From the IMG/VR virus record IMGVR_UViG_3300042453_004296, positions 1 through 64,000 of that record: a DNA stretch of 64,000 nt. One strand, given 5' to 3'. The position numbers and the translations under genes are program-made. Positions 1 to 64,000 of the stretch are shown piece after piece (position 1 is the first letter of the stretch; the number at the start of each line of letters is the position of its first letter). The notes below the pieces were generated by a model. The model did not search any database, was not told where the DNA came from, and was given only the letters and a program-made list of their open reading frames with translations. Source of the DNA: a virus.

Positions 1-40
1 ACTACTATTGTGTTAGTAGTTGTATTAACGTTTACTGACA

Positions 41-427
41 TTATCGTGTTACTTCTTGGCTTAAACTAACTTGTCCTTCTAAAATTCGAGTTACTACACT
101 ACCTGATGTTATTTCTAGGTCATAACGTGCGGTATTAAATGTAAAATTCGAAGATGATGCGGCAGATATATAGATGCCTATAGAACCAGAGGTAGGTGGA
201 GTAGTCCCATTACTTCCGCTAAAATTTAGGCCAGTACCATCAGCAGCTAAAGAACTAGATAATATAGCATATGTGGTAGGATTTTGATCAGCATAATTAG
301 ATCTAATCATCATTTTACCACTATACCCAGTTAGGTCGACTGGGTTATTAGATGAGTCTTTATATTGGATTTCAAAATCTACTGTTGAACCTTGTTCTAT
401 TACAAATGAGTATTTTCCTGCTGCCAT
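41..427 (-). CDS. Probable virion structural protein, beta-rich
   Basis: This 128-residue protein is predicted to be mostly beta strand. It opens with a segment (about residues 8-35) of the form 'FVIEQGSTVDFEIQYKDSS' followed by 'PVDLTGY', which resembles the N-terminal Ig-like domain of phage baseplate or structural proteins. The C-terminal half (YDLEIT, RILEGQVSLS) also looks like beta sandwich. It lies at the far end of the leftward late operon, and an ATATTTATA late motif sits 13 bases upstream of its ATG. The exact role in the virion is not known. Late expression and fold class are inferences; no catalytic motif is visible. Confidence 0.6.
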   Translation of the reverse strand: MAAGKYSFVIEQGSTVDFEIQYKDSSNNPVDLTGYSGKMMIRSNYADQNPTTYAILSSSLAADGTGLNFSGSNGTTPPTSGSIGIYISAASSSNFTFNTARYDLEITSGSVVTRILEGQVSLSQEVTR

Positions 428-440
428 GTTAGTGTTTAGC

Positions 441-449
441 TATAAATAT
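441..449 (-). promoter_or_regulatory. Putative late promoter (ATATTTATA)
   Basis: The minus strand reads AATATTTATA 13 bases before the ATG at 427. It is one of about eighteen copies in front of late genes. There is no TTTG box upstream, unlike the early promoters. Confidence 0.55.
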
Positions 450-1145
450 TTAGTCTCTATATTCAGCATATAAACCAAGTATAGGCTCTACAATTTCGTG
501 GCGATGGTTTGTTTTTAATGTTATTACTTTTACTCCTTTAATTTCTGCTTCTAAACGAGTAAAGAAACCAATACCACTATCTTTCTTTTGTTTTAAGTCT
601 GTTTGAGTGATGTCTCCACAAAATATCATTTTTCCACCTTTACCTAAACGACCTAATATCATTTCGGTTTGACCATGAGTAATATTTTGACATTCGTCTA
701 CTATTACTACTGCGTCTGGGAATGTTCTACCTCTCATAAATGCAAATGGTACAATTTCAATTTGTCCATCTGCTACCATTTTTTCTATTTTAGTCTTATC
801 ATATAACATATGTAAGTTAGCATAGATAGGAGCCAACCATGGGTCCATTTTTTCTTTTAAGTCACCAGGCAAGAAACCTATTTCTTCTTTTGCTACTGTA
901 GGTCTAGTGATGATGATTCGCTCGATGTCTTTTCTAAACATTAAATCTAAAGCAACTTGACAAGCAACTAATGTTTTACCTGACCCAGCCATACCTTTTA
1001 ATAGTGTAACAGGATTATCTAAGATGACTTGTTTTGCTTCTTTCTGCTCCTCGTTTAGTTGTATTTTAAAACTAATCGGATTTTTAGGCTTCCTCTTTTC
1101 TTTAAAGATATTTTTTGCCTCTTCACTTCTATTGAAATCTGTCAT
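450..1145 (-). CDS. phoH: PhoH-like P-loop ATPase
   Basis: This is a 231-residue PhoH-family ATPase, a family common in T4-type phages. Walker A is GMAGSGKT at residues 51-58 and Walker B is VVIVDEC at about 146-152, followed by QNITHGQ, the typical PhoH segment. A further motif, FCGDITQTD, follows at about 175. PhoH proteins are predicted RNA-linked ATPases or helicases; their role in phages is unsettled. The gene follows the major capsid gene after a terminator and has its own late motif 15 bases upstream of the ATG. Length and motifs match the family, so the call is firm; function beyond ATPase is not. Confidence 0.93.
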   Translation of the reverse strand: MTDFNRSEEAKNIFKEKRKPKNPISFKIQLNEEQKEAKQVILDNPVTLLKGMAGSGKTLVACQVALDLMFRKDIERIIITRPTVAKEEIGFLPGDLKEKMDPWLAPIYANLHMLYDKTKIEKMVADGQIEIVPFAFMRGRTFPDAVVIVDECQNITHGQTEMILGRLGKGGKMIFCGDITQTDLKQKKDSGIGFFTRLEAEIKGVKVITLKTNHRHEIVEPILGLYAEYRD

Positions 1146-1160
1146 GACTTATTATTTGAG

Positions 1161-1169
1161 TATAAATAT
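1161..1169 (-). promoter_or_regulatory. Putative late promoter for phoH
   Basis: The minus strand reads GATATTTATAC 15 bases before the phoH ATG. It lies directly after the capsid-gene terminator hairpin, so termination and re-initiation are packed into about 40 bases. Confidence 0.6.
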
Positions 1170-1171
1170 CA

Positions 1172-1199
1172 ACAAAAAAGCCCAGATTACTCTGGGCTT
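1172..1199 (-). terminator. Rho-independent terminator after the major capsid gene
   Basis: On the minus strand the stem GCCCAGA/TCTGGGC with a 4-base loop (1180-1197) is followed by a run of six T. It lies between the capsid stop codon (1227) and phoH. Confidence 0.85.
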
Positions 1200-1226
1200 A
1201 ATTGTTAGATATTATCTAGGGGTTGC

Positions 1227-2906
1227 TTACAGGGTGTTCAAACCGTTGATGTAAACCTTACCATAGAATTCAGGGCGTAACATCTTCTTAGCGAAACGAG
1301 TCAACAATCCTTTACGTGGAGTGAAGGTAGTTGGATCGTAGATAAGAGGAGTCATGATCAATGGAATGTATGGAGCGAATACAGCACCTGCCTCTAAGAA
1401 TTGCTTACCACGGAAACCTACTAAGATAGTATTTTCAGTCATGTAAGGGTTCTTATAAACAGTGTAACGGCTGTTGAATTGACCAGCTTTTTGTACACCG
1501 AATGCATATTCCATGTCTTCAGCACCGTTAGCATTTGCAGCAAATCCTGGGATTGATTCCAAGATAGTTGAAATAGTTGGAGATACTACCATGAAGTTTG
1601 CACCACCACGAAGGGTTAATTGGTGAATCTTGTTGCTGATCTTGTTGATCTTAGTACCAAGAGTTTGGAACCAAGCACCTTGAGTGTTGTAGAAACCTAA
1701 AGACTGGGTAAAGTCAGTTCCAGCAGCATTCAAAGTATTGTTGTTAACAGCTGACCAGTACTCAGTGTTAGCAGCTGGAGCATCTTCAATTAACATATCT
1801 AAGATTTCTAAGTCGATCTCTAAAGAGATGTACTCACTCATAATGTTAGTTAATTCAGCTTCAGCATCTAAGTTTTGGTAAGCGTTCAAATCTTGTGCAA
1901 ATTCAGGTGTCCATGCCGCCTTTAACTTTTTAGTTTTAGCTGTGATGGTTTGAGATTGCATAGATATGTTGATCTCAGGGATAGCAGCACCGATAGAAGT
2001 AGTACTTGCGTTGTTAGGAACAGCGAATGAGCTACCATCTTCGAAATCACCACGATATTGGTCAGTAGTTGCTTTGTTATAAGTTACAACATAAGCAGCA
2101 CCAGCAGTTGCAAGGTTAGCAGTAGAAGCCGTTACAAAGAATGTAAGACATCCAGAAGCTAATTCCAATTGTGTAAATGCAGGTAAGTTAGTTGCAATTG
2201 TAACAGAACCTGAAGTGATGTTAAATCCACGAACTGCTTCTGGGTCAAAGTTAGGAATAGAAGAAGTTTGGATTGTAAGAGCTTTGATGTTACCAGCAGC
2301 TGCAGAAGCAGATAAAGTTGAATCAAAGTTAACTTGAGCCCAAGAAGCTGTAAATACAGAGTTAGCAGCTATAGCAGCACCCTGAGTAAGAGTAAGAGCT
2401 GAAGATGAGAATTGGTTAGTAGTGTAAGTAAAACGACCAGCACCATATAAACCACCTACAGGAGCAGGAGTTGAGAATGGGGTAGTGCTACCTGCATTAC
2501 GGTTACCATATAAAGATCCGTTCTGAGAGAATGGGTTCTTAGCAGTACCATATTGGAAATCTAAGAAGAATACAAGACCAGAAGGTAAGTTCATTGGTTG
2601 AACGCTAACGAATTCTTTCGCTGCGATTTGACCAAATACCTTACGTACTAATGGCAATGCGATTCCAGTCCAGTTCTCACCAGATTGACCTGAAGTGAAG
2701 TAAGAGCTAGCTCCTGTTGAAGAAGCTTCAACTACTAATTGCTTTGCTTGGTTTTCCAACATCAAAGCCATGTTGTTTTTATTGATATCCTCACCCAAAC
2801 CTTCTAAAAGGCCTGTTTTAGACCACTTGTTAGCTAAACGCGCTGCGTCGCTTTGAAGTGATTTCCATGGGTTTGCAGATTCAACTAATGATTGAATTGT
2901 TTCCAT
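1227..2906 (-). CDS. Major capsid protein, T4 gp23-like
   Basis: This 559-residue protein has the length and position of a gp23-like HK97-fold capsid protein, directly downstream of scaffold and prohead protease genes. The N-terminal about 60 residues are helical and hold several (L/I/V)-x-E sites: SLVE (6-9), GLLE (31-34), LMLE (47-50) and LVVE (56-59). In T4 the gp21 protease removes an N-terminal propeptide at about residue 65, so cleavage near residue 59, just before ASSTGASS, is likely. The middle part (residues 310-400) carries the charged spine region (ITAKTKKLKAAWTPEFAQDL, EAELTNIMSEYISLEIDLEI) typical of gp23 proteins. The start is supported by an A-rich leader (GATTAAAAAA) without Shine-Dalgarno. 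Confidence 0.93.
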   Translation of the reverse strand: METIQSLVESANPWKSLQSDAARLANKWSKTGLLEGLGEDINKNNMALMLENQAKQLVVEASSTGASSYFTSGQSGENWTGIALPLVRKVFGQIAAKEFVSVQPMNLPSGLVFFLDFQYGTAKNPFSQNGSLYGNRNAGSTTPFSTPAPVGGLYGAGRFTYTTNQFSSSALTLTQGAAIAANSVFTASWAQVNFDSTLSASAAAGNIKALTIQTSSIPNFDPEAVRGFNITSGSVTIATNLPAFTQLELASGCLTFFVTASTANLATAGAAYVVTYNKATTDQYRGDFEDGSSFAVPNNASTTSIGAAIPEINISMQSQTITAKTKKLKAAWTPEFAQDLNAYQNLDAEAELTNIMSEYISLEIDLEILDMLIEDAPAANTEYWSAVNNNTLNAAGTDFTQSLGFYNTQGAWFQTLGTKINKISNKIHQLTLRGGANFMVVSPTISTILESIPGFAANANGAEDMEYAFGVQKAGQFNSRYTVYKNPYMTENTILVGFRGKQFLEAGAVFAPYIPLIMTPLIYDPTTFTPRKGLLTRFAKKMLRPEFYGKVYINGLNTL

Positions 2907-2944
2907 TTTTTTAATCGGATTTAAGTTAATTTTAATTTAATTTT

Positions 2945-4108
2945 TTATTTACGTAAACCTGCTAATACTTGCATACGAGCAAAAGCATCGTTTACTTCAA
3001 TAATTGGTTGTTTTGGGGCAGCAGGAGTAATAGTTTTAGAAGCTGATCCTAATGATTCTTTAATTGTGTTCTTCTTAGCAGTAGATGCTTTTAAAGACTC
3101 AGTTAATGTTTCATATACAAGCTTCACTTCTTTTACTGTTTCTGCTTTGTCGAAAGTATTTAATACTTTCACTTTTTCTGATTCGGTAAGGTTTTTTGCT
3201 TTGAAGATTTTGTTAGTGTAAAGTAATTTAGCATTTAACAAATTAACCTCATTAAGTTCAGAACGTAATTCAGCAATTGTTTCTTCCATTTCTTTAGCTT
3301 CAAATGTACCCATTTGTGCGGTAGTAGAACCTCCTTTTAAGCCTAATCCGTATTTTTCACTTGCAGCTGTTCTAGCAGCTTGGATGTACGGGCCTTCAAT
3401 TTGGTTTTTTCTTCCCCAAGCAGTTAAGGCATCAATAAGTTCTTTCTTATCTTCAGCAGTTTTAGCACTCTTTTGGAATTTAGAAATAAGTTCTTTATTT
3501 TCTCTTTCAAAATCTCCAAGTACACTACCAAAGAAAGAAGTAATTTTATCTAATAATCCTTCTTCTACTTTTTCTTCTTCACCTAAGATTTCAGCTAAGA
3601 TTTCGTCGATTTCAATTTCATCTTTGTCTTCGATTTCTTCTTCACCTTCTTCTCCATCTTCCATGTCTATGTCCATATCCATGTCGTCCATGTCCATTTC
3701 CATTTCATCTTCTTCTTCTTCTGATTCTTCACCAGCTACAAGCTTACCAGATGCGATCATGTCATCGATTACCTGAACTACTAATTCTTCAATTTCTTCG
3801 TCAGACATGTCTTCTAACATTAGATCTTCATCTATGTTTTCATACATACCTTCTTCTTCCATTTTAGAATCATCTTCGTTGGTAGCCTCTAACTCAGCTA
3901 AGATTTCTTCTAGACTTAAGTCTGAATCATCTGAACTGTAATTTTCTTTTACTCCGTCTTCTTCCTCTTCCTCGTTTAATCTTTCAGCAAACATTGCTGT
4001 CAATTGTGGGGTAAAGGCTTCTTCAAGAGCAGCTTTTGCATTCGCGATAGCAGTTTCCTTAATGGTTTTAGCCTCAGCGATTGCTTCTTTGAGCATTTCT
4101 CTGTTCAT
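2945..4108 (-). CDS. Prohead core scaffolding protein, T4 gp22-like
   Basis: This 387-residue, very acidic and helical protein lies between the prohead protease and the major capsid genes, as gp22 does in T4. Residues 45-185 are dominated by Glu/Asp runs. Many I/L-x-E sites (MLKE, AIAE near the N-terminus; EEIL, EILGEE later) would allow the gp21-like protease to digest it during head maturation. A less acidic insert (about 190-270, with SFFGSVLGDFERENKEL) interrupts the acidic region. The C-terminus ends in AFARMQVLAGL, a motif resembling FLKMQKMAGV in the internal protein at 15819-16718. The ATG follows GAGGAC, one of the few starts with any purine-rich leader. Confidence 0.85.
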   Translation of the reverse strand: MNREMLKEAIAEAKTIKETAIANAKAALEEAFTPQLTAMFAERLNEEEEEDGVKENYSSDDSDLSLEEILAELEATNEDDSKMEEEGMYENIDEDLMLEDMSDEEIEELVVQVIDDMIASGKLVAGEESEEEEDEMEMDMDDMDMDIDMEDGEEGEEEIEDKDEIEIDEILAEILGEEEKVEEGLLDKITSFFGSVLGDFERENKELISKFQKSAKTAEDKKELIDALTAWGRKNQIEGPYIQAARTAASEKYGLGLKGGSTTAQMGTFEAKEMEETIAELRSELNEVNLLNAKLLYTNKIFKAKNLTESEKVKVLNTFDKAETVKEVKLVYETLTESLKASTAKKNTIKESLGSASKTITPAAPKQPIIEVNDAFARMQVLAGLRK

Positions 4109-4256
4109 TTTGTCCTCAATTAAATTGTTTTGGAAATACGCTTAATATAGAAGCGTAATAGATTTGTTATAATAGATGCTATATAGAAAATAGCATATTT
4201 GAGTATACATATATATAGAGATATGTAAAGTCACATTTATGTATAGAAGAAAAAGA
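4109..4256 (-). promoter_or_regulatory. Structured leader upstream of scaffold-capsid genes
   Basis: This AT-rich gap precedes the gp22-like gene. On the minus strand it can form two hairpins: ATGCTATTTTC/TATATAGCAT (about 4164-4194) and ACGCTTCTATATTAAGCGT (about 4136-4155). No clear ATATTTATA late motif was found, although the gp22/gp23 pair should be the most strongly expressed late genes. The hairpins may protect the transcript or regulate translation (inference). Confidence 0.35.
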
Positions 4257-4278
4257 AACCCTACATTTCTGTAGGGTT
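4257..4278 (-). terminator. Rho-independent terminator
   Basis: The minus strand forms AACCCTACAG/CTGTAGGGTT-type hairpin with a short AAA loop, followed by TCTTTTTCT. It lies between the stop of the 4306-4623 gene and the leader of the scaffold gene, so scaffold and capsid form a separate unit. Confidence 0.75.
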
Positions 4279-4305
4279 GGTCCTAAAATACTATTATAGG
4301 AGGGG

Positions 4306-4623
4306 TTACATATACATTTGTTCGCGTGCTTTATCCTGGGCTAAAATTTGGAACTCCTCTAGATTATTTAGGTAGTCTAGATCTTCATCTGTTAATTCGG
4401 TGCCATCGTTCCACTCAGCGTATGATACATATGAGTCTACGAAATCAGGAGCATCACGTTCATCTACTCCATCTATTTCAATGCTACTATAATTTATACC
4501 TACTTGATCCATTGTTTCTTCAAAAGAAGCAGGGTCATTGTCTTCTATTTCAATATCACCACTTGATACTTCAAATTCGCGGATTACTTCTTTGATAAGA
4601 TTTTTTAGGTATATTCTATTCAT
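4306..4623 (-). CDS. Small acidic putative core protein with prohead-targeting N-terminus
   Basis: The protein starts best at the ATG at 4623 (MNRIYLKNLIKEVIREF); a longer reading frame to 4656 would overlap the protease gene. The start chosen gives 105 residues with a strongly acidic body. The N-terminus matches the shared amphipathic helix and has two I/L-x-E sites (LIKE, VIRE). It lies between the gp21-like protease and the gp22-like scaffold, where T4 keeps its small core genes. A minor prohead core role is likely but inferred from context. Confidence 0.7.
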   Translation of the reverse strand: MNRIYLKNLIKEVIREFEVSSGDIEIEDNDPASFEETMDQVGINYSSIEIDGVDERDAPDFVDSYVSYAEWNDGTELTDEDLDYLNNLEEFQILAQDKAREQMYM

Positions 4624-4627
4624 AGCA

Positions 4628-5239
4628 TTAAAATATTGGGCAAGATCCATTAGCACAAAGTATATCTGTGATAATAGAATTTACTTTTTGGTATTTGTTA
4701 GTTTGAGTAGGTAATTTAGATTCGTTCATCATACCTACTTCTTTCATATATGATCCGGGGTTAGAGGGTGTAGAAACAAAATCCCAGCATAATAATTCGA
4801 AATCGTCTTGTACTTCCATTAAATCACCCATTTGTTTTAATGAACCCATTCCACGTGATGATACACCTACTGGTATACCATTATCAAATAGTGCTTTTAA
4901 AATATTGCCTGATGGTGTAGGTAATAGTTCAATTGCTCCCATTACATGGTCTCCATCCCACCAAATCTTTTTAATGTTGTGAGATACGTTTTTTAAGTTG
5001 ATAATAGAAGAGTCTGGGTGGTCTAGCTCACCTAAAGCACGGTTTGCTTTAACATTCTCCATATACTTGTTTATCTCACGTTCCCACAAATCTCTTGAGT
5101 AGTAACGACCATTGCCGTTTTTAACTTCACAAGTAGCTAATATACCCTCAACAAGTGGGTTACTTGTTGGTACAGTACCTTCAACTAGTTTTAAAGGTTT
5201 AGCAGTAAAAAATTGGGTTTCTATTAATACTTGTTTCAT
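4628..5239 (-). CDS. Prohead core protease, T4 gp21-like
   Basis: This 203-residue protein matches the gp21/S80 family of herpes-like prohead serine proteases. The candidate catalytic His is in ALGELDHPD (His74) and the nucleophile in GIPVGVSSRGMGS (Ser127 or Ser128). The segment DFELLCWDFVSTPSNPG (about 147-163) is the usual region after the catalytic Ser. The protease cleaves after (L/I)-x-E in scaffold, capsid and internal proteins. Its target motif recurs near the N-termini of many proteins in this window. The stop codon of the preceding gene overlaps its start by 4 bases (5236-5239), indicating translational coupling. Confidence 0.92.
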   Translation of the reverse strand: MKQVLIETQFFTAKPLKLVEGTVPTSNPLVEGILATCEVKNGNGRYYSRDLWEREINKYMENVKANRALGELDHPDSSIINLKNVSHNIKKIWWDGDHVMGAIELLPTPSGNILKALFDNGIPVGVSSRGMGSLKQMGDLMEVQDDFELLCWDFVSTPSNPGSYMKEVGMMNESKLPTQTNKYQKVNSIITDILCANGSCPIF

Positions 5240-5727
5240 GCTTTTAAATCAAATTTAACTACGTATCGTACTGTGTCAGATAATGTTTCGTAGCTTTCAA
5301 TTATTTTTTCTAATCCTTCTATATATTCTTCTAATTGGCCAGTTACATTGTCTAGTTTATAACCTAATTCTTCTAGTTCATCAAATTTTTTCTCATCTTC
5401 AGAACTTAATTGTCCACTTTTTTGATATATTTCGTTATATTCTCGAATATGTTCGTCTACATCATTTTTAAAGTTTTCGATTAAAGTAAATTCTTTTTTA
5501 ACTACTTCTATAAAGTTAGTTAACATGTTAGCCATGTTTTGATACCCAGTATCTTTTTCAAGTATCTCAGTTAATTGTTTTCTCCAACCTATTACTTTGA
5601 TAGACAAATCAGATACATACTTATCTACACCCGATAGCAAATCATTCGGATCATCGAATATTTTAGCTTCAGATAAAGCAGCTTTATATTCTTCTTTAAT
5701 TATATTTATTAAATCAGATTTTTTCAT
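5236..5727 (-). CDS. Helical putative prohead core/internal protein
   Basis: The 163-residue product starts MKKSDLINIIKEEYKAALSEAK, which has the shared prohead-targeting helix with IIKE and LSE cleavage sites. The rest is predicted to be alpha-helical coiled coil with many Glu, Lys and Leu (for example VKKEFTLIENFKNDVDEHI). It overlaps the protease gene by 4 bases and follows the 73-residue gene after one base, so it belongs to the head-core operon. No enzyme motif is seen. The role as core or internal protein is inferred. Confidence 0.7.
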   Translation of the reverse strand: MKKSDLINIIKEEYKAALSEAKIFDDPNDLLSGVDKYVSDLSIKVIGWRKQLTEILEKDTGYQNMANMLTNFIEVVKKEFTLIENFKNDVDEHIREYNEIYQKSGQLSSEDEKKFDELEELGYKLDNVTGQLEEYIEGLEKIIESYETLSDTVRYVVKFDLKA

Positions 5728-5728
5728 A

Positions 5729-5950
5729 TTAGTTTCTTGGGTGGTAAGAAAAATCTCCTCTTCGTATTCTTTCTAGTATATCGTATTGTCTTGGGGTAGC
5801 TTTACCACCTCGTTTTTTAACCGAATCTATTACGGATTGAAAGTATTTTCTACTAGATATAGATACACCATTACTTTTATCAAGTACTTGTTGGTAGAAG
5901 TTAGTATTAACTTCTTTATCTTCAAATAGTAAATCTACTAGCTTAATCAT
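5729..5950 (-). CDS. Small basic internal protein candidate
   Basis: This 73-residue protein begins MIKLVDLLFEDKEVN, the short form of the putative targeting peptide (site LFE at 8-10). The remainder is basic (VKKRGGKATPRQYDILERIRRG) and would suit DNA association after cleavage. It overlaps the upstream 307-residue gene by 4 bases. Related N-termini occur in the proteins at 22669-23094 and 52698-53618. Confidence 0.65.
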   Translation of the reverse strand: MIKLVDLLFEDKEVNTNFYQQVLDKSNGVSISSRKYFQSVIDSVKKRGGKATPRQYDILERIRRGDFSYHPRN

Positions 5951-6870
5951 TTTTTAGCTTTTGTAACAGCACTAATAGGAACTTCTCTATATATTTTACC
6001 ATTTTTTTCAATAGTATATGAAAATGGTTGAGATTCATCTTTGTCTGTTTTGGCATGCATTGATACAGCTATAATAAATACTGGTTCTCCTTCGTACATT
6101 CCCATCTCACCTGCTTCTAAAGGAGGTAATTCACCTAGTATTTCTTTAATTAAAAGATGAATTTGAGAACGTAATACTGACTCTTTTAGGTCACCGTATC
6201 CTGATGATTTGTATTTACCTTTGGGTTCTTTTGGTTCACCCAATCCTGGTGCTTCGGTTTGGTAGCCTATTCCTTTAACCCCAAACTGTCCGTTTTTAAC
6301 ATAATGTTGGCGGTCTTTAGCTAAGTTTTTAGCAACAATAGCTCTTAATTCTTCAACATCTTTATCAGCATTAGCTGGGTCTCTCAGTTCGGTGTAATAT
6401 CCTTTTAAAAATTCTTCACCAAATAAGTTATCATAATTTTTTTCGTCTTTGTAATCAAAATTATGTTTTTGGTTATCTAATACTTCTTTAGATGGCTCTT
6501 CTTTTTCTTTAGCTTCTCTAAGACTACGGTAGTTAATTGGGGAAATATTAGCATCAGCAGTATCTTTTTCTTCAAAATCCTCAATAGATGCCGTAAATTC
6601 ATCTTCATCTTCCTTATCCTCTTCATCCTTAAGCTTGCTCATATTCTCATTAAAGATAGCATGCCAATCTTGTTTTTTACCTGTAGTTACTAGGCCACCT
6701 AATCCTTCACTGATGATGCTTCTGTTTTTAAGGATAGTAACTGTATCTTCAAATGTGTTAACAGGTGAAAGCATGTTTGGAAATTGGCGTAATGCTGATT
6801 TTAAGAAATATGCTTTATTTCCTTTACCTTCTTTAATAAGGTTATATTGTTCTTGTAGTGTTTTTTCCAT
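5947..6870 (-). CDS. Conserved head-cluster protein of unknown function
   Basis: This is a 307-residue charged protein, with a Glu/Asp-rich stretch around residues 85-125. The N-terminus MEKTLQEQYNLIKEGKG contains LIKE before Gly, a good gp21 site. The C-terminal part (LRSQIHLLIKEILGELPPLE, followed by a compact beta region ending VPISAVTKAKK) could be a small folded domain. It lies within the portal-protease gene block, so a core or internal virion role is likely. I do not recognise a named family. Confidence 0.65.
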   Translation of the reverse strand: MEKTLQEQYNLIKEGKGNKAYFLKSALRQFPNMLSPVNTFEDTVTILKNRSIISEGLGGLVTTGKKQDWHAIFNENMSKLKDEEDKEDEDEFTASIEDFEEKDTADANISPINYRSLREAKEKEEPSKEVLDNQKHNFDYKDEKNYDNLFGEEFLKGYYTELRDPANADKDVEELRAIVAKNLAKDRQHYVKNGQFGVKGIGYQTEAPGLGEPKEPKGKYKSSGYGDLKESVLRSQIHLLIKEILGELPPLEAGEMGMYEGEPVFIIAVSMHAKTDKDESQPFSYTIEKNGKIYREVPISAVTKAKK

Positions 6871-6873
6871 GTT

Positions 6874-7377
6874 TTATTTTGTAAATAATTCTATTACGTC
6901 GTCTAAAAGTGAATTTGCTAAATCAGTACCATAAACTGCTTTAAATTGAGGATTTTCTCTATATGAATTTATAGTATCTTTTTTAGCATCTCCTATCAAT
7001 GTAATAAGTTGTTTTAACTTATCAGATAAAGTATTGTAATCACCTAAACGACCAGCAATGTATTTTTTTACTTCTTCATCGTCTGTAGGTAAGGTTGCAA
7101 TGTATGATTCAATATCAAATGCTGCTTGTTCTTCCCATAGTTGTTTTACTTCAATACCTTTAGCAGCTTTATTTAATGCTTTTTGATTAACAGGTTTAAA
7201 TCCTAATTTATAGTAATAGATATGTTCTGCACCTTTAGCTCCTTTTTTAGGGTTAAAAGCATATGGTGTAGCATAATTAGCACCAGCCCCTGGGGTAAAA
7301 TGTGCCCCAGTTCCAGTAGCGCTCATTTCTTTTATGCGCTTGTTTACTAATTCTTTTATTTTATCTTTTTTACTCAT
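6874..7377 (-). CDS. Conserved head-cluster protein of unknown function
   Basis: The 167-residue product has a basic N-terminus (MSKKDKIKELVNKRIKEM, with a RIKE site), a Gly/Ala-rich linker (GTGAHFTPGAGANYATPYAF) and a helical C-terminal half. The linker followed by helices is typical of processed minor virion proteins. It overlaps the upstream gene by 4 bases. No function can be assigned from sequence. Confidence 0.65.
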   Translation of the reverse strand: MSKKDKIKELVNKRIKEMSATGTGAHFTPGAGANYATPYAFNPKKGAKGAEHIYYYKLGFKPVNQKALNKAAKGIEVKQLWEEQAAFDIESYIATLPTDDEEVKKYIAGRLGDYNTLSDKLKQLITLIGDAKKDTINSYRENPQFKAVYGTDLANSLLDDVIELFTK

Positions 7378-8231
7378 GCTAATGTAGTCTCTAATTCTTC
7401 AACTAATTGATAATATTGCAACAAGTTTACCAAATTATCATCTGATGCTTTATCATTTTTACTTAATGGGGATAGTATAGTAATTATCTCATTAATTTTA
7501 ATTTGAGTAGCTTTATCAGTAACTGATTTATTAAGGTTAGTTAAATGAGTTTTGATTTCATTAACTTTAGTGTTGTAAAATTCTTTTAATTTAGGAGTAC
7601 TGTCAACACTGTTAATAAATTCTTTTAAAACCATTTTCTGGTTTTCATTTAGGTTTGAGTACTTATCATTAAATTTCTCAAGTAATACTCGGTATGTTAG
7701 TACGCGGATATCTTTATCTTGATTTTTAAACTCTTCTAGGATATTGTTTTGAACCTCATTTTTGTCAATAGTTGACTGGGTTAAATGTTCTAGAAGAGCT
7801 GTTTTGTTCTCAATGATTTGAGTAGGGTTAGATAAGTTTTCACTGTTATACACTTCTAACAAAGTATACAGGGCAGCTTGTGCCTTATAATTAGGTAATT
7901 TTGTTTTGAAAAATTCTTCAATATTATAATTAGCCTTAATTTCTTTAATTAGGTTGTATTTTTGTCTTTTAAGTGCGGAGCGATTTAACTGCTTTGAGCT
8001 TTCAATAAGAGTAGTAATTACCATATCCGCTTTAGCTTCACTAATACTAGTATACTTAAAAAGACCTTCGTATAACTTATACTCTCTTCCTAATTCGGTT
8101 TTAGTAAAATATTTCTTTAAAATATTCGCAGCTTTTGATTCAGTACCCGATAAGGTATCAGCGGTAATTTGTCTTACAAGAAGCTCAAAAAGGATACCAG
8201 TATTTTTGTACTTTGAATGTTTAATAGTCAT
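7374..8231 (-). CDS. Conserved helical protein next to the portal gene
   Basis: This 285-residue, almost entirely alpha-helical protein starts MTIKHSKYKNTGILFELLVR. It lies immediately downstream of the portal gene and starts a block of overlapping head-core genes. It carries a late motif 20 bases upstream of its ATG. The N-terminus lacks the targeting helix seen in neighbours, so it may act outside the core, for example in head assembly. Function is unknown. Confidence 0.65.
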   Translation of the reverse strand: MTIKHSKYKNTGILFELLVRQITADTLSGTESKAANILKKYFTKTELGREYKLYEGLFKYTSISEAKADMVITTLIESSKQLNRSALKRQKYNLIKEIKANYNIEEFFKTKLPNYKAQAALYTLLEVYNSENLSNPTQIIENKTALLEHLTQSTIDKNEVQNNILEEFKNQDKDIRVLTYRVLLEKFNDKYSNLNENQKMVLKEFINSVDSTPKLKEFYNTKVNEIKTHLTNLNKSVTDKATQIKINEIITILSPLSKNDKASDDNLVNLLQYYQLVEELETTLA

Positions 8232-8251
8232 TCTATGAGTATATTTTTATC

Positions 8252-8260
8252 TATAAATAT
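8252..8260 (-). promoter_or_regulatory. Putative late promoter for the head-core operon
   Basis: The minus strand reads ATATTTATAG between the portal stop and the next ATG (20 bases away). It would transcribe the block 8231 to 4306. Confidence 0.55.
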
Positions 8261-8271
8261 ATGAATTTTTT

Positions 8272-10155
8272 TTATTCTCGTATTTGTGATTCATCTAATA
8301 GCGAAGAATCATTCTTTTTTAATGAGATTTTTTTATCTAAAGATTCAATAAGTGATTTATTTTTTAGCATAGTTTCTAATGCTAACGGTGAACCGCCTTT
8401 AAAGTTGTTTTTTAACGACTTATCTTCACCACTATTGTCACCTTTCTTCATACCTACACTACCTAATCTGTCTTTACCCAATGCATTATCTTGAGTGCCA
8501 ATATTAGATGCTTTTTCCTCAGGACGACCTAATTTTAAATCCTCATCATATCCATCAGGTAAACTGTTGTAGCGACCTGCTCCATATAATGCTGCTAAGT
8601 CGTGAGGTGTACCGTATGACTTACCTGATTCTAATGGGTCATTACCTTCGTTTTCGATTTGTTTTAGTCTGAAGGTACGTTTTTGGTCTTCAGCAATCAA
8701 ATCACGGTATTCATCATATTGGTCTTGGCTCAAGTGGAATATGTTATCATAAATCCAATCAGTAGGTAATAATTTAGTTTCCATCATTTGGCGAGCTAAA
8801 TCTACTTTTTCTTTCATCAATGCTATTCTCTCTTGATCATAAATGATAGAAGGAGTAGTTAATGATAATTCGAAATTGGTTAACGATTCGTTCTTATATC
8901 CTTGAGTATATAAATGTACTAAAGCTATCTTGTATAGTTCTGATAGTATAATACGTTGGATGCGATCAATTGTGCGGGCAAAACGAATATCTTCGGCTGC
9001 TAATGTTGCTTTACCAGTTAAATCTTTTTCATAACCCATGAATGCTTTAGGTACTTTTAAAGCAGCAAATAATTTATCTCTTAAATAAACTACGTCTTCA
9101 ATTGCTGTATAATCCATACCTTTAGTAGGTTCAATTTTAGTAGCACTATCATTACCTCTAACCGGTATATAGAAATCTTCTAAAATATTTTGTTGGTTAT
9201 ACTTCATGTTATATTCACCAGTTTGAGGGTCAATAAATGGAGTTTTCTTCATTGTATTGATAGTCTTCTGCATGAAGTTTTCTACTTCATTTGGTGGAAT
9301 AGAACCAACGTTGATATAGAAAATACGTTTTTCTGGGGCGCGAACAATACGATGGATTAGCATTGCGTCTTCCATCAAGATATACTGCTTGTATAATTTA
9401 CGAGCAGGTTCTAAATATGATCTTCCATATGGTAAATAATTCACATCAGTAATTAATCTGAAGTGGGCCATCTCATAGTTATCAAAGTATATTCGGCTAT
9501 CATCTTTTTTAGATGATTGGGTACTTTGGCCTCCAATTCCATAATAACCTGATCCACCAGCATATCCATCTGGTGAGAATGCGAATCTTATTTCAGCTGG
9601 TTTCTTTATATCATAGTTTTCTTGTCTTTCGATATGATATGCAGTGTATGGTATAACATTATATACGCCAAATTTTTCTGCTATTTCTAATTTTAAGAAA
9701 AAGTCACCATACTTACACATTTGACGGATCCAAGACCATAAATTAAACTCAATGTTTAATACATCATAGAATAAGTTGTATAATATTTTTTGTATATCTT
9801 CGTCGCTACTTTTAATTTGAAGTACCTCACCCATATCGTTCTTGAGAGTACATTCGTCTGCGATTATATCCAAAGCAGATGCGATAATAGCATCAGTATC
9901 CATCGCATCGTAGTCAGAGTAAATTTGAGTGCGTAAGTACTTCCAGTTAATATTTAATTGGGCGCCAAATAAAGATGTACTGTTGCTTGAGTAGATACGA
10001 TTGTATCTATCTATAAGAGAATTTGTTTGGTATTCTCCGGTCATTTGGATGCTGTTAACATCCATTACCTTTAATTCATTTCCTCCAGCATTTCTGATTA
10101 TTACATCAGTTGCAAATAATCGCTGCAGACGTGAAAATATACTAGTATCGGCCAT
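8272..10155 (-). CDS. Portal vertex protein, T4 gp20-like
   Basis: This 627-residue protein has the size and position of T4-type portal proteins. Recognisable segments include the N-terminal WKYLRTQIYSDYDAMDTDAI, the SYLEPARKLYKQ region, the stem-associated LIHRIVRAPEKRIFYINVG (about 260-280), and the LTGKATLAAEDIRFARTIDR region. The portal forms the dodecameric DNA channel and nucleates prohead assembly. It follows the terminase gene directly; in T4 the tail sheath and tube genes lie between these two, and they are absent here. A late-type motif lies 20 bases upstream, inside the terminase stop region. Confidence 0.93.
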   Translation of the reverse strand: MADTSIFSRLQRLFATDVIIRNAGGNELKVMDVNSIQMTGEYQTNSLIDRYNRIYSSNSTSLFGAQLNINWKYLRTQIYSDYDAMDTDAIIASALDIIADECTLKNDMGEVLQIKSSDEDIQKILYNLFYDVLNIEFNLWSWIRQMCKYGDFFLKLEIAEKFGVYNVIPYTAYHIERQENYDIKKPAEIRFAFSPDGYAGGSGYYGIGGQSTQSSKKDDSRIYFDNYEMAHFRLITDVNYLPYGRSYLEPARKLYKQYILMEDAMLIHRIVRAPEKRIFYINVGSIPPNEVENFMQKTINTMKKTPFIDPQTGEYNMKYNQQNILEDFYIPVRGNDSATKIEPTKGMDYTAIEDVVYLRDKLFAALKVPKAFMGYEKDLTGKATLAAEDIRFARTIDRIQRIILSELYKIALVHLYTQGYKNESLTNFELSLTTPSIIYDQERIALMKEKVDLARQMMETKLLPTDWIYDNIFHLSQDQYDEYRDLIAEDQKRTFRLKQIENEGNDPLESGKSYGTPHDLAALYGAGRYNSLPDGYDEDLKLGRPEEKASNIGTQDNALGKDRLGSVGMKKGDNSGEDKSLKNNFKGGSPLALETMLKNKSLIESLDKKISLKKNDSSLLDESQIRE

Positions 10156-10175
10156 TTATTATGTTAAATTATATC

Positions 10176-10185
10176 AATAAATATT
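10176..10185 (-). promoter_or_regulatory. Putative late promoter for the portal gene
   Basis: The minus strand reads AATATTTATT about 20 bases upstream of the portal ATG, overlapping the terminase stop codon. The final A of the consensus is replaced by T. Confidence 0.4.
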
Positions 10186-11755
10186 ATAGTAACCAGCTAA
10201 TGTCCTCAGCTCCGTGACCATAGTTTATTTGATATGGGTTATTATATGTATTGGGGTTATATGCCCCTTGAAAATTCGGTCTTGTATTAGCTATATTTGA
10301 AAGCATAGCACGAGCTAAATCAACTCCTTGTGATTTAAATTTAAGAGCAGTGTCTCTTACATACATTGCTGTTCCAAAACTCATAACTAAGTCGTCATTA
10401 TATCCTGATTGTGCTTCTGCTTTACCATTTTTCCAAATAAACACTTTCATTTCTTCAACTAAACGTTTAGATTGTATAATAACACTTTTATCACCAACGT
10501 ATTCTCTAAACTTATTAATAACTAGTGGTCTGGTTCTTAAATTCATTGTAAATCCAGGTACTAGTTTTGATGGATCATCTAGTTTATCTAAATAAGACTC
10601 AGCATTTATAGCTTCAGTTTTAGGAGAATAATATAAGTTTCTATATCCTCTTTCTTGAATTGCATCTAAAGTTGCCCATCCAATATTATTATTTTCAACA
10701 ACTAACAATGCTTCATTGTATTCGGTTGATATTGCTACTAACAAGTAACCAAATTCTTTTGGTGATAATTGTCCTTTATATTCACCTACTTGGGTATTAG
10801 TATCAATATCTATAATATGGAATGCGGAATGGTCTTTACTATCCCCTCGAGCAACGTCAGCCACAACCATATAACTACGAGTATAATCGGCTGGTTCCCA
10901 TATCCATAGGTTACGATCTGCTCCTCGTCTTTCCAAGGGATCTTTAACATATGTTTGAGTAATAAATTCAAGATACTCAGGGTAAAATACAACATCACCT
11001 GAGGTGTTAAAGTCGCAATCACATTCTTGTGCCGCCATTCTAGGGTCACCTAGCAATTCATCTTGTCTTTTTCTCCAGGTTTCATCTCGTTCAGGGTGAA
11101 CATACCATGGTAATTTAATAGGCAAAAATTGGTTTTCACCTGCTTCTGCTTTAACCCACGTTTGGTGAAACCAGTTACCTGTACCGTATGGGGTAGATAA
11201 TACAATTGCTCCTCCTCCGGTGGCTAATGTTTGTTGAGCAGATGCCCAAATTTCACCAATACCATCAATGAATGCGGCCTCATCTATGATTAACAAAGAA
11301 ACAGCTTCGGATCGACCTGCATCGCCTGCTGCTGATACTGCTTTAACTTGAGAGCCATTACTTAGTCGTAATGTTAATTTATTATTTTCTTCAGCGTTTA
11401 TTCTTAACCAGGAAGGTAGGTTTTCATACATGAATTTAACTTTCGTTACCATGTTTTTAGCTGTCTCCTGCTTAGTTGCGATACATAAGATATTTTTATC
11501 TTTATGGAATAACATTAACCATAAAGAATAACCTGCTACTAGAGTTGAGATACCTAGCTGTCTAGATTTAAGTATTATATCATATGGATTATCTCTCCAT
11601 AAGTGTAATACTTTTTCTTGGAACGGGTATAGGTTAAAAATAATTCGGCCACGTTGTGGGTGTTGAATGTGGCAGTATTTCTTCATGAAGTGTGCCGGGT
11701 CTTGAGCGCACTTAAGATATTCCTCTCGGATTATTTGTTTTAAATCTTGGGACAT
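10184..11755 (-). CDS. Terminase large subunit, T4 gp17-like
   Basis: This 523-residue packaging motor has an N-terminal ATPase and a C-terminal RNase H-like nuclease. The ATPase has a Walker A-like SRQLGIST (64-71) and Walker B LLIIDEAAF (154-162). The nuclease has the acidic VVADVARGD (Asp300 first ligand), LVVENNNIG (second ligand, about 357) and YNDDLVMSFG (third, about 455). The first 16 residues (MSQDLKQIIREEYLKC) unexpectedly resemble the prohead-targeting helix shared by the internal proteins, though terminase is not a core protein. The length matches the family. Confidence 0.95.
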   Translation of the reverse strand: MSQDLKQIIREEYLKCAQDPAHFMKKYCHIQHPQRGRIIFNLYPFQEKVLHLWRDNPYDIILKSRQLGISTLVAGYSLWLMLFHKDKNILCIATKQETAKNMVTKVKFMYENLPSWLRINAEENNKLTLRLSNGSQVKAVSAAGDAGRSEAVSLLIIDEAAFIDGIGEIWASAQQTLATGGGAIVLSTPYGTGNWFHQTWVKAEAGENQFLPIKLPWYVHPERDETWRKRQDELLGDPRMAAQECDCDFNTSGDVVFYPEYLEFITQTYVKDPLERRGADRNLWIWEPADYTRSYMVVADVARGDSKDHSAFHIIDIDTNTQVGEYKGQLSPKEFGYLLVAISTEYNEALLVVENNNIGWATLDAIQERGYRNLYYSPKTEAINAESYLDKLDDPSKLVPGFTMNLRTRPLVINKFREYVGDKSVIIQSKRLVEEMKVFIWKNGKAEAQSGYNDDLVMSFGTAMYVRDTALKFKSQGVDLARAMLSNIANTRPNFQGAYNPNTYNNPYQINYGHGAEDISWLL

Positions 11756-11769
11756 AACCTTTTATTATA

Positions 11770-11961
11770 TTACCCTACAGTAATGCTACCACCACTTTGT
11801 AATTTTTTCTCAGCATCTATTTTAGCTTGAGTATTCAATGTGTTATAATCTGGGTCTTTTTTCATGTCATCTACTGCTTTTTTACCAGCATAAGTCCCAG
11901 CTTCACCTAATATTTCGGTGATATTTTCTTCAATGAATTTTTTTAGTTCAGATCGTTTCAT
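11770..11961 (-). CDS. Tiny internal protein candidate with targeting N-terminus
   Basis: The 63-residue product begins MKRSELKKFIEENITEILGEAG: an amphipathic helix with FIEE and ILGE/A sites. Cleavage at ILGE would leave about 43 basic residues starting AGTYAGKKAVDDMKK. It is a minimal example of the shared N-terminal module. A late motif lies 13 bases upstream, and the terminase gene follows. Confidence 0.7.
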   Translation of the reverse strand: MKRSELKKFIEENITEILGEAGTYAGKKAVDDMKKDPDYNTLNTQAKIDAEKKLQSGGSITVG

Positions 11962-11974
11962 ATATAGGTTTTGG

Positions 11975-11983
11975 TATAAATAT
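11975..11983 (-). promoter_or_regulatory. Putative late promoter upstream of the terminase unit
   Basis: The minus strand reads GATATTTATACC, 13 bases before the ATG at 11961. It overlaps the stop of the kinase gene. Confidence 0.6.
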
Positions 11984-12513
11984 CAAAGACCCATGTAAGA
12001 TTTGATCTGCTCAATTCTTTGCTCTGTTGTACCTGATATGATGCCTATGCTTTTGATATGGTGTAGGTTTTCAAATATAGTATTTTTAATAGCCATATCA
12101 ATTAAATTACGATAATCAGCATCTGTTTCTCTAACACCATTATCCTCAATATCTACACCAGCAGGTGATACATAAAATATATAATCATAATCCCAGATGA
12201 ATGGAGCAGCATATTTAGTAAATGCTACTTTATCTTCATCATGGATTGATTGAGCACATTTAGCAAATGAAATAACATCAATAACTGTTCTATCAGTAAT
12301 AACATTTTCTCTCATTAATTCAGAACAACGTTCAGCTAAAAATATTGTTTGTCCCTTTAATGTACTGTCTGTATTTAATGGAATACCTAAATCACGTAAG
12401 TATTTACTACGTTCAGTAGCAAAAAAATAATCCTTAAATTCAGGTAATTCTTTTAAAGCATTTACTAATGTAGATTTACCTACACTCATTGTCCCACAAA
12501 ATCCTATCTTCAT
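11983..12513 (-). CDS. NadR/thymidylate-kinase-like P-loop kinase
   Basis: This 176-residue protein has an N-terminal Walker A loop (GTMSVGKST, residues 7-15), a kinase-like FFATERSKYLRDLG segment, and a lid-like region TDRTVIDVISFAKC. It fits the AAA_28/NadR-type nucleoside or nicotinamide-riboside kinase family that many large phages carry. The substrate cannot be read from sequence; deoxynucleotide or NAD salvage are both possible. The gene overlaps the glycosyltransferase start by 4 bases. Confidence 0.75.
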   Translation of the reverse strand: MKIGFCGTMSVGKSTLVNALKELPEFKDYFFATERSKYLRDLGIPLNTDSTLKGQTIFLAERCSELMRENVITDRTVIDVISFAKCAQSIHDEDKVAFTKYAAPFIWDYDYIFYVSPAGVDIEDNGVRETDADYRNLIDMAIKNTIFENLHHIKSIGIISGTTEQRIEQIKSYMGL

Positions 12514-13064
12514 AATACTATCTTTTTTTCGTGTCCTACTATAATTGTAGGATCAATATACGACTTATATCCTCTCTGCCTAGCTTTTTCTTGGAAAGTA
12601 AAATCTTCCCACTGGTCAGGGTCAATAGGTTCAAATGGATCTATTATATAATCAAATACTTCACGTTTAACTAGCATGAAACCCATTCCATTTGCTTTTA
12701 CTTCAATTAAATCTGTTTGACTTTCAATATCATTAACAGTTAATGTTCGACCATCTAATCCACAGCAAGCAAATATATCTGGTGTTTTTTTGTATATTCC
12801 TGAAACTATAGGTAGGTTATGGTTTACTAGTTTTTCAAGCATTTGAAAATTGAATACTTGATCACTATCAATCCACATATAGTGGGTTGGTCTTAGCATT
12901 TTAGCTCGGTCAAGTAATGCTTGTCTGTTGTAGAATATATTTGGAACATATCCAGTAATATGAAACCAATCCCATTCTTTAGGGATTGATTTCAATGTAC
13001 TTATCCAACTATTTAGAAATTTTTCTGAGAACTCCCGTCCTGGGAGGATAAAACCTATTTTCAT
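12510..13064 (-). CDS. Small GT-A type glycosyltransferase
   Basis: This 184-residue protein resembles family 2-like glycosyltransferases. It has MKIGFILPGREFS at the N-terminus, RPTHYMWIDSDQVF with the metal-binding DSD (about residues 66-68), and GMGFMLVKREVFDYI followed by DFTFQEKARQRGYKSYIDP, the acceptor-side segment. It is shorter than full cellular enzymes but complete for the core fold. In phages such enzymes modify DNA, virion proteins or host surface sugars; the target is unknown. It is coupled to the kinase gene. Confidence 0.75.
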   Translation of the reverse strand: MKIGFILPGREFSEKFLNSWISTLKSIPKEWDWFHITGYVPNIFYNRQALLDRAKMLRPTHYMWIDSDQVFNFQMLEKLVNHNLPIVSGIYKKTPDIFACCGLDGRTLTVNDIESQTDLIEVKANGMGFMLVKREVFDYIIDPFEPIDPDQWEDFTFQEKARQRGYKSYIDPTIIVGHEKKIVL

Positions 13065-13065
13065 A

Positions 13066-13323
13066 TTAAAATCTTTGTTTTGCTACACCTGACTTGTACC
13101 ATGGTAAGCCATCACCTGATTTTTTAGCTTTCTTCCAGCTGTCTTTAGTGTGTTCAAAACCATTAATAAAATATTCTTCTTTTCCGTCTGGGTGGATTAC
13201 TGCTGGGCCATCCCAATTGTGTAGTTTACCATCTTTCATGTAGCGTACTACTCCATCTTTTGATGTGTACTTTTTAACTTGCAATGTTTCATCTACAACT
13301 AGTGGTTTTACTTCTTTACTCAT
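13066..13323 (-). CDS. MORN-like repeat protein
   Basis: The 85-residue product contains one or two MORN-type units: VRYMKDGKLHNWDGPAVIHP (about residues 26-45) then DGKEEYFINGFEHTKDSW. Short proteins of this kind are common in large phages and may mediate protein contacts. It is preceded by a full host-type promoter (13341-13372), so it is probably expressed early despite lying inside the late region. Confidence 0.6.
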   Translation of the reverse strand: MSKEVKPLVVDETLQVKKYTSKDGVVRYMKDGKLHNWDGPAVIHPDGKEEYFINGFEHTKDSWKKAKKSGDGLPWYKSGVAKQRF

Positions 13324-13340
13324 ATGTTATTAATTTTTTG

Positions 13341-13372
13341 TAAATATACGACTAAAAATTTAAGAAAGCAAA
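13341..13372 (-). promoter_or_regulatory. Host-type promoter (TTTG-N20-TATATTTA)
   Basis: The minus strand carries TTTG (13369-13372), exactly 20 bases, then TATATTTA (13341-13348), with GTCG directly before the TA. It drives the MORN-like gene and probably the kinase and glycosyltransferase genes. Confidence 0.75.
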
Positions 13373-14655
13373 TTTTCAGCTACATAAATTCCTTGTGCTC
13401 CACTAACTGTAATACCACGAGCAGATAAAGCATCTCCCACAAAGTGCACATTAGGATAATCTACTAATGCTAGGTTTTTATAGTCTACTAATGGCTCAGG
13501 GCTTAAGTATTTTACTTCAGGGATGTAAATTCCATAGTCGTTTCTAAATTCAAATATTTTGTTCATTTGGTCAATGAAATCAGTAATATATTTAGCATAT
13601 TCACCCATTGCTTCTTCAAATACTTTTAAATTTGATATTTGGGTAGCTGATACTTTAGTACCTTCAGATGTTAGGCCTGGTGTTCTAGATGGGCTATAGT
13701 ATAATCCTTTATCATCAATTTGTAATTTTTTAACTACATTTCTTGACCATTCAAATGGATTTTCAATGCCTTTAATTTCCATCAAAATACCAAAGTTAGT
13801 CATATCATTACGATATTGTTCACCTTTTTTAGCATGACCATTGTAACTAATATCACCATATGTTTCTTCTACTGCTACATAAGCTGCGTTATTGTTAGTA
13901 CAGAATGAACGTAATGATACATTATTGAATTTTTGGTATAATTTAAAATCATAACTAATATCAATTAGTTTTTGGAAGTATTTTTGTGGTGCTTCAAAAC
14001 GAACTCCAATTTGTACCGATTTAGGTTCTGTTGGTAAGTTATAATTATCTGCTAATTGCTTACCAAAATCAATACCTGATTTGCCTACAGCAAATATAAG
14101 TTTGTCATAATCATAATAGTCTGCTAATTTAGGATCTTCACATACTGTTATTAATTCTTGTTTTTGGAAATTAATATCAATAACTTCAGTTTCCCATTCA
14201 AATCTAACACCTTTATCAACTAAATATGAATACCATGTTTTAGCAATTTCATGTAGATAATTTGAACCAATATGCCATACTGGGAATAAGCGTAATCCAA
14301 AGTATGGTTTAATGAAATCAGGTTCTGCTTGTGGGTCAGAGCAAAATATTTCTTCTGGTTTAGGATGGAAACGTCTAAAGTTACTAATAACTTGGTCCAT
14401 TAACTCCATTGCTTTCTCTTCACCACAATACTTTGATAGTACACCTCCGATAGCAGTGTGGTATGTTAATTTACCATCTGACCATCCACCAGCACCTAGC
14501 ATACCTGTCATTACTTCTTCAGGTAAACGATTATGTGGGTCATTTCCTTTGTCTATAATGGTGATTAACTCACCTGGGTAGCCGTTATCGACTAATTTTG
14601 TTGCAGCATTTATGCCCGCTACACCGGCGCCTATAATTACTATTTTCTTGTTCAT
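13360..14655 (-). CDS. FAD-dependent oxidoreductase
   Basis: This 431-residue flavoprotein begins with a Rossmann dinucleotide-binding motif IGAGVAGINAA (8-18) and an acidic end of beta-2 (TIIDKG). It ends with the FAD-proximal ALVDYPNVHFVGDALSARG and VSGAQGIYVAENLL. This layout resembles uncharacterised FAD-dependent dehydrogenases (COG2509-like). The substrate is unknown. Such a gene is unusual in a phage genome. It has its own host-type promoter whose -7 box ends only four bases before the ATG, so the mRNA may be leaderless. Confidence 0.8.
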   Translation of the reverse strand: MNKKIVIIGAGVAGINAATKLVDNGYPGELITIIDKGNDPHNRLPEEVMTGMLGAGGWSDGKLTYHTAIGGVLSKYCGEEKAMELMDQVISNFRRFHPKPEEIFCSDPQAEPDFIKPYFGLRLFPVWHIGSNYLHEIAKTWYSYLVDKGVRFEWETEVIDINFQKQELITVCEDPKLADYYDYDKLIFAVGKSGIDFGKQLADNYNLPTEPKSVQIGVRFEAPQKYFQKLIDISYDFKLYQKFNNVSLRSFCTNNNAAYVAVEETYGDISYNGHAKKGEQYRNDMTNFGILMEIKGIENPFEWSRNVVKKLQIDDKGLYYSPSRTPGLTSEGTKVSATQISNLKVFEEAMGEYAKYITDFIDQMNKIFEFRNDYGIYIPEVKYLSPEPLVDYKNLALVDYPNVHFVGDALSARGITVSGAQGIYVAENLLS

Positions 14656-14659
14656 GTTG

Positions 14660-14691
14660 TAAATATAATAAGGAAAGCCGTAGCTTCCAAA
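14660..14691 (-). promoter_or_regulatory. Host-type promoter, probably giving leaderless mRNA
   Basis: TTTG (14688-14691), 20 bases, then TATATTTA (14660-14667) on the minus strand. The ATG of the oxidoreductase (14653-14655) starts about 5 bases after the box, close to the expected transcription start. Confidence 0.7.
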
Positions 14692-14753
14692 ATGGAGCCA
14701 CAGCTTCCTAATAATTTGTTATTAAATCGACAGGCTATGAATCTGTCTATAAA

Positions 14754-15758
14754 TTATTTATTTTTTAAATCTGCAGGGTCTATTAAATATAATATATACC
14801 CTGATATTCTGTTTCTTACTTTTGCAAAATCTTTAGTTAACATTTGGGCTCTTCTTAAATAGCTTAGTCGTGTTGATTCTAATTCTTTATATTGGGTTTG
14901 AAGAACAGGTGATGTATTAAATTTAGGGTGTTGTTTTATTTTTTGTATTTGGTCAATAACTTCTTGCTCTTTTTCAGATGGTTGAGAGTATTCTGTTTCT
15001 AGTTTAACAACTAATTTATCTATAGTTCTAAATATCTTTAAAAAATCAGTACCAGTATGAAGGTTATCATCTATAATCAATAATGTTTTTCCTTGAGTTA
15101 TACATTTTACAAAAACATCATATATAGGAGGTAAAGGCTGGTTTGGTAGGTTTGGGTGTAAACCTATGTCATACTTAGTATGAAGTCTTTGGATTATTTT
15201 GGATTGGGTCTCTCCTGATTTTCGGATTGAATATTTTGGGGGTTGCTCAGCTTGTTTATATAAATAACTTATTATGGCTTTTTGTATAGGTTCTGATTCT
15301 TTTCTGAATTGCTCCCAGTCAACAGCATCATCTATATTTTCGTATTTGATTTTGCTTATGTTTATAATGTTTTCATCACTAACATTATATATATTTTTGA
15401 TAGTATCAAGTAATATTTGGTTTAATGCTCCTGTTGATTCTAAAAATCCAATATAGTCTATACTAGGTAATTGAGGTTTAAGAGTTGTAGTGATAAGAGC
15501 CTTTAAATCGTTTTGGTTGATTTTATTATTTGTGTCATATTTTAAAGCATCTTCAGCTGCTTTAGTACCGGGCATTTTAGATGACTCTAAACTATAAAAC
15601 ACATTATAAAAATCAGTTTTTCGTATTCCTCTAATTGTATGAAGTTGTTCACCATCTATTGGGGATGGAGATATATCTATAGCATTTACTATATTATTAG
15701 CATCAAATGTTACTTTAACTCCTTCAACTATATTTTTTAATATACTAATTAGTTTCAT
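14754..15758 (-). CDS. Phosphoribosyltransferase-like protein with putative prohead-targeting N-terminus
   Basis: The ATG at 15758 is preferred over an in-frame upstream TTG because it gives the N-terminus MKLISILKNIVEG, matching the shared targeting peptide (NIVE/G site). The 334-residue protein contains TLLIIDDNLHTGTDF (about residues 225-239), which is the PRPP-binding loop pattern of type I phosphoribosyltransferases (hydrophobic strand, DD, TGT). The N-terminal half is unassigned. A late motif overlaps the start region. If packaged, the enzyme would be injected with the DNA. The PRTase call rests on one motif. Confidence 0.6.
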   Translation of the reverse strand: MKLISILKNIVEGVKVTFDANNIVNAIDISPSPIDGEQLHTIRGIRKTDFYNVFYSLESSKMPGTKAAEDALKYDTNNKINQNDLKALITTTLKPQLPSIDYIGFLESTGALNQILLDTIKNIYNVSDENIINISKIKYENIDDAVDWEQFRKESEPIQKAIISYLYKQAEQPPKYSIRKSGETQSKIIQRLHTKYDIGLHPNLPNQPLPPIYDVFVKCITQGKTLLIIDDNLHTGTDFLKIFRTIDKLVVKLETEYSQPSEKEQEVIDQIQKIKQHPKFNTSPVLQTQYKELESTRLSYLRRAQMLTKDFAKVRNRISGYILYLIDPADLKNK

Positions 15759-15761
15759 ATC

Positions 15762-15770
15762 TATAAATAT
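15762..15770 (-). promoter_or_regulatory. Putative late promoter adjoining the PRTase-like gene
   Basis: The minus strand reads GATATTTATAG with only three bases before the ATG at 15758. It follows directly on the T-run of the upstream terminator. Confidence 0.5.
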
Positions 15771-15796
15771 CAAAAAAGGCTCACTATTGTGAGCCT
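15771..15796 (-). terminator. Rho-independent terminator
   Basis: Stem AGGCTCAC/GTGAGCCT (15777-15796) followed by TTTTTT on the minus strand, just after the gene ending at 15819. Confidence 0.85.
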
Positions 15797-15818
15797 AATT
15801 TAAAATATGTTTTAAAGA

Positions 15819-16718
15819 TTATACTAATCCTGCTTTTTCAAAAATGTCCGGGTCGGTTATTGAAATCCAGTTTGCTTGGATATACTGCTGTTCAGACATA
15901 TCATCCATATATGACATACAGAATCGTCCATAATCATCTCTACTAATATCTTTTCCTTGAGGAAATTCACCCATAAATTTATCTAACATGTCTTCATTTT
16001 CATATGACTTAATCACTTCAAGAACATCATTATATGAGTGACGTTCAGGTGATGCTTTCATAGCTGTGTTTAGATCAAATTCATTTAATTGGTTCTCAAC
16101 TAAGCTTTTTCTTTGATTATATTGAGCTTCGGTAATTACACCTGCCATTTTTTGCATTTTAAGAAATGATTCATTAATAGTAGCTTCTTCACCTTCTTTA
16201 TTTAATACTTTCTTTAGAATAGATCCAGCTACACGTTTTCCTGCTTCTTTAGATCCGTATTCTTTTCCAGCAGCATTAGCTATTTTAGCAAATCCTTTTC
16301 CTTTTTTACCAATGTCAGTTCCTTTTTTAAAACGAGCTTCTTCTAATTCTACTTCAGGAACTATAGCATTTTTCATACTGTCCATTGCATCTCCTTCTTC
16401 AACAGGCTCATCTTTTATTACTTCAGTTTTAGGCTCAGACTTTGAATTAAGTTTATCTAATTGTTTTTTTAATTTAGTTAAACTTTTTTCTAATGCTTTA
16501 ACCTCGCCACTTAATTCTTTCATTTTACCCTTATCAAGCATGTCATGGTATGCTTCATCTAAGCCTTCCATACTCATTTTCTTCTTACGAAGATCAATTG
16601 CTTCTTGAGTTGCAGTCATTTTAGCTTCTAAAGCTGCTTTGTTTCCAGCGTTGTCTATTTCTCTGATGTATTCGTTGATTGATTCACGTATAAGTGAGCG
16701 TAAGTTTTCTACTTTCAT
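15819..16718 (-). CDS. Internal virion/core protein candidate
   Basis: This 299-residue protein starts MKVENLRSLIRESINEYIRE with three I-x-E sites (LIRE, SINE, YIRE). A coiled coil (about 65-100) is followed by a Lys/Gly-rich segment (FKKGTDIGKKGKGFAKIAN) and by SFLKMQKMAGVITEAQYNQR (about 193-212). The last motif resembles the end of the gp22-like scaffold. LVENQLNE provides another cleavage site. The gene sits between its own late motif and a terminator, so it is a single-gene unit. A prohead core role is likely. Confidence 0.7.
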   Translation of the reverse strand: MKVENLRSLIRESINEYIREIDNAGNKAALEAKMTATQEAIDLRKKKMSMEGLDEAYHDMLDKGKMKELSGEVKALEKSLTKLKKQLDKLNSKSEPKTEVIKDEPVEEGDAMDSMKNAIVPEVELEEARFKKGTDIGKKGKGFAKIANAAGKEYGSKEAGKRVAGSILKKVLNKEGEEATINESFLKMQKMAGVITEAQYNQRKSLVENQLNEFDLNTAMKASPERHSYNDVLEVIKSYENEDMLDKFMGEFPQGKDISRDDYGRFCMSYMDDMSEQQYIQANWISITDPDIFEKAGLV

Positions 16719-16733
16719 TGTTTTGTATTTTAT

Positions 16734-16742
16734 TATAAATAT
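16734..16742 (-). promoter_or_regulatory. Putative late promoter
   Basis: ATATTTATA on the minus strand, 15 bases before the ATG at 16718. Confidence 0.6.
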
Positions 16743-16749
16743 GTGTGTT

Positions 16750-17118
16750 TTATTCTACGTCGTACTCGTTTTTACCAATTTTTAGGTGGGTAATAGTATT
16801 TACGTTTACCATACGATATCCTTTAGATTTCATATCGTATACTGTTATTAGTCCTTTAGCTTCAGCATCGTATGCTAATTTGCCTCCTTTTAAATATACT
16901 TCAACACCTAAACGAGCATTCATTACTCTTTCAGTTCCATCTTTTTTAATAAAAGTAACAGTAAAAAACTTACCGTTAGTTGCTTTAATTAACCTTTTAG
17001 CTTCTTCTTGAGTGATAGCACCCGAAGGGGTTGAGGGGGTTTCTGCTGGTATTACAGGTATGTCTTCTCCTTCGTTTTCGTTCAGGAAAAGTGATTTAAG
17101 GGAGTAATTCGCTTTCAT
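16750..17118 (-). CDS. SH3-like beta-barrel protein with targeting N-terminus
   Basis: The 122-residue product has an N-terminal MKANYSLKSLFLNENEG (site LNE/N) and a Pro/Thr linker. The C-terminal domain (about 38-122) resembles the 'SH3 beta-barrel fold' phage proteins: KFFTVTFIKKDGTERVMNAR, GVEVYLKGGKLAYDA, ITVYDMKSKGYRMVN. In related phages this domain usually stands alone; here it seems to have gained a targeting leader. It overlaps the start of the upstream exonuclease gene end by 23 bases. Confidence 0.7.
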   Translation of the reverse strand: MKANYSLKSLFLNENEGEDIPVIPAETPSTPSGAITQEEAKRLIKATNGKFFTVTFIKKDGTERVMNARLGVEVYLKGGKLAYDAEAKGLITVYDMKSKGYRMVNVNTITHLKIGKNEYDVE

Positions 17119-17875
17119 TTTCTTCTTTAATTTGTAAATATTGTTGGTAGATTCTTTCAGATACGGTATGATATTTACCGCAATCTTGACATTGCATTTG
17201 AATTCGAGATGTTCCTAAAGCAGATAAACGCTTTTTGGAATAAGCCATATTCATAGAACCACATTCAGGGCATGAGCATTTTTCTTCACCCATAGCAACA
17301 CCATGATGTGTTTTGCTTGGGAGGTAATTTGCAAGTTCGTTATATACTTTTTCAAGTATAACAACATCATTCTTACAATACTCAGACATTTCTTTCAATG
17401 CCGCTGCATCTTTATTTAAAACTATATTTTTCCACAAGTCGTAACCTGTGTGGATTTTTTCTCCTACTCCTAAAAATTTAGCTATGTAATCTAATTTGTT
17501 ACTATTAAAATAAAATTTAGATCTAGCACTTTTAAGTGTATCTAATGTTGTGTAATTTGGGAATACTGGGATTCGGTGGTATAGGCAGCGGGTTCTAATC
17601 CATGCTAAGTCAAATCTATCACCATTGTGTCCTATTAATTCATCTGCTTCGTTAGCAATTTTAATGAATTTTTCTAGGAGTGATTTGTCGTTTTGATCTT
17701 TATCCCATGTTAAGACATAGGTTTTATCATCATCTGCCCATTTATATGCTATACAAATAATAGCCCTTTCTTTAATAATATTATCAGGACTAATGTTCTT
17801 TTTATAACCGGCCGCCCAAAACAATCCAATATTTGGGCTTGTTTCGATGTCAAAGAATAATCTTTTTATTTTACT
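17096..17875 (-). CDS. DEDDy 3'-5' exonuclease with C-terminal zinc ribbon
   Basis: The start at 17875 gives MSKIKRLFFDIETSPN, placing the DxE motif (FDIET) at residues 9-13. The other exonuclease motifs follow: ELIGHNGDRFDLAWI (second Asp) and EYCKNDVVILEKVY (Y-x-x-x-D, third motif). A four-cysteine zinc ribbon follows (CSCPECGS and CQDCG). This is an RNase H-like DEDD exonuclease of the predicted single-protein type, not a full DNA polymerase. It may degrade or process DNA or RNA during replication. The total is 259 residues. A frame extending to 17914 adds 13 residues that look non-coding. Confidence 0.85.
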   Translation of the reverse strand, partial: SKIKRLFFDIETSPNIGLFWAAGYKKNISPDNIIKERAIICIAYKWADDDKTYVLTWDKDQNDKSLLEKFIKIANEADELIGHNGDRFDLAWIRTRCLYHRIPVFPNYTTLDTLKSARSKFYFNSNKLDYIAKFLGVGEKIHTGYDLWKNIVLNKDAAALKEMSEYCKNDVVILEKVYNELANYLPSKTHHGVAMGEEKCSCPECGSMNMAYSKKRLSALGTSRIQMQCQDCGKYHTVSERIYQQYLQIKEENESELLP

Positions 17876-17937
17876 CATAAAACTAGAGTTGTTTTTTTTG
17901 TTAATGTATAACACATATGGTGTAAAACCTACCTACT

Positions 17938-18315
17938 TTACACAGTTTTCTTTTCTACAGATTTAGTTAATTTAAAATTCCTAACACCTTCAATAGCTCG
18001 AATTTTATCAAATAAACCTTGTAAATCTTCATCCTTAAATCCTGATGGGTAAGGGTGTGGGTCGATTTTAATACGAAGGACTGTGTAATAATTTGGGTTA
18101 TTAAATGCTAGTACTTCTGGTCCTTGCATTTCGTAGTCTTTTGTAGACACAATTGTTATACCAGGTAAGGATCTAACATCAGATAATATATCTTTTTGGG
18201 GGCGAGACGTAGTGTCTGTTTGAAGAAGTCCCTCAACATTATATTGAGTAGACTCTTCATTCAGAATATTACTTAATTCCTCTTTAATAAGTTGTATTAA
18301 TTCAGATTTTTTCAC
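17938..18315 (-). CDS. Internal protein candidate with canonical targeting N-terminus
   Basis: The 125-residue protein begins MKKSELIQLIKEELSNILNE, the clearest version of the shared leader (LIKE and ILNE sites). The C-terminal 75 residues look like a small alpha/beta domain (SLPGITIVSTKDYEM, NYYTVLRIKIDPHPYPSGF, IRAIEGVRNFKLTKSV) of ferredoxin-like pattern. It overlaps the upstream 425-residue gene by 4 bases. Cargo function is unknown. Confidence 0.7.
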   Translation of the reverse strand: MKKSELIQLIKEELSNILNEESTQYNVEGLLQTDTTSRPQKDILSDVRSLPGITIVSTKDYEMQGPEVLAFNNPNYYTVLRIKIDPHPYPSGFKDEDLQGLFDKIRAIEGVRNFKLTKSVEKKTV

Positions 18316-19589
18316 TTTTTATTTATTTTCAAAGTCAACGTACCGTTACCTTTAATAACACGATGCCATTGTCCTTTTGGTATAAATATTGATTCATTTA
18401 TAGAAGTTGGTAATTGATCTTCTAATTGTATTTTCCAATCAGTGTTACCTACAATTTCTACAATACGATCTTCTCTATCACGATGCCATTTTAACTCAAT
18501 TGGGTCAATACTCGCATTAAACTCGCGTATAATGTATTCGTCTGTAACCTCAATATCAGTATATGGTCTTGTATTTTCATCTAAACCTTCTAACCCAGTA
18601 TCATCTTTTTTAAGATCTTTTTCAATATCTCTCATCTCATTAGTTGCCCATTGTTTTTGGGCTGAGGTAAGTGATTTGTTGATTAGGTTTTCAATAAATT
18701 CTACAAATTCTTCTTCTTCAAGTTTATATACTTCAGAGAAAAATAATTCTCGTACACGTAAATCTTCAATATTACTTTCAACAAATAAATTGTTTAATTC
18801 GTCATATATAAATTTACCGTATTGTAAGTCACGTGGCTCATTTGATAATTTATCTACTTTACCGATAATGGCTTTATTTTGTTCTTGGTCTTGTCCAAAT
18901 CCTTGTGTACCAACAATTTCGTAAAGTCCTTTTACAATTTCGTGTACCAACATTGGGAAACAAATTGCTTTGGCTTTAATAACAAACTGTTGTTCTTCTT
19001 CATCGTAAACCATCTCACTTTCACCACCTTGCATATTATTGTTTTGAGCCATCATTGCTAATAACATAGCAATAGCATTCTCATCATCGTATATACCAAA
19101 TGATAGTTTTAAGATTTCAGCATATTTATCTACTAAATTTTCGTCTAATACATCTAGGTATTCTCTGAATATGTAGAATGCAAATGCCCCTCTAATAGAA
19201 GCACCTTGGGTAATACCATTTATGATGCGACGTTTTGCTAGTACTGCTTCAGGTGTATTTGCATCTTCAGCTGGTGTTTCATCTTCTCCCCCACCACCGA
19301 TATTCATATCTCCCATGCCTACTATTTCAGCATCAATGCGAATATTAGCATATTCAATAATTGGGTATGCTTGTGTTACCATATCAACAGCTATACCTTC
19401 TAGAGCATCACGATACCCATCTTCAGCAGATATAATATCATCTAGTAATTGTCGTGAACGCATCATTGTTTGCATCAATGATTTGTTACCTAACATTTGA
19501 CGTAAAGATTCACCTGACTTACCTTTTAAGGCAGCCATTGTTTCTGGTTTGAATATTTTTTCGTATTCTACTTCTAATAGTTTAGCCAT
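18312..19589 (-). CDS. Conserved phage protein of unknown function
   Basis: This 425-residue, mainly helical, acidic protein starts MAKLLEVEYEKIFKPETMAA. It carries a Gly/Glu-rich linker (NIGGGGEDETPAED, about 95-110) and a C-terminal beta region (ITDEYIIREFN onwards, ending GNGTLTLKINKK) resembling a cupin-like or small beta domain. It is flanked by genes for putative internal proteins but lacks the targeting leader. It may be a chaperone or a structural component; nothing in it allows a firm call. Confidence 0.6.
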   Translation of the reverse strand: MAKLLEVEYEKIFKPETMAALKGKSGESLRQMLGNKSLMQTMMRSRQLLDDIISAEDGYRDALEGIAVDMVTQAYPIIEYANIRIDAEIVGMGDMNIGGGGEDETPAEDANTPEAVLAKRRIINGITQGASIRGAFAFYIFREYLDVLDENLVDKYAEILKLSFGIYDDENAIAMLLAMMAQNNNMQGGESEMVYDEEEQQFVIKAKAICFPMLVHEIVKGLYEIVGTQGFGQDQEQNKAIIGKVDKLSNEPRDLQYGKFIYDELNNLFVESNIEDLRVRELFFSEVYKLEEEEFVEFIENLINKSLTSAQKQWATNEMRDIEKDLKKDDTGLEGLDENTRPYTDIEVTDEYIIREFNASIDPIELKWHRDREDRIVEIVGNTDWKIQLEDQLPTSINESIFIPKGQWHRVIKGNGTLTLKINKK

Positions 19590-19603
19590 GGTGTAAATTT
19601 ATA

Positions 19604-19993
19604 TTAAAATTGTGATAAATCCACCCCTAATTTAGCAGCCATTGCCTCTAGAGCAGCTTTAAATCCCTCTTCATATCCTTTTTCATATTCTGAAGTTGAT
19701 CCAACACGTGGTTCTGGTTTTCCAGGGTAGTTAAATCCTAATTCGTCTAGGCTTTTCTTAGCTGATTTAAAACGAGCAACAATTTTGTCAATCATTTCTT
19801 CTTCTTTTAAACCAGCTTTTGGTTTTGGATTAACACCAGGAGCAGGCTGATCAAATCCTCTACGCTTTGGAGTAGTGCTAGGGGTTGTTTTAGGTGGAGC
19901 AGTAGTTGTTTCCTTTTCTTTAGCAGGGGCATTTTCAGCTAAAATAGCTACTAATTCCTCTTTAATTATACGTTTTAAGTCTTTAGCGTTCAT
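19604..19993 (-). CDS. Internal protein candidate with Pro/Thr-rich linker
   Basis: The 129-residue product begins MNAKDLKRIIKEELVAILAE (sites IIKE, ILAE/N). A disordered Pro/Thr/Lys linker (about 24-60) and a helical C-terminal domain (VARFKSAKKSLDELGF to the end) follow. The layout of leader, linker, helical domain is like T4 internal proteins. It is one base downstream of the 879-residue gene. Confidence 0.7.
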   Translation of the reverse strand: MNAKDLKRIIKEELVAILAENAPAKEKETTTAPPKTTPSTTPKRRGFDQPAPGVNPKPKAGLKEEEMIDKIVARFKSAKKSLDELGFNYPGKPEPRVGSTSEYEKGYEEGFKAALEAMAAKLGVDLSQF

Positions 19994-19994
19994 T

Positions 19995-22634
19995 TTATTT
20001 TTGTTTTAATTTTTCTTTAATCATTGATGGGTTGTGTGCCATATGTAATCTAGTAACAACTTCAGTTAATTCCTCGTTCAAGTTATTTTGTTGTAATACT
20101 GTTGCTAAATCAGATGGGCTAGCTATTCGTATAAATTGACCATTTGGTCTCATTATTAAGTGAATATTACCAGGTTGAATAACAATAGAAGCTATCATCG
20201 TTCCACTGTCTAATCTTATAATATACATTTTACTTTGACTAGTAGTAGAATTAAGTACTCTTACTACTTCACCTGTTCCTCTTAATAAATTATCACGACG
20301 TGATGCTCCTCTATCTCCAGCTAATGGACTTGAGGTTACAAGTACAAATGGATTTCGAGCCCAGTTTGGTAATGCTGTGAAGGCAGCTTGCAACGTAGGG
20401 GATGTTGCAAAATATTGAGCAATAGTTATTCCAGCACCAGCATTAGGTTGTTGGACTACAGGTCGTGTTTGTGCTCCAGCTGCTGGTCTTCCTCTTCTTG
20501 CAGGTGCTACTTGCCCAGCGGCAGCTGGTGCTTCTGGGGTTTCACCACCTTGTGGGTTAGGTAATGGGTTAGCACCTAATAATCGTTGTGCTACTTGAGG
20601 TTTAATATTTGCTCTAATTAATCCACCACGTTTTCCTACTATTAAACTATCAGCAGAGTTTGCTGTGTTTAACAATATTGGTCTTTCAGTACCGTCTTTT
20701 ACAATAACAAATGGGCGGTATCGGTTTGCAGCATCTAATGGGGGGTTAGCCTTAATAAAGTTAATTTTAGGCTCTAATCCACCATATCCCTGGTAATCTA
20801 ATAGAGATCTTAAAGCAGCATCATTATATGATGCATTAGTATCTCTTAAATAAGCAAAATAGGCAGCCCATTGCTCTTCAGTATCTATGCTATTTGAGCC
20901 GGCAGTTCTTCTCCAAGCGTTTCCACCATTATAAGAATATGATATTCTATTTCGAGTTAATACACCTGTGTTTGATTGAGGAACCCCAAACATAGATAAT
21001 GGAGAATTAGGAGAAAGTATTAATACTTGAGGTGACCCTGCAGCCCCAGCATTTGTAACTATTCTTGAATCATATGGGATAGAATTTAAAATACTAAATA
21101 ATGATTCTTTATCTATGGTATCTGGGATGTTTCGTTGTTTATTTACTAAATCAAATGCGTTTTGTTGTAGATTTGTGTTTTCAGTTGCTTGGCTAAGTAC
21201 TTCTTGTACTTCAGGGTCATTAAAATCTATTCTAGATACGGTATTTCCTTCTAGTTTATATGAAGCAAATGAGTTTGTGTCTATAATGATTTGACCTCCT
21301 TCTACATCTCTAACAATAATAGCAGAATTTGGGTCTTCTTTTCCTTTTTTAATTATTTGGTCTACAACTTCTCTACTTATAGAACCTTTAGATACTAGTT
21401 CTAATAATAACTTAAGAGGTATTTTATCTAGGTCTGGGTATTCTAGTAGGTATTTTACAGTACGAGGTGTTAATTTAATGTTTGGGTAATCAGCATCTTC
21501 AGTGTATATCCCAATTTTTATATCATCCCCTAGTGTTAGTTTAACTATAGCATTTTTATCTCCAGAAACATATAATCTTGATAGACCTTTATCATCCCAT
21601 TTATCAGCATATGTAAGTGCTTTTTTAACATCAAATGATAAGTTATCTTTAGATAATTCATCAGCTGATACTTTTCGGGTATTAGCTAATATAGATCTTT
21701 GGGCTTGTTTATCAAATTTATCTATATTAGCAAGCAACATTTCAGAATCAATAACCCCCGGGGTTACTGCTATGAATTCTGCTAGTTGTGGGTATTTAGG
21801 AAGATATGCAGATACAAATTTTTCATTAGATATATCATCAAATAATTTACTCTTATTTTTTCTTATAACTAAATATTGTTTTTTAGTTTTAAAAGGTAAT
21901 GCTATCCATTCTCTAATTGTAATGGAGTTAGCACTATATAATTTATCTGTTTCTTCTTCTGATGAAGAGATAGGGATATACTTAAGTATGTTTTTAACAT
22001 TAGGGACATCACGTAACCACGGGATTTCAGATAACAATTGCTCCCAACTCATTGGGTTAGATTCGTTTGGGATGTTTATTCTATTAGTATAAACGTATTT
22101 TTTACTATCATCAGGAGTATCTCTAACCTGGATGGCTACAAAGCTTAGTTTATTGCCTGATGATAAATTTTCGTTTTTAGCTAGGTAAAATGTAGGGTAT
22201 GCTCTATCTTTACTATATCTATAGGTACCATATGATCCTCGGGTTATACACCAATTTTCACCACGTCCATAAGTTACACAATTACCTTCTTTGCTACCAT
22301 TATATATTACAATTCCTCCTTCATTGTATACTACATCTGGGGTGCTATTTTCAGGTTCTTCAGAGGTTTCAGCTCCGGCAGATGATGTAACTAGATTAAT
22401 TAATTTTGCTAAAGAATACTTACGTAAGTCTTTTTCTGTAATTTTAGGGGAGTTTTTGATTTGATCAAAACGCTCAATATATTTTTTTAATTGGTCATCA
22501 GAGATTGTTAAGTTTAAATCTTCTACCTCTTCCTTAAATTTAGCCATTAAATTCCTTATCTCTCCTTCAGAGTATTCATTCAGTGGAAATAAGTTGTGGA
22601 CAATATGGTTTATAAATTTGTCTGTGTTATTCAT
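19995..22634 (-). CDS. Large putative internal virion protein
   Basis: This 879-residue protein starts MNNTDKFINHIVHNLFPLNE (site LNE/Y at about 20). A motif GENWCITRGSYGTYRYSKDR followed by YPTFYLAKNE (about 126-156) has the W-C-x-x-x-G pattern that recurs in large-phage proteins of unknown function. The middle is helical with repeat-like units (IDKFDKQAQRSILANTR, TPRTVKYLLEYPDLDKIP). A Pro/Ala/Arg-rich linker with RRGRPAAG (AT-hook-like, about 720) precedes a C-terminal domain. A late motif lies 19 bases upstream. It could be an injected protein; the enzymatic activity, if any, is unknown. Confidence 0.65.
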   Translation of the reverse strand: MNNTDKFINHIVHNLFPLNEYSEGEIRNLMAKFKEEVEDLNLTISDDQLKKYIERFDQIKNSPKITEKDLRKYSLAKLINLVTSSAGAETSEEPENSTPDVVYNEGGIVIYNGSKEGNCVTYGRGENWCITRGSYGTYRYSKDRAYPTFYLAKNENLSSGNKLSFVAIQVRDTPDDSKKYVYTNRINIPNESNPMSWEQLLSEIPWLRDVPNVKNILKYIPISSSEEETDKLYSANSITIREWIALPFKTKKQYLVIRKNKSKLFDDISNEKFVSAYLPKYPQLAEFIAVTPGVIDSEMLLANIDKFDKQAQRSILANTRKVSADELSKDNLSFDVKKALTYADKWDDKGLSRLYVSGDKNAIVKLTLGDDIKIGIYTEDADYPNIKLTPRTVKYLLEYPDLDKIPLKLLLELVSKGSISREVVDQIIKKGKEDPNSAIIVRDVEGGQIIIDTNSFASYKLEGNTVSRIDFNDPEVQEVLSQATENTNLQQNAFDLVNKQRNIPDTIDKESLFSILNSIPYDSRIVTNAGAAGSPQVLILSPNSPLSMFGVPQSNTGVLTRNRISYSYNGGNAWRRTAGSNSIDTEEQWAAYFAYLRDTNASYNDAALRSLLDYQGYGGLEPKINFIKANPPLDAANRYRPFVIVKDGTERPILLNTANSADSLIVGKRGGLIRANIKPQVAQRLLGANPLPNPQGGETPEAPAAAGQVAPARRGRPAAGAQTRPVVQQPNAGAGITIAQYFATSPTLQAAFTALPNWARNPFVLVTSSPLAGDRGASRRDNLLRGTGEVVRVLNSTTSQSKMYIIRLDSGTMIASIVIQPGNIHLIMRPNGQFIRIASPSDLATVLQQNNLNEELTEVVTRLHMAHNPSMIKEKLKQK

Positions 22635-22653
22635 TACCAGAAATTAGATTTAT

Positions 22654-22662
22654 TATAAATAT
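22654..22662 (-). promoter_or_regulatory. Putative late promoter
   Basis: ATATTTATA on the minus strand, 19 bases before the ATG of the 879-residue gene. Confidence 0.6.
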
Positions 22663-22668
22663 GGGTAA

Positions 22669-23094
22669 TTATTCTTTAGTTTTATCAACTAATGGGCCTC
22701 CAACAACCCAAGCATCACAAGTTCGGGCAGCTGCGCATTTAAATTTTAAAAATCTACAATACCCTAATTTACCAGCGTTAATTACATCAAATGGATCTTC
22801 TGATCCTTCATCATTACCTATTCCTTTAGCTATACAATCTAATGTTTTTGTTGTAATATCAAAAGCAGCACAATTATCACATAATGAAGTTTTAGCTTCT
22901 TCTATAGAGTCAAGCTGCCACATATCTGCTTTAGCTTGCCAAAATTTTTCATTTGGTTCATTTGGATTTAAAGGACCATATCCTTGACCTTCAATAGCTT
23001 TTTGTCTGTTTTGAAGATTTAGTTCTATATTTTGAGTAGGAGCAGGACATTTATTCATATCTGCTTCATTTAAGATGTCTACTAATTTAATCAT
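22669..23094 (-). CDS. Cys-rich internal protein candidate
   Basis: The start at 23094 (MIKLVDILNEADMNK) overlaps the previous stop by 4 bases and gives the shared leader with an ILNE/A site. A longer frame adds five residues inside the preceding gene. The 141-residue body has paired cysteines: SLCDNCAAFD (about 75), LDCI, and GYCRFLKFKCAAARTCDAW (about 116-134). This CxxC...C...C...C arrangement suggests metal binding (zinc or an iron-sulfur cluster). I have no named family. Confidence 0.65.
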   Translation of the reverse strand: MIKLVDILNEADMNKCPAPTQNIELNLQNRQKAIEGQGYGPLNPNEPNEKFWQAKADMWQLDSIEEAKTSLCDNCAAFDITTKTLDCIAKGIGNDEGSEDPFDVINAGKLGYCRFLKFKCAAARTCDAWVVGGPLVDKTKE

Positions 23095-23546
23095 TTTGTT
23101 TTTCCCCATTTTTTACCTTTGCCTTTTGTTTTACATTGAGCTGGTGTAGGGCGGCATGATGGGTATTTAGCTCGTTTTTCACCTTCTTTTCTACCACAAG
23201 GTTTACATTTACCATTACGGCATGTGTTGCAGTCTACCCATCCACCTTCTTTACCAGGTGCTCCTTTACGTTTAAACCAAGTACGAAGTGTTTCTTTTTC
23301 TTGAAGTTTTCTTACAATAATTTCTTTTAATCTAGCATATCCTGATCCGTATGGAGCGGCTTTGCCTGATTGTGGGTCGTCTGTTTCTTTTAAACTTTTC
23401 CAAATTTTACCTTGACGACATCTAACAATAGCACCTGATTTGTAAGCAGAAGGTTTATCATATTTGCGGTCAGCAATACGTTTACAGCGATCTGCTTTTT
23501 TCTTTTCTTCTAAAAGAATATGTTCTATTAATTGTGTAATATTCAT
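23091..23546 (-). CDS. DUF5872-like basic Cys-rich protein with targeting N-terminus
   Basis: This 151-residue, strongly basic protein begins MNITQLIEHILLEEKKK (LLE site). Residues 17-55 hold RKYDKPSAYKSGAIVRCRQG. Residues 85-140 match the DUF5872 pattern (LRTWFKRKGAPGKEGGWVDC, then CRNGKCKPCGRKEGEKRAKY and PAQC). DUF5872-type domains occur in large phages and in eukaryotic viruses. Basic, Cys-rich and probably packaged, it may bind DNA in the head. The link to DNA is inferred. Confidence 0.75.
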   Translation of the reverse strand: MNITQLIEHILLEEKKKADRCKRIADRKYDKPSAYKSGAIVRCRQGKIWKSLKETDDPQSGKAAPYGSGYARLKEIIVRKLQEKETLRTWFKRKGAPGKEGGWVDCNTCRNGKCKPCGRKEGEKRAKYPSCRPTPAQCKTKGKGKKWGKTK

Positions 23547-23547
23547 A

Positions 23548-24177
23548 TCACCAGAATCCTGAGAATGTTGTTTTAAATCCTAGTAATTTTGCGTAACGTG
23601 GGAGACGACATGACCAATAAGATGCTTTTGTTCTATCTTTCTTTTGAGCACATTTGTGACGAGCAGCAAATGCTCTTCTAGCTTCAGGGTTATTAAGTTT
23701 AGCACGTAATCCACCACCCGCCATACCAAATGATACTTTCTTAATACGTTTGGTTTTAGGGTCTTTAACATAAACATAGAATTTTTTAGAGCCACCACGT
23801 TTTGGTTTACCTAATGCTGGTTGTTTCTTTTCTTCTTCTAATTCTGCTTCTGTTAATGTTTCGATTTCCATCATTGGTAAATCTAAAGGTACTATTTCAC
23901 CTTCAAACATTCCAAAACGACCTAAGTCTGTGGTTTCAAATAATTTCTTATCTAAGTCTTGTAATTCAATAATACCTTGTTTCCAAAGTAAACGAGCCTC
24001 ATGGATTAAATTAATGTGGGATTTAGAACCAGGGCGGAATACATTTTCGTGTAATTGAATTTGATTACTCAAATGATATCGCATCTCCTCAGATATTGGG
24101 GCGATATATTGTTTTGATTCGTTTAACATAGGTGCTTTATCACAAGTATTACACCCACAATCACATTTTTTCTTCAT
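23548..24177 (-). CDS. Conserved virion-associated basic protein
   Basis: The ATG at 24177 (MKKKCDCGCNTC) is chosen because a late motif lies just upstream at 24191-24200. The 209-residue protein has a Cys cluster, then PMLNES (possible cleavage site). The C-terminal basic domain contains SKKFYVYVKDPKTKRIKKV, ARRAFAARHKCAQKKDRTKA and SYWSCRLPRYAKLLGF. That C-terminal pattern is one I associate with proteins of large phages and giant viruses that also carry DUF5872-like genes. It adjoins the DUF5872-like gene, suggesting a functional pair. Biochemical role unknown. Confidence 0.7.
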   Translation of the reverse strand: MKKKCDCGCNTCDKAPMLNESKQYIAPISEEMRYHLSNQIQLHENVFRPGSKSHINLIHEARLLWKQGIIELQDLDKKLFETTDLGRFGMFEGEIVPLDLPMMEIETLTEAELEEEKKQPALGKPKRGGSKKFYVYVKDPKTKRIKKVSFGMAGGGLRAKLNNPEARRAFAARHKCAQKKDRTKASYWSCRLPRYAKLLGFKTTFSGFW

Positions 24178-24190
24178 CGGTAGCATTTCC

Positions 24191-24200
24191 GATAAATATT
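24191..24200 (-). promoter_or_regulatory. Putative late promoter
   Basis: The minus strand reads AATATTTATC, 13 bases before the ATG at 24177, overlapping the stop of the spanin-like lipoprotein gene. Confidence 0.45.
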
Positions 24201-24652
24201 TAACGGGCCAGTAAATAAACCAAAGGAGCAATAATGATTAATGATGCTCCACCTGTTATAAATGTTGCTTTAACCCATTTATTTTTTTCATTAATCATGT
24301 TGGTTAATGTAACCTTTGTATTTTCATGAGCCGTATATTCAGTATTATATTTATTTTGGAAGTCTCTAGATACAACTAATAAGTTATCGTATTCATTATT
24401 TAAATGATCATATGCTGATCTTTCTCTTTCGATTTGTAAATCAGCATCCATAGCATATTTTTCCCATTTTGCTTTTTCAAGCTTACATCCTTCAAACTGT
24501 TTAAATTTTACTAATAATTCAATTTCTTGTTTGTTAGTAAAAAATATACCAGTATCACCACCAAAAACAATACGTTTAGGGGTTAAGTGTTGACCACATG
24601 CTATCACGTTGGTCAATAGTAAAATTATGGATATTAGAAATGTCTTTAGCAT
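24200..24652 (-). CDS. Spanin-like outer-membrane lipoprotein (u-spanin architecture)
   Basis: The start at 24652 gives MLKTFLISIILLLTNVIACG, a lipoprotein signal peptide with lipidated Cys19 (VIAC). A long helical coiled-coil region (about 45-125) follows. The C-terminus is a hydrophobic segment (ATFITGGASLIIIAPLVYLL) that should span the inner membrane. Lipid anchor plus C-terminal membrane helix is the layout of one-piece spanins such as phage T1 gp11, which disrupt the outer membrane at lysis. The gene overlaps the upstream membrane protein gene by 77 bases in another frame, as Rz/Rz1 pairs do. Total 150 residues. An alternative frame start at 24706 lacks a lipobox near the N-terminus. 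Confidence 0.7.
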   Translation of the reverse strand: MLKTFLISIILLLTNVIACGQHLTPKRIVFGGDTGIFFTNKQEIELLVKFKQFEGCKLEKAKWEKYAMDADLQIERERSAYDHLNNEYDNLLVVSRDFQNKYNTEYTAHENTKVTLTNMINEKNKWVKATFITGGASLIIIAPLVYLLAR

Positions 24653-24893
24653 TTTGGGTTTGGATATATTGGATTTCTGTTTTAACGTTTGCTTGAGCAC
24701 TGTCATAATCCTGTTTTAGTTTAGTATATGAGTTATTCAATGAATCTACAATATGACTTAAACTATCAATACGATTATCAACCGGAGGTGTTATTGGTCT
24801 AGATGTAGGGGTAATAGACTTTATTATCAATAATGAAACCAATAATACAACTAATAACCATGGTAAAACGGGATGTTTTAGGAATTTTTTCAT
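24576..24893 (-). CDS. i-spanin-like membrane protein (Rz-like)
   Basis: The 105-residue product has an N-terminal membrane anchor (WLLVVLLVSLLIIKS, about 13-27). A Pro-rich hinge and a periplasmic coiled coil (IDSLSHIVDSLNNSYTKLKQ) follow. This is the layout of inner-membrane spanin subunits. The end of the gene overlaps the start of the lipoprotein gene in a different frame. Being next to putative virion genes rather than a lysis cassette is unusual; no endolysin or holin is evident nearby. Confidence 0.65.
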   Translation of the reverse strand: MKKFLKHPVLPWLLVVLLVSLLIIKSITPTSRPITPPVDNRIDSLSHIVDSLNNSYTKLKQDYDSAQANVKTEIQYIQTQNAKDISNIHNFTIDQRDSMWSTLNP

Positions 24894-25456
24894 TATGCTG
24901 GTACTGTTTCTTCAGGTGTTTCTTCTTCTGCCGGTGGGGTTTCTAATGAGGTTTCAGCCCCAGGTTCAGGTACAGTTTCATCTGCTGGGGTTTCACCTCC
25001 TACTGGTATTTCACCAAGTGATGCTTCTTCACCAGTTTCTGCTTTTTCAGGTTCTGGGCCACCACCATACATTAATATGCGAGCGATAGATTCAGCAGCG
25101 CGTTCTTCTTCATTTAGGTTACTCAGATAATATTTTTTGCCTTCTACTTTAGCAATCCAAGAACGTTCTGTGTATATTAAGTAAAAAAACTGGCTGTTTG
25201 CTAATATAATTTTAAATGTAGTAGGGCGGGGTGCAACCCACCATATATCAGATATAAAGTCTTCGTACTGGTCTGTTAGAAGATCAGATACAACTTTTTT
25301 TAAAGTTGGGAATTTAGTTAAAATAGGAAATAACTCTTTATCAAAGTTAACATCTTCAGGTGATACATCTAATGCACTACTTGCCCCTGCTTTAGCAGTA
25401 TAGACACGTTTTGCTATAGTTTGTATTTTATCTACTAATTCCTGTTTACTAGCCAT
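24893..25456 (-). CDS. Conserved phage protein of unknown function
   Basis: This 187-residue protein has a folded N-terminal part (about 1-130; LFPILTKFPTLKKVV, DFISDIWWVAPRPTTFKIIL, QFFYLIYTERSWIAKVEG) and a disordered, Glu/Pro-rich tail of about 55 residues. Its stop overlaps the spanin-like ATG by one base. It resembles virion-cluster proteins in T4-type phages of large size but cannot be named. Confidence 0.6.
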   Translation of the reverse strand: MASKQELVDKIQTIAKRVYTAKAGASSALDVSPEDVNFDKELFPILTKFPTLKKVVSDLLTDQYEDFISDIWWVAPRPTTFKIILANSQFFYLIYTERSWIAKVEGKKYYLSNLNEEERAAESIARILMYGGGPEPEKAETGEEASLGEIPVGGETPADETVPEPGAETSLETPPAEEETPEETVPA

Positions 25457-25457
25457 C

Positions 25458-26234
25458 TTATTTGTTTAAATAATATACTTCCATCTTCTCTTCATCCATC
25501 ATTGATGGCTTAGGTAGTGATTGGTATTTTAAATACTGGGTTACTGAGTTTAAGTAGTCGTTTGCTTTGGTTAGTTTGCTTTGTACCCATGCTTCTAGTT
25601 GGGTATCCTCATCTAGCATGTTGAATAATTCTTCAGCGTTTTGGATTAGATTACGCAATTCGGACTTAGCCATTTCACCTTCATAATCAAGTTCTTCTTC
25701 TTTTAACTCAACTCCACGGCCTTTTAAAATATCAGCTTTAGTTACTTTATCATCACCTGTTAAATCAGGGAAAGTTTCATCTATATTACCTGCTTGATCT
25801 TCACCTTCTCCAGCGCTTAGGTATACTTCTTGTTTAGCAATTAAATCTTCAATTTTATCCATTGCTTCTTTATCCCCTTTAGCTTCAGCTTTTTCGTGTG
25901 CTGCTTTTAGCTTTTTCATTGTTGGGTTAGCATCAGATACCATCTTATTACCCGCTAACAATGCTGCTACTAAAGCAGCTCCTGTTAATAATTTACCCAT
26001 TGCACCTTCTTCTAGTTCGGTTGGTGCTTCAGGTTTAGTAGATAATCGTTTTTTGATTATCTCTTTTAGTCTTTCTTCGTTCATAGTTTGTACTTGAGAT
26101 TTAGCTATATTCATTGCACGACCACGCATCACATTTTCTGCTTCTTTTTTATATTTTTTAACAAAGTTTTTTCTATTACCCTTCATTGCTTGGTAAATAT
26201 CTTCTGCTCTGTCTAATATCGCTTTTGATACCAT
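25458..26234 (-). CDS. Putative virion protein with EF-hand-like and helical domains
   Basis: The 258-residue product has a basic helical N-terminus, a short hydrophobic stretch (GKLLTGAALVAALLAG, about 81-96), and an EF-hand/dockerin-like loop (DLTGDDKVTKADILKGRGVE, about 157-176). The C-terminal helical domain (MAKSELRNLIQNAEELFNML then DTQLEAWVQSKLTKANDYLN) is of a type I associate with many large-phage head-related proteins. The order of domains suggests a packaged or structural protein. Function is not established. Confidence 0.6.
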   Translation of the reverse strand: MVSKAILDRAEDIYQAMKGNRKNFVKKYKKEAENVMRGRAMNIAKSQVQTMNEERLKEIIKKRLSTKPEAPTELEEGAMGKLLTGAALVAALLAGNKMVSDANPTMKKLKAAHEKAEAKGDKEAMDKIEDLIAKQEVYLSAGEGEDQAGNIDETFPDLTGDDKVTKADILKGRGVELKEEELDYEGEMAKSELRNLIQNAEELFNMLDEDTQLEAWVQSKLTKANDYLNSVTQYLKYQSLPKPSMMDEEKMEVYYLNK

Positions 26235-26250
26235 GTGTGTTTAATTTAAA

Positions 26251-26276
26251 ATAGTTAGGGGGAGCCATGCTCCCCT
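26251..26276 (-). terminator. Rho-independent terminator
   Basis: Stem GGGGAGC/GCTCCCC (26258-26276) on the minus strand followed by TAACTATTTT, after the histone-like gene. Confidence 0.7.
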
Positions 26277-26293
26277 ATAACCGTTTTGATGAT

Positions 26294-26467
26294 TTACTTT
26301 GCTTTACTCTCAGCAACAGAAGCTTTACGATATTCGTTAGCTACTTTTTTAACCTCACCTGCGATCTTACGAGCACGTCCTTGTGCTGCTTTAGATCCTT
26401 TAGCGTGTTCTGCTGTTAACTCTTCTAGTAAACCATGCAACTTTTCTAATAACTCTTGGCTGTTCAT
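26294..26467 (-). CDS. Histone H1-like small DNA-binding protein
   Basis: This 57-residue, Lys/Ala-rich protein starts MNSQELLEKLHGLLEELTAE and contains GSKAAQGRARKIAGEVKKVA and EYRKASVAESKAK. The KAA-x-x-RARK-x-x-x-E-V-K pattern is that of the short Hc1-like histone H1 homologues common in Bacteroidota and their phages. It probably binds or condenses DNA. It is followed by a clear terminator, so it closes the small operon starting at 26880. Confidence 0.75.
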   Translation of the reverse strand: MNSQELLEKLHGLLEELTAEHAKGSKAAQGRARKIAGEVKKVANEYRKASVAESKAK

Positions 26468-26493
26468 AGATTTTATTTATTTATTTGTTTATA

Positions 26494-26880
26494 TTATGCT
26501 TGTCCGCTTGTAGGTATCTGTGTCTTCAAGAAGAACAAAGCTGTGTTTCCGATTTGTCTGATTAGTTTGTCTTTAGTCTCACCATCAGGTAATTGTTTAG
26601 CAGCGTCTAAAGCCATTTGTAATCCTTGTCCAATTGCTTTTTCGCTTGCATTTCCACCACTCATATCCATACTCACATCTGCTCCCATATCCATATCCAT
26701 AGATGGTGCTTCTTCAGCAGGTGCGTCTAGGTTTATGTCTAATGGTGCTTCTTCACCAGCAGGTTCATCTATTTCAATGTCTTCAACTGGTGGTAATTCG
26801 TCCTTTTTCTTTTTCTTTTCAAGTAAAGAAATTTCTTCTTGGACTAATTTATTTATTAATTCTTTTGCTTTATTACTCAT
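26494..26880 (-). CDS. Acidic internal protein candidate
   Basis: The 128-residue product begins MSNKAKELINKLVQEEISLL with LVQE and LLE sites, then runs of Lys, a very acidic Asp/Glu/Met/Pro linker (about 30-80) and a helical C-terminal domain (KAIGQGLQMALDAAKQLPDG, then GNTALFFLKTQIP). The acidic linker is like that of the scaffold. A late motif lies 11 bases upstream. Confidence 0.65.
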   Translation of the reverse strand: MSNKAKELINKLVQEEISLLEKKKKKDELPPVEDIEIDEPAGEEAPLDINLDAPAEEAPSMDMDMGADVSMDMSGGNASEKAIGQGLQMALDAAKQLPDGETKDKLIRQIGNTALFFLKTQIPTSGQA

Positions 26881-26891
26881 TGTGGTTTTAG

Positions 26892-26900
26892 TATAAATAT
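26892..26900 (-). promoter_or_regulatory. Putative late promoter
   Basis: AATATTTATAC on the minus strand, 11 bases before the ATG at 26880. Confidence 0.6.
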
Positions 26901-26906
26901 TGTGTT

Positions 26907-27269
26907 TTATCGTAAGTTTTGCAATTTATAGATAGTAGAACGAATTAAATCGGTAATGACGTCTAATTGGTTTTTGATATTAGTGTCATTAATAGTATCA
27001 TATACATCACAAACTGATTTGTTTAGTGCTTCTAGATATGCGATTACTTGTTGGCTGTTATTGTACTCCATTAAATTAAAGTTGGAATATCCTTTTACAA
27101 TACCATATTTACCTTGATATGCCTCTACAATACCATCAATTAAGTCATCAATACTCTCATAATACTTTTGGAGTGCTTTATGCTCAGCATATGACTGTGT
27201 TTGCAGATGAAATATGTGGGATTGGGTTTGAGAGTGGAATAAATATGATATTAGTTTTGCAAAATCCAT
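26907..27269 (-). CDS. DUF5856-like helical protein (ferritin-like fold possible)
   Basis: The 120-residue protein has the pattern YLFHSQTQSHIFHLQTQSYA, EHKALQKYYESIDDLIDGIV, EAYQGKYGIVKGY, which I recognise as DUF5856-like. The His/Glu spacing across helices resembles Dps/ferritin proteins, but metal binding is unproven. It lies among late genes and has its own late motif 13 bases upstream. Confidence 0.65.
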   Translation of the reverse strand: MDFAKLISYLFHSQTQSHIFHLQTQSYAEHKALQKYYESIDDLIDGIVEAYQGKYGIVKGYSNFNLMEYNNSQQVIAYLEALNKSVCDVYDTINDTNIKNQLDVITDLIRSTIYKLQNLR

Positions 27270-27282
27270 GTTTAATTTTATA

Positions 27283-27291
27283 TATAAATAT
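27283..27291 (-). promoter_or_regulatory. Putative late promoter
   Basis: AATATTTATATA on the minus strand, 13 bases before the ATG at 27269. Confidence 0.55.
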
Positions 27292-27294
27292 TGG

Positions 27295-27864
27295 TTATTT
27301 CTTCAAGCTTTCAAGATACTTAATGGTTTCTTCTTTGCTTTCAAGAAGCTTCTGTTTAGCATCACCAACCCAACGTTCCATGTCACCAGCTTCAGTCATA
27401 TATGATTCATTTTTAGTATTAATTTCTTCATCAATCCAGATGTTAAATTCATGAATCATACCATCAATATCTGAGTTGCCTACAAATTTTTCATATTCTT
27501 CTAGTAAGCCTTTTTGTCTAAGATCATGTTCGAAATCTACCTGGCAGTTAAAGCATCTTTTATATTGTAGATAAAAACGTTTGTCTAGATGTGGTTTCAT
27601 TACTTTACTGCAACAAGGGCAAAATAGTGGTAGGTTAATTTCCTTTTTGGCGGCGTCTAGTTTAGTAATATTCTGTTTAATACCATTTTTAATAGTCCAA
27701 GTACGATCATCTTCTTCCCATATGTCACCTTCTTCATGGTGCTCGTATTGTTTAGTATACCCAGTACCTATAGTAGCCTTTTCACCATATTTACCTTGTA
27801 TAAGGTTACGAAGACGTTGTATGTCTTTTTCCTTAAATTCTTTTTTCAAAACATTTTCTGCCAT
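27295..27864 (-). CDS. Zinc-ribbon protein conserved in T4-type phages
   Basis: The 189-residue product has a central zinc ribbon: CPCCSKVM (about 83-90) and RCFNCQVDFE (about 109-118). The N-terminal part is charged (KEFKEKDIQRLRNLIQGKYG, a sequence typical of phage structural or replication accessory proteins) and the C-terminal part is helical. It may bind nucleic acid or the baseplate; no enzymatic motif is visible. Confidence 0.65.
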   Translation of the reverse strand: MAENVLKKEFKEKDIQRLRNLIQGKYGEKATIGTGYTKQYEHHEEGDIWEEDDRTWTIKNGIKQNITKLDAAKKEINLPLFCPCCSKVMKPHLDKRFYLQYKRCFNCQVDFEHDLRQKGLLEEYEKFVGNSDIDGMIHEFNIWIDEEINTKNESYMTEAGDMERWVGDAKQKLLESKEETIKYLESLKK

Positions 27865-27875
27865 AACTTAATTTT

Positions 27876-29144
27876 TTATAATGAATTTTCCCAACCTCTA
27901 AAATACATACCGTTACCATATTCATATGCTTCACGTTCTAGTTCTTTTAAGTAGTCGTCTTCATTTATATTGTATCCTTCTATATTTGTTAATTTACCTT
28001 CAAGATTTTGTTTATGATGTATCATCTCATGAGCATATGAACGTAGTATATCTTTTGGGTGCCTATTTAAAGTATATAAAGTAATAGATTTATTTCCAGG
28101 GTTATAATATGCTGTTTTTCCTAATAAATCATTAGCATTTTCTACATCATCCTCAATAAAATTAATATCAGGTAATGGTTCAATATTAATATAATCCATC
28201 ATATAATCAGTTAATGATACTAATTTTTCAATGAATTCAGCATTATGTTCTAAAGAATTAGATGTTTTTTCAACAGTAATAGGTATAGTAATATCCATAT
28301 CCAATTCATTAGTCTCAGGCTCAAAATTATTTTTACTAATATTAGATATTACTATTTTATCTTTGTCTTTATTAATTTTAAAATCAGGTGGGGATAAGTT
28401 TTTATAATAATCTTTATAATAATCTACTCTAGCAAATTTAGGTGATGTATCTAAGTCTGGTTGTTTGTCTTGTAGTGGTTCAAAAAAGTTATTTGTTTCT
28501 TCTTTAGGGGTGTTATCATGTCCACATTTATGGCACATAAATAAATCGTCTCCACCATCTTTTATTTTCCAAGTCCAACCACAATTATCACAAACTATGC
28601 TATCACCTACAATTTCTTCAGATATATCATTACGTCCTTTTATATAAGCCCAATATGTACCATCTCCTCTGTCTACAATATCTTTATCACCTATACCAAA
28701 TTGTTTTTTAATAGCAGCTTTATATATTCTATCTCTTTGAGTTTCCCCTGTTTTAGATTGACCACTTTTTTCTATAGATGACCAACTAATTATTTCAACA
28801 TCAGAGTGTTTGCTAATATAATCTTTAGTAATAGCGACAATTGTAGCCATTATTCGATACAGATCTCCAGCATTTGTTTCTGGGTAGGTCATGTCCATGT
28901 AGTTTTTACCTACTCCAAAGTCTACTCCTATTCTGTTATCGTATTGATATATATCTACAATATATGGTTCTCCAACTGATTTGAAGGAATATGTAGATGC
29001 TGATTTTGCTTTAAAAGGATAAGCATCTGTTAGTTTTTCAAATACCTCTGTTATATTAGGAGTATCCTTAATCAGATGCTCAACTCTAGCTAATTCTTCT
29101 TTGGTTAGAAATGGTGTTACAAGATCCCTTACTGATGGTATCAT
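27876..29144 (-). CDS. Zinc-ribbon plus HExxH metallopeptidase fusion protein
   Basis: This 422-residue protein has three parts. Residues 1-180 are an alpha/beta domain (IVDIYQYDNRIGVDFGVGKN). Residues about 184-212 form a zinc ribbon with CDNCGWTWKIKDGGDDLFM and CHKCGHDN. The C-terminal domain contains YAHEMIHHKQ (HExxH at 372-376) and a downstream acidic helix (KELEREAYEYG, about 399-409) able to supply the third zinc ligand, the signature of a gluzincin-like peptidase. A late motif lies 13 bases upstream. It could digest host peptide or act in virion maturation; the substrate is unknown. Confidence 0.75.
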   Translation of the reverse strand: MIPSVRDLVTPFLTKEELARVEHLIKDTPNITEVFEKLTDAYPFKAKSASTYSFKSVGEPYIVDIYQYDNRIGVDFGVGKNYMDMTYPETNAGDLYRIMATIVAITKDYISKHSDVEIISWSSIEKSGQSKTGETQRDRIYKAAIKKQFGIGDKDIVDRGDGTYWAYIKGRNDISEEIVGDSIVCDNCGWTWKIKDGGDDLFMCHKCGHDNTPKEETNNFFEPLQDKQPDLDTSPKFARVDYYKDYYKNLSPPDFKINKDKDKIVISNISKNNFEPETNELDMDITIPITVEKTSNSLEHNAEFIEKLVSLTDYMMDYINIEPLPDINFIEDDVENANDLLGKTAYYNPGNKSITLYTLNRHPKDILRSYAHEMIHHKQNLEGKLTNIEGYNINEDDYLKELEREAYEYGNGMYFRGWENSL

Positions 29145-29953
29145 TCTTCAATTTTGTCATAAATATTAGGGTCTAATTGAATTTCGATGGGGCATTGATC
29201 ACTATTAGGTTTTGGGTCAGGGTTTTCTAGTTTAAACAACTCATATACGTGTTCAAATAATTTAAAATTATCTTCAATTGAACGGGTTGGTTCGTATACT
29301 TCCCATCCTTTACCTTGCATTGTTTTACCTTTTTTATCTTCACCACGTTTAGATGATTTTAACCAAATAATGCCTACACGATCTATTTTTTCTTCAAATG
29401 TTTCATTCCATGCCTCAGCATATGCTGCTAGTTGTAAATCCATAGCTGTGTGTAGTGAGTTAGATGTTTTCATATCTAGTAACCATCTTACACCATCAAT
29501 TTCGACTACTAGGTCACAAGTACCCGCGTATTTGTGTTTATCTGAGAATAAGTGGATTTCGCTTTCAATTAGTACTGGTTTGAAGTTAGTCCAAAATTCA
29601 TGAAATTTTAGAATCATTTTCCAAACATCTAATGAGTAATTTGAGTATCCATCTTTGTTTAACCATTCGATTTTTTCACCTAGCAAGTAACGCTCAATAG
29701 CATCGTGCACTTGAGTACCCTCGTCAGCTGCTTTTTTAACTATAATATCAGCATTGTGTCCTACATCTTTTAACCATGTTTCAAAAAATTTACCTTTAGG
29801 TAAAAATTGTAATATACTTGTTACAGATGGATAATAATCATCATTTCTACTATAAAATCGATTATCATTAATATTTACTCGTTTTGAAGTTGGGTCTATA
29901 TGGAGTATACGGGTTACACTTTTCTTATAGACGGATACATTTTTTTCTATCAT
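29141..29953 (-). CDS. PD-(D/E)XK nuclease, RecB/Cas4-like
   Basis: The 270-residue protein has the RecB-family nuclease motifs in order: GTQVHDAIERYLLGE (motif with His), YAGTCDLVVEIDGVRWLLDM followed by KTSNS (D...D-x-K), and MDLQLAAYAEAWNE (QxxxY). It probably processes DNA ends in recombination or replication. It overlaps both neighbours by four bases, forming a small replication operon with the primase. Confidence 0.88.
   Translation of the reverse strand: MIEKNVSVYKKSVTRILHIDPTSKRVNINDNRFYSRNDDYYPSVTSILQFLPKGKFFETWLKDVGHNADIIVKKAADEGTQVHDAIERYLLGEKIEWLNKDGYSNYSLDVWKMILKFHEFWTNFKPVLIESEIHLFSDKHKYAGTCDLVVEIDGVRWLLDMKTSNSLHTAMDLQLAAYAEAWNETFEEKIDRVGIIWLKSSKRGEDKKGKTMQGKGWEVYEPTRSIEDNFKLFEHVYELFKLENPDPKPNSDQCPIEIQLDPNIYDKIEE
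29158..29167 (-). promoter_or_regulatory. Putative late promoter inside the nuclease gene end
   Basis: The minus strand reads AATATTTATG, 13 bases upstream of the metallopeptidase ATG at 29144, inside the nuclease coding sequence. Confidence 0.45.
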
Positions 29954-30882
29954 ATTAATTGTAATTTTTTCTCAAATAAATCTGAGAATGTTAAGGGTAG
30001 AGTATTTTGGATTAGACTGGTAAATTTCTCAAATCCCATTTCACTGGGGTCTTTATCATCCATGTCTACTAGGTATACTTCTTTACCTTCGTTTAATAAT
30101 TCCTCACAAAATGAGAGGGCTTGTTTAATAGCATCTTTATCTAATGCTATGTATATTTTTTCTACTTTAGATGTTACTAATTTTTTCCTTAAAGCTGTTT
30201 GGATATTTTTACCTAATAACGGGATAACATTGCGTTTTATAGCTAACGCGTCAAATGGCCCCTCACATAACGTAATTGGTATATTCCAATTAATAAACAG
30301 TTCAAATGGAATTATATTCCTAGATACATCTGGGTTTTTATATTTTATAGATGAGTTTTTATCAAAACTTCTAGCGGTGAAATAATTTAGTACCCCATGC
30401 TCATCATATGATGGTACTATAATACAGTTAGAGTACTTGCCATCATCACAATAGCCTAAATTGTATTTAATAATGTCGTCAGATGTAATATTTCTGCGTT
30501 TTAAATAGCTGATAGCGTGCTTATATTCAATGCTATTATTAAATTCTATTAATGATTTGAATTCAGGGGGTAATTCTACTTTAGTATTAGTTACTGTTAC
30601 TTCAAAGTTATTCGATGTGTACTTTTCGAATGATTTTACCTCTTTAAGCTTATCAGCAGACGCATTTATGGCTTTAAGTAGATTAGATAGTTTTTTACCT
30701 TTCTTATTACACACCCAACAATTCCAAGGATGTTCACCTTTTTCATTTTCTGTTAGGTTAACCTCTAATTTTGGTTTGTGATGATTACAAAAAGGACAAT
30801 GGTAAGCAAAATTACCACGCGCAGTGGGTTTACCAATACCTAAAACCGAATTTAGTGTAGCAACTAGAGCTTGATTTACCAT
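29950..30882 (-). CDS. DNA primase with CHC2 zinc finger and TOPRIM domain
   Basis: This 310-residue protein has an N-terminal zinc finger (CPFC at 29-32 and CWVC at 55-58), a middle domain and a TOPRIM core (ITLCEGPFDALAIK with the catalytic Glu; IYIALDKDA and VYLVDMDDKDPSEMG with the metal-binding Asp). It corresponds to T4 gp61-type primases that synthesise RNA primers with the replicative helicase. It is coupled to the RecB-like nuclease gene by a 4-base overlap. Confidence 0.92.
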   Translation of the reverse strand: MVNQALVATLNSVLGIGKPTARGNFAYHCPFCNHHKPKLEVNLTENEKGEHPWNCWVCNKKGKKLSNLLKAINASADKLKEVKSFEKYTSNNFEVTVTNTKVELPPEFKSLIEFNNSIEYKHAISYLKRRNITSDDIIKYNLGYCDDGKYSNCIIVPSYDEHGVLNYFTARSFDKNSSIKYKNPDVSRNIIPFELFINWNIPITLCEGPFDALAIKRNVIPLLGKNIQTALRKKLVTSKVEKIYIALDKDAIKQALSFCEELLNEGKEVYLVDMDDKDPSEMGFEKFTSLIQNTLPLTFSDLFEKKLQLI

Positions 30883-30884
30883 AC

Positions 30885-31352
30885 TTACAATATATTAACT
30901 AGATTTGGGTTAGCCAAATCTTTCTTAAAATATCGTCCTTGTATGTTATCATTATAGCTGTTTGTTTCTAAACAGCATGTTGTGAATTGGTATTTAGCTT
31001 CGAGATATGATAGATGTTTTGATGTCCATGCTATATCTAGTATTTCTCTATAGAATTTGTCTTCACCTAAACGTGCTACATCTTCTAATAATGGTTTACA
31101 ACTACCCCAATATGTTTTCCAATCTGATTCAGCGTATGAAACTTCTTTAGTTTTCTTACGGCCAGGACCAGTTTGTTCAGCCATAGCTTTTTTACCTAGT
31201 TTTTTAGTCTTTTTATGTTGTAGAAATTTTTTACCAATATATATTCTACCATCGACTGTATTAGAGATAAGATAAACAAATCCGAATGGAGTATGTTCAC
31301 CAAAATCTTCTATATTTTCAACTTTTTTACCTTTATATAACCAATTTATCAT
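30885..31352 (-). CDS. GIY-YIG-like nuclease of T4-type phages
   Basis: The 155-residue product has a GIY-YIG-like core: FGFVYLISNTVDGRIYIGKK (about 24-43), SYAESDWKTYWGSC, and an end motif AKYQFTT. Many T4-type phages carry this protein, mostly annotated as a putative nuclease. It lies directly upstream of the primase. Whether it is a repair enzyme or homing remnant is unclear. Confidence 0.75.
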   Translation of the reverse strand: MINWLYKGKKVENIEDFGEHTPFGFVYLISNTVDGRIYIGKKFLQHKKTKKLGKKAMAEQTGPGRKKTKEVSYAESDWKTYWGSCKPLLEDVARLGEDKFYREILDIAWTSKHLSYLEAKYQFTTCCLETNSYNDNIQGRYFKKDLANPNLVNIL

Positions 31353-31356
31353 AATC

Positions 31357-32310
31357 TTACTTATCTATATTAACTAATATTGTTGTATCAGTTGTATCAC
31401 TTGTGGGGAGTGGTTGGCCTAATTTAGCTACCATTAATAATTCTTGCGCTTCATTATAAAAACCTACTGTTGTAACATATGGACTAAAATATGAACCTGT
31501 TACAAAACTATATACTGTGCCTTCTGTGGATCCTGATATTAATGATGGGTTTAGGCTAAAATTAAATTCTTCAGGTCTAATAGTGCATTTATATTGTGTC
31601 TCATATATTGTTCTTGAACTTTGGAAACTACAGGTAAAATTATTAGTATTAACCCATGTGCTATCTATATCTGGTAGGGTATAGTCATTTGTGAGTACAG
31701 CTATTCCGTGAGAATAGTTTATTATCCCTATAGGAGTAGATCCTGATGTTAGTAGTCCTTCTCCATTATCTATAATATTATATTGCCCACCAATTCCATT
31801 ATCAAATTTAAAATTAACTGTATTAGGATTTAAATAATCCCCAAACAAATTTTTAGGTATAGAAATTACCCATATAACAGCGTTAGGGGTTTCAAGAAAA
31901 TATCTACTATAACCATAATTAGAAGTATATCCTAATGAATTAGTTTGAAATAATGTTGTAGATTCATAGTTATAAAACCTACTATAAACATTAGTTAATG
32001 AATCATCTTCAACTACTTGTCCTAAATAATTAGTTATATATGGAGAGCCACTAATTGGATTAGTGATATAATTAGTGTAATATAATTGCTTAATTGAATT
32101 ATATAATCCACCAAGGGATACTGAGCTACTGTTATATCCAAAAGAAGCAGAAGTTAAAAAGAATGAGGAAGATTTATTAATATTCTGTCCTGTTAATCTT
32201 ATTATTCCATTATTTTCTAAAGATGCACTTCCCTCAAAAGAAAAACTTTTGTTAACAACTAGCGGAGATACAATAACATCCGTACTTAAAAATTGTTTGA
32301 ATGCACTCAT
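31357..32310 (-). CDS. Tail/baseplate structural protein, paralogue A
   Basis: The 317-residue, Ser/Thr/Tyr-rich beta protein shares a C-terminal module with its upstream neighbour: EFNFSLNPSLISGSTEG, YVTTVGFYNEAQELLMVAKL. It is in the run of tail genes and lacks signal sequences. The last 80 residues probably form a shared attachment domain, and the N-terminal half differs. Likely a baseplate or tail fibre component. Confidence 0.65.
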   Translation of the reverse strand: MSAFKQFLSTDVIVSPLVVNKSFSFEGSASLENNGIIRLTGQNINKSSSFFLTSASFGYNSSSVSLGGLYNSIKQLYYTNYITNPISGSPYITNYLGQVVEDDSLTNVYSRFYNYESTTLFQTNSLGYTSNYGYSRYFLETPNAVIWVISIPKNLFGDYLNPNTVNFKFDNGIGGQYNIIDNGEGLLTSGSTPIGIINYSHGIAVLTNDYTLPDIDSTWVNTNNFTCSFQSSRTIYETQYKCTIRPEEFNFSLNPSLISGSTEGTVYSFVTGSYFSPYVTTVGFYNEAQELLMVAKLGQPLPTSDTTDTTILVNIDK

Positions 32311-32313
32311 TCA

Positions 32314-33381
32314 TTAAAAGTCTAATTTAACACGTACTAATGCCTCTTTTGTAAAGTCTTTCTTAAGTGGTTTAGATAATTTAGCTACAGCTAATAATTC
32401 GTTTGAATCATTATACAAACCTACTGTTGTGATATAAGTAGTTGGACTATTAATGAATAAATCATACAACACTGCTCCTGTGCTACCTGATATAAAGCTT
32501 GGGTTTTCGGTGTAGTTAAACTCAGCATTTCTTGCTCTGCAGAATACAAAATCAGAAGTTATTGTTTCTTGACTATTTAATGAGAAACTACTTGTAAATG
32601 ATCCTGTAATTAAACCTCGGGTTCCGCTTCCTGTTGAGTATAGGCGAGCCGGGTTGTAAACGTTAGAGTTTGATGTTCTTTGAGTACCCAAAGCAATACC
32701 TCCACTAACAAATGGTAAATCTAAAGCAGCAGCATTTAATATAATAGTTCCTACATCTGGTAGGAATAATCCATATGATCCAGATACAGTCATACCATTG
32801 CTTATGCTTCCTGGGATAGTTGATGTAGTGGCTGTTCCGTTACTTCCAGATACAATTTGAAATACGCGACCTGCATCACTGTAAGTGATAGTGGTTGTAT
32901 CTAAACTATTGTCGGTTAAAGTAATTGATTTAGAGGCAGAATATAATGTTAGGTTTAATGATCCAGGGAATAATGATTCTTTATATCTTGCTCTGTCAAT
33001 TGTAATAGTATAAAAATCTTGTTGGGATGGTGTTATAGTTGAGAATGAAAAATCAGTATTTTCATCACCATAAATCATATTTCTCCATTGGCCATAGATT
33101 GTTCTAGTTGGTGATAATCCTCCTATCCCAGCATCATATAGTAATGATCCGGATCCGTATTTGTTACCATAAGCAATGTTGAATTGCAATTCAGTAGTTG
33201 ATGAGTTTGTTGATGGATCTAAATTATATATATTCAAATAATAATTTCCAGATGTTCCAGCAGCTTGTACAGATGATGTATACATAGCTGTTAGTGGGGT
33301 AATGTAATTAGTCCAGCATGGTGCTGTTACGGTATCGGCACTAACTAGAAAATCTTGGGGATCTAAGGTTTTATATGACAT
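32314..33381 (-). CDS. Tail/baseplate structural protein, paralogue B
   Basis: The 355-residue product is a beta-rich protein whose C-terminus (EFNYTENPSFISGSTG, TTYITTVGLYNDSNELLAVA) matches that of the next gene. The residues before this (about 60-280) have a repetitive Gly/Ser/Thr character typical of tail proteins. The pair probably arose by duplication. Confidence 0.65.
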   Translation of the reverse strand: MSYKTLDPQDFLVSADTVTAPCWTNYITPLTAMYTSSVQAAGTSGNYYLNIYNLDPSTNSSTTELQFNIAYGNKYGSGSLLYDAGIGGLSPTRTIYGQWRNMIYGDENTDFSFSTITPSQQDFYTITIDRARYKESLFPGSLNLTLYSASKSITLTDNSLDTTTITYSDAGRVFQIVSGSNGTATTSTIPGSISNGMTVSGSYGLFLPDVGTIILNAAALDLPFVSGGIALGTQRTSNSNVYNPARLYSTGSGTRGLITGSFTSSFSLNSQETITSDFVFCRARNAEFNYTENPSFISGSTGAVLYDLFINSPTTYITTVGLYNDSNELLAVAKLSKPLKKDFTKEALVRVKLDF

Positions 33382-33398
33382 TTCTTATAATATTTTTA

Positions 33399-34055
33399 TT
33401 AGCTAACTTTTGTTATAGTGATTGGAATAGTTACTCTTGCTCCACTATCTCTACCTTGTACAATTAATATAGTTTGTAATTGAGTTTGAGAACCAAATAA
33501 TGTGTTAATTGTAGTACCAGTCATATTTAATGTAGTACCAATTACTGTTTTAGATACATTAGTTCCAAGAGTAGTTGTTGAGTTTAGAGCTGTAGAAGCA
33601 TTTGTGTTGATACCTACACCATTAAATACACTCATTGTTCTAACATCACCAATAGTAAAGTTATATCCTGATGTTTCGAATGTTTGTGATCCACCTAGGT
33701 AATTTAATGTTTGAGGTGTAATCGATAATGAAGCACCTTGTTTTAAAGTAATATTAGTATAACCAATATTAATAATAGGCATTTTAGCGGTACCACGTGG
33801 TAATGTGGTAAGTAAATACTTCATTATTTGTGTTTCATCAGAAAATGCTTCTAATAAAGGCATACCTTCAATTGCTTGTCCATAATATGCTGAACCTGAA
33901 GGGTTATTTGGGTTATAGAGAGTGTAGTCTATTTCATCATCAGATAAAGCAAATTGTGTGATTCTGAATGAGCCATCGTTTTTGGCTAGTAATTCTCTAC
34001 CTTTTTTAGTTAAGATAGCATCTACTGTTATGATTTGGTTATTTAAATATCCCAT
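33399..34055 (-). CDS. Conserved tail-associated protein
   Basis: The 218-residue product starts MGYLNNQIITVDAILTKKGR and continues LLAKNDGSFRITQFALSDDE, a strongly conserved opening in tail gene clusters of such phages. The C-terminal half is an Ig-like beta domain. A late motif lies 19 bases upstream. A precise tail role is not known. Confidence 0.65.
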   Translation of the reverse strand: MGYLNNQIITVDAILTKKGRELLAKNDGSFRITQFALSDDEIDYTLYNPNNPSGSAYYGQAIEGMPLLEAFSDETQIMKYLLTTLPRGTAKMPIINIGYTNITLKQGASLSITPQTLNYLGGSQTFETSGYNFTIGDVRTMSVFNGVGINTNASTALNSTTTLGTNVSKTVIGTTLNMTGTTINTLFGSQTQLQTILIVQGRDSGARVTIPITITKVS

Positions 34056-34074
34056 TTCTTTTTTATGATTTTAT

Positions 34075-34083
34075 TATAAATAT
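34075..34083 (-). promoter_or_regulatory. Putative late promoter
   Basis: ATATTTATA on the minus strand, 19 bases before the ATG at 34055, at the stop of the 512-residue gene. Confidence 0.55.
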
Positions 34084-35621
34084 TATGATAGTGTGCCTTC
34101 TGCGTTAAGTTTACTAATTATAGTTTCAAAATTATTCTCTAATTCCTCAGATATATATTGTGGTTTAATAAATCCGGTTAAAGGTTGACCTGTTGTTCCG
34201 GATGGTTTTTTAACATCTAAGATAAGATAATTACCATTTGGTATTACTCTATATATGCAAAAATGATCTAATAGTGAGCCGGTTTGAATTCCAGGTTTAA
34301 CTTTTAAAGTTAAGCTACCTGATATGTTTGTTCCACTTCCGGTATTTGCTGTTCCTATTTCATATATGGTATGGGTTTTATTTTTATCGTATTCAAAGCG
34401 AATAAAATCCCCAGGTTGTGGTTGGAATGGTAAAGTTATATTTGAAAATCCAAATGCTGTTGAAGCAGTAGGCATAAGTTGGGTGTATTGGTCACTATAC
34501 AAGCCAGTTAATGCTTTAGAAGCTGTTAAAACAGAGTACTCAGTTGATGGATTAGTTGACCATGTTCCTATTGACCAGTATGAGCTTGTTATGTAATTAG
34601 TAGCTATATATGATTGGTATGATCTAAAATATGTATTATATCCCCCATCAAGAGCTAATATTTTCATATTTGCTGAGTTATTGTCACTTTCTAGTCTGTA
34701 TCTGACTTCAATTTGGTCTCCGGTTACGAAATTAGTGGCTACACTTGTAGCGTAGATAGTATATACTACACCAGCATCATTTGGGTTAGCGACTGTATAG
34801 TACTTTGTTGTAGGTGAGTTAGGGCTTGCTCCTTCTAATGGTATAGGTGAACCATTTTTCCAAATTTGGAGATAAAAAGTATTTCCATTGTCAGCATTGT
34901 TTTCTAATTTATAATCAACTCTAGCTGTGAATTTTAATAAGGTACCTTGATCTGAGGTATTATTAGGTAGGGTATAGATATAAGTTGATGGGTTGTAGTT
35001 ATTTCCTGTATCATCTATTTCTGTTCCAAAGTCTAATTTTTGGTATGAAGTATTATTTATAGTAGCAGATTGTGCTTTTTTGGCTTCAAAATAGTAGTTA
35101 TAAGCTGTTTCTGAACTGACTGCTAGGTAACTTGCTCCAAAGCTCATTGTGTGAATGTAATCCATTCTTCCAGAGCCTGTTTCTGTTACTGCTATAGTTT
35201 CAATTTTTCCTATGCCTGTTGTTGTTTTATTTCCTAGTAATGTAGTAAATAATGTAGTACCATCTAAACTAGTAACATTTACTGTTTTTCCAATTTCAAA
35301 ATTTTGATTTAGATTTAATAATGCAAATGAATTAGCTTGGGGTGTTATAACATTACCTTGAGAATCAATTAAATATTTAATAAAATAAGCCGTTTGATCT
35401 ATAATTTCAGGGCCTGTGCCTCCTATACCGTTAAAATATGCAAAATAAGTTTGGTTTTTTTCGGCTGAAGATAAGGTTCCTTGTCCGCTACCATCTGTGG
35501 TAGTAGTGTTGAAATCACCTATGATGCTATTTCCTAATAAAAACTTTTGAGGGTCATTATCAATACTTGTAGGTATAGGTGAATTATTTTTTGTTTTAAA
35601 TACAGTTGTAAAATTAGCCAT
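34083..35621 (-). CDS. Tail structural protein
   Basis: The 512-residue beta-rich protein includes a jelly-roll-like segment (TLLKFTARVDYKLENNADNG, IEVRYRLESDNNSANMKILA), suggesting a carbohydrate- or receptor-facing domain. The C-terminal region ends with a helical tail (KPQYISEELENNFETIISKL). It lies among baseplate and fibre genes. Confidence 0.6.
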   Translation of the reverse strand: MANFTTVFKTKNNSPIPTSIDNDPQKFLLGNSIIGDFNTTTTDGSGQGTLSSAEKNQTYFAYFNGIGGTGPEIIDQTAYFIKYLIDSQGNVITPQANSFALLNLNQNFEIGKTVNVTSLDGTTLFTTLLGNKTTTGIGKIETIAVTETGSGRMDYIHTMSFGASYLAVSSETAYNYYFEAKKAQSATINNTSYQKLDFGTEIDDTGNNYNPSTYIYTLPNNTSDQGTLLKFTARVDYKLENNADNGNTFYLQIWKNGSPIPLEGASPNSPTTKYYTVANPNDAGVVYTIYATSVATNFVTGDQIEVRYRLESDNNSANMKILALDGGYNTYFRSYQSYIATNYITSSYWSIGTWSTNPSTEYSVLTASKALTGLYSDQYTQLMPTASTAFGFSNITLPFQPQPGDFIRFEYDKNKTHTIYEIGTANTGSGTNISGSLTLKVKPGIQTGSLLDHFCIYRVIPNGNYLILDVKKPSGTTGQPLTGFIKPQYISEELENNFETIISKLNAEGTLS

Positions 35622-35629
35622 AAACTTAT

Positions 35630-36598
35630 TTATACATTATTTACATATGATGTTGTTCTACTACCATTATACCTAATACCAGACCAGGCTCTTGAACTAT
35701 AATTTGAATCTTGAACATATGCTTTATCAGCAGTTCCAGATATGATAAGACCAAAGTTAACAGGTGTCACAGGATTTTGAGAGTAATCTACATCCATCCA
35801 AACATTTGAGTATTGGGGTGTTTCAGCATTATCTAATAATGGATTATAATCATTATAATCAAAATTAATTTGGTCTGGGTCAAAAATTACTAATGATGAT
35901 GAACCATTAAATACAGATGATTGGGTTATATTCCATGTAATGTTGGTTACAGTAGCGGCTGCTCCTAATCCCGTTGAAACTGTTGTTATAAATGTATCTG
36001 TTTCTAGTAATCCATCTACAATAGTTGTAGAAGATCCTGATAATACTGAAGGGGAGATAGTTAAGCTAGCTATAGAGTATATGTAATCTGGGTTTGATGG
36101 TGGGGCAGATACTAGTGCGGATCCTATTATGTTTCTATTAGTTTGTATTATAATAAAAGTGCTGGTTAGGTTATTACTACTAGTAGCTGAGAGGGAAAAA
36201 CTAAGTGGTATGTTTGGGGTGTTATCAAGTGTGTATGTAGAGGTTAGGTTGTTGAAATACCCTAATGGGTTAGTACTGGCTGTTAGTGATGCGGTTAATG
36301 GTACTAGTGTGCTTAGGGGGAAATTAAAACTAGATTGTGTGGCTATTAGTTTATAGTCATTAATATCTCCTATAGAAGATGTTGTTGGTTGTGGGTAAGT
36401 TAAACCAAATATAAAATAATCATTTTGAACTTGTGTTGTAGCAATATTATATTGTAATGTACCTACATCCCCATGATTAATACGGATTGAAGTCATTTGA
36501 GCCAAATAATCAGATTTATCTGTGCCATTAGCATCAAATTTATTGATCTTTAAGTATTTTACACCATCATTATATATGGTTCCGTATCCTGTAGGCAT
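35630..36598 (-). CDS. Tail structural protein
   Basis: The 322-residue product begins MPTGYGTIYNDGVKYLKINK and is rich in Ser, Thr and Asn throughout. Predicted mainly beta strand. Its position between the 1215-residue protein and the 512-residue protein places it in the tail fibre or baseplate periphery. No known motif. Confidence 0.6.
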   Translation of the reverse strand: MPTGYGTIYNDGVKYLKINKFDANGTDKSDYLAQMTSIRINHGDVGTLQYNIATTQVQNDYFIFGLTYPQPTTSSIGDINDYKLIATQSSFNFPLSTLVPLTASLTASTNPLGYFNNLTSTYTLDNTPNIPLSFSLSATSSNNLTSTFIIIQTNRNIIGSALVSAPPSNPDYIYSIASLTISPSVLSGSSTTIVDGLLETDTFITTVSTGLGAAATVTNITWNITQSSVFNGSSSLVIFDPDQINFDYNDYNPLLDNAETPQYSNVWMDVDYSQNPVTPVNFGLIISGTADKAYVQDSNYSSRAWSGIRYNGSRTTSYVNNV

Positions 36599-36612
36599 AT
36601 GACTATTTTATT

Positions 36613-39600
36613 TTATCCTTGTGTAAAAGCTGTAGGTACTCCTGGTGGGTTAATATTAAGGAAACTACCTGTATCAAACCATAAATATATCTCACCTTGG
36701 TTTGGTGAAGTATTGATATCTAAGAAATCAGATAATGGGGTTATGTTACTTACGTATAATGTAGGAGTATATGTGTTTTGTACAATAGAAGGTAATTTAA
36801 AATCATTAGCACTATTTAATTCACCATTTGTTACTACAAACTCTGTACCTGGTAATTCACCGTTATAGAATTCATCTTGTGAAGAATGGGATATATAAGA
36901 TACACCAATTGAGCTAGTATAATCTTGTACCCAATCTTGAGCAAATGTTGTAGTGTTATATTGATTAAATGTTCCTCCAGTGCTACCACTTATAAAAGCA
37001 GTATTGATAGAACCAGTATATACTAAATCTTCTCCATAATTAAATGAACTACTTAAGCCTAGACTTGAAGAGTAAACATTTAAGTTTTGATATTGAGTAT
37101 CATAGACTTGTGGTTGAGGATACTTATTTCTTTCTAATAAATGTTGTTTAATAACTACACCTGATGTTAGACTTGTTCTTGCAGGAACAAAATCTTTAAT
37201 CATTTTAAATAATGAATTATCAAAATATTTAATTAATCTTACATAGTCTGTTAAATCATAAGTATCAAAATATTTTTGGAAGAAATTATTACTTAAAACA
37301 TTTAAGTCTGGGTATGAAGTAGCAGATGATGATACTTGTCTTGGGTCACCAATATATTCTCCTATATTAAAATATCCTAATGATTCAATAACATCATCAT
37401 TAATTTCATTTTGAGGTGAAAAAGCAACTTCTAATAAGTTAACATCAGGTGATTCACTACCTAATGAAGGATATGATTGTTCTATAGAAATATATTGTGA
37501 TATAACACTTCCTGTAGGTAAACTAGAAGATACAATTTGTATTTTATCTGTTACTCTACCTTTTAGGCCTACTACAGGTGAATTTAAGAATCTTGGTCCT
37601 ACATTAGTTACATACCAAGGATTATTACCTATGTTTATAACAGTATTGTTAGGTCCCCATATGCTGCTACTAAATGATTGAGTTGTAGGCCAAGAACCTG
37701 TTACTTTAGGGTGAACTGAAGTAAGTCCTGGGCTTCCAGGTATAAGAGAGGATGTAGTAGTTATTAAATCTGCTCCTAATGGTAATCTATGAGCTAAATA
37801 ATTAGCATAGTCTATTTCATTGCTGTAGTCTATAGATTGGGGGTTCATTATAAAATCCTTAAACGAATCCACACTTCCTGTTCTAGCCCAAAATCTTAAT
37901 TCTTGATATGAACCTGTAAATGGGGTAAAATTACGGCCACTTATATTAACAAAACTATCAGCATTTAAAGTAAAATAGCTACCGCTTGGCCAAGCTAAAC
38001 TACTTGTAGTTATAGATGAAGAAGCTAAATATCCTATTTGATTTCCATCATATCCATCATAATATAAGCTATTACCAGCGTATAAAGTATAAGTACTGCC
38101 TGATCTATTAACCATTACTGACCACCATCCTTCATTAAAAAATGGTAAATAAACACTAGCTGTAGCGTTAGGGAAGGAAGTATTAGGGTAAAAATCTAGT
38201 TTAGCAAATTGGTAAGAAGCAGAAGGAGTTGACCCACTATATGAGGCACTGGTGTATCCAGAACCAGTGTATAATAAAGTTAATCCTGCTTGTATTATGT
38301 TTCCACTTCCAGATGTTATCAAAAATATACTTTGAGAGTGATAGGTGTTAGTTAAGCCAGCAGTTTTAAATCGCAATTGAATACTTTCAGGGCGATTATT
38401 ATTAGCACTCCAACTTGGGTGGAGAATGAATGTATTTTCTAACCAGTTAACCCCAATATTATTATCATAAAATGAATCAAAAGCATAATTAAATTGTTGA
38501 TCAAAGTAATCATAAGTAGAAGTATCTTTATCTCTACCTCCAAACTCACTAATTCTTAAAACAGTATCAGGTACACCAAAACAATTTATTAATGCACGTA
38601 AACCAGGTATAGTACCTTTAGTTTTAGCTAAATAAGGTAAGTTATGGTAAATACGTTTATATATTTCCTTATTGTAATCATCTATTGGAGTAACAGATGC
38701 TTCGTATGAAGCCGTTACATATTCTGTAATTAAATCTGATCCTGTCGGGGTTAGGTTGATACCAGTGCTTCCTGTGTTAAATCCAGTGAATGCATTAAAT
38801 AAATCACCAGATGTAAAGTTGTTTTGGTATATCTTTACACCAAATGATTTCAATGCTTCAGCTACTAAATCTTTAGAAATACCAAAATCTAATCTATTAT
38901 CTGCGTTGTAACGGTTGGTTACATCTTTATAGTAAGTCCAAATACTATCATAGTGTTGTCCTACTAATTCAACAAATAAATAATATGGAGCATTTCTTTC
39001 ATCATCTCTGAGATATTCAGGGATAGCATAATATAAGTAATCTTGGTTATTTTCATCATATAATGATGCACTTAATAATCTTCCCCCATAGTATGTGTCT
39101 CCATATGTAGCGCTACCAAACCATGTTAATGCTTGGGTACTACCAGTTGAATATAAAGTGTAAGGTACAGTATTGTTAGATTTAGGCCAAGTGTATGAAC
39201 CTGATTCATAATACATGTAATACTCATATCCATCAAAATTTTTAATTATACTCTTTATTTTATCTTGTATAATGATTGAGCTACTAAGAGATGAAGTAAC
39301 ATTAGTAATAGCATTTAATTCATTATTATAGTCTTCTATTTGTTTTACTTTATAATAAAAATTTGATAGTCGTTGATATGCAGATGAAAAATGGATAAAA
39401 TCTGAGAAGTTAGTGTAATCAATACTTATTTCAATACTTTTTTCAGCTAAAAAGCTTTCTATTTGGTTAATAGAAGAAGTAAGAGTATTTGATAATAACG
39501 TACTATAATTTACATAATCAGTAGTGTTATTAACTTTATCAGGTAATGATATATTAAAATTGGGACCTTGTAAATCAAAAGTAACTACAGATGGTAATAC

Positions 39601-40260
39601 AGATTCTGGGGTTAAGGATATGGCAAATACTAAAGAATCTGCTATTTTAGTAACTATCCATAGTGAGGTGTTAATTACTATGTTAGTAGATAATGGGGTT
39701 GCTAAATTAACTATAACCTCATATGTATTTGGGTCATAGTCAAAATTATTAGCTACTACTAAATTATCATTGCCAAAGTTTAAGTAAAATTCATTGATGT
39801 AAATAGAATTATCATTATTAATCTCAGACTTAAATATTTCTAATTCATTCGTTAATGTAATAGGGAAAGATAAAAAATCTAATTTTAATTCTGTTCTATC
39901 AGCCGATATACTTTTTATTATAAGGTTTTGGTTAGTAGGAGATGTTTGAAGTTGATTCCTATAAAAATTATAATATGTTTCAAAATCACCATTATTATAA
40001 CCTTTTCTATTTATATCACCTATTGGATCAATATCAATATCTGAGATATTATTAGATACAACAGTTCCATTGGTTGGAAAAGCATAGTTATTGTAGTTAT
40101 ATTCTACATTTTTAAATAATTTATTAGGTGTAGTTATAACATATTCTATGTAATCAATAGAAGGATTAAACGTTGTTCCTATCTGGGTTGATTGGATTAG
40201 GCTAATGTCTCTAGATGGGTACAGAGATTGGGGTGATATTTGGGATATGTTTATAGCCAT
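36613..40260 (-). CDS. Large baseplate/tail protein
   Basis: At 1215 residues this is the largest protein in the window. The middle part has NLPYLAKTKGTIPGLRALIN followed by CFGVPDTVLRISEFGGRD (about 545-590), a segment typical of phage tail proteins acting between baseplate and fibre. A later region (about 600-830) has a LamG/concanavalin-like beta layout (IQLRFKTAGLTNTYHSQSIF, GWWSVMVNRSGSTYTLYAGN). It occupies the position of T4 gp7 after gp6, but homology to gp7 cannot be shown from the sequence alone. Confidence 0.7.
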   Translation of the reverse strand: MAINISQISPQSLYPSRDISLIQSTQIGTTFNPSIDYIEYVITTPNKLFKNVEYNYNNYAFPTNGTVVSNNISDIDIDPIGDINRKGYNNGDFETYYNFYRNQLQTSPTNQNLIIKSISADRTELKLDFLSFPITLTNELEIFKSEINNDNSIYINEFYLNFGNDNLVVANNFDYDPNTYEVIVNLATPLSTNIVINTSLWIVTKIADSLVFAISLTPESVLPSVVTFDLQGPNFNISLPDKVNNTTDYVNYSTLLSNTLTSSINQIESFLAEKSIEISIDYTNFSDFIHFSSAYQRLSNFYYKVKQIEDYNNELNAITNVTSSLSSSIIIQDKIKSIIKNFDGYEYYMYYESGSYTWPKSNNTVPYTLYSTGSTQALTWFGSATYGDTYYGGRLLSASLYDENNQDYLYYAIPEYLRDDERNAPYYLFVELVGQHYDSIWTYYKDVTNRYNADNRLDFGISKDLVAEALKSFGVKIYQNNFTSGDLFNAFTGFNTGSTGINLTPTGSDLITEYVTASYEASVTPIDDYNKEIYKRIYHNLPYLAKTKGTIPGLRALINCFGVPDTVLRISEFGGRDKDTSTYDYFDQQFNYAFDSFYDNNIGVNWLENTFILHPSWSANNNRPESIQLRFKTAGLTNTYHSQSIFLITSGSGNIIQAGLTLLYTGSGYTSASYSGSTPSASYQFAKLDFYPNTSFPNATASVYLPFFNEGWWSVMVNRSGSTYTLYAGNSLYYDGYDGNQIGYLASSSITTSSLAWPSGSYFTLNADSFVNISGRNFTPFTGSYQELRFWARTGSVDSFKDFIMNPQSIDYSNEIDYANYLAHRLPLGADLITTTSSLIPGSPGLTSVHPKVTGSWPTTQSFSSSIWGPNNTVINIGNNPWYVTNVGPRFLNSPVVGLKGRVTDKIQIVSSSLPTGSVISQYISIEQSYPSLGSESPDVNLLEVAFSPQNEINDDVIESLGYFNIGEYIGDPRQVSSSATSYPDLNVLSNNFFQKYFDTYDLTDYVRLIKYFDNSLFKMIKDFVPARTSLTSGVVIKQHLLERNKYPQPQVYDTQYQNLNVYSSSLGLSSSFNYGEDLVYTGSINTAFISGSTGGTFNQYNTTTFAQDWVQDYTSSIGVSYISHSSQDEFYNGELPGTEFVVTNGELNSANDFKLPSIVQNTYTPTLYVSNITPLSDFLDINTSPNQGEIYLWFDTGSFLNINPPGVPTAFTQG

Positions 40261-40610
40261 TATAGTATATTTAAGCTAGATGATAACTGTGTGTTGGTTA
40301 ATCTCTGTTGGGTATCTAGTAGTTGTTGTCTTAAAGATGTTATCTCATCTAATAATAATTGGGTTTCTTCATTTGGGGCGGATGCATTAATATATTCTCC
40401 ACTACTTTTTACTAAATATTCATGTGAATTAATGTTTCCGTTTGTTGGGATATCATAGAATATTTTGTCATAATAAGTAAAAAATTCTTCAACAGTTATA
40501 GTATCTTCTACCGGAGGTGCCGGTGGAGTAAATTGATTAAATGAAGTGTCAATAACTTTTTTATATTGAACACTATCATAAACTGTTTTATTTAGAGTAT
40601 AATTAGCCAT
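40260..40610 (-). CDS. Small tail-cluster protein with C-terminal coiled coil
   Basis: The 116-residue product has a Pro-rich linker (FTPPAPPVEDT), a folded segment and a C-terminal coiled coil (TQLLLDEITSLRQQLLDTQQ). It overlaps the upstream gene end and the downstream 1215-residue gene start. It is probably an assembly or linker protein of the baseplate. Confidence 0.6.
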   Translation of the reverse strand: MANYTLNKTVYDSVQYKKVIDTSFNQFTPPAPPVEDTITVEEFFTYYDKIFYDIPTNGNINSHEYLVKSSGEYINASAPNEETQLLLDEITSLRQQLLDTQQRLTNTQLSSSLNIL

Positions 40611-41718
40611 TTATGACTTTAAAATTAAAATTATCATTAAAGACAATAGTGCTACCATCAATGGTAGTTTTAACCAATATAGTATAATATCGTTCAGGCT
40701 CCAAGCCGTTCATGTAAAGATCAAAATAACTTCCACTTGGATCTACACTTAATTTAGTAAATTGAGTATCAAAATCAATTACATATTCATTGGTGTCTAA
40801 ATCTTTAATAGCATAATATGATGCTGTTGGTAAGTAATAATTTTGAGTAAAATATGAAGCTGTAGCGAATACTCTATTGGGGTACTCAGGTCTGCTATTT
40901 ACTCTAAATCTATTCACACTATCAGGATAAAAATTTCCAGGGTTATTATCTATAGCTATTGTTGCTGGTAGTATGTTTATTTCGGTTAGAGATCCAGTGT
41001 TAAATGAAAAATCATTCCATTTAAATTCTAACTGTGGTGGATAAATAGTATGGGTATCTCTTGAAAAATACTCCATAGTATTATTATACTGTAAATCATC
41101 TATAAATTCTACGGCTTGTTTAATGATAAACCCATTATTAGATATAGATCCACTTAACCATGCTTTTACAATATTAGTAACATCGGCGTTAATATCTTTA
41201 TCATCATAAAATGAAAATGATTGTGTAATGTAAATAGGTAAAACCGTAGCATTAGATGATCCAGTGTACCAAGTACCTCCCCCAGAGGTTGAACTATACG
41301 AGGCCGTAACAAATGATGAGAAACCTGATGTAGGCCAATTTCCACTGCCTGATGATGATCTAGAGTACCAGTTTACGCCATTAGTGTATTCGGGGGAATA
41401 GGTGTATTTTCCGGTACCCATATTCCATGAGCCCGATATAGGGTATATTTCTAGAGTTGTAGTTGAGTTTAATCCATTAATAACAGAAGCGTACATTTTT
41501 AAAGACGCACTCCATATGGCATTATTAATTTTATTAGTGATAATATCTGATATCTCAGTATCTGAGAATTGGATTAGTATTCTGCTGGTTTGGGTATTGC
41601 CGCTGTCTTGGGAATCTTCAATACTTACAGATAATATCTCATCCAATCCAGTGTTTTTATTTGGGTACCTAGAGTAGATGGTTGCATCTTTTGAAGGGAA
41701 TATTTTGTATACTGCCAT
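40603..41718 (-). CDS. DNRLRE-domain baseplate/tail protein
   Basis: The 371-residue product starts MAVYKIFPSKDATIYSRYPN, followed by KNTGLDEILSVS: the opening of a DNRLRE-type beta-sandwich domain. It continues with the usual DINADVTNIVKAWLSGSISN and NNGFIIKQ. The C-terminal 90 residues resemble a fibronectin-like domain (LEPERYYTILVKTTIDG). DNRLRE domains are associated with extracellular carbohydrate-binding proteins, so surface contact is plausible. A late motif lies 4 bases before the ATG. Confidence 0.7.
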   Translation of the reverse strand: MAVYKIFPSKDATIYSRYPNKNTGLDEILSVSIEDSQDSGNTQTSRILIQFSDTEISDIITNKINNAIWSASLKMYASVINGLNSTTTLEIYPISGSWNMGTGKYTYSPEYTNGVNWYSRSSSGSGNWPTSGFSSFVTASYSSTSGGGTWYTGSSNATVLPIYITQSFSFYDDKDINADVTNIVKAWLSGSISNNGFIIKQAVEFIDDLQYNNTMEYFSRDTHTIYPPQLEFKWNDFSFNTGSLTEINILPATIAIDNNPGNFYPDSVNRFRVNSRPEYPNRVFATASYFTQNYYLPTASYYAIKDLDTNEYVIDFDTQFTKLSVDPSGSYFDLYMNGLEPERYYTILVKTTIDGSTIVFNDNFNFKVING

Positions 41719-41722
41719 TTGT

Positions 41723-41731
41723 TATAAATAT
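41723..41731 (-). promoter_or_regulatory. Putative late promoter adjoining the DNRLRE gene
   Basis: TATATTTATAAC on the minus strand, with only four bases before the ATG, so the mRNA would be leaderless or nearly so. Confidence 0.5.
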
Positions 41732-41737
41732 AATTTA

Positions 41738-43588
41738 TTAAAAAGATACAACTTTACCTTTAATATCTACATCAGGATATTTTACTTCAAATATCATTGG
41801 GTCTAAAGATGGATAAATAACATTATTTTGAGTAGCACCTATGATATCATATGAGTATTGAGAATATCCTAAAACCTCTCCACTTTTATTAGTTATAGAC
41901 ACATTTTTAACGGTTTGAACACCTGCTACTTTATCTAAAAGTAAATATATATCTTTTAAAATAATAGGCTCATTAATTTGCCAATTATTTATGTTAAAAT
42001 ATTCTTTCAATCCAGTAATGCAATTAAATATAACCTCATTGCTATTATATTGAGGATATACAATTACCTCAAAATCTACACCTATGTTAATAATAAAAGC
42101 ATCTTTGATTTTAATAGAATCATTTATTACTCGATTCTGTGATAAATAAGTAGATAAGTTTTGTTTTAGTGCTGGGGATGCTTGGGTTAAATTACCGTTT
42201 ATATTGTATGATAAAACAAATAGGTCTAATATAGATGGAGTTTCGCCTGGTAGTAGTGATGCTATCTTTTGTGATTCTATGTATGCTTTAGATATAGTAC
42301 CATAATCTGAGGGCATACTTAATGCTCGTACTAAATAGTCATCTAACGTTACACTTCTTTGCTGGGTTGTAAAACTAGCCAAAGAATTAAGTCTAATTTG
42401 TTCAACTGTATCCCCAGGGCTACCACCATTAGCTGAGTTAGCGTTGTTGGTGGATACTGAGTTAAATACGTACTGGGCTAGTGTAGGGTCTAGTCCATTA
42501 TTTAGTTTTATGTTTTCTTTAGTTGTAATAACATTTAATACGTTTGATCCTACATTTGATGTTAATCCTCCTCCTGTTAGGTATCTTACAGTTAAGGTAA
42601 TATTATTTGGAGCAATACCATAAGTATCAGTATATAAAAAATTTACAGGAGAATAAGCAGTTGTTAGTTTTGATCTTTTATAGGGTAAACCTAAACCTAC
42701 ATTATCAGGGTTAGGGGTAATTTCTTCATCAATATTAGCAGTGTTAGTTCCGGCTCCAAATTGTATTTGTAATGTAGTAGGTGTTATAAAACGAGTTACA
42801 AATCTACGAGGTACTTTTTTAAGTTGGAGTAAAAATGGAGTATTACCTTGGTCAGCTGAGAAATTAGGGTTATTTATATTAGTGTTTTTAATAGTGTCAT
42901 AGATCATCTCTTGAGCAAGATATGGTACTTCATACCACTTATTACCATCACTATCTGTAATGTCTAATATTCCTATTATATTTCCTTGTTCAATTTCTAC
43001 AGTTGGGTATTTTTGTACAGGTCCAAATGAGAATGTAGCTGTTTTTATTTCAGCAGATATTGCTTTCCTAGTTTTTTTCAATAAGAAATAATCAACATCT
43101 GTTCCGGTCGTTTGGTATATGGTTACAGTTGTTGGGTCTTGTGAACTTGAAAATGCAAAATCAATTGGATCTTGAATTAAGAATGGAGTGCTGTTTGATA
43201 AGTTACTGTTTACAACAGTATTTTCTGCTATTTGGGTAGCATAAATATAATCAGGTTGTGAATTAATTGCCGGAACTTGTTGATATATATCAATATCTAC
43301 TGTAGCTACTCCTGTAACTTTAGGGCGATATCCTAACATATATGCTAAAGTATATATGTTATCTTGTTGGCGAGCGTATTGTATAAAGTTTTCTTGTATT
43401 TGATTATCAAGATAAAACGATAAAACATCTCCTACATACGCAGACATTTCTAAGAACATATTTCCCGGTGACGATGGGGTAAAATCCGAGTATGTTGATG
43501 GAAAGTATGTTTTGGCAAATTCAGTTAATGAGTATTTGTATTCGCCAAAGTCCTTATTTATATAATTTATATTTATATTTTCTGCCAT
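41738..43588 (-). CDS. Baseplate wedge protein, T4 gp6/J-like
   Basis: The 616-residue protein has the gp6-type opening NYINKDFGEYKYSLTEFAKT, YFPSTYSDFTPSSPGNMFLE and YVGDVLSFYLDNQIQE. The C-terminal half holds SLASFTTQQRSVTLDDYLVR and ALSMPSDYGTISKAYIE, the hallmark of J/gp6 proteins. These form the ring of the baseplate around the hub. It directly follows the gp25-like gene, as in other T4-type phages. Confidence 0.92.
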   Translation of the reverse strand: MAENININYINKDFGEYKYSLTEFAKTYFPSTYSDFTPSSPGNMFLEMSAYVGDVLSFYLDNQIQENFIQYARQQDNIYTLAYMLGYRPKVTGVATVDIDIYQQVPAINSQPDYIYATQIAENTVVNSNLSNSTPFLIQDPIDFAFSSSQDPTTVTIYQTTGTDVDYFLLKKTRKAISAEIKTATFSFGPVQKYPTVEIEQGNIIGILDITDSDGNKWYEVPYLAQEMIYDTIKNTNINNPNFSADQGNTPFLLQLKKVPRRFVTRFITPTTLQIQFGAGTNTANIDEEITPNPDNVGLGLPYKRSKLTTAYSPVNFLYTDTYGIAPNNITLTVRYLTGGGLTSNVGSNVLNVITTKENIKLNNGLDPTLAQYVFNSVSTNNANSANGGSPGDTVEQIRLNSLASFTTQQRSVTLDDYLVRALSMPSDYGTISKAYIESQKIASLLPGETPSILDLFVLSYNINGNLTQASPALKQNLSTYLSQNRVINDSIKIKDAFIINIGVDFEVIVYPQYNSNEVIFNCITGLKEYFNINNWQINEPIILKDIYLLLDKVAGVQTVKNVSITNKSGEVLGYSQYSYDIIGATQNNVIYPSLDPMIFEVKYPDVDIKGKVVSF

Positions 43589-43589
43589 G

Positions 43590-44081
43590 TTATATATTTA
43601 ATATTATCTGGTTGTTAGGCCCGTTCATAAATGAGTAGGTTAAAACTATGTTGATAGAGTTAATATCATAGTTTGGGGTAATTACTAGACTTTGTATGTT
43701 TAGTTGGGGGAAATTACTTTGTATTTCTTGTTGTAGTGTTGTTTGTAATGTTGATATATTCATATCAGCATAAGCTGTGGATATCCCATTAGCATTATTT
43801 GTAGTTGAATACACATTAGGGTTAGGGATATCTCCTTCTATCATGTTTTGAAAAACATATCTTCTTAGATTACTACCATAATTGGGGTTTAAATATCTTT
43901 CACCCTTATTAGTCAACATAAAATTAATTAAATTAGAACGAATTTGTTCTGTAGAGGTGTATGTTGATGGGAATACAGCATCTGATCCGCTTATTGTTGA
44001 GCCAACAAACGGGATACTTACTCCTATTGCTACTTGATAATCAAGATTTAAAGGGTCAATATTTTCTACTCTATATGCCAT
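43590..44081 (-). CDS. Baseplate wedge protein, T4 gp25-like
   Basis: The 163-residue protein contains TSTEQIRSNLINFMLTNKGE and RYLNPNYGSNLRRYVFQNM, the GPW/gp25 family signature with the EIRxxLxxxL and GxR-x-x-P-x-x-G pattern. It forms part of the inner baseplate. The start shares an ATG/stop overlap with the upstream 120-residue gene. Confidence 0.93.
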   Translation of the reverse strand: MAYRVENIDPLNLDYQVAIGVSIPFVGSTISGSDAVFPSTYTSTEQIRSNLINFMLTNKGERYLNPNYGSNLRRYVFQNMIEGDIPNPNVYSTTNNANGISTAYADMNISTLQTTLQQEIQSNFPQLNIQSLVITPNYDINSINIVLTYSFMNGPNNQIILNI

Positions 44082-44443
44082 TATTTAGCGTTCATTAATC
44101 CCATTATTTGATCTAAGCCTACTTCGCCACCAGGTAAACTTGATCCTTCACTCATTGTACTAACCGGAGGAGGAGTATAAGCAGGTTGAGCGTGTGATGA
44201 ATTGGCAGTTATTACCGCATCAAATTCACCCCCGATCATGTTTTTTAGATTGCGTCTAAGATCATGATTCACTGTGGTTCCGTTTGGTTGAATTGATACG
44301 GGTTGGGGAGGAACAGGGATGTAGTTTTCTTGTACTACTGTTTTAGGTGATTTAACTGCTTCAAGTAGAATATCTTTTAATTCTTCTTGAATTGCTTCAC
44401 GTACTGCTTCTTTAATTAATTTTTTTAGTCCGTCGATTTTCAT
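44081..44443 (-). CDS. Putative internal protein with targeting leader inside baseplate cluster
   Basis: The 120-residue product starts MKIDGLKKLIKEAVREAIQE and continues to ILLEAVK, with three candidate sites (LIKE/A, AIQE/E, LLE/A). The rest is Pro-rich and partly disordered (YIPVPPQPVSIQPNG, PAYTPPPVSTMSEGSS). Although in the baseplate operon, the leader is the same as in head-core genes. Either it is packaged, or the helix has a second use in the baseplate. A late motif lies 5 bases upstream. Confidence 0.65.
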   Translation of the reverse strand: MKIDGLKKLIKEAVREAIQEELKDILLEAVKSPKTVVQENYIPVPPQPVSIQPNGTTVNHDLRRNLKNMIGGEFDAVITANSSHAQPAYTPPPVSTMSEGSSLPGGEVGLDQIMGLMNAK

Positions 44444-44448
44444 ATGTT

Positions 44449-44457
44449 TATAAATAT
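44449..44457 (-). promoter_or_regulatory. Putative late promoter for gp25-gp6 genes
   Basis: AATATTTATAAAC on the minus strand, five bases before the ATG at 44443. Confidence 0.5.
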
Positions 44458-44461
44458 TTGA

Positions 44462-45859
44462 TTATTCAGCTGTTATGCTAGGGTTTGAATCTATTATGAA
44501 TTTTAATTGGTTTATTAATACTGCTGGGTCGGATGCAAAAGATGATTCTGTCTTTAATATATCTACACCTTGTTTGTTTTGTGCTACAGCATATCGTCTA
44601 ATGTATTTACTTTCGTTTTTTTCGTCAATTTTTACACCTAAGGTAAATCCTTTATAAGTATTAGTATTACTATTTTGTGTGGCTGCTACTGTTGGGTTAG
44701 CCAAAGCATTAATTTCATCATTTATAGCTTCAAAATCCATGTTTTGATCTTCAGCGCAAAATTGTAATATTATATCTAGTATACTTAAAAATTTTAAAAT
44801 TGTTCCTAATAGTATACTAAATGAACCAACTGTTATGGTTATAGCTCCAATATTTTTATTTATAACTTTAAGTTCATTTTCTAATTTAGATACATAAGAG
44901 GCTATGGTAGTTTGGATCCCTGAGGTTAGAGGGGGTAAGGTTGGGGGAATACCTGTAGCAGGGTATGGGTTAGATTTGGCTAGTTGTATTCCCAACTGTA
45001 ATGTTGTTGTTACAGCAGTTGTTATACCTAATATTGTTGTTAGTGTGGATGTAGTTTTATAAATACCATTTATTTGATTGACTATAGCATTACGTTGTTT
45101 AATAATAGATTGTATTTTAGCTGATGATGGGCAATCTATTAGGTTAGCTAGTTGATCTACTGGTATTAGTGCTAGTAAAGAAGGAGCGGCTCCTTTGGCT
45201 AGTGATTGTAATTTTTCTTTGTCTTTAGCTGTGTCTTTAGCTGAGTTAGCTGTATCTCTAGCTGAGTCAATTTTAGCTTGGGCTTCATCTTTTTTAGCTT
45301 GAGCATTTGCTTTTATAGAATCAACTGATGAATCACCACTTATTCCTAATTGGGAGACTGCTATAGGAATTATTTGTGGAGCCATAGGAGTGATTAATCC
45401 TATAACAAAAGGTATTAATCTTTTTTTAATAGTTGATTTTTGGCTATTAATAAAATTAGTAAACCTAACTTCAGGTGGCAGGTCTGACTCTAATGCTTGG
45501 TTTAATGCTTCATTATCCTGTTTTAATATCTCTTGATTAATCTTAGCATTATTTAAAGCTGTTAGGTCAGGGGCTTCAGACAGTGTTATTCTTGGTAACT
45601 CTGAGTTTTCAACATTGTTTTCTCCTGATTGGTCTTGGGTACCTTCAGTAGTATATGGTAATGGCTCGCCATTATTAGGGTCAACTATGTTATTAGCTAG
45701 TAATATTTCTCTAGCGGCTGATTCTTCAGTGTTGGTCATTCTTGAAGGACCATTAATAACCTGTCCACTAGGAGTGGATAGTACAGCGTATAATTCAGGG
45801 CCACGTTTTTTAAACGTGATAGTGCTTCCGTCACTAACTTTAAATATAGATGTACTCAT
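44462..45859 (-). CDS. Baseplate/tail protein with long helical and hydrophobic region
   Basis: The 465-residue protein has an N-terminal domain (FKVSDGSTITFKKRGPELYA), a central helical region with hydrophobic stretches (LIPFVIGLITPMAPQIIPIA about 148-167; TTSTLTTILGITTAVTTTLQ; SFSILLGTILKFLSILDIIL), an Ala/Lys-rich coiled coil between them, and a C-terminal domain (YKGFTLGVKIDEKNESKYIR). The hydrophobic helices may insert in the host membrane during infection, as tape-measure-like proteins do. This is inference. Confidence 0.6.
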   Translation of the reverse strand: MSTSIFKVSDGSTITFKKRGPELYAVLSTPSGQVINGPSRMTNTEESAAREILLANNIVDPNNGEPLPYTTEGTQDQSGENNVENSELPRITLSEAPDLTALNNAKINQEILKQDNEALNQALESDLPPEVRFTNFINSQKSTIKKRLIPFVIGLITPMAPQIIPIAVSQLGISGDSSVDSIKANAQAKKDEAQAKIDSARDTANSAKDTAKDKEKLQSLAKGAAPSLLALIPVDQLANLIDCPSSAKIQSIIKQRNAIVNQINGIYKTTSTLTTILGITTAVTTTLQLGIQLAKSNPYPATGIPPTLPPLTSGIQTTIASYVSKLENELKVINKNIGAITITVGSFSILLGTILKFLSILDIILQFCAEDQNMDFEAINDEINALANPTVAATQNSNTNTYKGFTLGVKIDEKNESKYIRRYAVAQNKQGVDILKTESSFASDPAVLINQLKFIIDSNPSITAE

Positions 45860-45873
45860 ACTTGGTTATTTAT

Positions 45874-45883
45874 AATAAATATG
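45874..45883 (-). promoter_or_regulatory. Putative late promoter
   Basis: The minus strand reads CATATTTATT, 14 bases upstream of the ATG at 45859. It is a weak match (last base). Confidence 0.35.
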
Positions 45884-45902
45884 TAAGAAATGTGGGGTTT
45901 TG

Positions 45903-45934
45903 TTTGGTTTTGTAAGATTAGTGTCGTACATTTA
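45903..45934 (+). promoter_or_regulatory. Host-type promoter on the plus strand for the lipoprotein moron
   Basis: TTTG (45903-45906), exactly 20 bases, TACATTTA (45927-45934), with the extended GTCG just before TA. It is the only plus-strand copy of the early promoter and faces the lone plus-strand gene. Confidence 0.8.
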
Positions 45935-45951
45935 TATTATAAATAAAGGTT

Positions 45952-46281
45952 ATGAAAAAATTATCAATCACTAGTTTATTATTTTGTTTACTATTATCAT
46001 GTAAATCACAAGTTAAAAGTTGTGAGCAATCATTAGTAAATTGGAAAAATTATGAAGATACAATTCAAATTGAATTTGTAGGTATTGATTCATCAATTTT
46101 TAAAGGTAAAGATTATCACTATGTAGCCGATTCATTATTTTGGAATCACAATGGTATTTACCATCGTTATGATATTAAGAATATTGAAACAGGCAAAATT
46201 CATAGAATTATTTTTGAAAGACAAAAATATAATAATGGGGTAAGACCATTTAATATTCTATTATTTGAAAGAGTAGGTTAG
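45952..46281 (+). CDS. Small lipoprotein (moron on the opposite strand)
   Basis: This 109-residue protein is the only convincing plus-strand gene. MKKLSITSLLFCLLLSCKSQ is a lipoprotein signal peptide with lipobox LLSC (Cys17), and the Lys-Ser after Cys suits outer membrane export. The mature part has no known domain. The gene has its own host-type promoter and lies between two convergent/divergent late baseplate genes, ending six bases before the 503-residue gene's stop. Phage lipoproteins made early are often superinfection-exclusion factors; this role is inferred. Confidence 0.8.
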   Translation: MKKLSITSLLFCLLLSCKSQVKSCEQSLVNWKNYEDTIQIEFVGIDSSIFKGKDYHYVADSLFWNHNGIYHRYDIKNIETGKIHRIIFERQKYNNGVRPFNILLFERVG

Positions 46282-46287
46282 CAATTC

Positions 46288-47799
46288 TTATCCTTTTCCG
46301 GCAACCGGGGCTGGTATATTATTGAATACGACTGTATTTTTATCTGTTATTGTGTTAGAGCATGGGTCAAAAGTAAATATATATAGGTTAGAATTTCTTT
46401 TAGATGGGGTAGCTCCTGTGAGTCTTCCAGATTCGTATGTTACTTTTAATTCTCCACTAGGTGTTGGGTTAAGTAAGTATAAATAAAAATTTCCAGCACC
46501 AACATGACAATCATAGCCCCATGATGGATCTTCATATTGGGTGTTACCTATCTGTATACCTACACATTCTATATTAAATTTTATTAACTCATCTTCTGAG
46601 TTTTTTATTTGAGGGAACATTTCTGGGGTGATTATAAATCTGTTATATCTTTTCCCACTTTTTGCTATTACACCTGGAATTTGGGGTAAAGGTATAGGGG
46701 TAGTAGGGATAGGAAATGTATCACCTTCAAAAAGTTGTTTAAATCTGCCTGAGGTAGATTCTGAGTATCCTTTTTTATGATACCCTGAGGAGACATTATC
46801 CCATTGGCTTAGACGACCAGGACCACTATATGCTGTAGGGTCGTTGTTGTTTAGACTAGCAAAATCTTTACCGTCATCTCGTTTTAGTAAATGTCCGTTA
46901 GCATATATTTTATATACAGTAGCATTACAGGTATGGTCAGAACCTTCATATGTAACATCAAATACTATAATTCCATCACCTAAACAACCCGTTTTTTTAG
47001 TTCGTAATTCAGCTTGTATACTTACCCACTGTTCATCTTTATATTTTTGGTCACTAGGCTTATCTCCTTCATTAGGATTATATTGGGTTAAGCCGGTAAT
47101 AGGATTATTTATAACAATATTAGGTAATATAAAATTTAAATTATTATTAGCTGATGCTTTTGAGTTTAAATATTTAGTTATATATTCTTTTAGGTTAGTA
47201 GCTCTTTTTCTAGCTAAAGCTTTTTCAGGTAATGATTTATTGTAGTCTGGGTTTGGTTGTCCGTTTTCTAGTGTAGGTTCTAGGTCTCTATTAGAGGGTT
47301 TAGATTCAGATGATGATATAGAAATTACATTATTTCTAGGGTTAGTATTAATAAATTCATATAAATCATCTAGTTCTTGGTTAAGTGTATCTTTTGTATT
47401 TTGAGGTAAACTTAATACTAACCATCTTCCAGATTCATATTGATCTTCTAATTTAAAATTTCCCCCATTTTTAGGATCAATAAACGTATTAAATTCAGGA
47501 TTGAATTCTCCAGTAGCACTAGTTCGTGGGTTTTTAATTATTCTAGGCTCTAAACCTGATTTAGTAAACGTAAATGTAATTGGGAATATGTCTGTTTGAG
47601 AAATAAGGTTATTATCTTTAGTATCAAGTTTAAAATAAAAATAACCTTTAGTATCAGTAACAGTAGATTTTGATTCTTGTCTAAGAGATTGATTTGATAC
47701 AGCTGTACCCAGGACAACATTGTATGTAACTGTGACAGTTACTCCATCCAAAATTTCCCCATTTGAACCTCGACATCTACCACTAAATTGCTTTATCAT
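46288..47799 (-). CDS. Baseplate-cluster protein with regulatory-like and OmpA-like domains
   Basis: The 503-residue protein starts with a carboxypeptidase-regulatory-like beta domain (GSNGEILDGVTVTVTYN, STVTDTKGYFYFKLDT). A segment around 170-240 (SLPEKALARKRATNLKEYIT to YLNSKASANNN) resembles the helix-strand pattern of OmpA C-terminal peptidoglycan-binding domains (L-x-x-x-RA-x-x-V-x-x-Y-L). The C-terminal half is beta-rich. A baseplate protein able to bind peptidoglycan would fit the envelope-penetration step. Confidence in OmpA similarity is moderate. Confidence 0.6.
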   Translation of the reverse strand: MIKQFSGRCRGSNGEILDGVTVTVTYNVVLGTAVSNQSLRQESKSTVTDTKGYFYFKLDTKDNNLISQTDIFPITFTFTKSGLEPRIIKNPRTSATGEFNPEFNTFIDPKNGGNFKLEDQYESGRWLVLSLPQNTKDTLNQELDDLYEFINTNPRNNVISISSSESKPSNRDLEPTLENGQPNPDYNKSLPEKALARKRATNLKEYITKYLNSKASANNNLNFILPNIVINNPITGLTQYNPNEGDKPSDQKYKDEQWVSIQAELRTKKTGCLGDGIIVFDVTYEGSDHTCNATVYKIYANGHLLKRDDGKDFASLNNNDPTAYSGPGRLSQWDNVSSGYHKKGYSESTSGRFKQLFEGDTFPIPTTPIPLPQIPGVIAKSGKRYNRFIITPEMFPQIKNSEDELIKFNIECVGIQIGNTQYEDPSWGYDCHVGAGNFYLYLLNPTPSGELKVTYESGRLTGATPSKRNSNLYIFTFDPCSNTITDKNTVVFNNIPAPVAGKG

Positions 47800-47802
47800 A
47801 TA

Positions 47803-49077
47803 TTACACAGTTTTAACTTGTTTAGAAAGTAAATTTTTACCATTAACTATATTTAAAAGATCATTACTTAAAGTTTCAGCATCAGATGCTACAGATTGTA
47901 GTGATACAATTGGTGCTCCATTACTATCAGTAGCTGTTTTAAAAGCTATATTAAGTGTTTGTAAGAATGTAGCTATATCTGATAGTACAAAATTTAAATT
48001 TTCACCTAATACAACAGATTGAATCTTAGACCCTTCTATTCCTTCTGATGATCCTAAGTAAACTGTATCTGCTGTAAGTGAAATTTGTTTAGCATCTACT
48101 CCTAAAGTATCATTACATGATAACTGAATAGATTTGTTGGCTAAAACTAATATTGAATCATTTTTAGCATTAAATACTAATCTACCTGAGTTCAATATGA
48201 TCTGATTCCCAGCGTATTGTTTTGGGTTAGCAGGGGGGGTTGATTTGGAGAATGAAAAGTCATTTAAACTAGATATATTTAATGGAATCTGTTGGGTTGA
48301 CGTGAGGTATATAGATGATAAGTCCCCATTTATATCTTCAGTTTCAGGTACCCAAGAATCACTAGCATATGTTGATTGTCCGTTTCTTAATATAGTAATT
48401 GGATCACCATTTTCACCTATAGTAGACCATCTGTTAGGGATAACAGCATTTTTTACAGTTGAACCTAGTCGTATTGAATTACCCCATCTACCTTCATATA
48501 TTGTATCTCCTTCGTATGGTAGTAAAGGGTGAATATCTATTTTTTCTTTAAATGTCTTTCCCAAATAAATCTCAGTACTAGTATCTTCTACTCGTCTATA
48601 TGAACCTAACTCAGTTTGGACATAATCTTGACTTTGGGCAGGTGAAATAGTATCAGTTACAGGTACAGCATTATGGTGTTGGCTATTCCATGCATTTACA
48701 GGTGGGAAATAATATGCTATACTTGAATTTACATCATTTGTAGCATTACTACTTGGGAGAAATATGATGTATGTTGTTTCATTTATTAATGGGTATTGCT
48801 TAATATTGGGAAAAAAAGGAATAGCATATGATATACTTTCAAAAGGAGATGTTTGACTTACACCTAATGTCGGGGTAATTACCGAATCATAGAATATAGT
48901 TCCTATACTATTCCATCCTCCATATTCTTTAAATTTAGGGTGAGTATTATCTAATATAATATCTAATACCCGAATTGGGAGTAATTTAATAGCATTATTA
49001 CCCAAAAATACATTTGAGCTATAAGTATTAGTATTATTTTGGACCTGGTTTAAGGGGCCATAGTTAATGTCCGGCAT
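47803..49077 (-). CDS. Baseplate spike/hub protein, gp5-like
   Basis: The 424-residue product has an N-terminal domain, an OB-fold-like middle (YEGDTIYEGRWGNSIRLGST, about 192-211) and a C-terminal beta-helix with regular strands (NQIILNSGRLVFNAKNDSIL, VLANKSIQLSCNDTLGVDA, KQISLTADTVYLGS). This is the layout of gp5/gpV-type central spikes. No lysozyme domain is visible, unlike T4 gp5. Confidence 0.75.
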   Translation of the reverse strand: MPDINYGPLNQVQNNTNTYSSNVFLGNNAIKLLPIRVLDIILDNTHPKFKEYGGWNSIGTIFYDSVITPTLGVSQTSPFESISYAIPFFPNIKQYPLINETTYIIFLPSSNATNDVNSSIAYYFPPVNAWNSQHHNAVPVTDTISPAQSQDYVQTELGSYRRVEDTSTEIYLGKTFKEKIDIHPLLPYEGDTIYEGRWGNSIRLGSTVKNAVIPNRWSTIGENGDPITILRNGQSTYASDSWVPETEDINGDLSSIYLTSTQQIPLNISSLNDFSFSKSTPPANPKQYAGNQIILNSGRLVFNAKNDSILVLANKSIQLSCNDTLGVDAKQISLTADTVYLGSSEGIEGSKIQSVVLGENLNFVLSDIATFLQTLNIAFKTATDSNGAPIVSLQSVASDAETLSNDLLNIVNGKNLLSKQVKTV

Positions 49078-49418
49078 TATTCTTCGGTCTTAAATTTGTC
49101 TAGTTCAGCTAATAATTGTGCTTTTTCTTCATCAGAAATACCAAATCCACCACTTTCACCTGCTGTATTATTCATGATACGTTGGATAATGGTAGCCATT
49201 TTAATTAATTGTTCGTCATTCTTAACACTTATTTCTAAGTACTCTTTAATTAAAGGAACAATCAACGTAGCATCACCTATACTCTGCACAAGTGGTTTTA
49301 ATTCAGTGATTAAAGCAGATATTTGTTTTTCTTTTTTCTTTTGGTTATCATAGATTTCCTCTAATATATCAGAGAATTTCTTTTTACCAAAAACAACACC
49401 ATCTAAACCGTTACTCAT
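49077..49418 (-). CDS. Small helical protein, unknown
   Basis: The 113-residue product is helical and charged (KKKFSDILEEIYDNQKKKEK at 12-31, IKEYLEISVKNDEQLIKMAT). It shares one base with the spike gene start and has its own late motif 14 bases upstream. It may be a baseplate assembly helper; nothing specific can be said. Confidence 0.6.
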   Translation of the reverse strand: MSNGLDGVVFGKKKFSDILEEIYDNQKKKEKQISALITELKPLVQSIGDATLIVPLIKEYLEISVKNDEQLIKMATIIQRIMNNTAGESGGFGISDEEKAQLLAELDKFKTEE

Positions 49419-49432
49419 ATATTTATTTTATT

Positions 49433-49441
49433 TATAAATAT
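49433..49441 (-). promoter_or_regulatory. Putative late promoter for the baseplate operon
   Basis: GATATTTATAAA on the minus strand, 14 bases before the ATG at 49418; overlaps the last codon of the sigma-like gene. Confidence 0.55.
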
Positions 49442-50148
49442 CAATGGTGAAAATCTGTATAGCCGTTTTCTAGGTAGAAATAATAATGTTGCTTGAATAT
49501 ATCGTATAATTTGTTGGCTATTTTGGTGATTTTAGGTGTTTTAGCATCAATAATCTCACGAATATATATGTATAATGCTTTCTTATTAAATACATCAATA
49601 TTCTCACGTTTACGAAATAATTCTAATATCGCATCAGCAATTTGAGCATCATTTTCTTTGGGAAATAAAGCATAAATATTTTTAGTACAATGATCTACAT
49701 ACTCATCTATGAAGTTAGATAATTTATCTTGGGATGAACCTTCGTCTATTCTATAAGAAAAATCTTCATTTGATTCAATTTCTTCAATAGGTGCTTTATC
49801 TACTCGTTTTTTATAATTTTTAGTATTAGTTACTATCAAGTAGCGTTTAGCAATAGTACCGAAATAAGAATAAGCTTTAGCTCCTCGTTCTGGGTTAAAT
49901 AAGTGTATTTTAGAAAGTAAAAATGTGATTACTTCGTGTTGTAAATCTTCAATGTTGTCTACTTCAGTATAATAAAACTTAAAAGTATGGATAATATTTT
50001 CTGTTAACTTAAAGAAAGCATAATGGATGCGTTCACGATATATTTTATCTTTTAACTCAAAATCAGTAGTAGTATTGTACGATACAATAGCATTCTCAGT
50101 GTCTTGAGTAAAATACTGTGTGTTTTTCTTTTCTTTCACCTCGGTCAT
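49441..50148 (-). CDS. Late transcription sigma factor, T4 gp55-like
   Basis: The 235-residue product contains the sigma region-2-like segment LFNPERGAKAYSYFGTIAKR followed by YLI (about 90-112), preceded by DIEDLQHEVITFLLSKIH-like helix. This pattern matches T4 gp55, the sigma factor that recognises the -10-only late promoter. No region 4 is evident, fitting promoters without -33 boxes. It probably directs host RNA polymerase to the ATATTTATA sites listed here; the assignment is from motif and context. Confidence 0.75.
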   Translation of the reverse strand: MTEVKEKKNTQYFTQDTENAIVSYNTTTDFELKDKIYRERIHYAFFKLTENIIHTFKFYYTEVDNIEDLQHEVITFLLSKIHLFNPERGAKAYSYFGTIAKRYLIVTNTKNYKKRVDKAPIEEIESNEDFSYRIDEGSSQDKLSNFIDEYVDHCTKNIYALFPKENDAQIADAILELFRKRENIDVFNKKALYIYIREIIDAKTPKITKIANKLYDIFKQHYYFYLENGYTDFHH

Positions 50149-50420
50149 AACTTTTTAATTTTAAAAGAATTTAATATATCTTGTAATTGTTGGATTTGTT
50201 TAAAGAAAAACCCTACTTCATCGTCTGATTCAAATGATCCTTTAGCATCTACTTCTTTAAGTTTTTTATCTGCAAACTCAATAATACCTGATATTTTATT
50301 TAGGTAATCCATATATCCTGCTAGGATATCTTCTTGGCGTTCATTTTTTCTGAGGAGGTTAAAGGTCGTAAATCCTAAGATCACGACCATTAATCCTAAT
50401 ATAATTGTTAATATTATCAT
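50145..50420 (-). CDS. Membrane-anchored coiled-coil protein
   Basis: The 91-residue protein has an N-terminal membrane helix (IILTIILGLMVVILGFTTFN) and a charged helical rest. It overlaps both neighbours by 4 bases (HD hydrolase upstream, sigma factor downstream). Function is unknown. Confidence 0.65.
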   Translation of the reverse strand: MIILTIILGLMVVILGFTTFNLLRKNERQEDILAGYMDYLNKISGIIEFADKKLKEVDAKGSFESDDEVGFFFKQIQQLQDILNSFKIKKL

Positions 50421-51202
50421 AAGTCATTTAGCATATTCATCAACCCTGTGCTTTCAATTGAACTTAATGTTTTAGTTTTGATAGTTGGTTTAGGGTTAGA
50501 TGATTTTTTCTCGGTATTTAAAGAAAAATTATCTTTTTTAGTATTACCATTTTTAAATTTAGGTAACCACTCTTTTTCAAACTCAATACGAGCAGCCATT
50601 AAATCAGCCTGGTGTATAATAAATGGTAGTGCTGTTCTAGGGCGTTGCTCTGGCATATAAGCCATTAAGTATTTTTTATTACCATCATCATATAAACCAT
50701 CATGGGTTTGAATAGCGATCATCTCATTAAATGAGTACTGGATACCATGTTGTTGGAGTAGAAATAATCCACGATCTGGTACTGAGGCAAATGGTAGTTT
50801 ATTGTTGAATGTATAATCTTCACCTAGTTTATCTTTACGCCATTGGTCAGTCTGAGGTACGTATGATTCATTTTCTTCATCTCCCATTTTTCCTAGGTCG
50901 TGGTTTAAAGCAGCAAATACTAATTCTTCTTTGGTGTATGTAGAAGTATCTACTCCCATCTCAACCCAAACATTATTTAATTTAAGAGCACAATCAACTA
51001 CACGAAGAATGTGATCAACATATCCTCCTGGGAAGGCATTGTGATACTCTTTCTTATGTGATGCTGGCATCATCATAATGCGTTCTGAGTATTTGGAGTA
51101 GAAGTCTAATAACTGTGAGCGGCGTGGTTCACTAATAAATGTTTTTATAGTTTCTTCTAGGTCCATCCAATTATTCTGGATTTGTTCTGCTGTTAACTTC
51201 AT
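50417..51202 (-). CDS. HD-domain phosphohydrolase
   Basis: The ATG at 51202 (MKLTAEQIQNNW) is preferred over a longer frame overlapping the preceding gene. The protein has GGYVDHILRVVDCALK (first His), VFAALNHDLGKMGD (HD at about 107-108) and QTHDGLYDD and IHQADLMAARIEF (later His/Asp). This is the HD superfamily, which often hydrolyses nucleotides or cyclic oligonucleotides. A role against host signalling or in nucleotide pools is possible but not shown. Confidence 0.8.
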   Translation of the reverse strand: MKLTAEQIQNNWMDLEETIKTFISEPRRSQLLDFYSKYSERIMMMPASHKKEYHNAFPGGYVDHILRVVDCALKLNNVWVEMGVDTSTYTKEELVFAALNHDLGKMGDEENESYVPQTDQWRKDKLGEDYTFNNKLPFASVPDRGLFLLQQHGIQYSFNEMIAIQTHDGLYDDGNKKYLMAYMPEQRPRTALPFIIHQADLMAARIEFEKEWLPKFKNGNTKKDNFSLNTEKKSSNPKPTIKTKTLSSIESTGLMNMLNDL

Positions 51203-51203
51203 A

Positions 51204-51386
51204 TTAGTTATACGATTGTGGTTCTGATTCAACAAATAAGCGTGCTTGGTCTACTGAGGTTCTGATTCGTTCTAATGCGTCTTTATATTCCTCAATAGGG
51301 CGCTGGTTGTTGACGATAAAATTAAGTTGGTTGGTTAACCCTTCGATTTTATCTAATTCGTGTAATAGGTTATTTTTATTTTTCAT
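51204..51386 (-). CDS. Small helical protein, unknown
   Basis: The 60-residue product is a predicted single coiled coil (NNLLHELDKIEGLTNQLNFI, YKDALERIRTSVDQARLFVE). It ends directly before the HD gene. No function is apparent. Confidence 0.55.
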   Translation of the reverse strand: MKNKNNLLHELDKIEGLTNQLNFIVNNQRPIEEYKDALERIRTSVDQARLFVESEPQSYN

Positions 51387-51429
51387 ATTATATTGGTATT
51401 CGTTTAATAATTGATATCACATCCCACCC

Positions 51430-51481
51430 CTCTTTTATTCTCTTGTTCCAAAACCCGTATTCCTACGATACAATAAAAGAG
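51430..51481. repeat. 10-bp inverted repeat between operons
   Basis: CTCTTTTATT (51430-51439) and its exact complement AATAAAAGAG (51472-51481) flank a 32-base spacer. It lies in a gap of 114 bases upstream of the 51204 gene and downstream of the 51501 gene. It could be a weak terminator stem or a regulatory site. Confidence 0.45.
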
Positions 51482-51500
51482 ATTGGGCGCCAAGTTATTC

Positions 51501-51902
51501 TTAAAAGAAATCTAAGAATTTTTGAATAAATGCACATTTCTCATACTCTTCAGCATTCTCAAAATATCTAAGACTTTTATTTAAAGCCCTTAAAAATACC
51601 TTGTCAGAATATTCTTCTATACATTCTATATGAGTAGGATTATTCAGATCTAATTTTTCCAAATGAGTAAAAGCCCTATTATACACCATACTTTCCCCAG
51701 CCCGTTTTACATCACCCGTATCTAAATCAGTATTAGAACTACTCATAAATTGGATTAATTGATCACTAAATGACTCATAATTGTAAATCAATTTTTTAAA
51801 CATCCCCATATACACTATAGGGTGCTCAGACAAGTCAATATATGTAGTAGCCTGCTCCTCACCCCCAGGTACAAATAAATCAAATATCTTCTTTATATCC
51901 AT
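51501..51902 (-). CDS. Unknown helical phage protein
   Basis: The 133-residue product (MDIKKIFDLFVPGGEEQATT) is helical with no recognised domain. A late motif sits 3 bases upstream, so it may be a late virion or assembly protein. Being so close to the motif suggests a leaderless mRNA. Confidence 0.55.
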   Translation of the reverse strand: MDIKKIFDLFVPGGEEQATTYIDLSEHPIVYMGMFKKLIYNYESFSDQLIQFMSSSNTDLDTGDVKRAGESMVYNRAFTHLEKLDLNNPTHIECIEEYSDKVFLRALNKSLRYFENAEEYEKCAFIQKFLDFF

Positions 51903-51905
51903 ATA

Positions 51906-51914
51906 TATAAATAT
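51906..51914 (-). promoter_or_regulatory. Putative late promoter
   Basis: ATATTTATA on the minus strand, three bases before the ATG at 51902. Confidence 0.45.
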
Positions 51915-51949
51915 ATAGAAAAAAAAGAAAACGGCACGAGGCTGTTAAC

Positions 51950-52093
51950 TTATCCTTTTAGTAACATTTTGATATTTCGAGCTTTTAACTCACTTATCTC
52001 ATTTTCTAATTGTTCTATTCGTTTAGATAGAGTATAAAGATAAGTAATTGATAAAACTGTTTCAAGAAGTAAAATAACTGTTAATACTATCAT
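51950..52093 (-). CDS. Small membrane protein with coiled coil
   Basis: The ATG at 52093 gives 47 residues: MIVLTVILLLETVLSITYLY (membrane helix) then TLSKRIEQLENEISELKARN (coiled coil). A longer frame would run into the tRNA gene. It may be a holin-like or envelope protein; unknown. Confidence 0.5.
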   Translation of the reverse strand: MIVLTVILLLETVLSITYLYTLSKRIEQLENEISELKARNIKMLLKG

Positions 52094-52108
52094 AATAATA
52101 AATTTAGT

Positions 52109-52181
52109 GCGCCCTCCTGGGATCGAACCAGGCACCTACTGATTATGAGTCAGTTGCTCTAACCGAATGAGCTAAGGGCGC
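52109..52181 (-). tRNA. tRNA-Met/Ile2 (anticodon CAT)
   Basis: The 73-base cloverleaf has acceptor GCGCCCT/AGGGCGC, D-arm GCTC...GAGC, anticodon stem ACTGA/TCAGT with loop CTCATAA (anticodon CAT) and T-arm CCTGG-TTCGATC-CCAGG. It is either elongator Met or Ile with lysidine-modified CAT; the acceptor stem is fully paired, unlike initiator tRNA. Confidence 0.9.
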
Positions 52182-52188
52182 TATTAGT

Positions 52189-52285
52189 ACTCAAGGCAGG
52201 ACTTGCACCTACACACTCTTTCGAGTTAGAAAACCTAGCGTCTACTATCGGATTCCCATGGAAACCTCGCTTCCGCCACTTGAGC
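52189..52285 (-). tRNA. Aberrant tRNA-Leu-like gene with enlarged D-region
   Basis: The 97-base element has a 7-bp acceptor (GCTCAAG/CTTGAGT, one G-T), T-arm GTAGG-TGCAAGT-CCTGC and a short variable arm CTC-GAAA-GAG. Its D-region starts TGGCGGAA and ends GTAGACGC as in tRNA-Leu, but 25 extra bases (with GGTTTCC/GGAATCC hairpin) lie between. I cannot place a normal anticodon stem-loop. It lies between two intact tRNA genes, so it may be a degenerate, interrupted or unusual tRNA. Confidence 0.5.
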
Positions 52286-52289
52286 ATTG

Positions 52290-52364
52290 TTGCGGGGGCA
52301 GGACTCGAACCTGCGTCATTTGGCTTATGAGACCAAGCTGGAACCATCTCCAGTCCACCCCGCC
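52290..52364 (-). tRNA. tRNA-Met (CAT), initiator-like
   Basis: Acceptor GGCGGGG pairs with CCCCGCA except for the first pair (G-A), the 1:72 mismatch typical of bacterial initiator tRNA. It starts GCGGGGTGG, like the E. coli fMet acceptor region. The anticodon stem is TTGGT/GCCAA with loop CTCATAA, and the T-arm is GCAGG-TTCGAGT-CCTGC. The D-arm (CTGG/CCAG) is offset by two bases. ACA follows the acceptor instead of CCA. Confidence 0.8.
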
Positions 52365-52371
52365 ATATATA

Positions 52372-52611
52372 TTAATTAAAAATTGTAATCAAATATGTAA
52401 CACCATAAACGATACTATATAATAGAGCAAATGTAAGGAAACGAGCTTTAAACTCAATAACACTTACTTTCCATCCTAATGTATCAACTAAGATCTGGAA
52501 AATTGTATTCTTAGTATGAACATAAATCATATTTAAACATGTGATGATCAATACCAAATAAATTGAATTCTTAAAACCCAAAAAATCTAAAATGTTCTTT
52601 ACAGTATCCAT
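52372..52611 (-). CDS. Small three-helix membrane protein
   Basis: The 79-residue product has hydrophobic stretches IYLVLIITCLNMIYV (about 18-32) and FLTFALLYSIVYGVTYLITI (about 58-77). It could be a holin or an envelope modifier; no diagnostic residues are present. It is transcribed from a promoter of the CGTG variant class. Confidence 0.55.
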   Translation of the reverse strand: MDTVKNILDFLGFKNSIYLVLIITCLNMIYVHTKNTIFQILVDTLGWKVSVIEFKARFLTFALLYSIVYGVTYLITIFN

Positions 52612-52637
52612 AATCTTTATTGTTTTTAATTATGGCA

Positions 52638-52669
52638 TAAATATACGACCAAGATCCTGCGGGGGCACG
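52638..52669 (-). promoter_or_regulatory. Variant promoter with CGTG in place of TTTG
   Basis: TATATTTA (52638-52645) preceded by GTCG, 20-base spacer, and CGTG (52666-52669) within AGAGACGTGCC. Spacing equals the standard early class, but the upstream box is replaced. Same variant at 60422 and 60708. Confidence 0.6.
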
Positions 52670-52697
52670 TCTCTTCCAAGAAATTTTTAAGAAGTTT

Positions 52698-53618
52698 TTA
52701 AATTAATTCCATCTCCACATCATCGTCCGTCTCACGCACGATTACCATGGCATCCTGTAGAGCTACTACTATTGTTGAATATTGATCCTCCCTATATCCC
52801 CCTAGTACCTGATATAGGTCTGCTTGGTCTACTACATCCATTATAGAGGCAGATTCGTCTACTATGTCTTGGAGTTGAGCAACTTTTATTTTTGTTGAAG
52901 GCTCAAATACACCATAGTCACCCCCACTCAAAGACAAACCAGCAAGCTTCCGCTTAATATCTAATAATACTTGTGGAGGACTAACAGATACAATAAGGTG
53001 ATCTAAACCAACATCGTTTAAAATATTGCGATTATCTACATCTTCCGCAGACATTGGTACTATTATATTTCCCACTTGAGCACCGAAAAAATTACCGGAT
53101 TCCGCGCCTAAAGGCGCTAATTTCTTAACCCATACGGCTAAGCTACCCTCATACAATATATTATCTGAAAATACATTTTTATATGCTTTTAAAAGCATAG
53201 TGTACATTTTATACCCTAAACCTTTACCCCTCCACGGCTCAGTAACATATGTTAAATGTATCTCAGCCCCAGTGATTTTAAATGGTTTCCATCTCTCACC
53301 TGTTAGATTAATGATATCTACATCTATAGTACCTATAACATAGCTTTCTAAATCAGTACCAGCCGAATTAACCAAGTACAAGGTACCAGTATAAGTAGAT
53401 GGTACTATGAATTGATAAGGACCATCTTCAGATAAAACCGTCCCTTTAAGTATAGAAGGATCGAAATTAACCCCATACACATCCATGTCATCCGGATCTA
53501 ATCTAAAATCTTCTAAGAATGTATAGTATGTTTTAGTGTCATCTACGTATAAATCACCACTACGAAGTTCTAATTCATCAAGATTTATTTCCTTAAGTAA
53601 CTCAGTCAGTTTTATCAT
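52698..53618 (-). CDS. GNAT-family acetyltransferase with prohead-targeting N-terminus
   Basis: The 306-residue protein begins MIKLTELLKEINLDE, the shared short leader (LLKE site). The GNAT acetyl-CoA loop is in HLTYVTEPWRGKGLGYKMYT (RGKGLG at 130-135), followed by the usual helix MLLKAYKNVF. A C-terminal unassigned domain (about 200-306) follows. It lies in the early region but has a late motif next to its start, which supports a virion-borne enzyme, comparable to T4 Alt (an injected ADP-ribosyltransferase). The target of acetylation is unknown. Confidence 0.72.
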   Translation of the reverse strand: MIKLTELLKEINLDELELRSGDLYVDDTKTYYTFLEDFRLDPDDMDVYGVNFDPSILKGTVLSEDGPYQFIVPSTYTGTLYLVNSAGTDLESYVIGTIDVDIINLTGERWKPFKITGAEIHLTYVTEPWRGKGLGYKMYTMLLKAYKNVFSDNILYEGSLAVWVKKLAPLGAESGNFFGAQVGNIIVPMSAEDVDNRNILNDVGLDHLIVSVSPPQVLLDIKRKLAGLSLSGGDYGVFEPSTKIKVAQLQDIVDESASIMDVVDQADLYQVLGGYREDQYSTIVVALQDAMVIVRETDDDVEMELI

Positions 53619-53621
53619 ATT

Positions 53622-53630
53622 AATAAATAT
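53622..53630 (-). promoter_or_regulatory. Putative late promoter for the acetyltransferase
   Basis: GATATTTATT on the minus strand, three bases before the ATG at 53618. It differs from consensus at the last base. It is the only late-type element in the 52-64 kb region that I found. Confidence 0.45.
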
Positions 53631-53703
53631 CTAAGGACTAAGGAAGGACCCACACATGGATCCATCCCTCGCACCTTAATACGTATATACAACTATAAGC
53701 AAT

Positions 53704-53719
53704 CACTCCAACAGGAGTG
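53704..53719 (-). terminator. Short hairpin after the T5orf172 gene
   Basis: CACTCC-TGTT-GGAGTG on the minus strand, directly after the stop at 53722. It has no T-run, so termination is uncertain. Confidence 0.35.
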
Positions 53720-53721
53720 CT

Positions 53722-54339
53722 TTAATATACTATAGGATCACCAATTTGGTGTAAGACACCAATTTCCCGTAGTTTATCAAAGGCAGTTAGTGATGATAAT
53801 TTAAAGAATTCACGTTCGTGTCCTTGGTCGGAATCAACCCTTTGAGCAGCATATATTTTATGCATTTGTTGCTCAATTTTATATGCCGAACCTTTAGTAA
53901 CAGGTAATGCAAATTTAGGTATCCACTCGGTTAATACACCAGCACCGTTAATATACTTAGCACGTGTTGAAGGATCACGTTCGGTCATACCAATTTTAAC
54001 CAAATCGGGGTAACCCGGATTAGTAAGAATATAGATATATTCTATGTTATCTTTGGTGCGAGATTGGATATCTGTGTTTTGCACACCAAACAAATAGACC
54101 CATTCTTTGGTATTATCATCTATTTCAATTGGTACTTCAATTGAGTATAACGTATGAAAATAATTGAATATGCGATCTACTTGTATATTGCGTGCTTTAG
54201 ACTTTAGCGCGAGGTAGTTAGAGTACCACTCGTTTGCTAGTGGGTGGAAACATGCATTGTCTAGTGTACTAGCGATGATAATTTCACCTGACTCTGCTAA
54301 GTCTAACGCTTTATCTAATGTAATTTTAGTTCTATACAT
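53722..54339 (-). CDS. T5orf172-type (GIY-YIG-like) protein
   Basis: The 205-residue protein contains IEYIYILTNPGYPDLVKIGM then TERDPSTRAKYINGAG (about 100-135) and a later EQQMHKIYAAQRVDSDQGHE and REFFKLS. This is the T5orf172/MUG113 variant of the GIY-YIG nuclease fold (with Tyr-Ile-Leu and Lys-Ile-Gly in place of GIY and YIG), plus the usual helix with His and the ending E-F-F. It overlaps the small upstream gene stop by one base. Function in phages is unknown. Confidence 0.8.
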   Translation of the reverse strand: MYRTKITLDKALDLAESGEIIIASTLDNACFHPLANEWYSNYLALKSKARNIQVDRIFNYFHTLYSIEVPIEIDDNTKEWVYLFGVQNTDIQSRTKDNIEYIYILTNPGYPDLVKIGMTERDPSTRAKYINGAGVLTEWIPKFALPVTKGSAYKIEQQMHKIYAAQRVDSDQGHEREFFKLSSLTAFDKLREIGVLHQIGDPIVY

Positions 54340-54503
54340 TAATTTAGGATAAAATCACCAATAGCGTATAGGAGAGACAACGATGACCAACCTAAGAAGA
54401 ACCAAGATGTTTTATACCAAAAATTTTTTGGTTTATCATTATACAAATAAATGTTGAGAGCGTGTAGGCCTGTTAATAAGGCCCATCCAATAATTGAAAT
54501 CAT
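54339..54503 (-). CDS. Small membrane protein
   Basis: The 54-residue product starts MISIIGWALLTGLHALNIYL and ends SLLYAIGDFILN; it has two membrane helices. Its TAA overlaps the ATG of the next gene (TAATG), indicating coupling. It is too short for automatic calling in many pipelines. Confidence 0.55.
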   Translation of the reverse strand: MISIIGWALLTGLHALNIYLYNDKPKNFWYKTSWFFLGWSSLSLLYAIGDFILN

Positions 54504-54702
54504 ATGTTTTATTTTAAATTTTTAAATTAACACCCAAAGGTGTGCTGTCTTTCCAAGCTGCCAAACTAACCGGGTTACATGGATCTTCCCTTTCAAGCAG
54601 ATTAGTTAATCTGAATAAGCGTGGCTTATCATCATCCCATACGGCTATCACCCCGTTTCTCATCATATTGGGCATACTATCTGGTGATTAGCCAGAACGT
54701 GC

Positions 54703-54849
54703 AAAGGAGACAGGATTCGAACCTGTAGTTACGCAAGTTGTTTGGTACTGACCTTTCGGTTACTCCCATTTCGTCGTGTTAACCAAATTGACACTACTCC
54801 CATATGTGCCTTTTTAAACGACGTCGAGAAGGCTAACTCTATCTCCTAT
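54703..54849 (-). ncRNA. tRNA-like structured RNA with canonical T-arm
   Basis: On the minus strand a perfect T-arm (ACAGG-TTCGAAT-CCTGT, 54710-54726) precedes CTCCTTT, which pairs with ATAGGAG 54843-54849 (one mismatch) as an acceptor. The interior is 109 bases, too long for a tRNA. It can form a stem CGTCGT/ACGACG and a hairpin ACC-GAAA-GGT. No anticodon arm can be fixed. It may be a tRNA with insert, a degenerate tRNA or a tRNA mimic. The rest of 54504-54918 holds no gene that I can support. Confidence 0.45.
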
Positions 54850-54902
54850 ACGATGAGAACAGTTACTTGAGCTTATGTCAGAGGCTTACTGTGTTTTACG
54901 AT

Positions 54903-54918
54903 CCCCTCGCGAGCGGGG
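54903..54918. terminator. GC-rich hairpin
   Basis: CCCCGCTCGCGAGGGG on the minus strand, directly after the stop of the 53-residue gene. Four G-C pairs close the stem. The T-run follows only in the plus direction, so direction is uncertain. Confidence 0.35.
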
Positions 54919-55080
54919 CTAATTTTTTTCACTAAACCCATCATACAACGCCCAGTATATGATTGCTGTTGATGTTAGTAACAATACAGTTGTTGGTAAG
55001 AGTAATGATATTACCAATGCTCCTACTATTGCTAACATTGTTCCTATTGTTTTTAGGTGTGCTTTTAATTTATTATTCAT
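54919..55080 (-). CDS. Small two-helix membrane protein
   Basis: The 53-residue product (MNNKLKAHLKTIGTMLAIVG...) has two hydrophobic helices (TMLAIVGALVISLLLPTTVL, LLLTSTAIIYWALYDG). No known family. Confidence 0.55.
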   Translation of the reverse strand: MNNKLKAHLKTIGTMLAIVGALVISLLLPTTVLLLTSTAIIYWALYDGFSEKN

Positions 55081-55092
55081 AACCTTTATTTT

Positions 55093-55236
55093 TTAATCTT
55101 TACAACATTTACATTTGCCTCTACCGGCGTGGCCCTTCATTTTATCTTTAGGCATCCACACTCCAATATATACTATAAACGCTATTGCTAGTCCTAATAA
55201 GGCAAACAATATACCATATGCTATTTGATCCATCAT
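55093..55236 (-). CDS. Small membrane protein with Cys-Lys tail
   Basis: The 47-residue product has one membrane helix (IAYGILFALLGLAIAFIVYI) and a basic end (GRGKCKCCKD). Its ATG overlaps the stop of the 86-residue gene (ATGATGG). Confidence 0.5.
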   Translation of the reverse strand: MMDQIAYGILFALLGLAIAFIVYIGVWMPKDKMKGHAGRGKCKCCKD

Positions 55237-55493
55237 AATTCTTCTATATGATTATATACTAATTTCATTACCCAAGCATTTACAAACTCATACATACCAC
55301 ATATGTTACGTGCTTCTTCTTCGGTATCATAATAAATTATATCACCGTTTATATTCTTCATGTAACCCATGTTTCTGAGATCTATGATAACATATTTACC
55401 TTCCATTAAATTTAAAACTTCATTTGGTTCAATACCAAATTTAGCATTTGGGTTATCGTACTTGAAATAATGGATATTTTTTTGATCTTCCAT
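55233..55493 (-). CDS. Small phage protein, unknown
   Basis: The 86-residue product (MEDQKNIHYFKYDNPNAKFG) has a compact alpha/beta look and no motif. It is preceded by a full host-type promoter (55516-55547) and is likely an early gene. Confidence 0.6.
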   Translation of the reverse strand: MEDQKNIHYFKYDNPNAKFGIEPNEVLNLMEGKYVIIDLRNMGYMKNINGDIIYYDTEEEARNICGMYEFVNAWVMKLVYNHIEEL

Positions 55494-55786
55494 AACCTTA
55501 ATTTTAACTTATATATAAATATACGTATATACCTCGTCGATGCCAAACTTTTTGTTAAAAGAAGAAATTTAATCCTTATGGTTTTTTGTCGAAATGGGTA
55601 GTTCGAAATTTGGTATCATTTTGTGGGTATATATGTATATACGGGATCGGCCGTAAAGGGTGTGTTCGAGTTGAAGGGTGCTCTAGTGCCGCAGAAGTAT
55701 CGGATACGCCGTACATGGACAGTAACGCATATGGGAGTATACTGCACGTAGTACGATATATATACGGCACGGGTACGGCACGATCC
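55494..55786. other. Non-coding gap with promoter; base composition unlike its neighbours
   Basis: This 293-base stretch contains the promoter of the 86-residue gene. The part 55590-55786 is GC-richer than the surrounding sequence and has a repeated CGTGCCGTA (minus strand). Reading frames exist on both strands, but none has convincing protein features. It may be non-coding RNA or recent insertion. Confidence 0.35.
55516..55547 (-). promoter_or_regulatory. Host-type promoter
   Basis: TTTG (55544-55547), 20 bases, TATATTTA (55516-55523) on the minus strand. Confidence 0.7.
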
Positions 55787-55966
55787 TTACATAACAGGAA
55801 GATCGAGCCGTATAGCCACTAGGTATTGAGAGATCTCATCGTGCGACATGCTCCCTAACAGCTGCGCTAGCGCCAGATCAGCATCGTGATCGAGCTCACC
55901 GTATTTAGCAACGTGGTGTTTACATTGCGCCCGTAACTTAAGGGCGGCATCAATTTTATTTGTCAT
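55787..55966 (-). CDS. Small helical protein, unknown
   Basis: The 59-residue product reads MTNKIDAALKLRAQCKHHVA then ELDHDADLALAQLLGSMSHD; it is helical and looks like a small regulatory or inhibitor protein. Its codon use is GC-richer than that of the head genes. Confidence 0.55.
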   Translation of the reverse strand: MTNKIDAALKLRAQCKHHVAKYGELDHDADLALAQLLGSMSHDEISQYLVAIRLDLPVM

Positions 55967-55970
55967 GTGT

Positions 55971-56171
55971 TTAACGTATTAAAGTGTCTATATATGTAGT
56001 GTCCTCATACATGATGATGGTTCCAAAATCATACACTGTAGTATCATGGTTCTGGGTCACCGTAATTGGGACCTGCTCACCGTATTGATCTACCCATATT
56101 ATTTGGTTTGTTCTAGGTGAACATGATGTTAGCCCTAGGGCTAGCATCAGTGTTATTATTATCTGCTTCAT
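55971..56171 (-). CDS. Small lipoprotein
   Basis: The 66-residue product has a signal peptide with lipobox LTSC (MKQIIITLMLALGLTSC, Cys17) and a beta-rich mature part (IIWVDQYGEQVPITVTQN). With the moron at 45952 it is the second lipoprotein besides the spanin. A surface-exclusion role is possible but unproven. Confidence 0.7.
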   Translation of the reverse strand: MKQIIITLMLALGLTSCSPRTNQIIWVDQYGEQVPITVTQNHDTTVYDFGTIIMYEDTTYIDTLIR

Positions 56172-56172
56172 G

Positions 56173-56343
56173 CTACTGCTTTTTTGGTATGCGTGTGATG
56201 TATAGTGCTTGAGTGATCTCGTGCTCGGTCAACTCCTCACCTATAGCTCTGGCTACAGTCACTATGGTGTGGGCTGATGGGTTCTCGATTCCCTGATCAC
56301 GTAGCTCAACTAGTGTTCTTTGTACTGCGGGTGTAAGTTTCAT
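56173..56343 (-). CDS. Small helical protein, tandem paralogue 1
   Basis: The 56-residue product (MKLTPAVQRTLVELRDQGIE, then SAHTIVTVARAIGEELTEHE) aligns along its length with the next upstream gene. The layout suggests a small helix-turn-helix-like fold. The next gene starts one base after its stop. Confidence 0.6.
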   Translation of the reverse strand: MKLTPAVQRTLVELRDQGIENPSAHTIVTVARAIGEELTEHEITQALYITRIPKKQ

Positions 56344-56348
56344 ATGTG

Positions 56349-56501
56349 TTATACGTTATTTGATATGTAGTCGATTTGAGCATCGGTTAGCTTCTCACCT
56401 ATGTCTGAAGCAATAGATGCTACTTGGCGTGATGAAGGTTTATCAATACCATATTGTTGGAGTGTCATTACTACCTGTTGCATTGCGGATGTGTACTTCA
56501 T
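56349..56501 (-). CDS. Small helical protein, tandem paralogue 2
   Basis: The 50-residue product (MKYTSAMQQVVMTLQQYGID, then SSRQVASIASDIGEKLTDAQ) is a duplicate of the gene at 56173-56343. Shared positions include M-K-x-T, the G-I at about 18-19, and I-G-E-x-L-T. A host-type promoter lies upstream. Confidence 0.6.
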   Translation of the reverse strand: MKYTSAMQQVVMTLQQYGIDKPSSRQVASIASDIGEKLTDAQIDYISNNV

Positions 56502-56523
56502 GTGTTATATTTTAAGTATGTTA

Positions 56524-56555
56524 TAAATGTACGACCGAATGGCCCGTAGGCCAAA
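56524..56555 (-). promoter_or_regulatory. Host-type promoter for the paralogue pair
   Basis: TTTG (56552-56555), 20 bases, TACATTTA (56524-56531) with GTCG extension. Confidence 0.75.
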
Positions 56556-56559
56556 TATG

Positions 56560-56748
56560 TTATTCGGCTACACCAAACATTTTACGACCCATATCTACAA
56601 AGCGATTATACTCGTCTTGTCCGATCTCATTTATGAGAGCATTCTTAGCATTATTATATCGCTCCATGTTTTCCCAGGTTGGGATGGTGGACAATTCCCA
56701 ATTAGCATCTACTAATTCGCTCCACATCTTTGATACTTTGTTTGTCAT
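56560..56748 (-). CDS. Small protein, unknown
   Basis: The ATG at 56748 (MTNKVSKMWSELVDANW) fits the leader after the promoter at 56773; a longer frame would begin inside the promoter. It gives 62 residues with two helices. No domain is recognised. Confidence 0.55.
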   Translation of the reverse strand: MTNKVSKMWSELVDANWELSTIPTWENMERYNNAKNALINEIGQDEYNRFVDMGRKMFGVAE

Positions 56749-56772
56749 ATGTGTTATGTTTTTAATTATACA

Positions 56773-56804
56773 TAAATGTACGACCACTACTTCACGTAGC
56801 CAAA
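56773..56804 (-). promoter_or_regulatory. Host-type promoter
   Basis: TTTG (56801-56804), 20 bases, TACATTTA (56773-56780). Confidence 0.75.
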
Positions 56805-56815
56805 TAAGCTGTGTA

Positions 56816-57010
56816 TTATTTTTTATTGAGCGCTATTGCTATAAAACCTATTATACTTATAATTACTACACCTAGTGCTAACGGGATCCAAAGCGGGCTA
56901 GTTACCCACCACCAGCTCCAGTCTATGTTGTCTGTTAATTTAAGTACTAAAAACACTAGGAATAATACTGTTCCGAATCCGATTCCGTTTGATGATGTTT
57001 TATTTGCCAT
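56816..57010 (-). CDS. Small membrane protein
   Basis: The 64-residue product has two membrane helices (IGFGTVLFLVFLVLKLTD, LWIPLALGVVIISIIGFIAI). No known family. Confidence 0.55.
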   Translation of the reverse strand: MANKTSSNGIGFGTVLFLVFLVLKLTDNIDWSWWWVTSPLWIPLALGVVIISIIGFIAIALNKK

Positions 57011-57033
57011 TGTGTTATTATGTTTAAGGTTAT

Positions 57034-57207
57034 TTATGCGTTAAAGTGTTTGGATTCAGTTGATACGAAAGCGAATAATGTGATTATAAACAAATCCACT
57101 ACGCCAAAAAATACTTGTACTGCCAGCATGTGGGTTCCAATTATTAGCAATGTACATAATGCAAACATTACTGCTGTTACTAATAATAATACGGTTGAAT
57201 TTTTCAT
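57034..57207 (-). CDS. Small membrane protein
   Basis: The 57-residue product (MKNSTVLLLVTAVMFALCTL) has two or three hydrophobic helices and ends FAFVSTESKHFNA. A host-type promoter lies just upstream (57232). Confidence 0.55.
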   Translation of the reverse strand: MKNSTVLLLVTAVMFALCTLLIIGTHMLAVQVFFGVVDLFIITLFAFVSTESKHFNA

Positions 57208-57231
57208 GTGTTATATGTTTTAATTATATTG

Positions 57232-57263
57232 TAAATATACGACCAACATTTCAGGTATCCAAA
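57232..57263 (-). promoter_or_regulatory. Host-type promoter
   Basis: TTTG (57260-57263), 20 bases, TATATTTA (57232-57239). It follows directly on a terminator. Confidence 0.75.
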
Positions 57264-57264
57264 T

Positions 57265-57291
57265 AGAAATGGGCCTGCTTTCGCTAGGCCC
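57265..57291 (-). terminator. Rho-independent terminator
   Basis: Stem GGGCCT-AGCGAAAGC-AGGCCC (57271-57291) followed by ATTTCTATTT on the minus strand, after the 169-residue gene. Confidence 0.75.
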
Positions 57292-57318
57292 ACATCTACT
57301 TTATAATTAAAACACACA

Positions 57319-57828
57319 CTAACTTATACTTTCTGAATACATCTCACTTAAAATCGCAGTTACTTCATCTTCAACTGCATCATAATCTGTATCAATTGCA
57401 TCATCAATTTCACTGTGTATGCACTCGACAAGCTTGTCTTTGTCTAACTCGATGTCAATTGTGTTACCATTCCAAACGTTTAGCTCTAGTGAAACCAAAT
57501 CATCAGCATCTATACTAGTGTCTGTAACTGCTTCTTTAACTGCTGTTACTACTCGCTCAGTTAGTTTAGTAGCGAATTCTAATAGCTCATCTCTAGTAAA
57601 CACTATCATCTGAGCTTGGGTCGCTAGTTCGTGTGAAACGATCTCGGCTTCATCTTCAGGTGCTTCAATCACTTCTCCACGTCTGAGTATAACCTGCTCT
57701 TCTGTGTCACACTCACACTCACCGTTGCAGCATGGCTCAAATTCTGATGATGCATTTGCTTCAGCGAATGCTTTTAAATCAGCTAACTTGGCTGACATTT
57801 CTTCTAATTGCTCAAATAAATCTTTCAT
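57319..57828 (-). CDS. Acidic protein with N-terminal Cys cluster, unknown
   Basis: The 169-residue, very acidic product has a helical start, a Cys group (EPCCNGECECDTEEQ, about 32-46) and a long acidic tail (SIDADDLVSLELNVWNGNTI, then DDAIDTDYDAVEDEV). It could bind metal or mimic DNA. It is a one-gene unit between promoter and terminator. DNA mimicry is only a guess from charge. Confidence 0.55.
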   Translation of the reverse strand: MKDLFEQLEEMSAKLADLKAFAEANASSEFEPCCNGECECDTEEQVILRRGEVIEAPEDEAEIVSHELATQAQMIVFTRDELLEFATKLTERVVTAVKEAVTDTSIDADDLVSLELNVWNGNTIDIELDKDKLVECIHSEIDDAIDTDYDAVEDEVTAILSEMYSESIS

Positions 57829-57853
57829 GTGTTATATGTTTTTAATTATAGTA

Positions 57854-57885
57854 TAAATGTACGACCAAAATCTCAATACTCCAAA
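57854..57885 (-). promoter_or_regulatory. Host-type promoter
   Basis: TTTG (57882-57885), 20 bases, TACATTTA (57854-57861). Confidence 0.75.
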
Positions 57886-57905
57886 TTTATCTTATATTAG
57901 TTATG

Positions 57906-57933
57906 AACAAAAATGGGCTCGCATATGCGAACC
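57906..57933 (-). terminator. Rho-independent terminator
   Basis: Stem GGGTTCGC-AT-ATGCGAGCCC (57914-57933) followed by ATTTTTGTT on the minus strand, after the RecA-fold ATPase gene. Confidence 0.75.
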
Positions 57934-57959
57934 CAAATTTGCTAATTAAAACACACACA

Positions 57960-58775
57960 TTATTCTTCCGTATCGTCTGCATCTGGCAAACTATATTCTA
58001 CTTGATTGAATGCAATTCTAAACTTGATAAACGAAATCGTATCGCAATCTCGGTTCTTGCTAAATTGCACTTTACGGCTGTCACCGTCTTTTTCTCTGGT
58101 TACATGACACATTGAGTCTGTCATGTGCTTCAATCTATTTGATCCGGCAAATTCTCCACCTTTAGTTACTTGCTGAATATTAATAAACGAAGTGTATTTA
58201 GCGCTATCATTTTCTCCACGCTTGTGCTTGGTTTGAAGATCTAGCAACCACGTCTCAGCTGAGCCAGACGTTGTGTGATAAGCTTCTCTATAAATGTCTA
58301 CAATCTCAGCTACTGAGTCGATAGCGATCACATCATACCCTACTTTAAACGCGTGCTCAATTGCTTCCTTTAAATTATTAGCATAGTTCTTGATAAACAA
58401 TGTTGGCACTGAAGCGAATTTGGGCATGCGACGGCAGTATTTATAATGCCCAATTTCATCCATCTCACCACTTACAAACAAGCAGTTATAACCTTGCTCT
58501 GTTAGCTCAGCTAGCATATCAAGCACTAATGTTGTCTTACCAGATCCAGGACCACCACAGATGATCATGTTTGTAGCAGGCATCAAACCACGGTTTGTGC
58601 TCAAAATATCATCCATCATAGTGTCGGTACGCATTGGTACTAAAATTGATGGATCGAAATGCAACTCAGATCCACGGAAGATCTGTATTGATGCTGGGTT
58701 GAAAGCAGCTGGTGTTGGTTTAGCTGCTGGCTTGCGACCTCTGGTCTCGCGCTTTTGAATTGTTAATTTGCTCAT
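57960..58775 (-). CDS. RecA-fold ATPase (RadA/DnaB-like core)
   Basis: The 271-residue protein has Walker A GGPGSGKTT (74-82), Walker B DVIAIDSVAE (148-157) and a helicase-like ending (TDSMCHVTREKDGDSRKVQF). The N-terminus has RGRKPAAKP (an AT-hook-like RGRKP at 12-16). It is smaller than full helicases; candidates are a RadA/Sms-like recombination protein, a DnaB-like single domain, or KaiC-like. It is a single-gene transcript with promoter and terminator. Likely a replication or recombination factor made early. Confidence 0.8.
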   Translation of the reverse strand: MSKLTIQKRETRGRKPAAKPTPAAFNPASIQIFRGSELHFDPSILVPMRTDTMMDDILSTNRGLMPATNMIICGGPGSGKTTLVLDMLAELTEQGYNCLFVSGEMDEIGHYKYCRRMPKFASVPTLFIKNYANNLKEAIEHAFKVGYDVIAIDSVAEIVDIYREAYHTTSGSAETWLLDLQTKHKRGENDSAKYTSFINIQQVTKGGEFAGSNRLKHMTDSMCHVTREKDGDSRKVQFSKNRDCDTISFIKFRIAFNQVEYSLPDADDTEE

Positions 58776-58801
58776 GTGTGTTATGTGTTTTTATTAGGCT
58801 A

Positions 58802-58833
58802 TAAATGTACGACCCAGATCTGGCAGATCCAAA
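58802..58833 (-). promoter_or_regulatory. Host-type promoter for the RecA-fold ATPase
   Basis: TTTG (58830-58833), 20 bases, TACATTTA (58802-58809), GTCG extension. Confidence 0.78.
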
Positions 58834-58836
58834 TTT

Positions 58837-59115
58837 TTAGTTAAGATAGTAACCTATTTCCTGTAGCTCGTCTACTGCAAATCGTTTAGCATCCTCACAC
58901 AGCATCTGGTGTGCTTGGATCATAGACATCGTCTTCATTATCTCCTCTGTCGGGCGCATGTCTAGGAATGATGTCGCCTCATCCTCTAGCGCGCGCGACT
59001 GTTCTATTGACTCAGCTATACCAGTGTTAGCAGTCATTATTATAGACATTAACTCATGAGCTTGAATGCGCTCGATTACTTCTAGTGTGTGTTTTGCTAT
59101 GTTCATCTTAATCAA
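58837..59115 (-). CDS. Small helical protein, unknown
   Basis: The 92-residue product (MIKMNIAKHTLEVIERIQAH) is helical with many Met and Glu. It is transcribed with the 78-residue gene from the promoter at 59371. No function is known. Confidence 0.55.
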   Translation of the reverse strand: MIKMNIAKHTLEVIERIQAHELMSIIMTANTGIAESIEQSRALEDEATSFLDMRPTEEIMKTMSMIQAHQMLCEDAKRFAVDELQEIGYYLN

Positions 59116-59117
59116 TA

Positions 59118-59354
59118 TTATTTATTTAAACTCATACCTTCGTATCTCAATAATGAATTACAAATGTAACTCTGGATTCGAGATATGCTTTTACAAGCAT
59201 TTACATTATCAATTATTACTTTTTTGTCTTCGTCTTTAATGTTCTTATTATTAACGAATTCGGTAATAAATTGTTTTGCTTGATTAACATCTCTGATGCT
59301 AAATACTTCGAATGCGATCTGCTCGAAGATTGATTTGATTTGAAATTTGCTCAT
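59118..59354 (-). CDS. Small helical protein, unknown
   Basis: The 78-residue product (MSKFQIKSIFEQIAFEVFSI) is helical and basic in the middle (NNKNIKDEDKKVIIDN). A host-type promoter lies 17 bases upstream. Unknown function. Confidence 0.55.
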   Translation of the reverse strand: MSKFQIKSIFEQIAFEVFSIRDVNQAKQFITEFVNNKNIKDEDKKVIIDNVNACKSISRIQSYICNSLLRYEGMSLNK

Positions 59355-59370
59355 GTGTTTTAATTTTCTA

Positions 59371-59402
59371 TAAATGTACGACCAAACTTACATAAGGCCA
59401 AA
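59371..59402 (-). promoter_or_regulatory. Host-type promoter
   Basis: TTTG (59399-59402), 20 bases, TACATTTA (59371-59378). Confidence 0.75.
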
Positions 59403-59432
59403 AAAGTAGCGGTCACCTTTGTGAACCGCTAC
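59398..59432 (-). terminator. Rho-independent terminator overlapping a promoter
   Basis: Stem GTAGCGGTTCAC-AAA-GTGACCGCTAC (59406-59432, small mismatch) followed by six T on the minus strand. The T-run is shared with the TTTG region of the next promoter. Confidence 0.8.
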
Positions 59433-59462
59433 CCCAAAACACACACATGGCTAGTGCTAGGC

Positions 59463-59666
59463 TTACGCCACTACACTATTCTTCTGGCGACGAGCACTGA
59501 TGCTATACATCGCGTTAGCAACCTTGTCATTGACATTTCGGTTACCATTCATAATACTTGTAACGTGACTAGCTGAGTAGCCTGTCATTTCTGAGATGCG
59601 ACTCACATCACCTGAACGTTTGCGGGCTGTAAAAAACGCCTGCTTTGCTGTACGATTTAACTTCAT
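59463..59666 (-). CDS. Helix-turn-helix regulator, Cro/XRE-like
   Basis: The 67-residue product has FFTARKRSGDVSRISEMTGY and SASHVTSIMNGNRNVNDKVA (about residues 11-50), the layout of a Cro/C1-type HTH with the second helix binding DNA. It ends basic (RRQKNSVVA). It likely controls early phage or host genes. It follows the hairpin-rich gap downstream of the tRNA-Leu gene. Confidence 0.8.
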   Translation of the reverse strand: MKLNRTAKQAFFTARKRSGDVSRISEMTGYSASHVTSIMNGNRNVNDKVANAMYSISARRQKNSVVA

Positions 59667-59739
59667 AACTTATTTATTTAATTATTTATATTCTAATATA
59701 ATATCGTCTGATCAATCCTCCAACCTACTTTACAACTTC

Positions 59740-59787
59740 ATCCACCCGAAGGTGAGAACCCAGGCTGATCAGGCCTAGGTTCTAAAT
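59740..59787. repeat. Stable hairpin pair, possibly terminator or RNA element
   Basis: AGAACCCAGGC...GGCCTAGGTTCT (plus strand, about 59756-59784) forms an 11-bp stem with one mismatch around TGATCA. Next to it CACC-CGAA-GGTG (UUCG-type loop on the other strand) forms a second hairpin. No T-run follows. Confidence 0.45.
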
Positions 59788-59970
59788 GGGAGCTTTGCAT
59801 CGCTTTCGAATCCCATGAGTGAGTGGTTTTTCGTCTAGCGGGCGTACGTTCCCACTGATATAGCCTTGCCTAAGGGCCTCCCTCATTTGTATTGATGTTA
59901 TGGTCTGACTTGTATACAGACGGTACCCCTTTAAATTACTCACTAACCCTAGGTGTAGGTAGCATAACAA
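59782..59970 (-). CDS. Possible small protein downstream of tRNA-Leu (doubtful)
   Basis: A 62-codon frame (an inner Met gives MREALRQGYISGNVRPLDEK) covers this otherwise featureless gap between tRNA-Leu and the HTH gene. Composition is protein-like in its last 35 residues (basic, Arg/Lys). There is no promoter or leader of the type used by neighbours. It may instead be structured RNA. Confidence 0.3.
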   Translation of the reverse strand: MLCYLHLGLVSNLKGYRLYTSQTITSIQMREALRQGYISGNVRPLDEKPLTHGIRKRCKAPI

Positions 59971-59980
59971 TCCTTTTTAG

Positions 59981-60066
59981 TAGCCGGGGTGGGAATCGAA
60001 CCCACACTGCCATTTCTGGCAACAGGATTTTAAGTCCTGCGTGTCTACCTGTTTCACCACCCGGCC
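59981..60066 (-). tRNA. tRNA-Leu (anticodon TAA)
   Basis: The 86-base class II tRNA has acceptor GGCCGGG/CCCGGCT, D-region TGGTGAAACAGGTAGACAC, anticodon stem CAGGA/TCCTG with loop CTTAAAA (TAA), a long variable arm (TTGCCAGAAATGGCAG) and T-arm GTGGG-TTCGATT-CCCAC. The 3' CCA is not encoded. Confidence 0.93.
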
Positions 60067-60071
60067 GAGTG

Positions 60072-60095
60072 GGGGCCCAATCGTCACCGGGCCCC
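60072..60095 (-). terminator. GC-rich hairpin between the RGRP protein gene and tRNA-Leu
   Basis: GGGGCCC and GGGCCCC with a 10-base loop form a 7-bp stem on the minus strand, six bases before the tRNA. It may end the mRNA or guide processing of the tRNA 5' end. Confidence 0.5.
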
Positions 60096-60102
60096 AGCAG
60101 CA

Positions 60103-60396
60103 TTACGCTGCTGCTTCAGTCTCTTTAGCCTTAGCTGGGCGACCGCGTTTAACGATTCCACCATTTGCTTCGGCGCGTGCTGCGCGAGCTGCTAAACGTG
60201 CTTGACGGGCTGATCCCTCTACTACGGGACGACCTCTTTGTTTTGTTCCTTCTGGTTCCATAACCTTGATTTTGATTTTTAAATTATTTTGTTTATTAAA
60301 CTCTGCAATCATTTCTTCAAGTACAACTGACTTGATAGTGCTTGCTTTTTTGATTCCTGCTTTTGTTGCTGTTGCTACTAATTCTTGTCTGTTCAT
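60103..60396 (-). CDS. Basic protein with AT-hook-like RGRP motifs
   Basis: The ATG at 60396 is chosen because the promoter -7 box is at 60422-60429; a longer frame (to 60435) would start upstream of the transcription start. The 97-residue protein (MNRQELVATATKAGIKKAST) has a helical N-terminus and then two RGRP motifs (QRGRPVVEG at about 54, KRGRPAKAKE at about 84) separated by an Ala/Arg-rich helix. AT-hooks bind the minor groove of AT-rich DNA, so it may coat phage or host DNA. Confidence 0.72.
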   Translation of the reverse strand: MNRQELVATATKAGIKKASTIKSVVLEEMIAEFNKQNNLKIKIKVMEPEGTKQRGRPVVEGSARQARLAARAARAEANGGIVKRGRPAKAKETEAAA

Positions 60397-60421
60397 GTGT
60401 TTATGTTTTTTAATTATTTTA

Positions 60422-60453
60422 TAAATGTACGACACTAACTTTGCAATGGCACG
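60422..60453 (-). promoter_or_regulatory. Variant promoter with CGTG upstream box
   Basis: TACATTTA (60422-60429), 20-base spacer, CGTG (60450-60453) inside AAGACGTGCC on the minus strand. Confidence 0.6.
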
Positions 60454-60459
60454 TCTTTT

Positions 60460-60684
60460 CTAACTTTCTTCTTCTTCTTCTGCATCCATGTTTTCAACCC
60501 ACACCTCGTCACTCTCACCTACATAATACACTGCGATACCGTAATGGTCAAACCTACCATTGTCTTTTAGATAATTGACAATGTCATCATCTATGTAATG
60601 AGCATCCAACTCATATACTTCGCTTTCTTCTAAATTTGAGAATCTCTCATAATTCTCTTCTACAAACAATTTTAATTTATCCAT
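60460..60684 (-). CDS. Small acidic protein
   Basis: The 74-residue product (MDKLKLFVEENYERFSNLEE) is acidic, ends MDAEEEEES and has an alpha/beta core (FDHYGIAVYYVGESDEVWVE). No known family. It is a one-gene unit between two CGTG-variant promoters. Confidence 0.55.
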   Translation of the reverse strand: MDKLKLFVEENYERFSNLEESEVYELDAHYIDDDIVNYLKDNGRFDHYGIAVYYVGESDEVWVENMDAEEEEES

Positions 60685-60707
60685 TTCTATGTGTTTTAAT
60701 TATGCTG

Positions 60708-60739
60708 TAAATGTACGACACATATCTTGCAGTGGCACG
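60708..60739 (-). promoter_or_regulatory. Variant promoter with CGTG upstream box
   Basis: TACATTTA (60708-60715), 20-base spacer, CGTG (60736-60739) inside AGAGACGTGCC on the minus strand. Confidence 0.6.
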
Positions 60740-60745
60740 TCTCTT

Positions 60746-61201
60746 CTAATTTTCTCTCAAATATTTTTCTGCTTGAGTCCAGTTCTGGAACCATGGGTTG
60801 TCAGCGTAGCTGTTTACTCCCACATTTAAGTTTATTCCACCTGGGAAGTGATAGTCGATGTGTCTCAACACTTGCTGCACCAGTGAAGACTTGACGTACA
60901 CCCAAAACTGGCCACCTTCACTGTCGTACTGGATCCCCTCACCTGCCTTAAATACGGTCTGGAGCGAATGCTCAATATCGTAGTGCGATAATTCTCCTTC
61001 AGCACATCCCGTTAAACAAATAGATAACTTCTCACTAGCTGGGATCAATGCCTTGATATCATTTTCAATCTCTTCGGCAAACATCCTGTAAGTGTCTCTC
61101 TCAAACTGGGTTGGTTCCCTGTCTTTGTAAGTTTCTTCCCACGCGCTTTTTTGCTTTACGATTAATTGGGCTACTTTCTTTTTGATTTCTTGTGTTGTCA
61201 T
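60746..61201 (-). CDS. Unknown early protein
   Basis: The 151-residue product (MTTQEIKKKVAQLIVKQKSA) has a helical N-terminus and a beta-rich C-terminal part (QFWVYVKSSLVQQVLRHIDY). A host-type promoter lies upstream. No family is recognised. Confidence 0.6.
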   Translation of the reverse strand: MTTQEIKKKVAQLIVKQKSAWEETYKDREPTQFERDTYRMFAEEIENDIKALIPASEKLSICLTGCAEGELSHYDIEHSLQTVFKAGEGIQYDSEGGQFWVYVKSSLVQQVLRHIDYHFPGGINLNVGVNSYADNPWFQNWTQAEKYLREN

Positions 61202-61217
61202 GTGTTTTAATTTTTTC

Positions 61218-61249
61218 TAAATGTACGACACGCTTTTTAAATATCCAAA
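61218..61249 (-). promoter_or_regulatory. Host-type promoter
   Basis: TTTG (61246-61249), 20 bases, TACATTTA (61218-61225). Confidence 0.75.
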
Positions 61250-61266
61250 TAAGCTGTGATCTATTT

Positions 61267-61536
61267 CTAATCCAACTTAATAATAATAGCCTCAGAAAAA
61301 GTCCATCCTACATACTCTAATTCATGATTAATGCCTAATTTTTCACAAAATGAGGTTAATTTACTTTTAGTTATACTAACACCATCATAAAATGCATTTA
61401 CAATTTCAAACTGGTTTTCACGATAATTCATACGCATCATAGGATACGCATTGAATTTATCATAAATCAATTTTTTAAATTCCTTTACTGTAATATTAGT
61501 GTTAGGAATTACTTTAGAGGTGTGTTTTTGTTCCAT
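61267..61536 (-). CDS. Unknown small protein with probably leaderless mRNA
   Basis: The 89-residue product (MEQKHTSKVIPNTNITVKEF) has an alpha/beta layout. The promoter -7 box ends at 61541, so the ATG (61534-61536) lies about 4 bases downstream, at the expected transcription start. Confidence 0.6.
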   Translation of the reverse strand: MEQKHTSKVIPNTNITVKEFKKLIYDKFNAYPMMRMNYRENQFEIVNAFYDGVSITKSKLTSFCEKLGINHELEYVGWTFSEAIIIKLD

Positions 61537-61540
61537 GCTC

Positions 61541-61572
61541 TAAATGTACGACACATTCTCTGGGTAGCCAAA
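61541..61572 (-). promoter_or_regulatory. Host-type promoter giving leaderless mRNA
   Basis: TTTG (61569-61572), 20 bases, TACATTTA (61541-61548) with GTCG; only four bases to the ATG. Confidence 0.72.
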
Positions 61573-61940
61573 CAGGTTGTTCCTTCTGTTTGCTCCTTCT
61601 GCTCCTCCTGAATATGTATAATGGAATTTCAATTCGTGAAGACGACACATTCGGCAGGTACGGAAAATCACTGAAGCTAGTAATGAATGGAAATCAATGA
61701 TCAAGGTGAGCGGATAGATAGACTCACACCTACATACCAAAAAAGAACAGGCGCCACGGCGCCCACCATTGTCTTTGGTTTCCCAGTCCGCTCCTCCTAG
61801 TCCGTTCCTCCTAGGCTGCTCCTCCTGCTGCTCCCTCTGTCTGATCCTCCTGCGGATCCCAGGCTGTTCCTCCTGCGCGCGCACAGGGTACTGTCCCCGG
61901 ACCCACATTTGATTTACTCCACTGCCTCCACACTGTTACA

Positions 61941-61958
61941 CCCCCCCCCCCCCCCCCC
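61941..61958. repeat. 18-base C homopolymer
   Basis: A run of eighteen C lies just downstream of the promoter at 61994 (as G-run in the transcript). Such runs often vary in length or are assembly-sensitive. Confidence 0.9.
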
Positions 61959-61993
61959 ACGCAGTCCTCTCCCCTGGGTCTTGCAACCTGTCC

Positions 61994-62025
61994 TAAAGGT
62001 ACGACAAAATTTTTAAAAAGCCAAA
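61994..62025 (-). promoter_or_regulatory. Host-type promoter facing the AGGAGG-repeat block
   Basis: TTTG (62022-62025), 20 bases, TACCTTTA (61994-62001), GTCG extension. The TAnnTTTA core is intact. No supported gene follows. Confidence 0.65.
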
Positions 62026-62395
62026 TCCTTTTTGATATTCTTTTTGTTCCTTTTGTTAATCTTTTTGCAAGAAAATTTGGGGGCCCCGGGGAGGGGTATT
62101 ACCCCCGCGCAAAAATGCAATAAACCATGCGTATATACTTTGTCGACAAAAGAGAGTGGAGGGGCGGGGCATGGGGGTTAATCCCCTCCCATCCTTATAC
62201 CACACACCATCTCACCCTCATTCCACATACTATTCTAATATATCCCTATCTACATATCTACGTTCCACCCTTAGACTAAGGTGGGTCACACTTGGTGACC
62301 CATTTCTAATCCTCCTACCCGCTCCCTCTGCTACCTCTTTCTAATCCTCCTGTCTGTTCCCTCTACTACATTTCTGTTACCTCTATCCGATCCTC

Positions 62396-62695
62396 CTACA
62401 CACCCGTTTCGAATGAATAATTTTCATCCGTCGTTGTTGTTGTTGTCGTTACTGGATTATTATTATATTCTCTAATTCCGCTCTTTCCCTCCATATGGAG
62501 TTCATAATACCGCTCACCATCTCTTATAGACCAATCTTGTATTCCATCTATAACATCTCTGTTATAAGCGTTAACTATCATCTCACGTTCTTGTTTCATC
62601 AACGTTTCTATGTTTTGAGACATCCAATAATGAAATTGGGTTTCACTCATTTTATAGTAGTTGTCTTTAATTTGTTGTAGTGGTGTTAGTGTCAT
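62396..62695 (-). CDS. Small phage protein, paralogue of the 71-residue gene
   Basis: The 99-residue product has KQEREMIVNAYNRDVIDGIQ and DGERYYELH, aligning with EREQIVDAYTECW and EAESYYNETYG of the gene at 62853-63068. The C-terminus has a run of seven Thr. It overlaps the 54-residue gene by 4 bases. This small family is widespread in phages of Bacteroidota as far as I recall. Confidence 0.65.
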   Translation of the reverse strand: MTLTPLQQIKDNYYKMSETQFHYWMSQNIETLMKQEREMIVNAYNRDVIDGIQDWSIRDGERYYELHMEGKSGIREYNNNPVTTTTTTTDENYSFETGV

Positions 62696-62856
62696 TTTTT
62701 CCTCCCTATTCTAATATGAATGCTAATGAATGTTAAACCTATTGTTAAAACATATTTGTAGTTAACAGCATACTTGGTATCAACAAATGATATTCCTAAG
62801 TCAAACCACCATTTTTTGTAGTCAAGTGTGTTTAGTATTATTTCAAGTTTTATCAT
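62692..62856 (-). CDS. Small protein between paralogues
   Basis: The 54-residue product (MIKLEIILNTLDYKKWWFDL) ends in one membrane-like helix (YKYVLTIGLTFISIHIRIG). It overlaps both neighbours by 4 bases (ATGA), forming a three-gene operon with the two paralogues. Confidence 0.55.
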   Translation of the reverse strand: MIKLEIILNTLDYKKWWFDLGISFVDTKYAVNYKYVLTIGLTFISIHIRIGRKK

Positions 62857-63068
62857 TTATCTCCATATGTTTCGTTGTAGTATGATTCCGCTTCTTTCAC
62901 TTTATGGAAACCATTACCACCGTCATTCATCCAACATTCCGTATAAGCATCTACAATCTGCTCACGTTCCATTTGTTTGGCTTGTTCTATTATCTCATCA
63001 CAATTTAAATCTGTAATTCCTTTAATATAACTTGCTAACCACTCAACCGCAGTTTGTTTGTTTTCCAT
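62853..63068 (-). CDS. Small phage protein of the EQIVDAY family
   Basis: The 71-residue product (MENKQTAVEWLASYIKGITD) holds EQAKQMEREQIVDAYTECW and AESYYNETYG. I recognise this short pattern from many Flavobacteriia/Bacteroidota phage genomes; its function is unknown. A host-type promoter lies 22 bases upstream. It leads the three-gene operon. Confidence 0.7.
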   Translation of the reverse strand: MENKQTAVEWLASYIKGITDLNCDEIIEQAKQMEREQIVDAYTECWMNDGGNGFHKVKEAESYYNETYGDK

Positions 63069-63090
63069 AATTATTTAGTTTTTATTTATA

Positions 63091-63122
63091 CTTAAATATA
63101 CGACCAATTATTTGGAAAGCCA
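63091..63122 (-). promoter_or_regulatory. Host-type promoter
   Basis: TTTG (63119-63122), 20 bases, TATATTTA (63091-63098). Confidence 0.75.
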
Positions 63123-63125
63123 AAT

Positions 63126-63377
63126 TTATATTTTATCTTTCCATTCCCAACCTAAACATACCTTCATCATTGTACGATGAAACCAATTAGGTTTAGTTTT
63201 AAAACAAATACAAAATCCAATCTCACCTCCTAAACAGTACATACCAACATGTTTAGGTATTGCAGATATACACATTGATGCGTTGTTTTGAACTACATCA
63301 TCAGCATATTCGCTAACTTGTTGTTTGATATGCTCTGGTGTCTCGTTCATTAGACGTTCTACTGTTTTAGTTTTCAT
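63126..63377 (-). CDS. Small protein, unknown
   Basis: The 83-residue product (MKTKTVERLMNETPEHIKQQ) has Cys residues (MYCLGGEIGFCICFK) in a hydrophobic centre and a C-terminal helix (HRTMMKVCLGWEWKD). It overlaps the upstream gene by 11 bases. No domain is recognised. Confidence 0.55.
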   Translation of the reverse strand: MKTKTVERLMNETPEHIKQQVSEYADDVVQNNASMCISAIPKHVGMYCLGGEIGFCICFKTKPNWFHRTMMKVCLGWEWKDKI

Positions 63378-63717
63378 CTTCTAAGTTTATATTTGTTAGT
63401 TCAATGAGTGCTTCTTTTTGAATATCCACTTCATATTTTGTTGTTGGATAAAATTCTATACAATATACTCTAACATCCTCTGGCTCTAACCCTCCGTTCA
63501 TATCATCTACTTCATATCGATATGTTCCTTCAAACTCATCTGGGTACTTACTATCATATGGGGTCCAATCAAGATATTTTGCTTTTGGATCTGTTCCTAT
63601 TCCATAGTACTCATCTAAACCTGCTTTAAGGTCCTCTTGTGTATGAGCAGTCATTATTGGTTTACCCCATTCCGATACTGCTACGTATGTTACTCTAATA
63701 TATGTTCTTACAGCCAT
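63367..63717 (-). CDS. Unknown small protein
   Basis: The 116-residue product (MAVRTYIRVTYVAVSEWGKP) is an alpha/beta protein with acidic and aromatic residues. Its ATG overlaps the stop of the partial gene at the window edge by several bases. No function is known. Confidence 0.55.
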   Translation of the reverse strand: MAVRTYIRVTYVAVSEWGKPIMTAHTQEDLKAGLDEYYGIGTDPKAKYLDWTPYDSKYPDEFEGTYRYEVDDMNGGLEPEDVRVYCIEFYPTTKYEVDIQKEALIELTNINLEDEN

Positions 63718-64000
63718 CCTTCTTGTTTTAATACTTTTAAAAATGCTTTAAATTCTGCTTCACCTTGTGGACATACTTCTTTTCTTAATTCCACTAATGA
63801 TTCAGGATTGTTGTTTAGTACTCCCTTCACCCATGTTATATTATCCCAAAGATCTTCTACCCATGGTTTGGTTCGTTTATCTTTAAACTCAATATCACAA
63901 TCATAATACTCCCAATCTGAACCAGGTTTTCTTATTATAGTGGCTTCAAAAACATACTTATCACTCTCATATGATATTCCTCTAAAGCGAATAACATTAT
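63708..64000 (-). CDS. Partial gene at window end, unknown
   Basis: The 5' part lies outside the window. The visible 96 codons encode NVIRFRGISYESDKYVFEAT, then WVEDLWDNITWVKGVLNN and end FKAFLKVLKQEGWL. The stop overlaps the start of the next gene by 10 bases. No family is recognised. Confidence 0.55.
   Translation of the reverse strand, partial: NVIRFRGISYESDKYVFEATIIRKPGSDWEYYDCDIEFKDKRTKPWVEDLWDNITWVKGVLNNNPESLVELRKEVCPQGEAEFKAFLKVLKQEGWL

Follow-up and report, generated by a model that had tools for sequence, protein, structure and literature searches.

The 306-aa product of a gene at 52698..53618 (minus strand, ATG start) of the window, the 64,000-nucleotide stretch analysed here, which was taken from a 70,014-base IMG/VR virus record, is a GNAT by fold and acetyl-CoA loop, and its first ten residues, MIKLTELLKE, are by sequence comparison a genuine modular leader. 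We consider it quite likely that the enzyme is made late, targeted to the capsid, cleaved and injected to act on the next host. The GNAT fold, the modular leader, a matching protease in the genome and a conserved late-type element were computed here; packaging, cleavage, ejection and substrate are inferred. Its T4-type address label makes it probable that this GNAT is injected along with the DNA, and delivery in the manner of T4 Alt was inferred from the leader, the protease and the genes accompanying the leader. As far as sequence goes, this largely supports the interpretation of an earlier note on this DNA, that of an acetyltransferase injected at infection, although injection itself has not been shown.

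Genomic setting of the GNAT gene

The window phage is T4-like. It encodes a T4-type major capsid protein (1227..2906, minus strand; phrog_138, E=3e-68), a portal (8272-10155) and a large terminase (10184-11755), and among isolates Flavobacterium phage immuto comes nearest to it in the capsid protein, at 54% identity. The GNAT gene adjoins two tRNA-Met genes and small ORFs and lies just upstream of a sigma-factor/baseplate late block; a sigma-70 region-2 protein at 49441..50148 (minus strand) is a candidate late sigma factor of the gp55-like kind, with a Pfam match below the cut-off (E=6e-4). The assignment of the gene to the early region has to be softened, as it sits at the early/late boundary, judged from its neighbours and without data on its expression class.

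The gene order GIY-YIG, variable gene, HD hydrolase, sigma-like gene, baseplate is common to the window and immuto, with an unrelated lipoprotein-like ORF in the variable slot of immuto in place of the GNAT. Relatives of the GNAT, 34-100% identical, were found only on uncultured viral contigs. A tblastn search of 50,697 phage records gave no homologue, leaving the gene in no isolate, and none was found in bacterial or archaeal genome contigs.

The protein has a predicted GNAT fold

The motif RGKGLG had been read as a GNAT acetyl-CoA loop, and this reading was borne out by an alignment of 20 sequences with identity down to 34%. R130, K132, G133 and G135 of this pyrophosphate loop (residues 130-135; 53214..53231, minus strand), that is R-x-K-G-x-G, were unchanged in all 20. 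The loop comes after the strand of residues 115-125 and before the helix of residues 134-146 in the AlphaFold2 model, which agrees with the superfamily criterion, an acetyl-CoA loop of the form R/Q-x-x-G-x-G/A that joins beta4 to alpha3. The candidate catalytic base, E119, was found as Q in the two most divergent family members. Pfam Acetyltransf_1 matched the window protein only weakly and below the cut-off (E=0.007), and a relative 57% identical to it (L109) passed, with E=8.6e-5 and 23.2 bits against a curated cut-off of 20.7 bits.

Structure prediction, proposed in the earlier note as the check that could refute the claim if no GNAT fold appeared, returned a GNAT fold (pLDDT 83, pTM 0.81, from the 20-sequence alignment). 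The wider alignment was needed for a confident model, as six close relatives alone gave a pLDDT of 50. Foldseek matched Naa10, Naa60, AtaT, TacT and YlbP in the PDB at probability 0.98-1.00; matches there were GNATs throughout, viral GNATs were matched too, and the likeness was at the generic fold level, with 10-15% identity. The TM-scores normalised to the query were low because the query carries an extra domain. The GNAT core, placed by AlphaFold2 secondary structure and Foldseek, covers about residues 59-188 (53055..53444, minus strand) and is followed by a C-terminal alpha/beta domain of about residues 189-306 (52701..53054, minus strand), confidently folded in the AlphaFold2 model. The top-ranked PDB matches were N-myristoyltransferases, at low TM-scores. 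N-myristoyltransferases have a double GNAT fold, and on the model the C-terminal domain is possibly a second GNAT-like half; given the low scores, this is merely suggested. Acetyltransferase activity is inferred from fold and loop, without assay data.

The leader is shared by many dissimilar proteins

IMG/VR was searched for codons that spell MIKLx[D/E]LLxE, and the matches listed come from 120 contigs. There were at least 129 matches, and among the matches listed 115 of 129 begin an ORF that is 60 aa or longer and has a stop codon shortly before it. The residue-reversed control pattern, searched in the whole collection, did so in only 8 of 69 cases (Fisher 2.5e-28), which rules out a chance leader and places the proposed targeting leader far beyond chance. 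The leader codons vary synonymously, so that it is the peptide and not the DNA that is conserved; a translation or regulatory signal conserved at the DNA level only is thereby ruled out as well.

With the leader set aside, the proteins that carry it sort into at least 68 groups that have no 4-mers in common. Some of these groups, such as those of P-loop kinases, are likely to be distantly homologous, and the number of independent families is therefore smaller. Their Pfam matches comprise zeta toxin, ART-PolyVal, lysozyme, hydrolase, HAD and GNAT, and most have no Pfam match at all. The further leader proteins of the GNAT-bearing phages are kinases and a HAD-like protein. The leader had not been described in the open-licence literature that was searched.

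Positions 4, 7, 8 and 10 were fixed by the pattern in the family scan; the window protein has L4, L7, L8 and E10. Among 20 starts not chosen by the full pattern, position 8 was hydrophobic in 18 and position 10 was E in 10, the others having E9 or E11. The leader was retained at 7 of 9 positions where the GNAT body was only 33-35% identical. One divergent record (L218, with its copy L219) has S and not E at position 10, and a site further on, MME|LDIR, might be used there instead. When E10 was left free, every one of the 22 large leader contigs had matches to the pattern, as many as 7 in a contig and on a single strand within each, and none of 21 control contigs had any. Because the leader contigs had been picked for at least one match, only the additional matches are informative.

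Two further proteins of the window begin with such a leader: one of 73 aa (MIKLVDLLFED; 5729..5950, minus strand) within the head gene cluster, and a cysteine-bearing one of 141 aa (MIKLVDILNEA; 22669..23094, minus strand), whose relatives are annotated as high-potential iron-sulfur protein. The family of the latter (also in L072 and L234) neighbours a capsid maturation protease in Actinomycetia phage DSL-LC01. Such a leader also occurs in immuto, as MIKLIDLLTES at 24569, beside other leader-like proteins of that isolate. A leader-bearing family of about 310 aa with the motifs WYPAHTR...FHVT...KSISTFT (L017, L032, L033, L043, L099) is in its sequence reminiscent of ADP-ribosyltransferases, the fold being unchecked. 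Leader-bearing proteins with LYHYT or LYHGT starts occur in L062 (11520-12198), L067, L111 and L124, and look like ADP-ribosyltransferase-type domains, the enzyme class of T4 Alt.

Other shared N-termini were seen as well. A second class, MKxxxLKxLIKEEL..ILxE, begins many otherwise different late-region proteins (window 4306-4623, 5236-5727, 11770-11961, 15819-16718, 17938-18315, 19604-19993 and 44081-44443) and is possibly a second head- or virion-addressing helix. In the isolate immuto, four proteins have N-termini resembling ENFDLKKFLVENKLTxNS and make up a further family with a common leader (L199 1803; L201 3806, 17631 and 18632, equal to immuto 1803, 103806, 117631 and 118632).

The leader matches the T4 capsid targeting sequence

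By leader scan and T4 comparison, codons 1-10 (53589..53618, minus strand) encode a leader of the capsid targeting sequence (CTS) type. The N-terminus of T4 Alt, MELITELFDE, aligns with MIKLTELLKE without gaps, and that of T4 IPII and IPIII is MKTYQEFIAE. The first 10 residues of T4 IPIII are enough for packaging, residues 4 and 7 serving targeting and residues 8 and 10 processing (PMC9026906); these are the very positions, 4, 7, 8 and 10, that are conserved in the leader. T4 Alt is processed at ITE-6 (PMC5694885), and the internal proteins of T-even phages are a diverse defence set in which the CTS is the sole shared part (PMC3012670). Three of the criteria for a T4-type head protein targeted by a CTS are satisfied by sequence: an N-terminal leader of 10-20 residues common to otherwise unrelated proteins, the critical residues, and an S77 protease in the genome.

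This protease, a prohead Peptidase_S77 of the T4 gp21 family (4628..5239, minus strand; PF03420, E=9.5e-29), is presumed to be the leader-cleaving enzyme. Candidate prohead-protease sites were read from the sequence, without experiment, after E6 (LTE), E10 (LKE) and E15 (LDE) at 53574..53603 (minus strand), and the junction E|L[D/E][L/I]R is seen again in relatives, at varying distance from the start. A T4-type major capsid protein or S77 was present on 16 of 22 large leader contigs versus 5 of 21 controls (Fisher p=0.002). Among the matches listed, homologues of window genes lie within a few kilobases of 58 of the 120 leader loci, with TerL at 29, S77 at 27, portal at 26 and baseplate at just 1. 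No virion proteomics was found for the window phage or any relative, also when sought through the other leader proteins.

A conserved late-type element precedes the gene

The earlier note had also placed a late-type promoter next to the start. An element of this type was indeed found, conserved and 3 nt before the ATG (TATTTATT, one base off TATTTATA; 53622..53629, minus strand), but it is not the classical T4 late promoter TATAAATA, which was unsupported on the coding strand, the enriched word being TATTTATA. Exact TATTTATA occurs within 45 nt of 15 of the 68 window gene starts, against a background of 1.3%. TATTTAT is the 7-mer most enriched for late genes in immuto, where TATTTATA precedes 15 of 79 late-block genes versus 6 of 101 others, with the early/late split drawn by hand from the annotation. 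All 4 leader-type genes in the non-late blocks had 7 or 8 matches, a post hoc count.

In 17 of the 19 records of GNAT orthologues, exactly 3 nt separate TATTTAT[A/T/G] from the ATG; the other two have a different upstream sequence. The 17 cases are not all independent, several records being near-identical, but they cover a range of 34-100% identity. The 3-nt spacing was found in 13 of 127 leader genes (among the matches listed) versus 14 of 1041 other ORFs. With the element so near the ATG, transcription from a T4-like start point would begin within the start codon itself and leave no room for a 5' UTR; the mRNAs may be leaderless, or the element may act otherwise. Late expression of the gene is inferred from the conserved element, without transcript data.

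Further upstream lie a conserved terminator-like hairpin (53642..53668, minus strand), with two-sided changes at 5 of 10 pairs in relatives, and a conserved element, GTATATACGTATTAA (53676..53690, minus strand). Most GNAT orthologues keep GTATATACGTATTAA some 60-75 nt upstream, including ones with a different upstream gene. It was ruled out as a general early promoter, its core having just two copies in the contig.

Proposed delivery and alternatives

We propose that the gene has a late element of its own, of the TATTTATA type, from which the GNAT would be made late in infection, and that the first 10 residues of the enzyme, acting as a T4-type CTS, would bind the prohead core. The S77 prohead protease would then cut after a glutamate (E6, E10 or E15) and free the mature enzyme inside the head. 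At the next infection the GNAT would exit with the DNA and, ahead of all phage gene expression, acetylate a host protein or else a component of a defence; this would be the T4 Alt strategy with acetylation replacing ADP-ribosylation. The evidence also leans towards a wider reading, that MIKLx[D/E]LLxE, often behind TATTTATA at a fixed 3 nt before the ATG, serves a large and mostly uncultured lineage of T4-like phages as a general capsid address and marks a big, exchangeable repertoire of injected enzymes: GNATs, including this one, ADP-ribosyltransferases, zeta-toxin-like kinases, phosphatases and hydrolases.

The substrate of a delivered GNAT could instead be tRNA or aminoacyl-tRNA, as for AtaT and TacT, or a small molecule. 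This variant of our explanation is possible but rather unlikely: AtaT and TacT3 were among the Foldseek matches at probability 1.00, but protein N-terminal acetyltransferases matched equally well, all of them generically. We doubt that the GNAT is packaged in the prohead but active in assembly or late in the cell, for example by acetylating core or capsid proteins. The late-type element and the leader would account for prohead entry without ejection, and another leader protein of the window sits in the head cluster; however, the sister leader proteins with Pfam matches are mostly of host-directed types (zeta toxin, ART, lysozyme), and no substrate in heads is known. It is likewise improbable that the leader is some other short amphipathic helix, for oligomerisation, membrane or chaperone binding, on an ordinary cytoplasmic phage acetyltransferase, for even though direct packaging data are lacking and AlphaFold2 gave the leader as a poorly placed, detached helix of low confidence, it agrees with the T4 CTS position by position, is associated with S77 and head genes and stands on at least 68 dissimilar protein groups.

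Delivery from the virion, as we propose for this GNAT, matters since such effectors act before phage gene expression, and they are hard to spot from sequence. Because related uncultured phages carry the label on dozens of different proteins, injected proteins can be found through their sequence, and a searchable leader would yield candidate effectors directly from metagenomes. It would also carry the T4 capsid targeting principle over to dozens of protein families, and delivered acetylation would add a new chemistry beside the ADP-ribosylation of Alt.

Comparison with known systems

T4 Alt is the closest parallel in kind, a host-modifying enzyme whose N-terminus shares T-E-L at positions 5-7 and E10 with the window leader. 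The window enzyme, however, has the non-homologous GNAT fold, and delivery is proven for Alt alone. T4 IPI-IPIII likewise have a 10-residue N-terminal leader with hydrophobic residues at 4, 7 and 8, an acidic residue at 6 and E10, and there too one leader stands on unrelated bodies, with ipII and ipIII beside non-structural genes (they adjoin denV and vs). They differ in the leader itself (MKTYQEFIAE, as against the window-type consensus MIKLxDLLxE), and the window-type leader stands on a far wider range of cargo, enzymes among it.

Rac of phiKMV-like phages is also a phage GNAT that attacks the host, leading to cleavage of RNAP alpha, but it is described as expressed after infection (PMC7552054). 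No sequence relation between Rac and the window GNAT was found by tblastn in the 50,697 phage records. For GNATs of polyvalent proteins, entry into the cell from the virion has been predicted, in some cases together with an ART; those GNATs are domains of large multidomain proteins or solo late genes in mycobacteriophages (PMC5512222). The window GNAT, by contrast, is small and bears a T4-type leader; against the polyvalent criterion of 2-15 domains it has, in 306 aa, one GNAT domain and an unassigned C-terminal domain. As injected GNATs have been predicted before and Rac is known, this kind of enzyme is already known; the newer part is the cargo repertoire defined by the leader.
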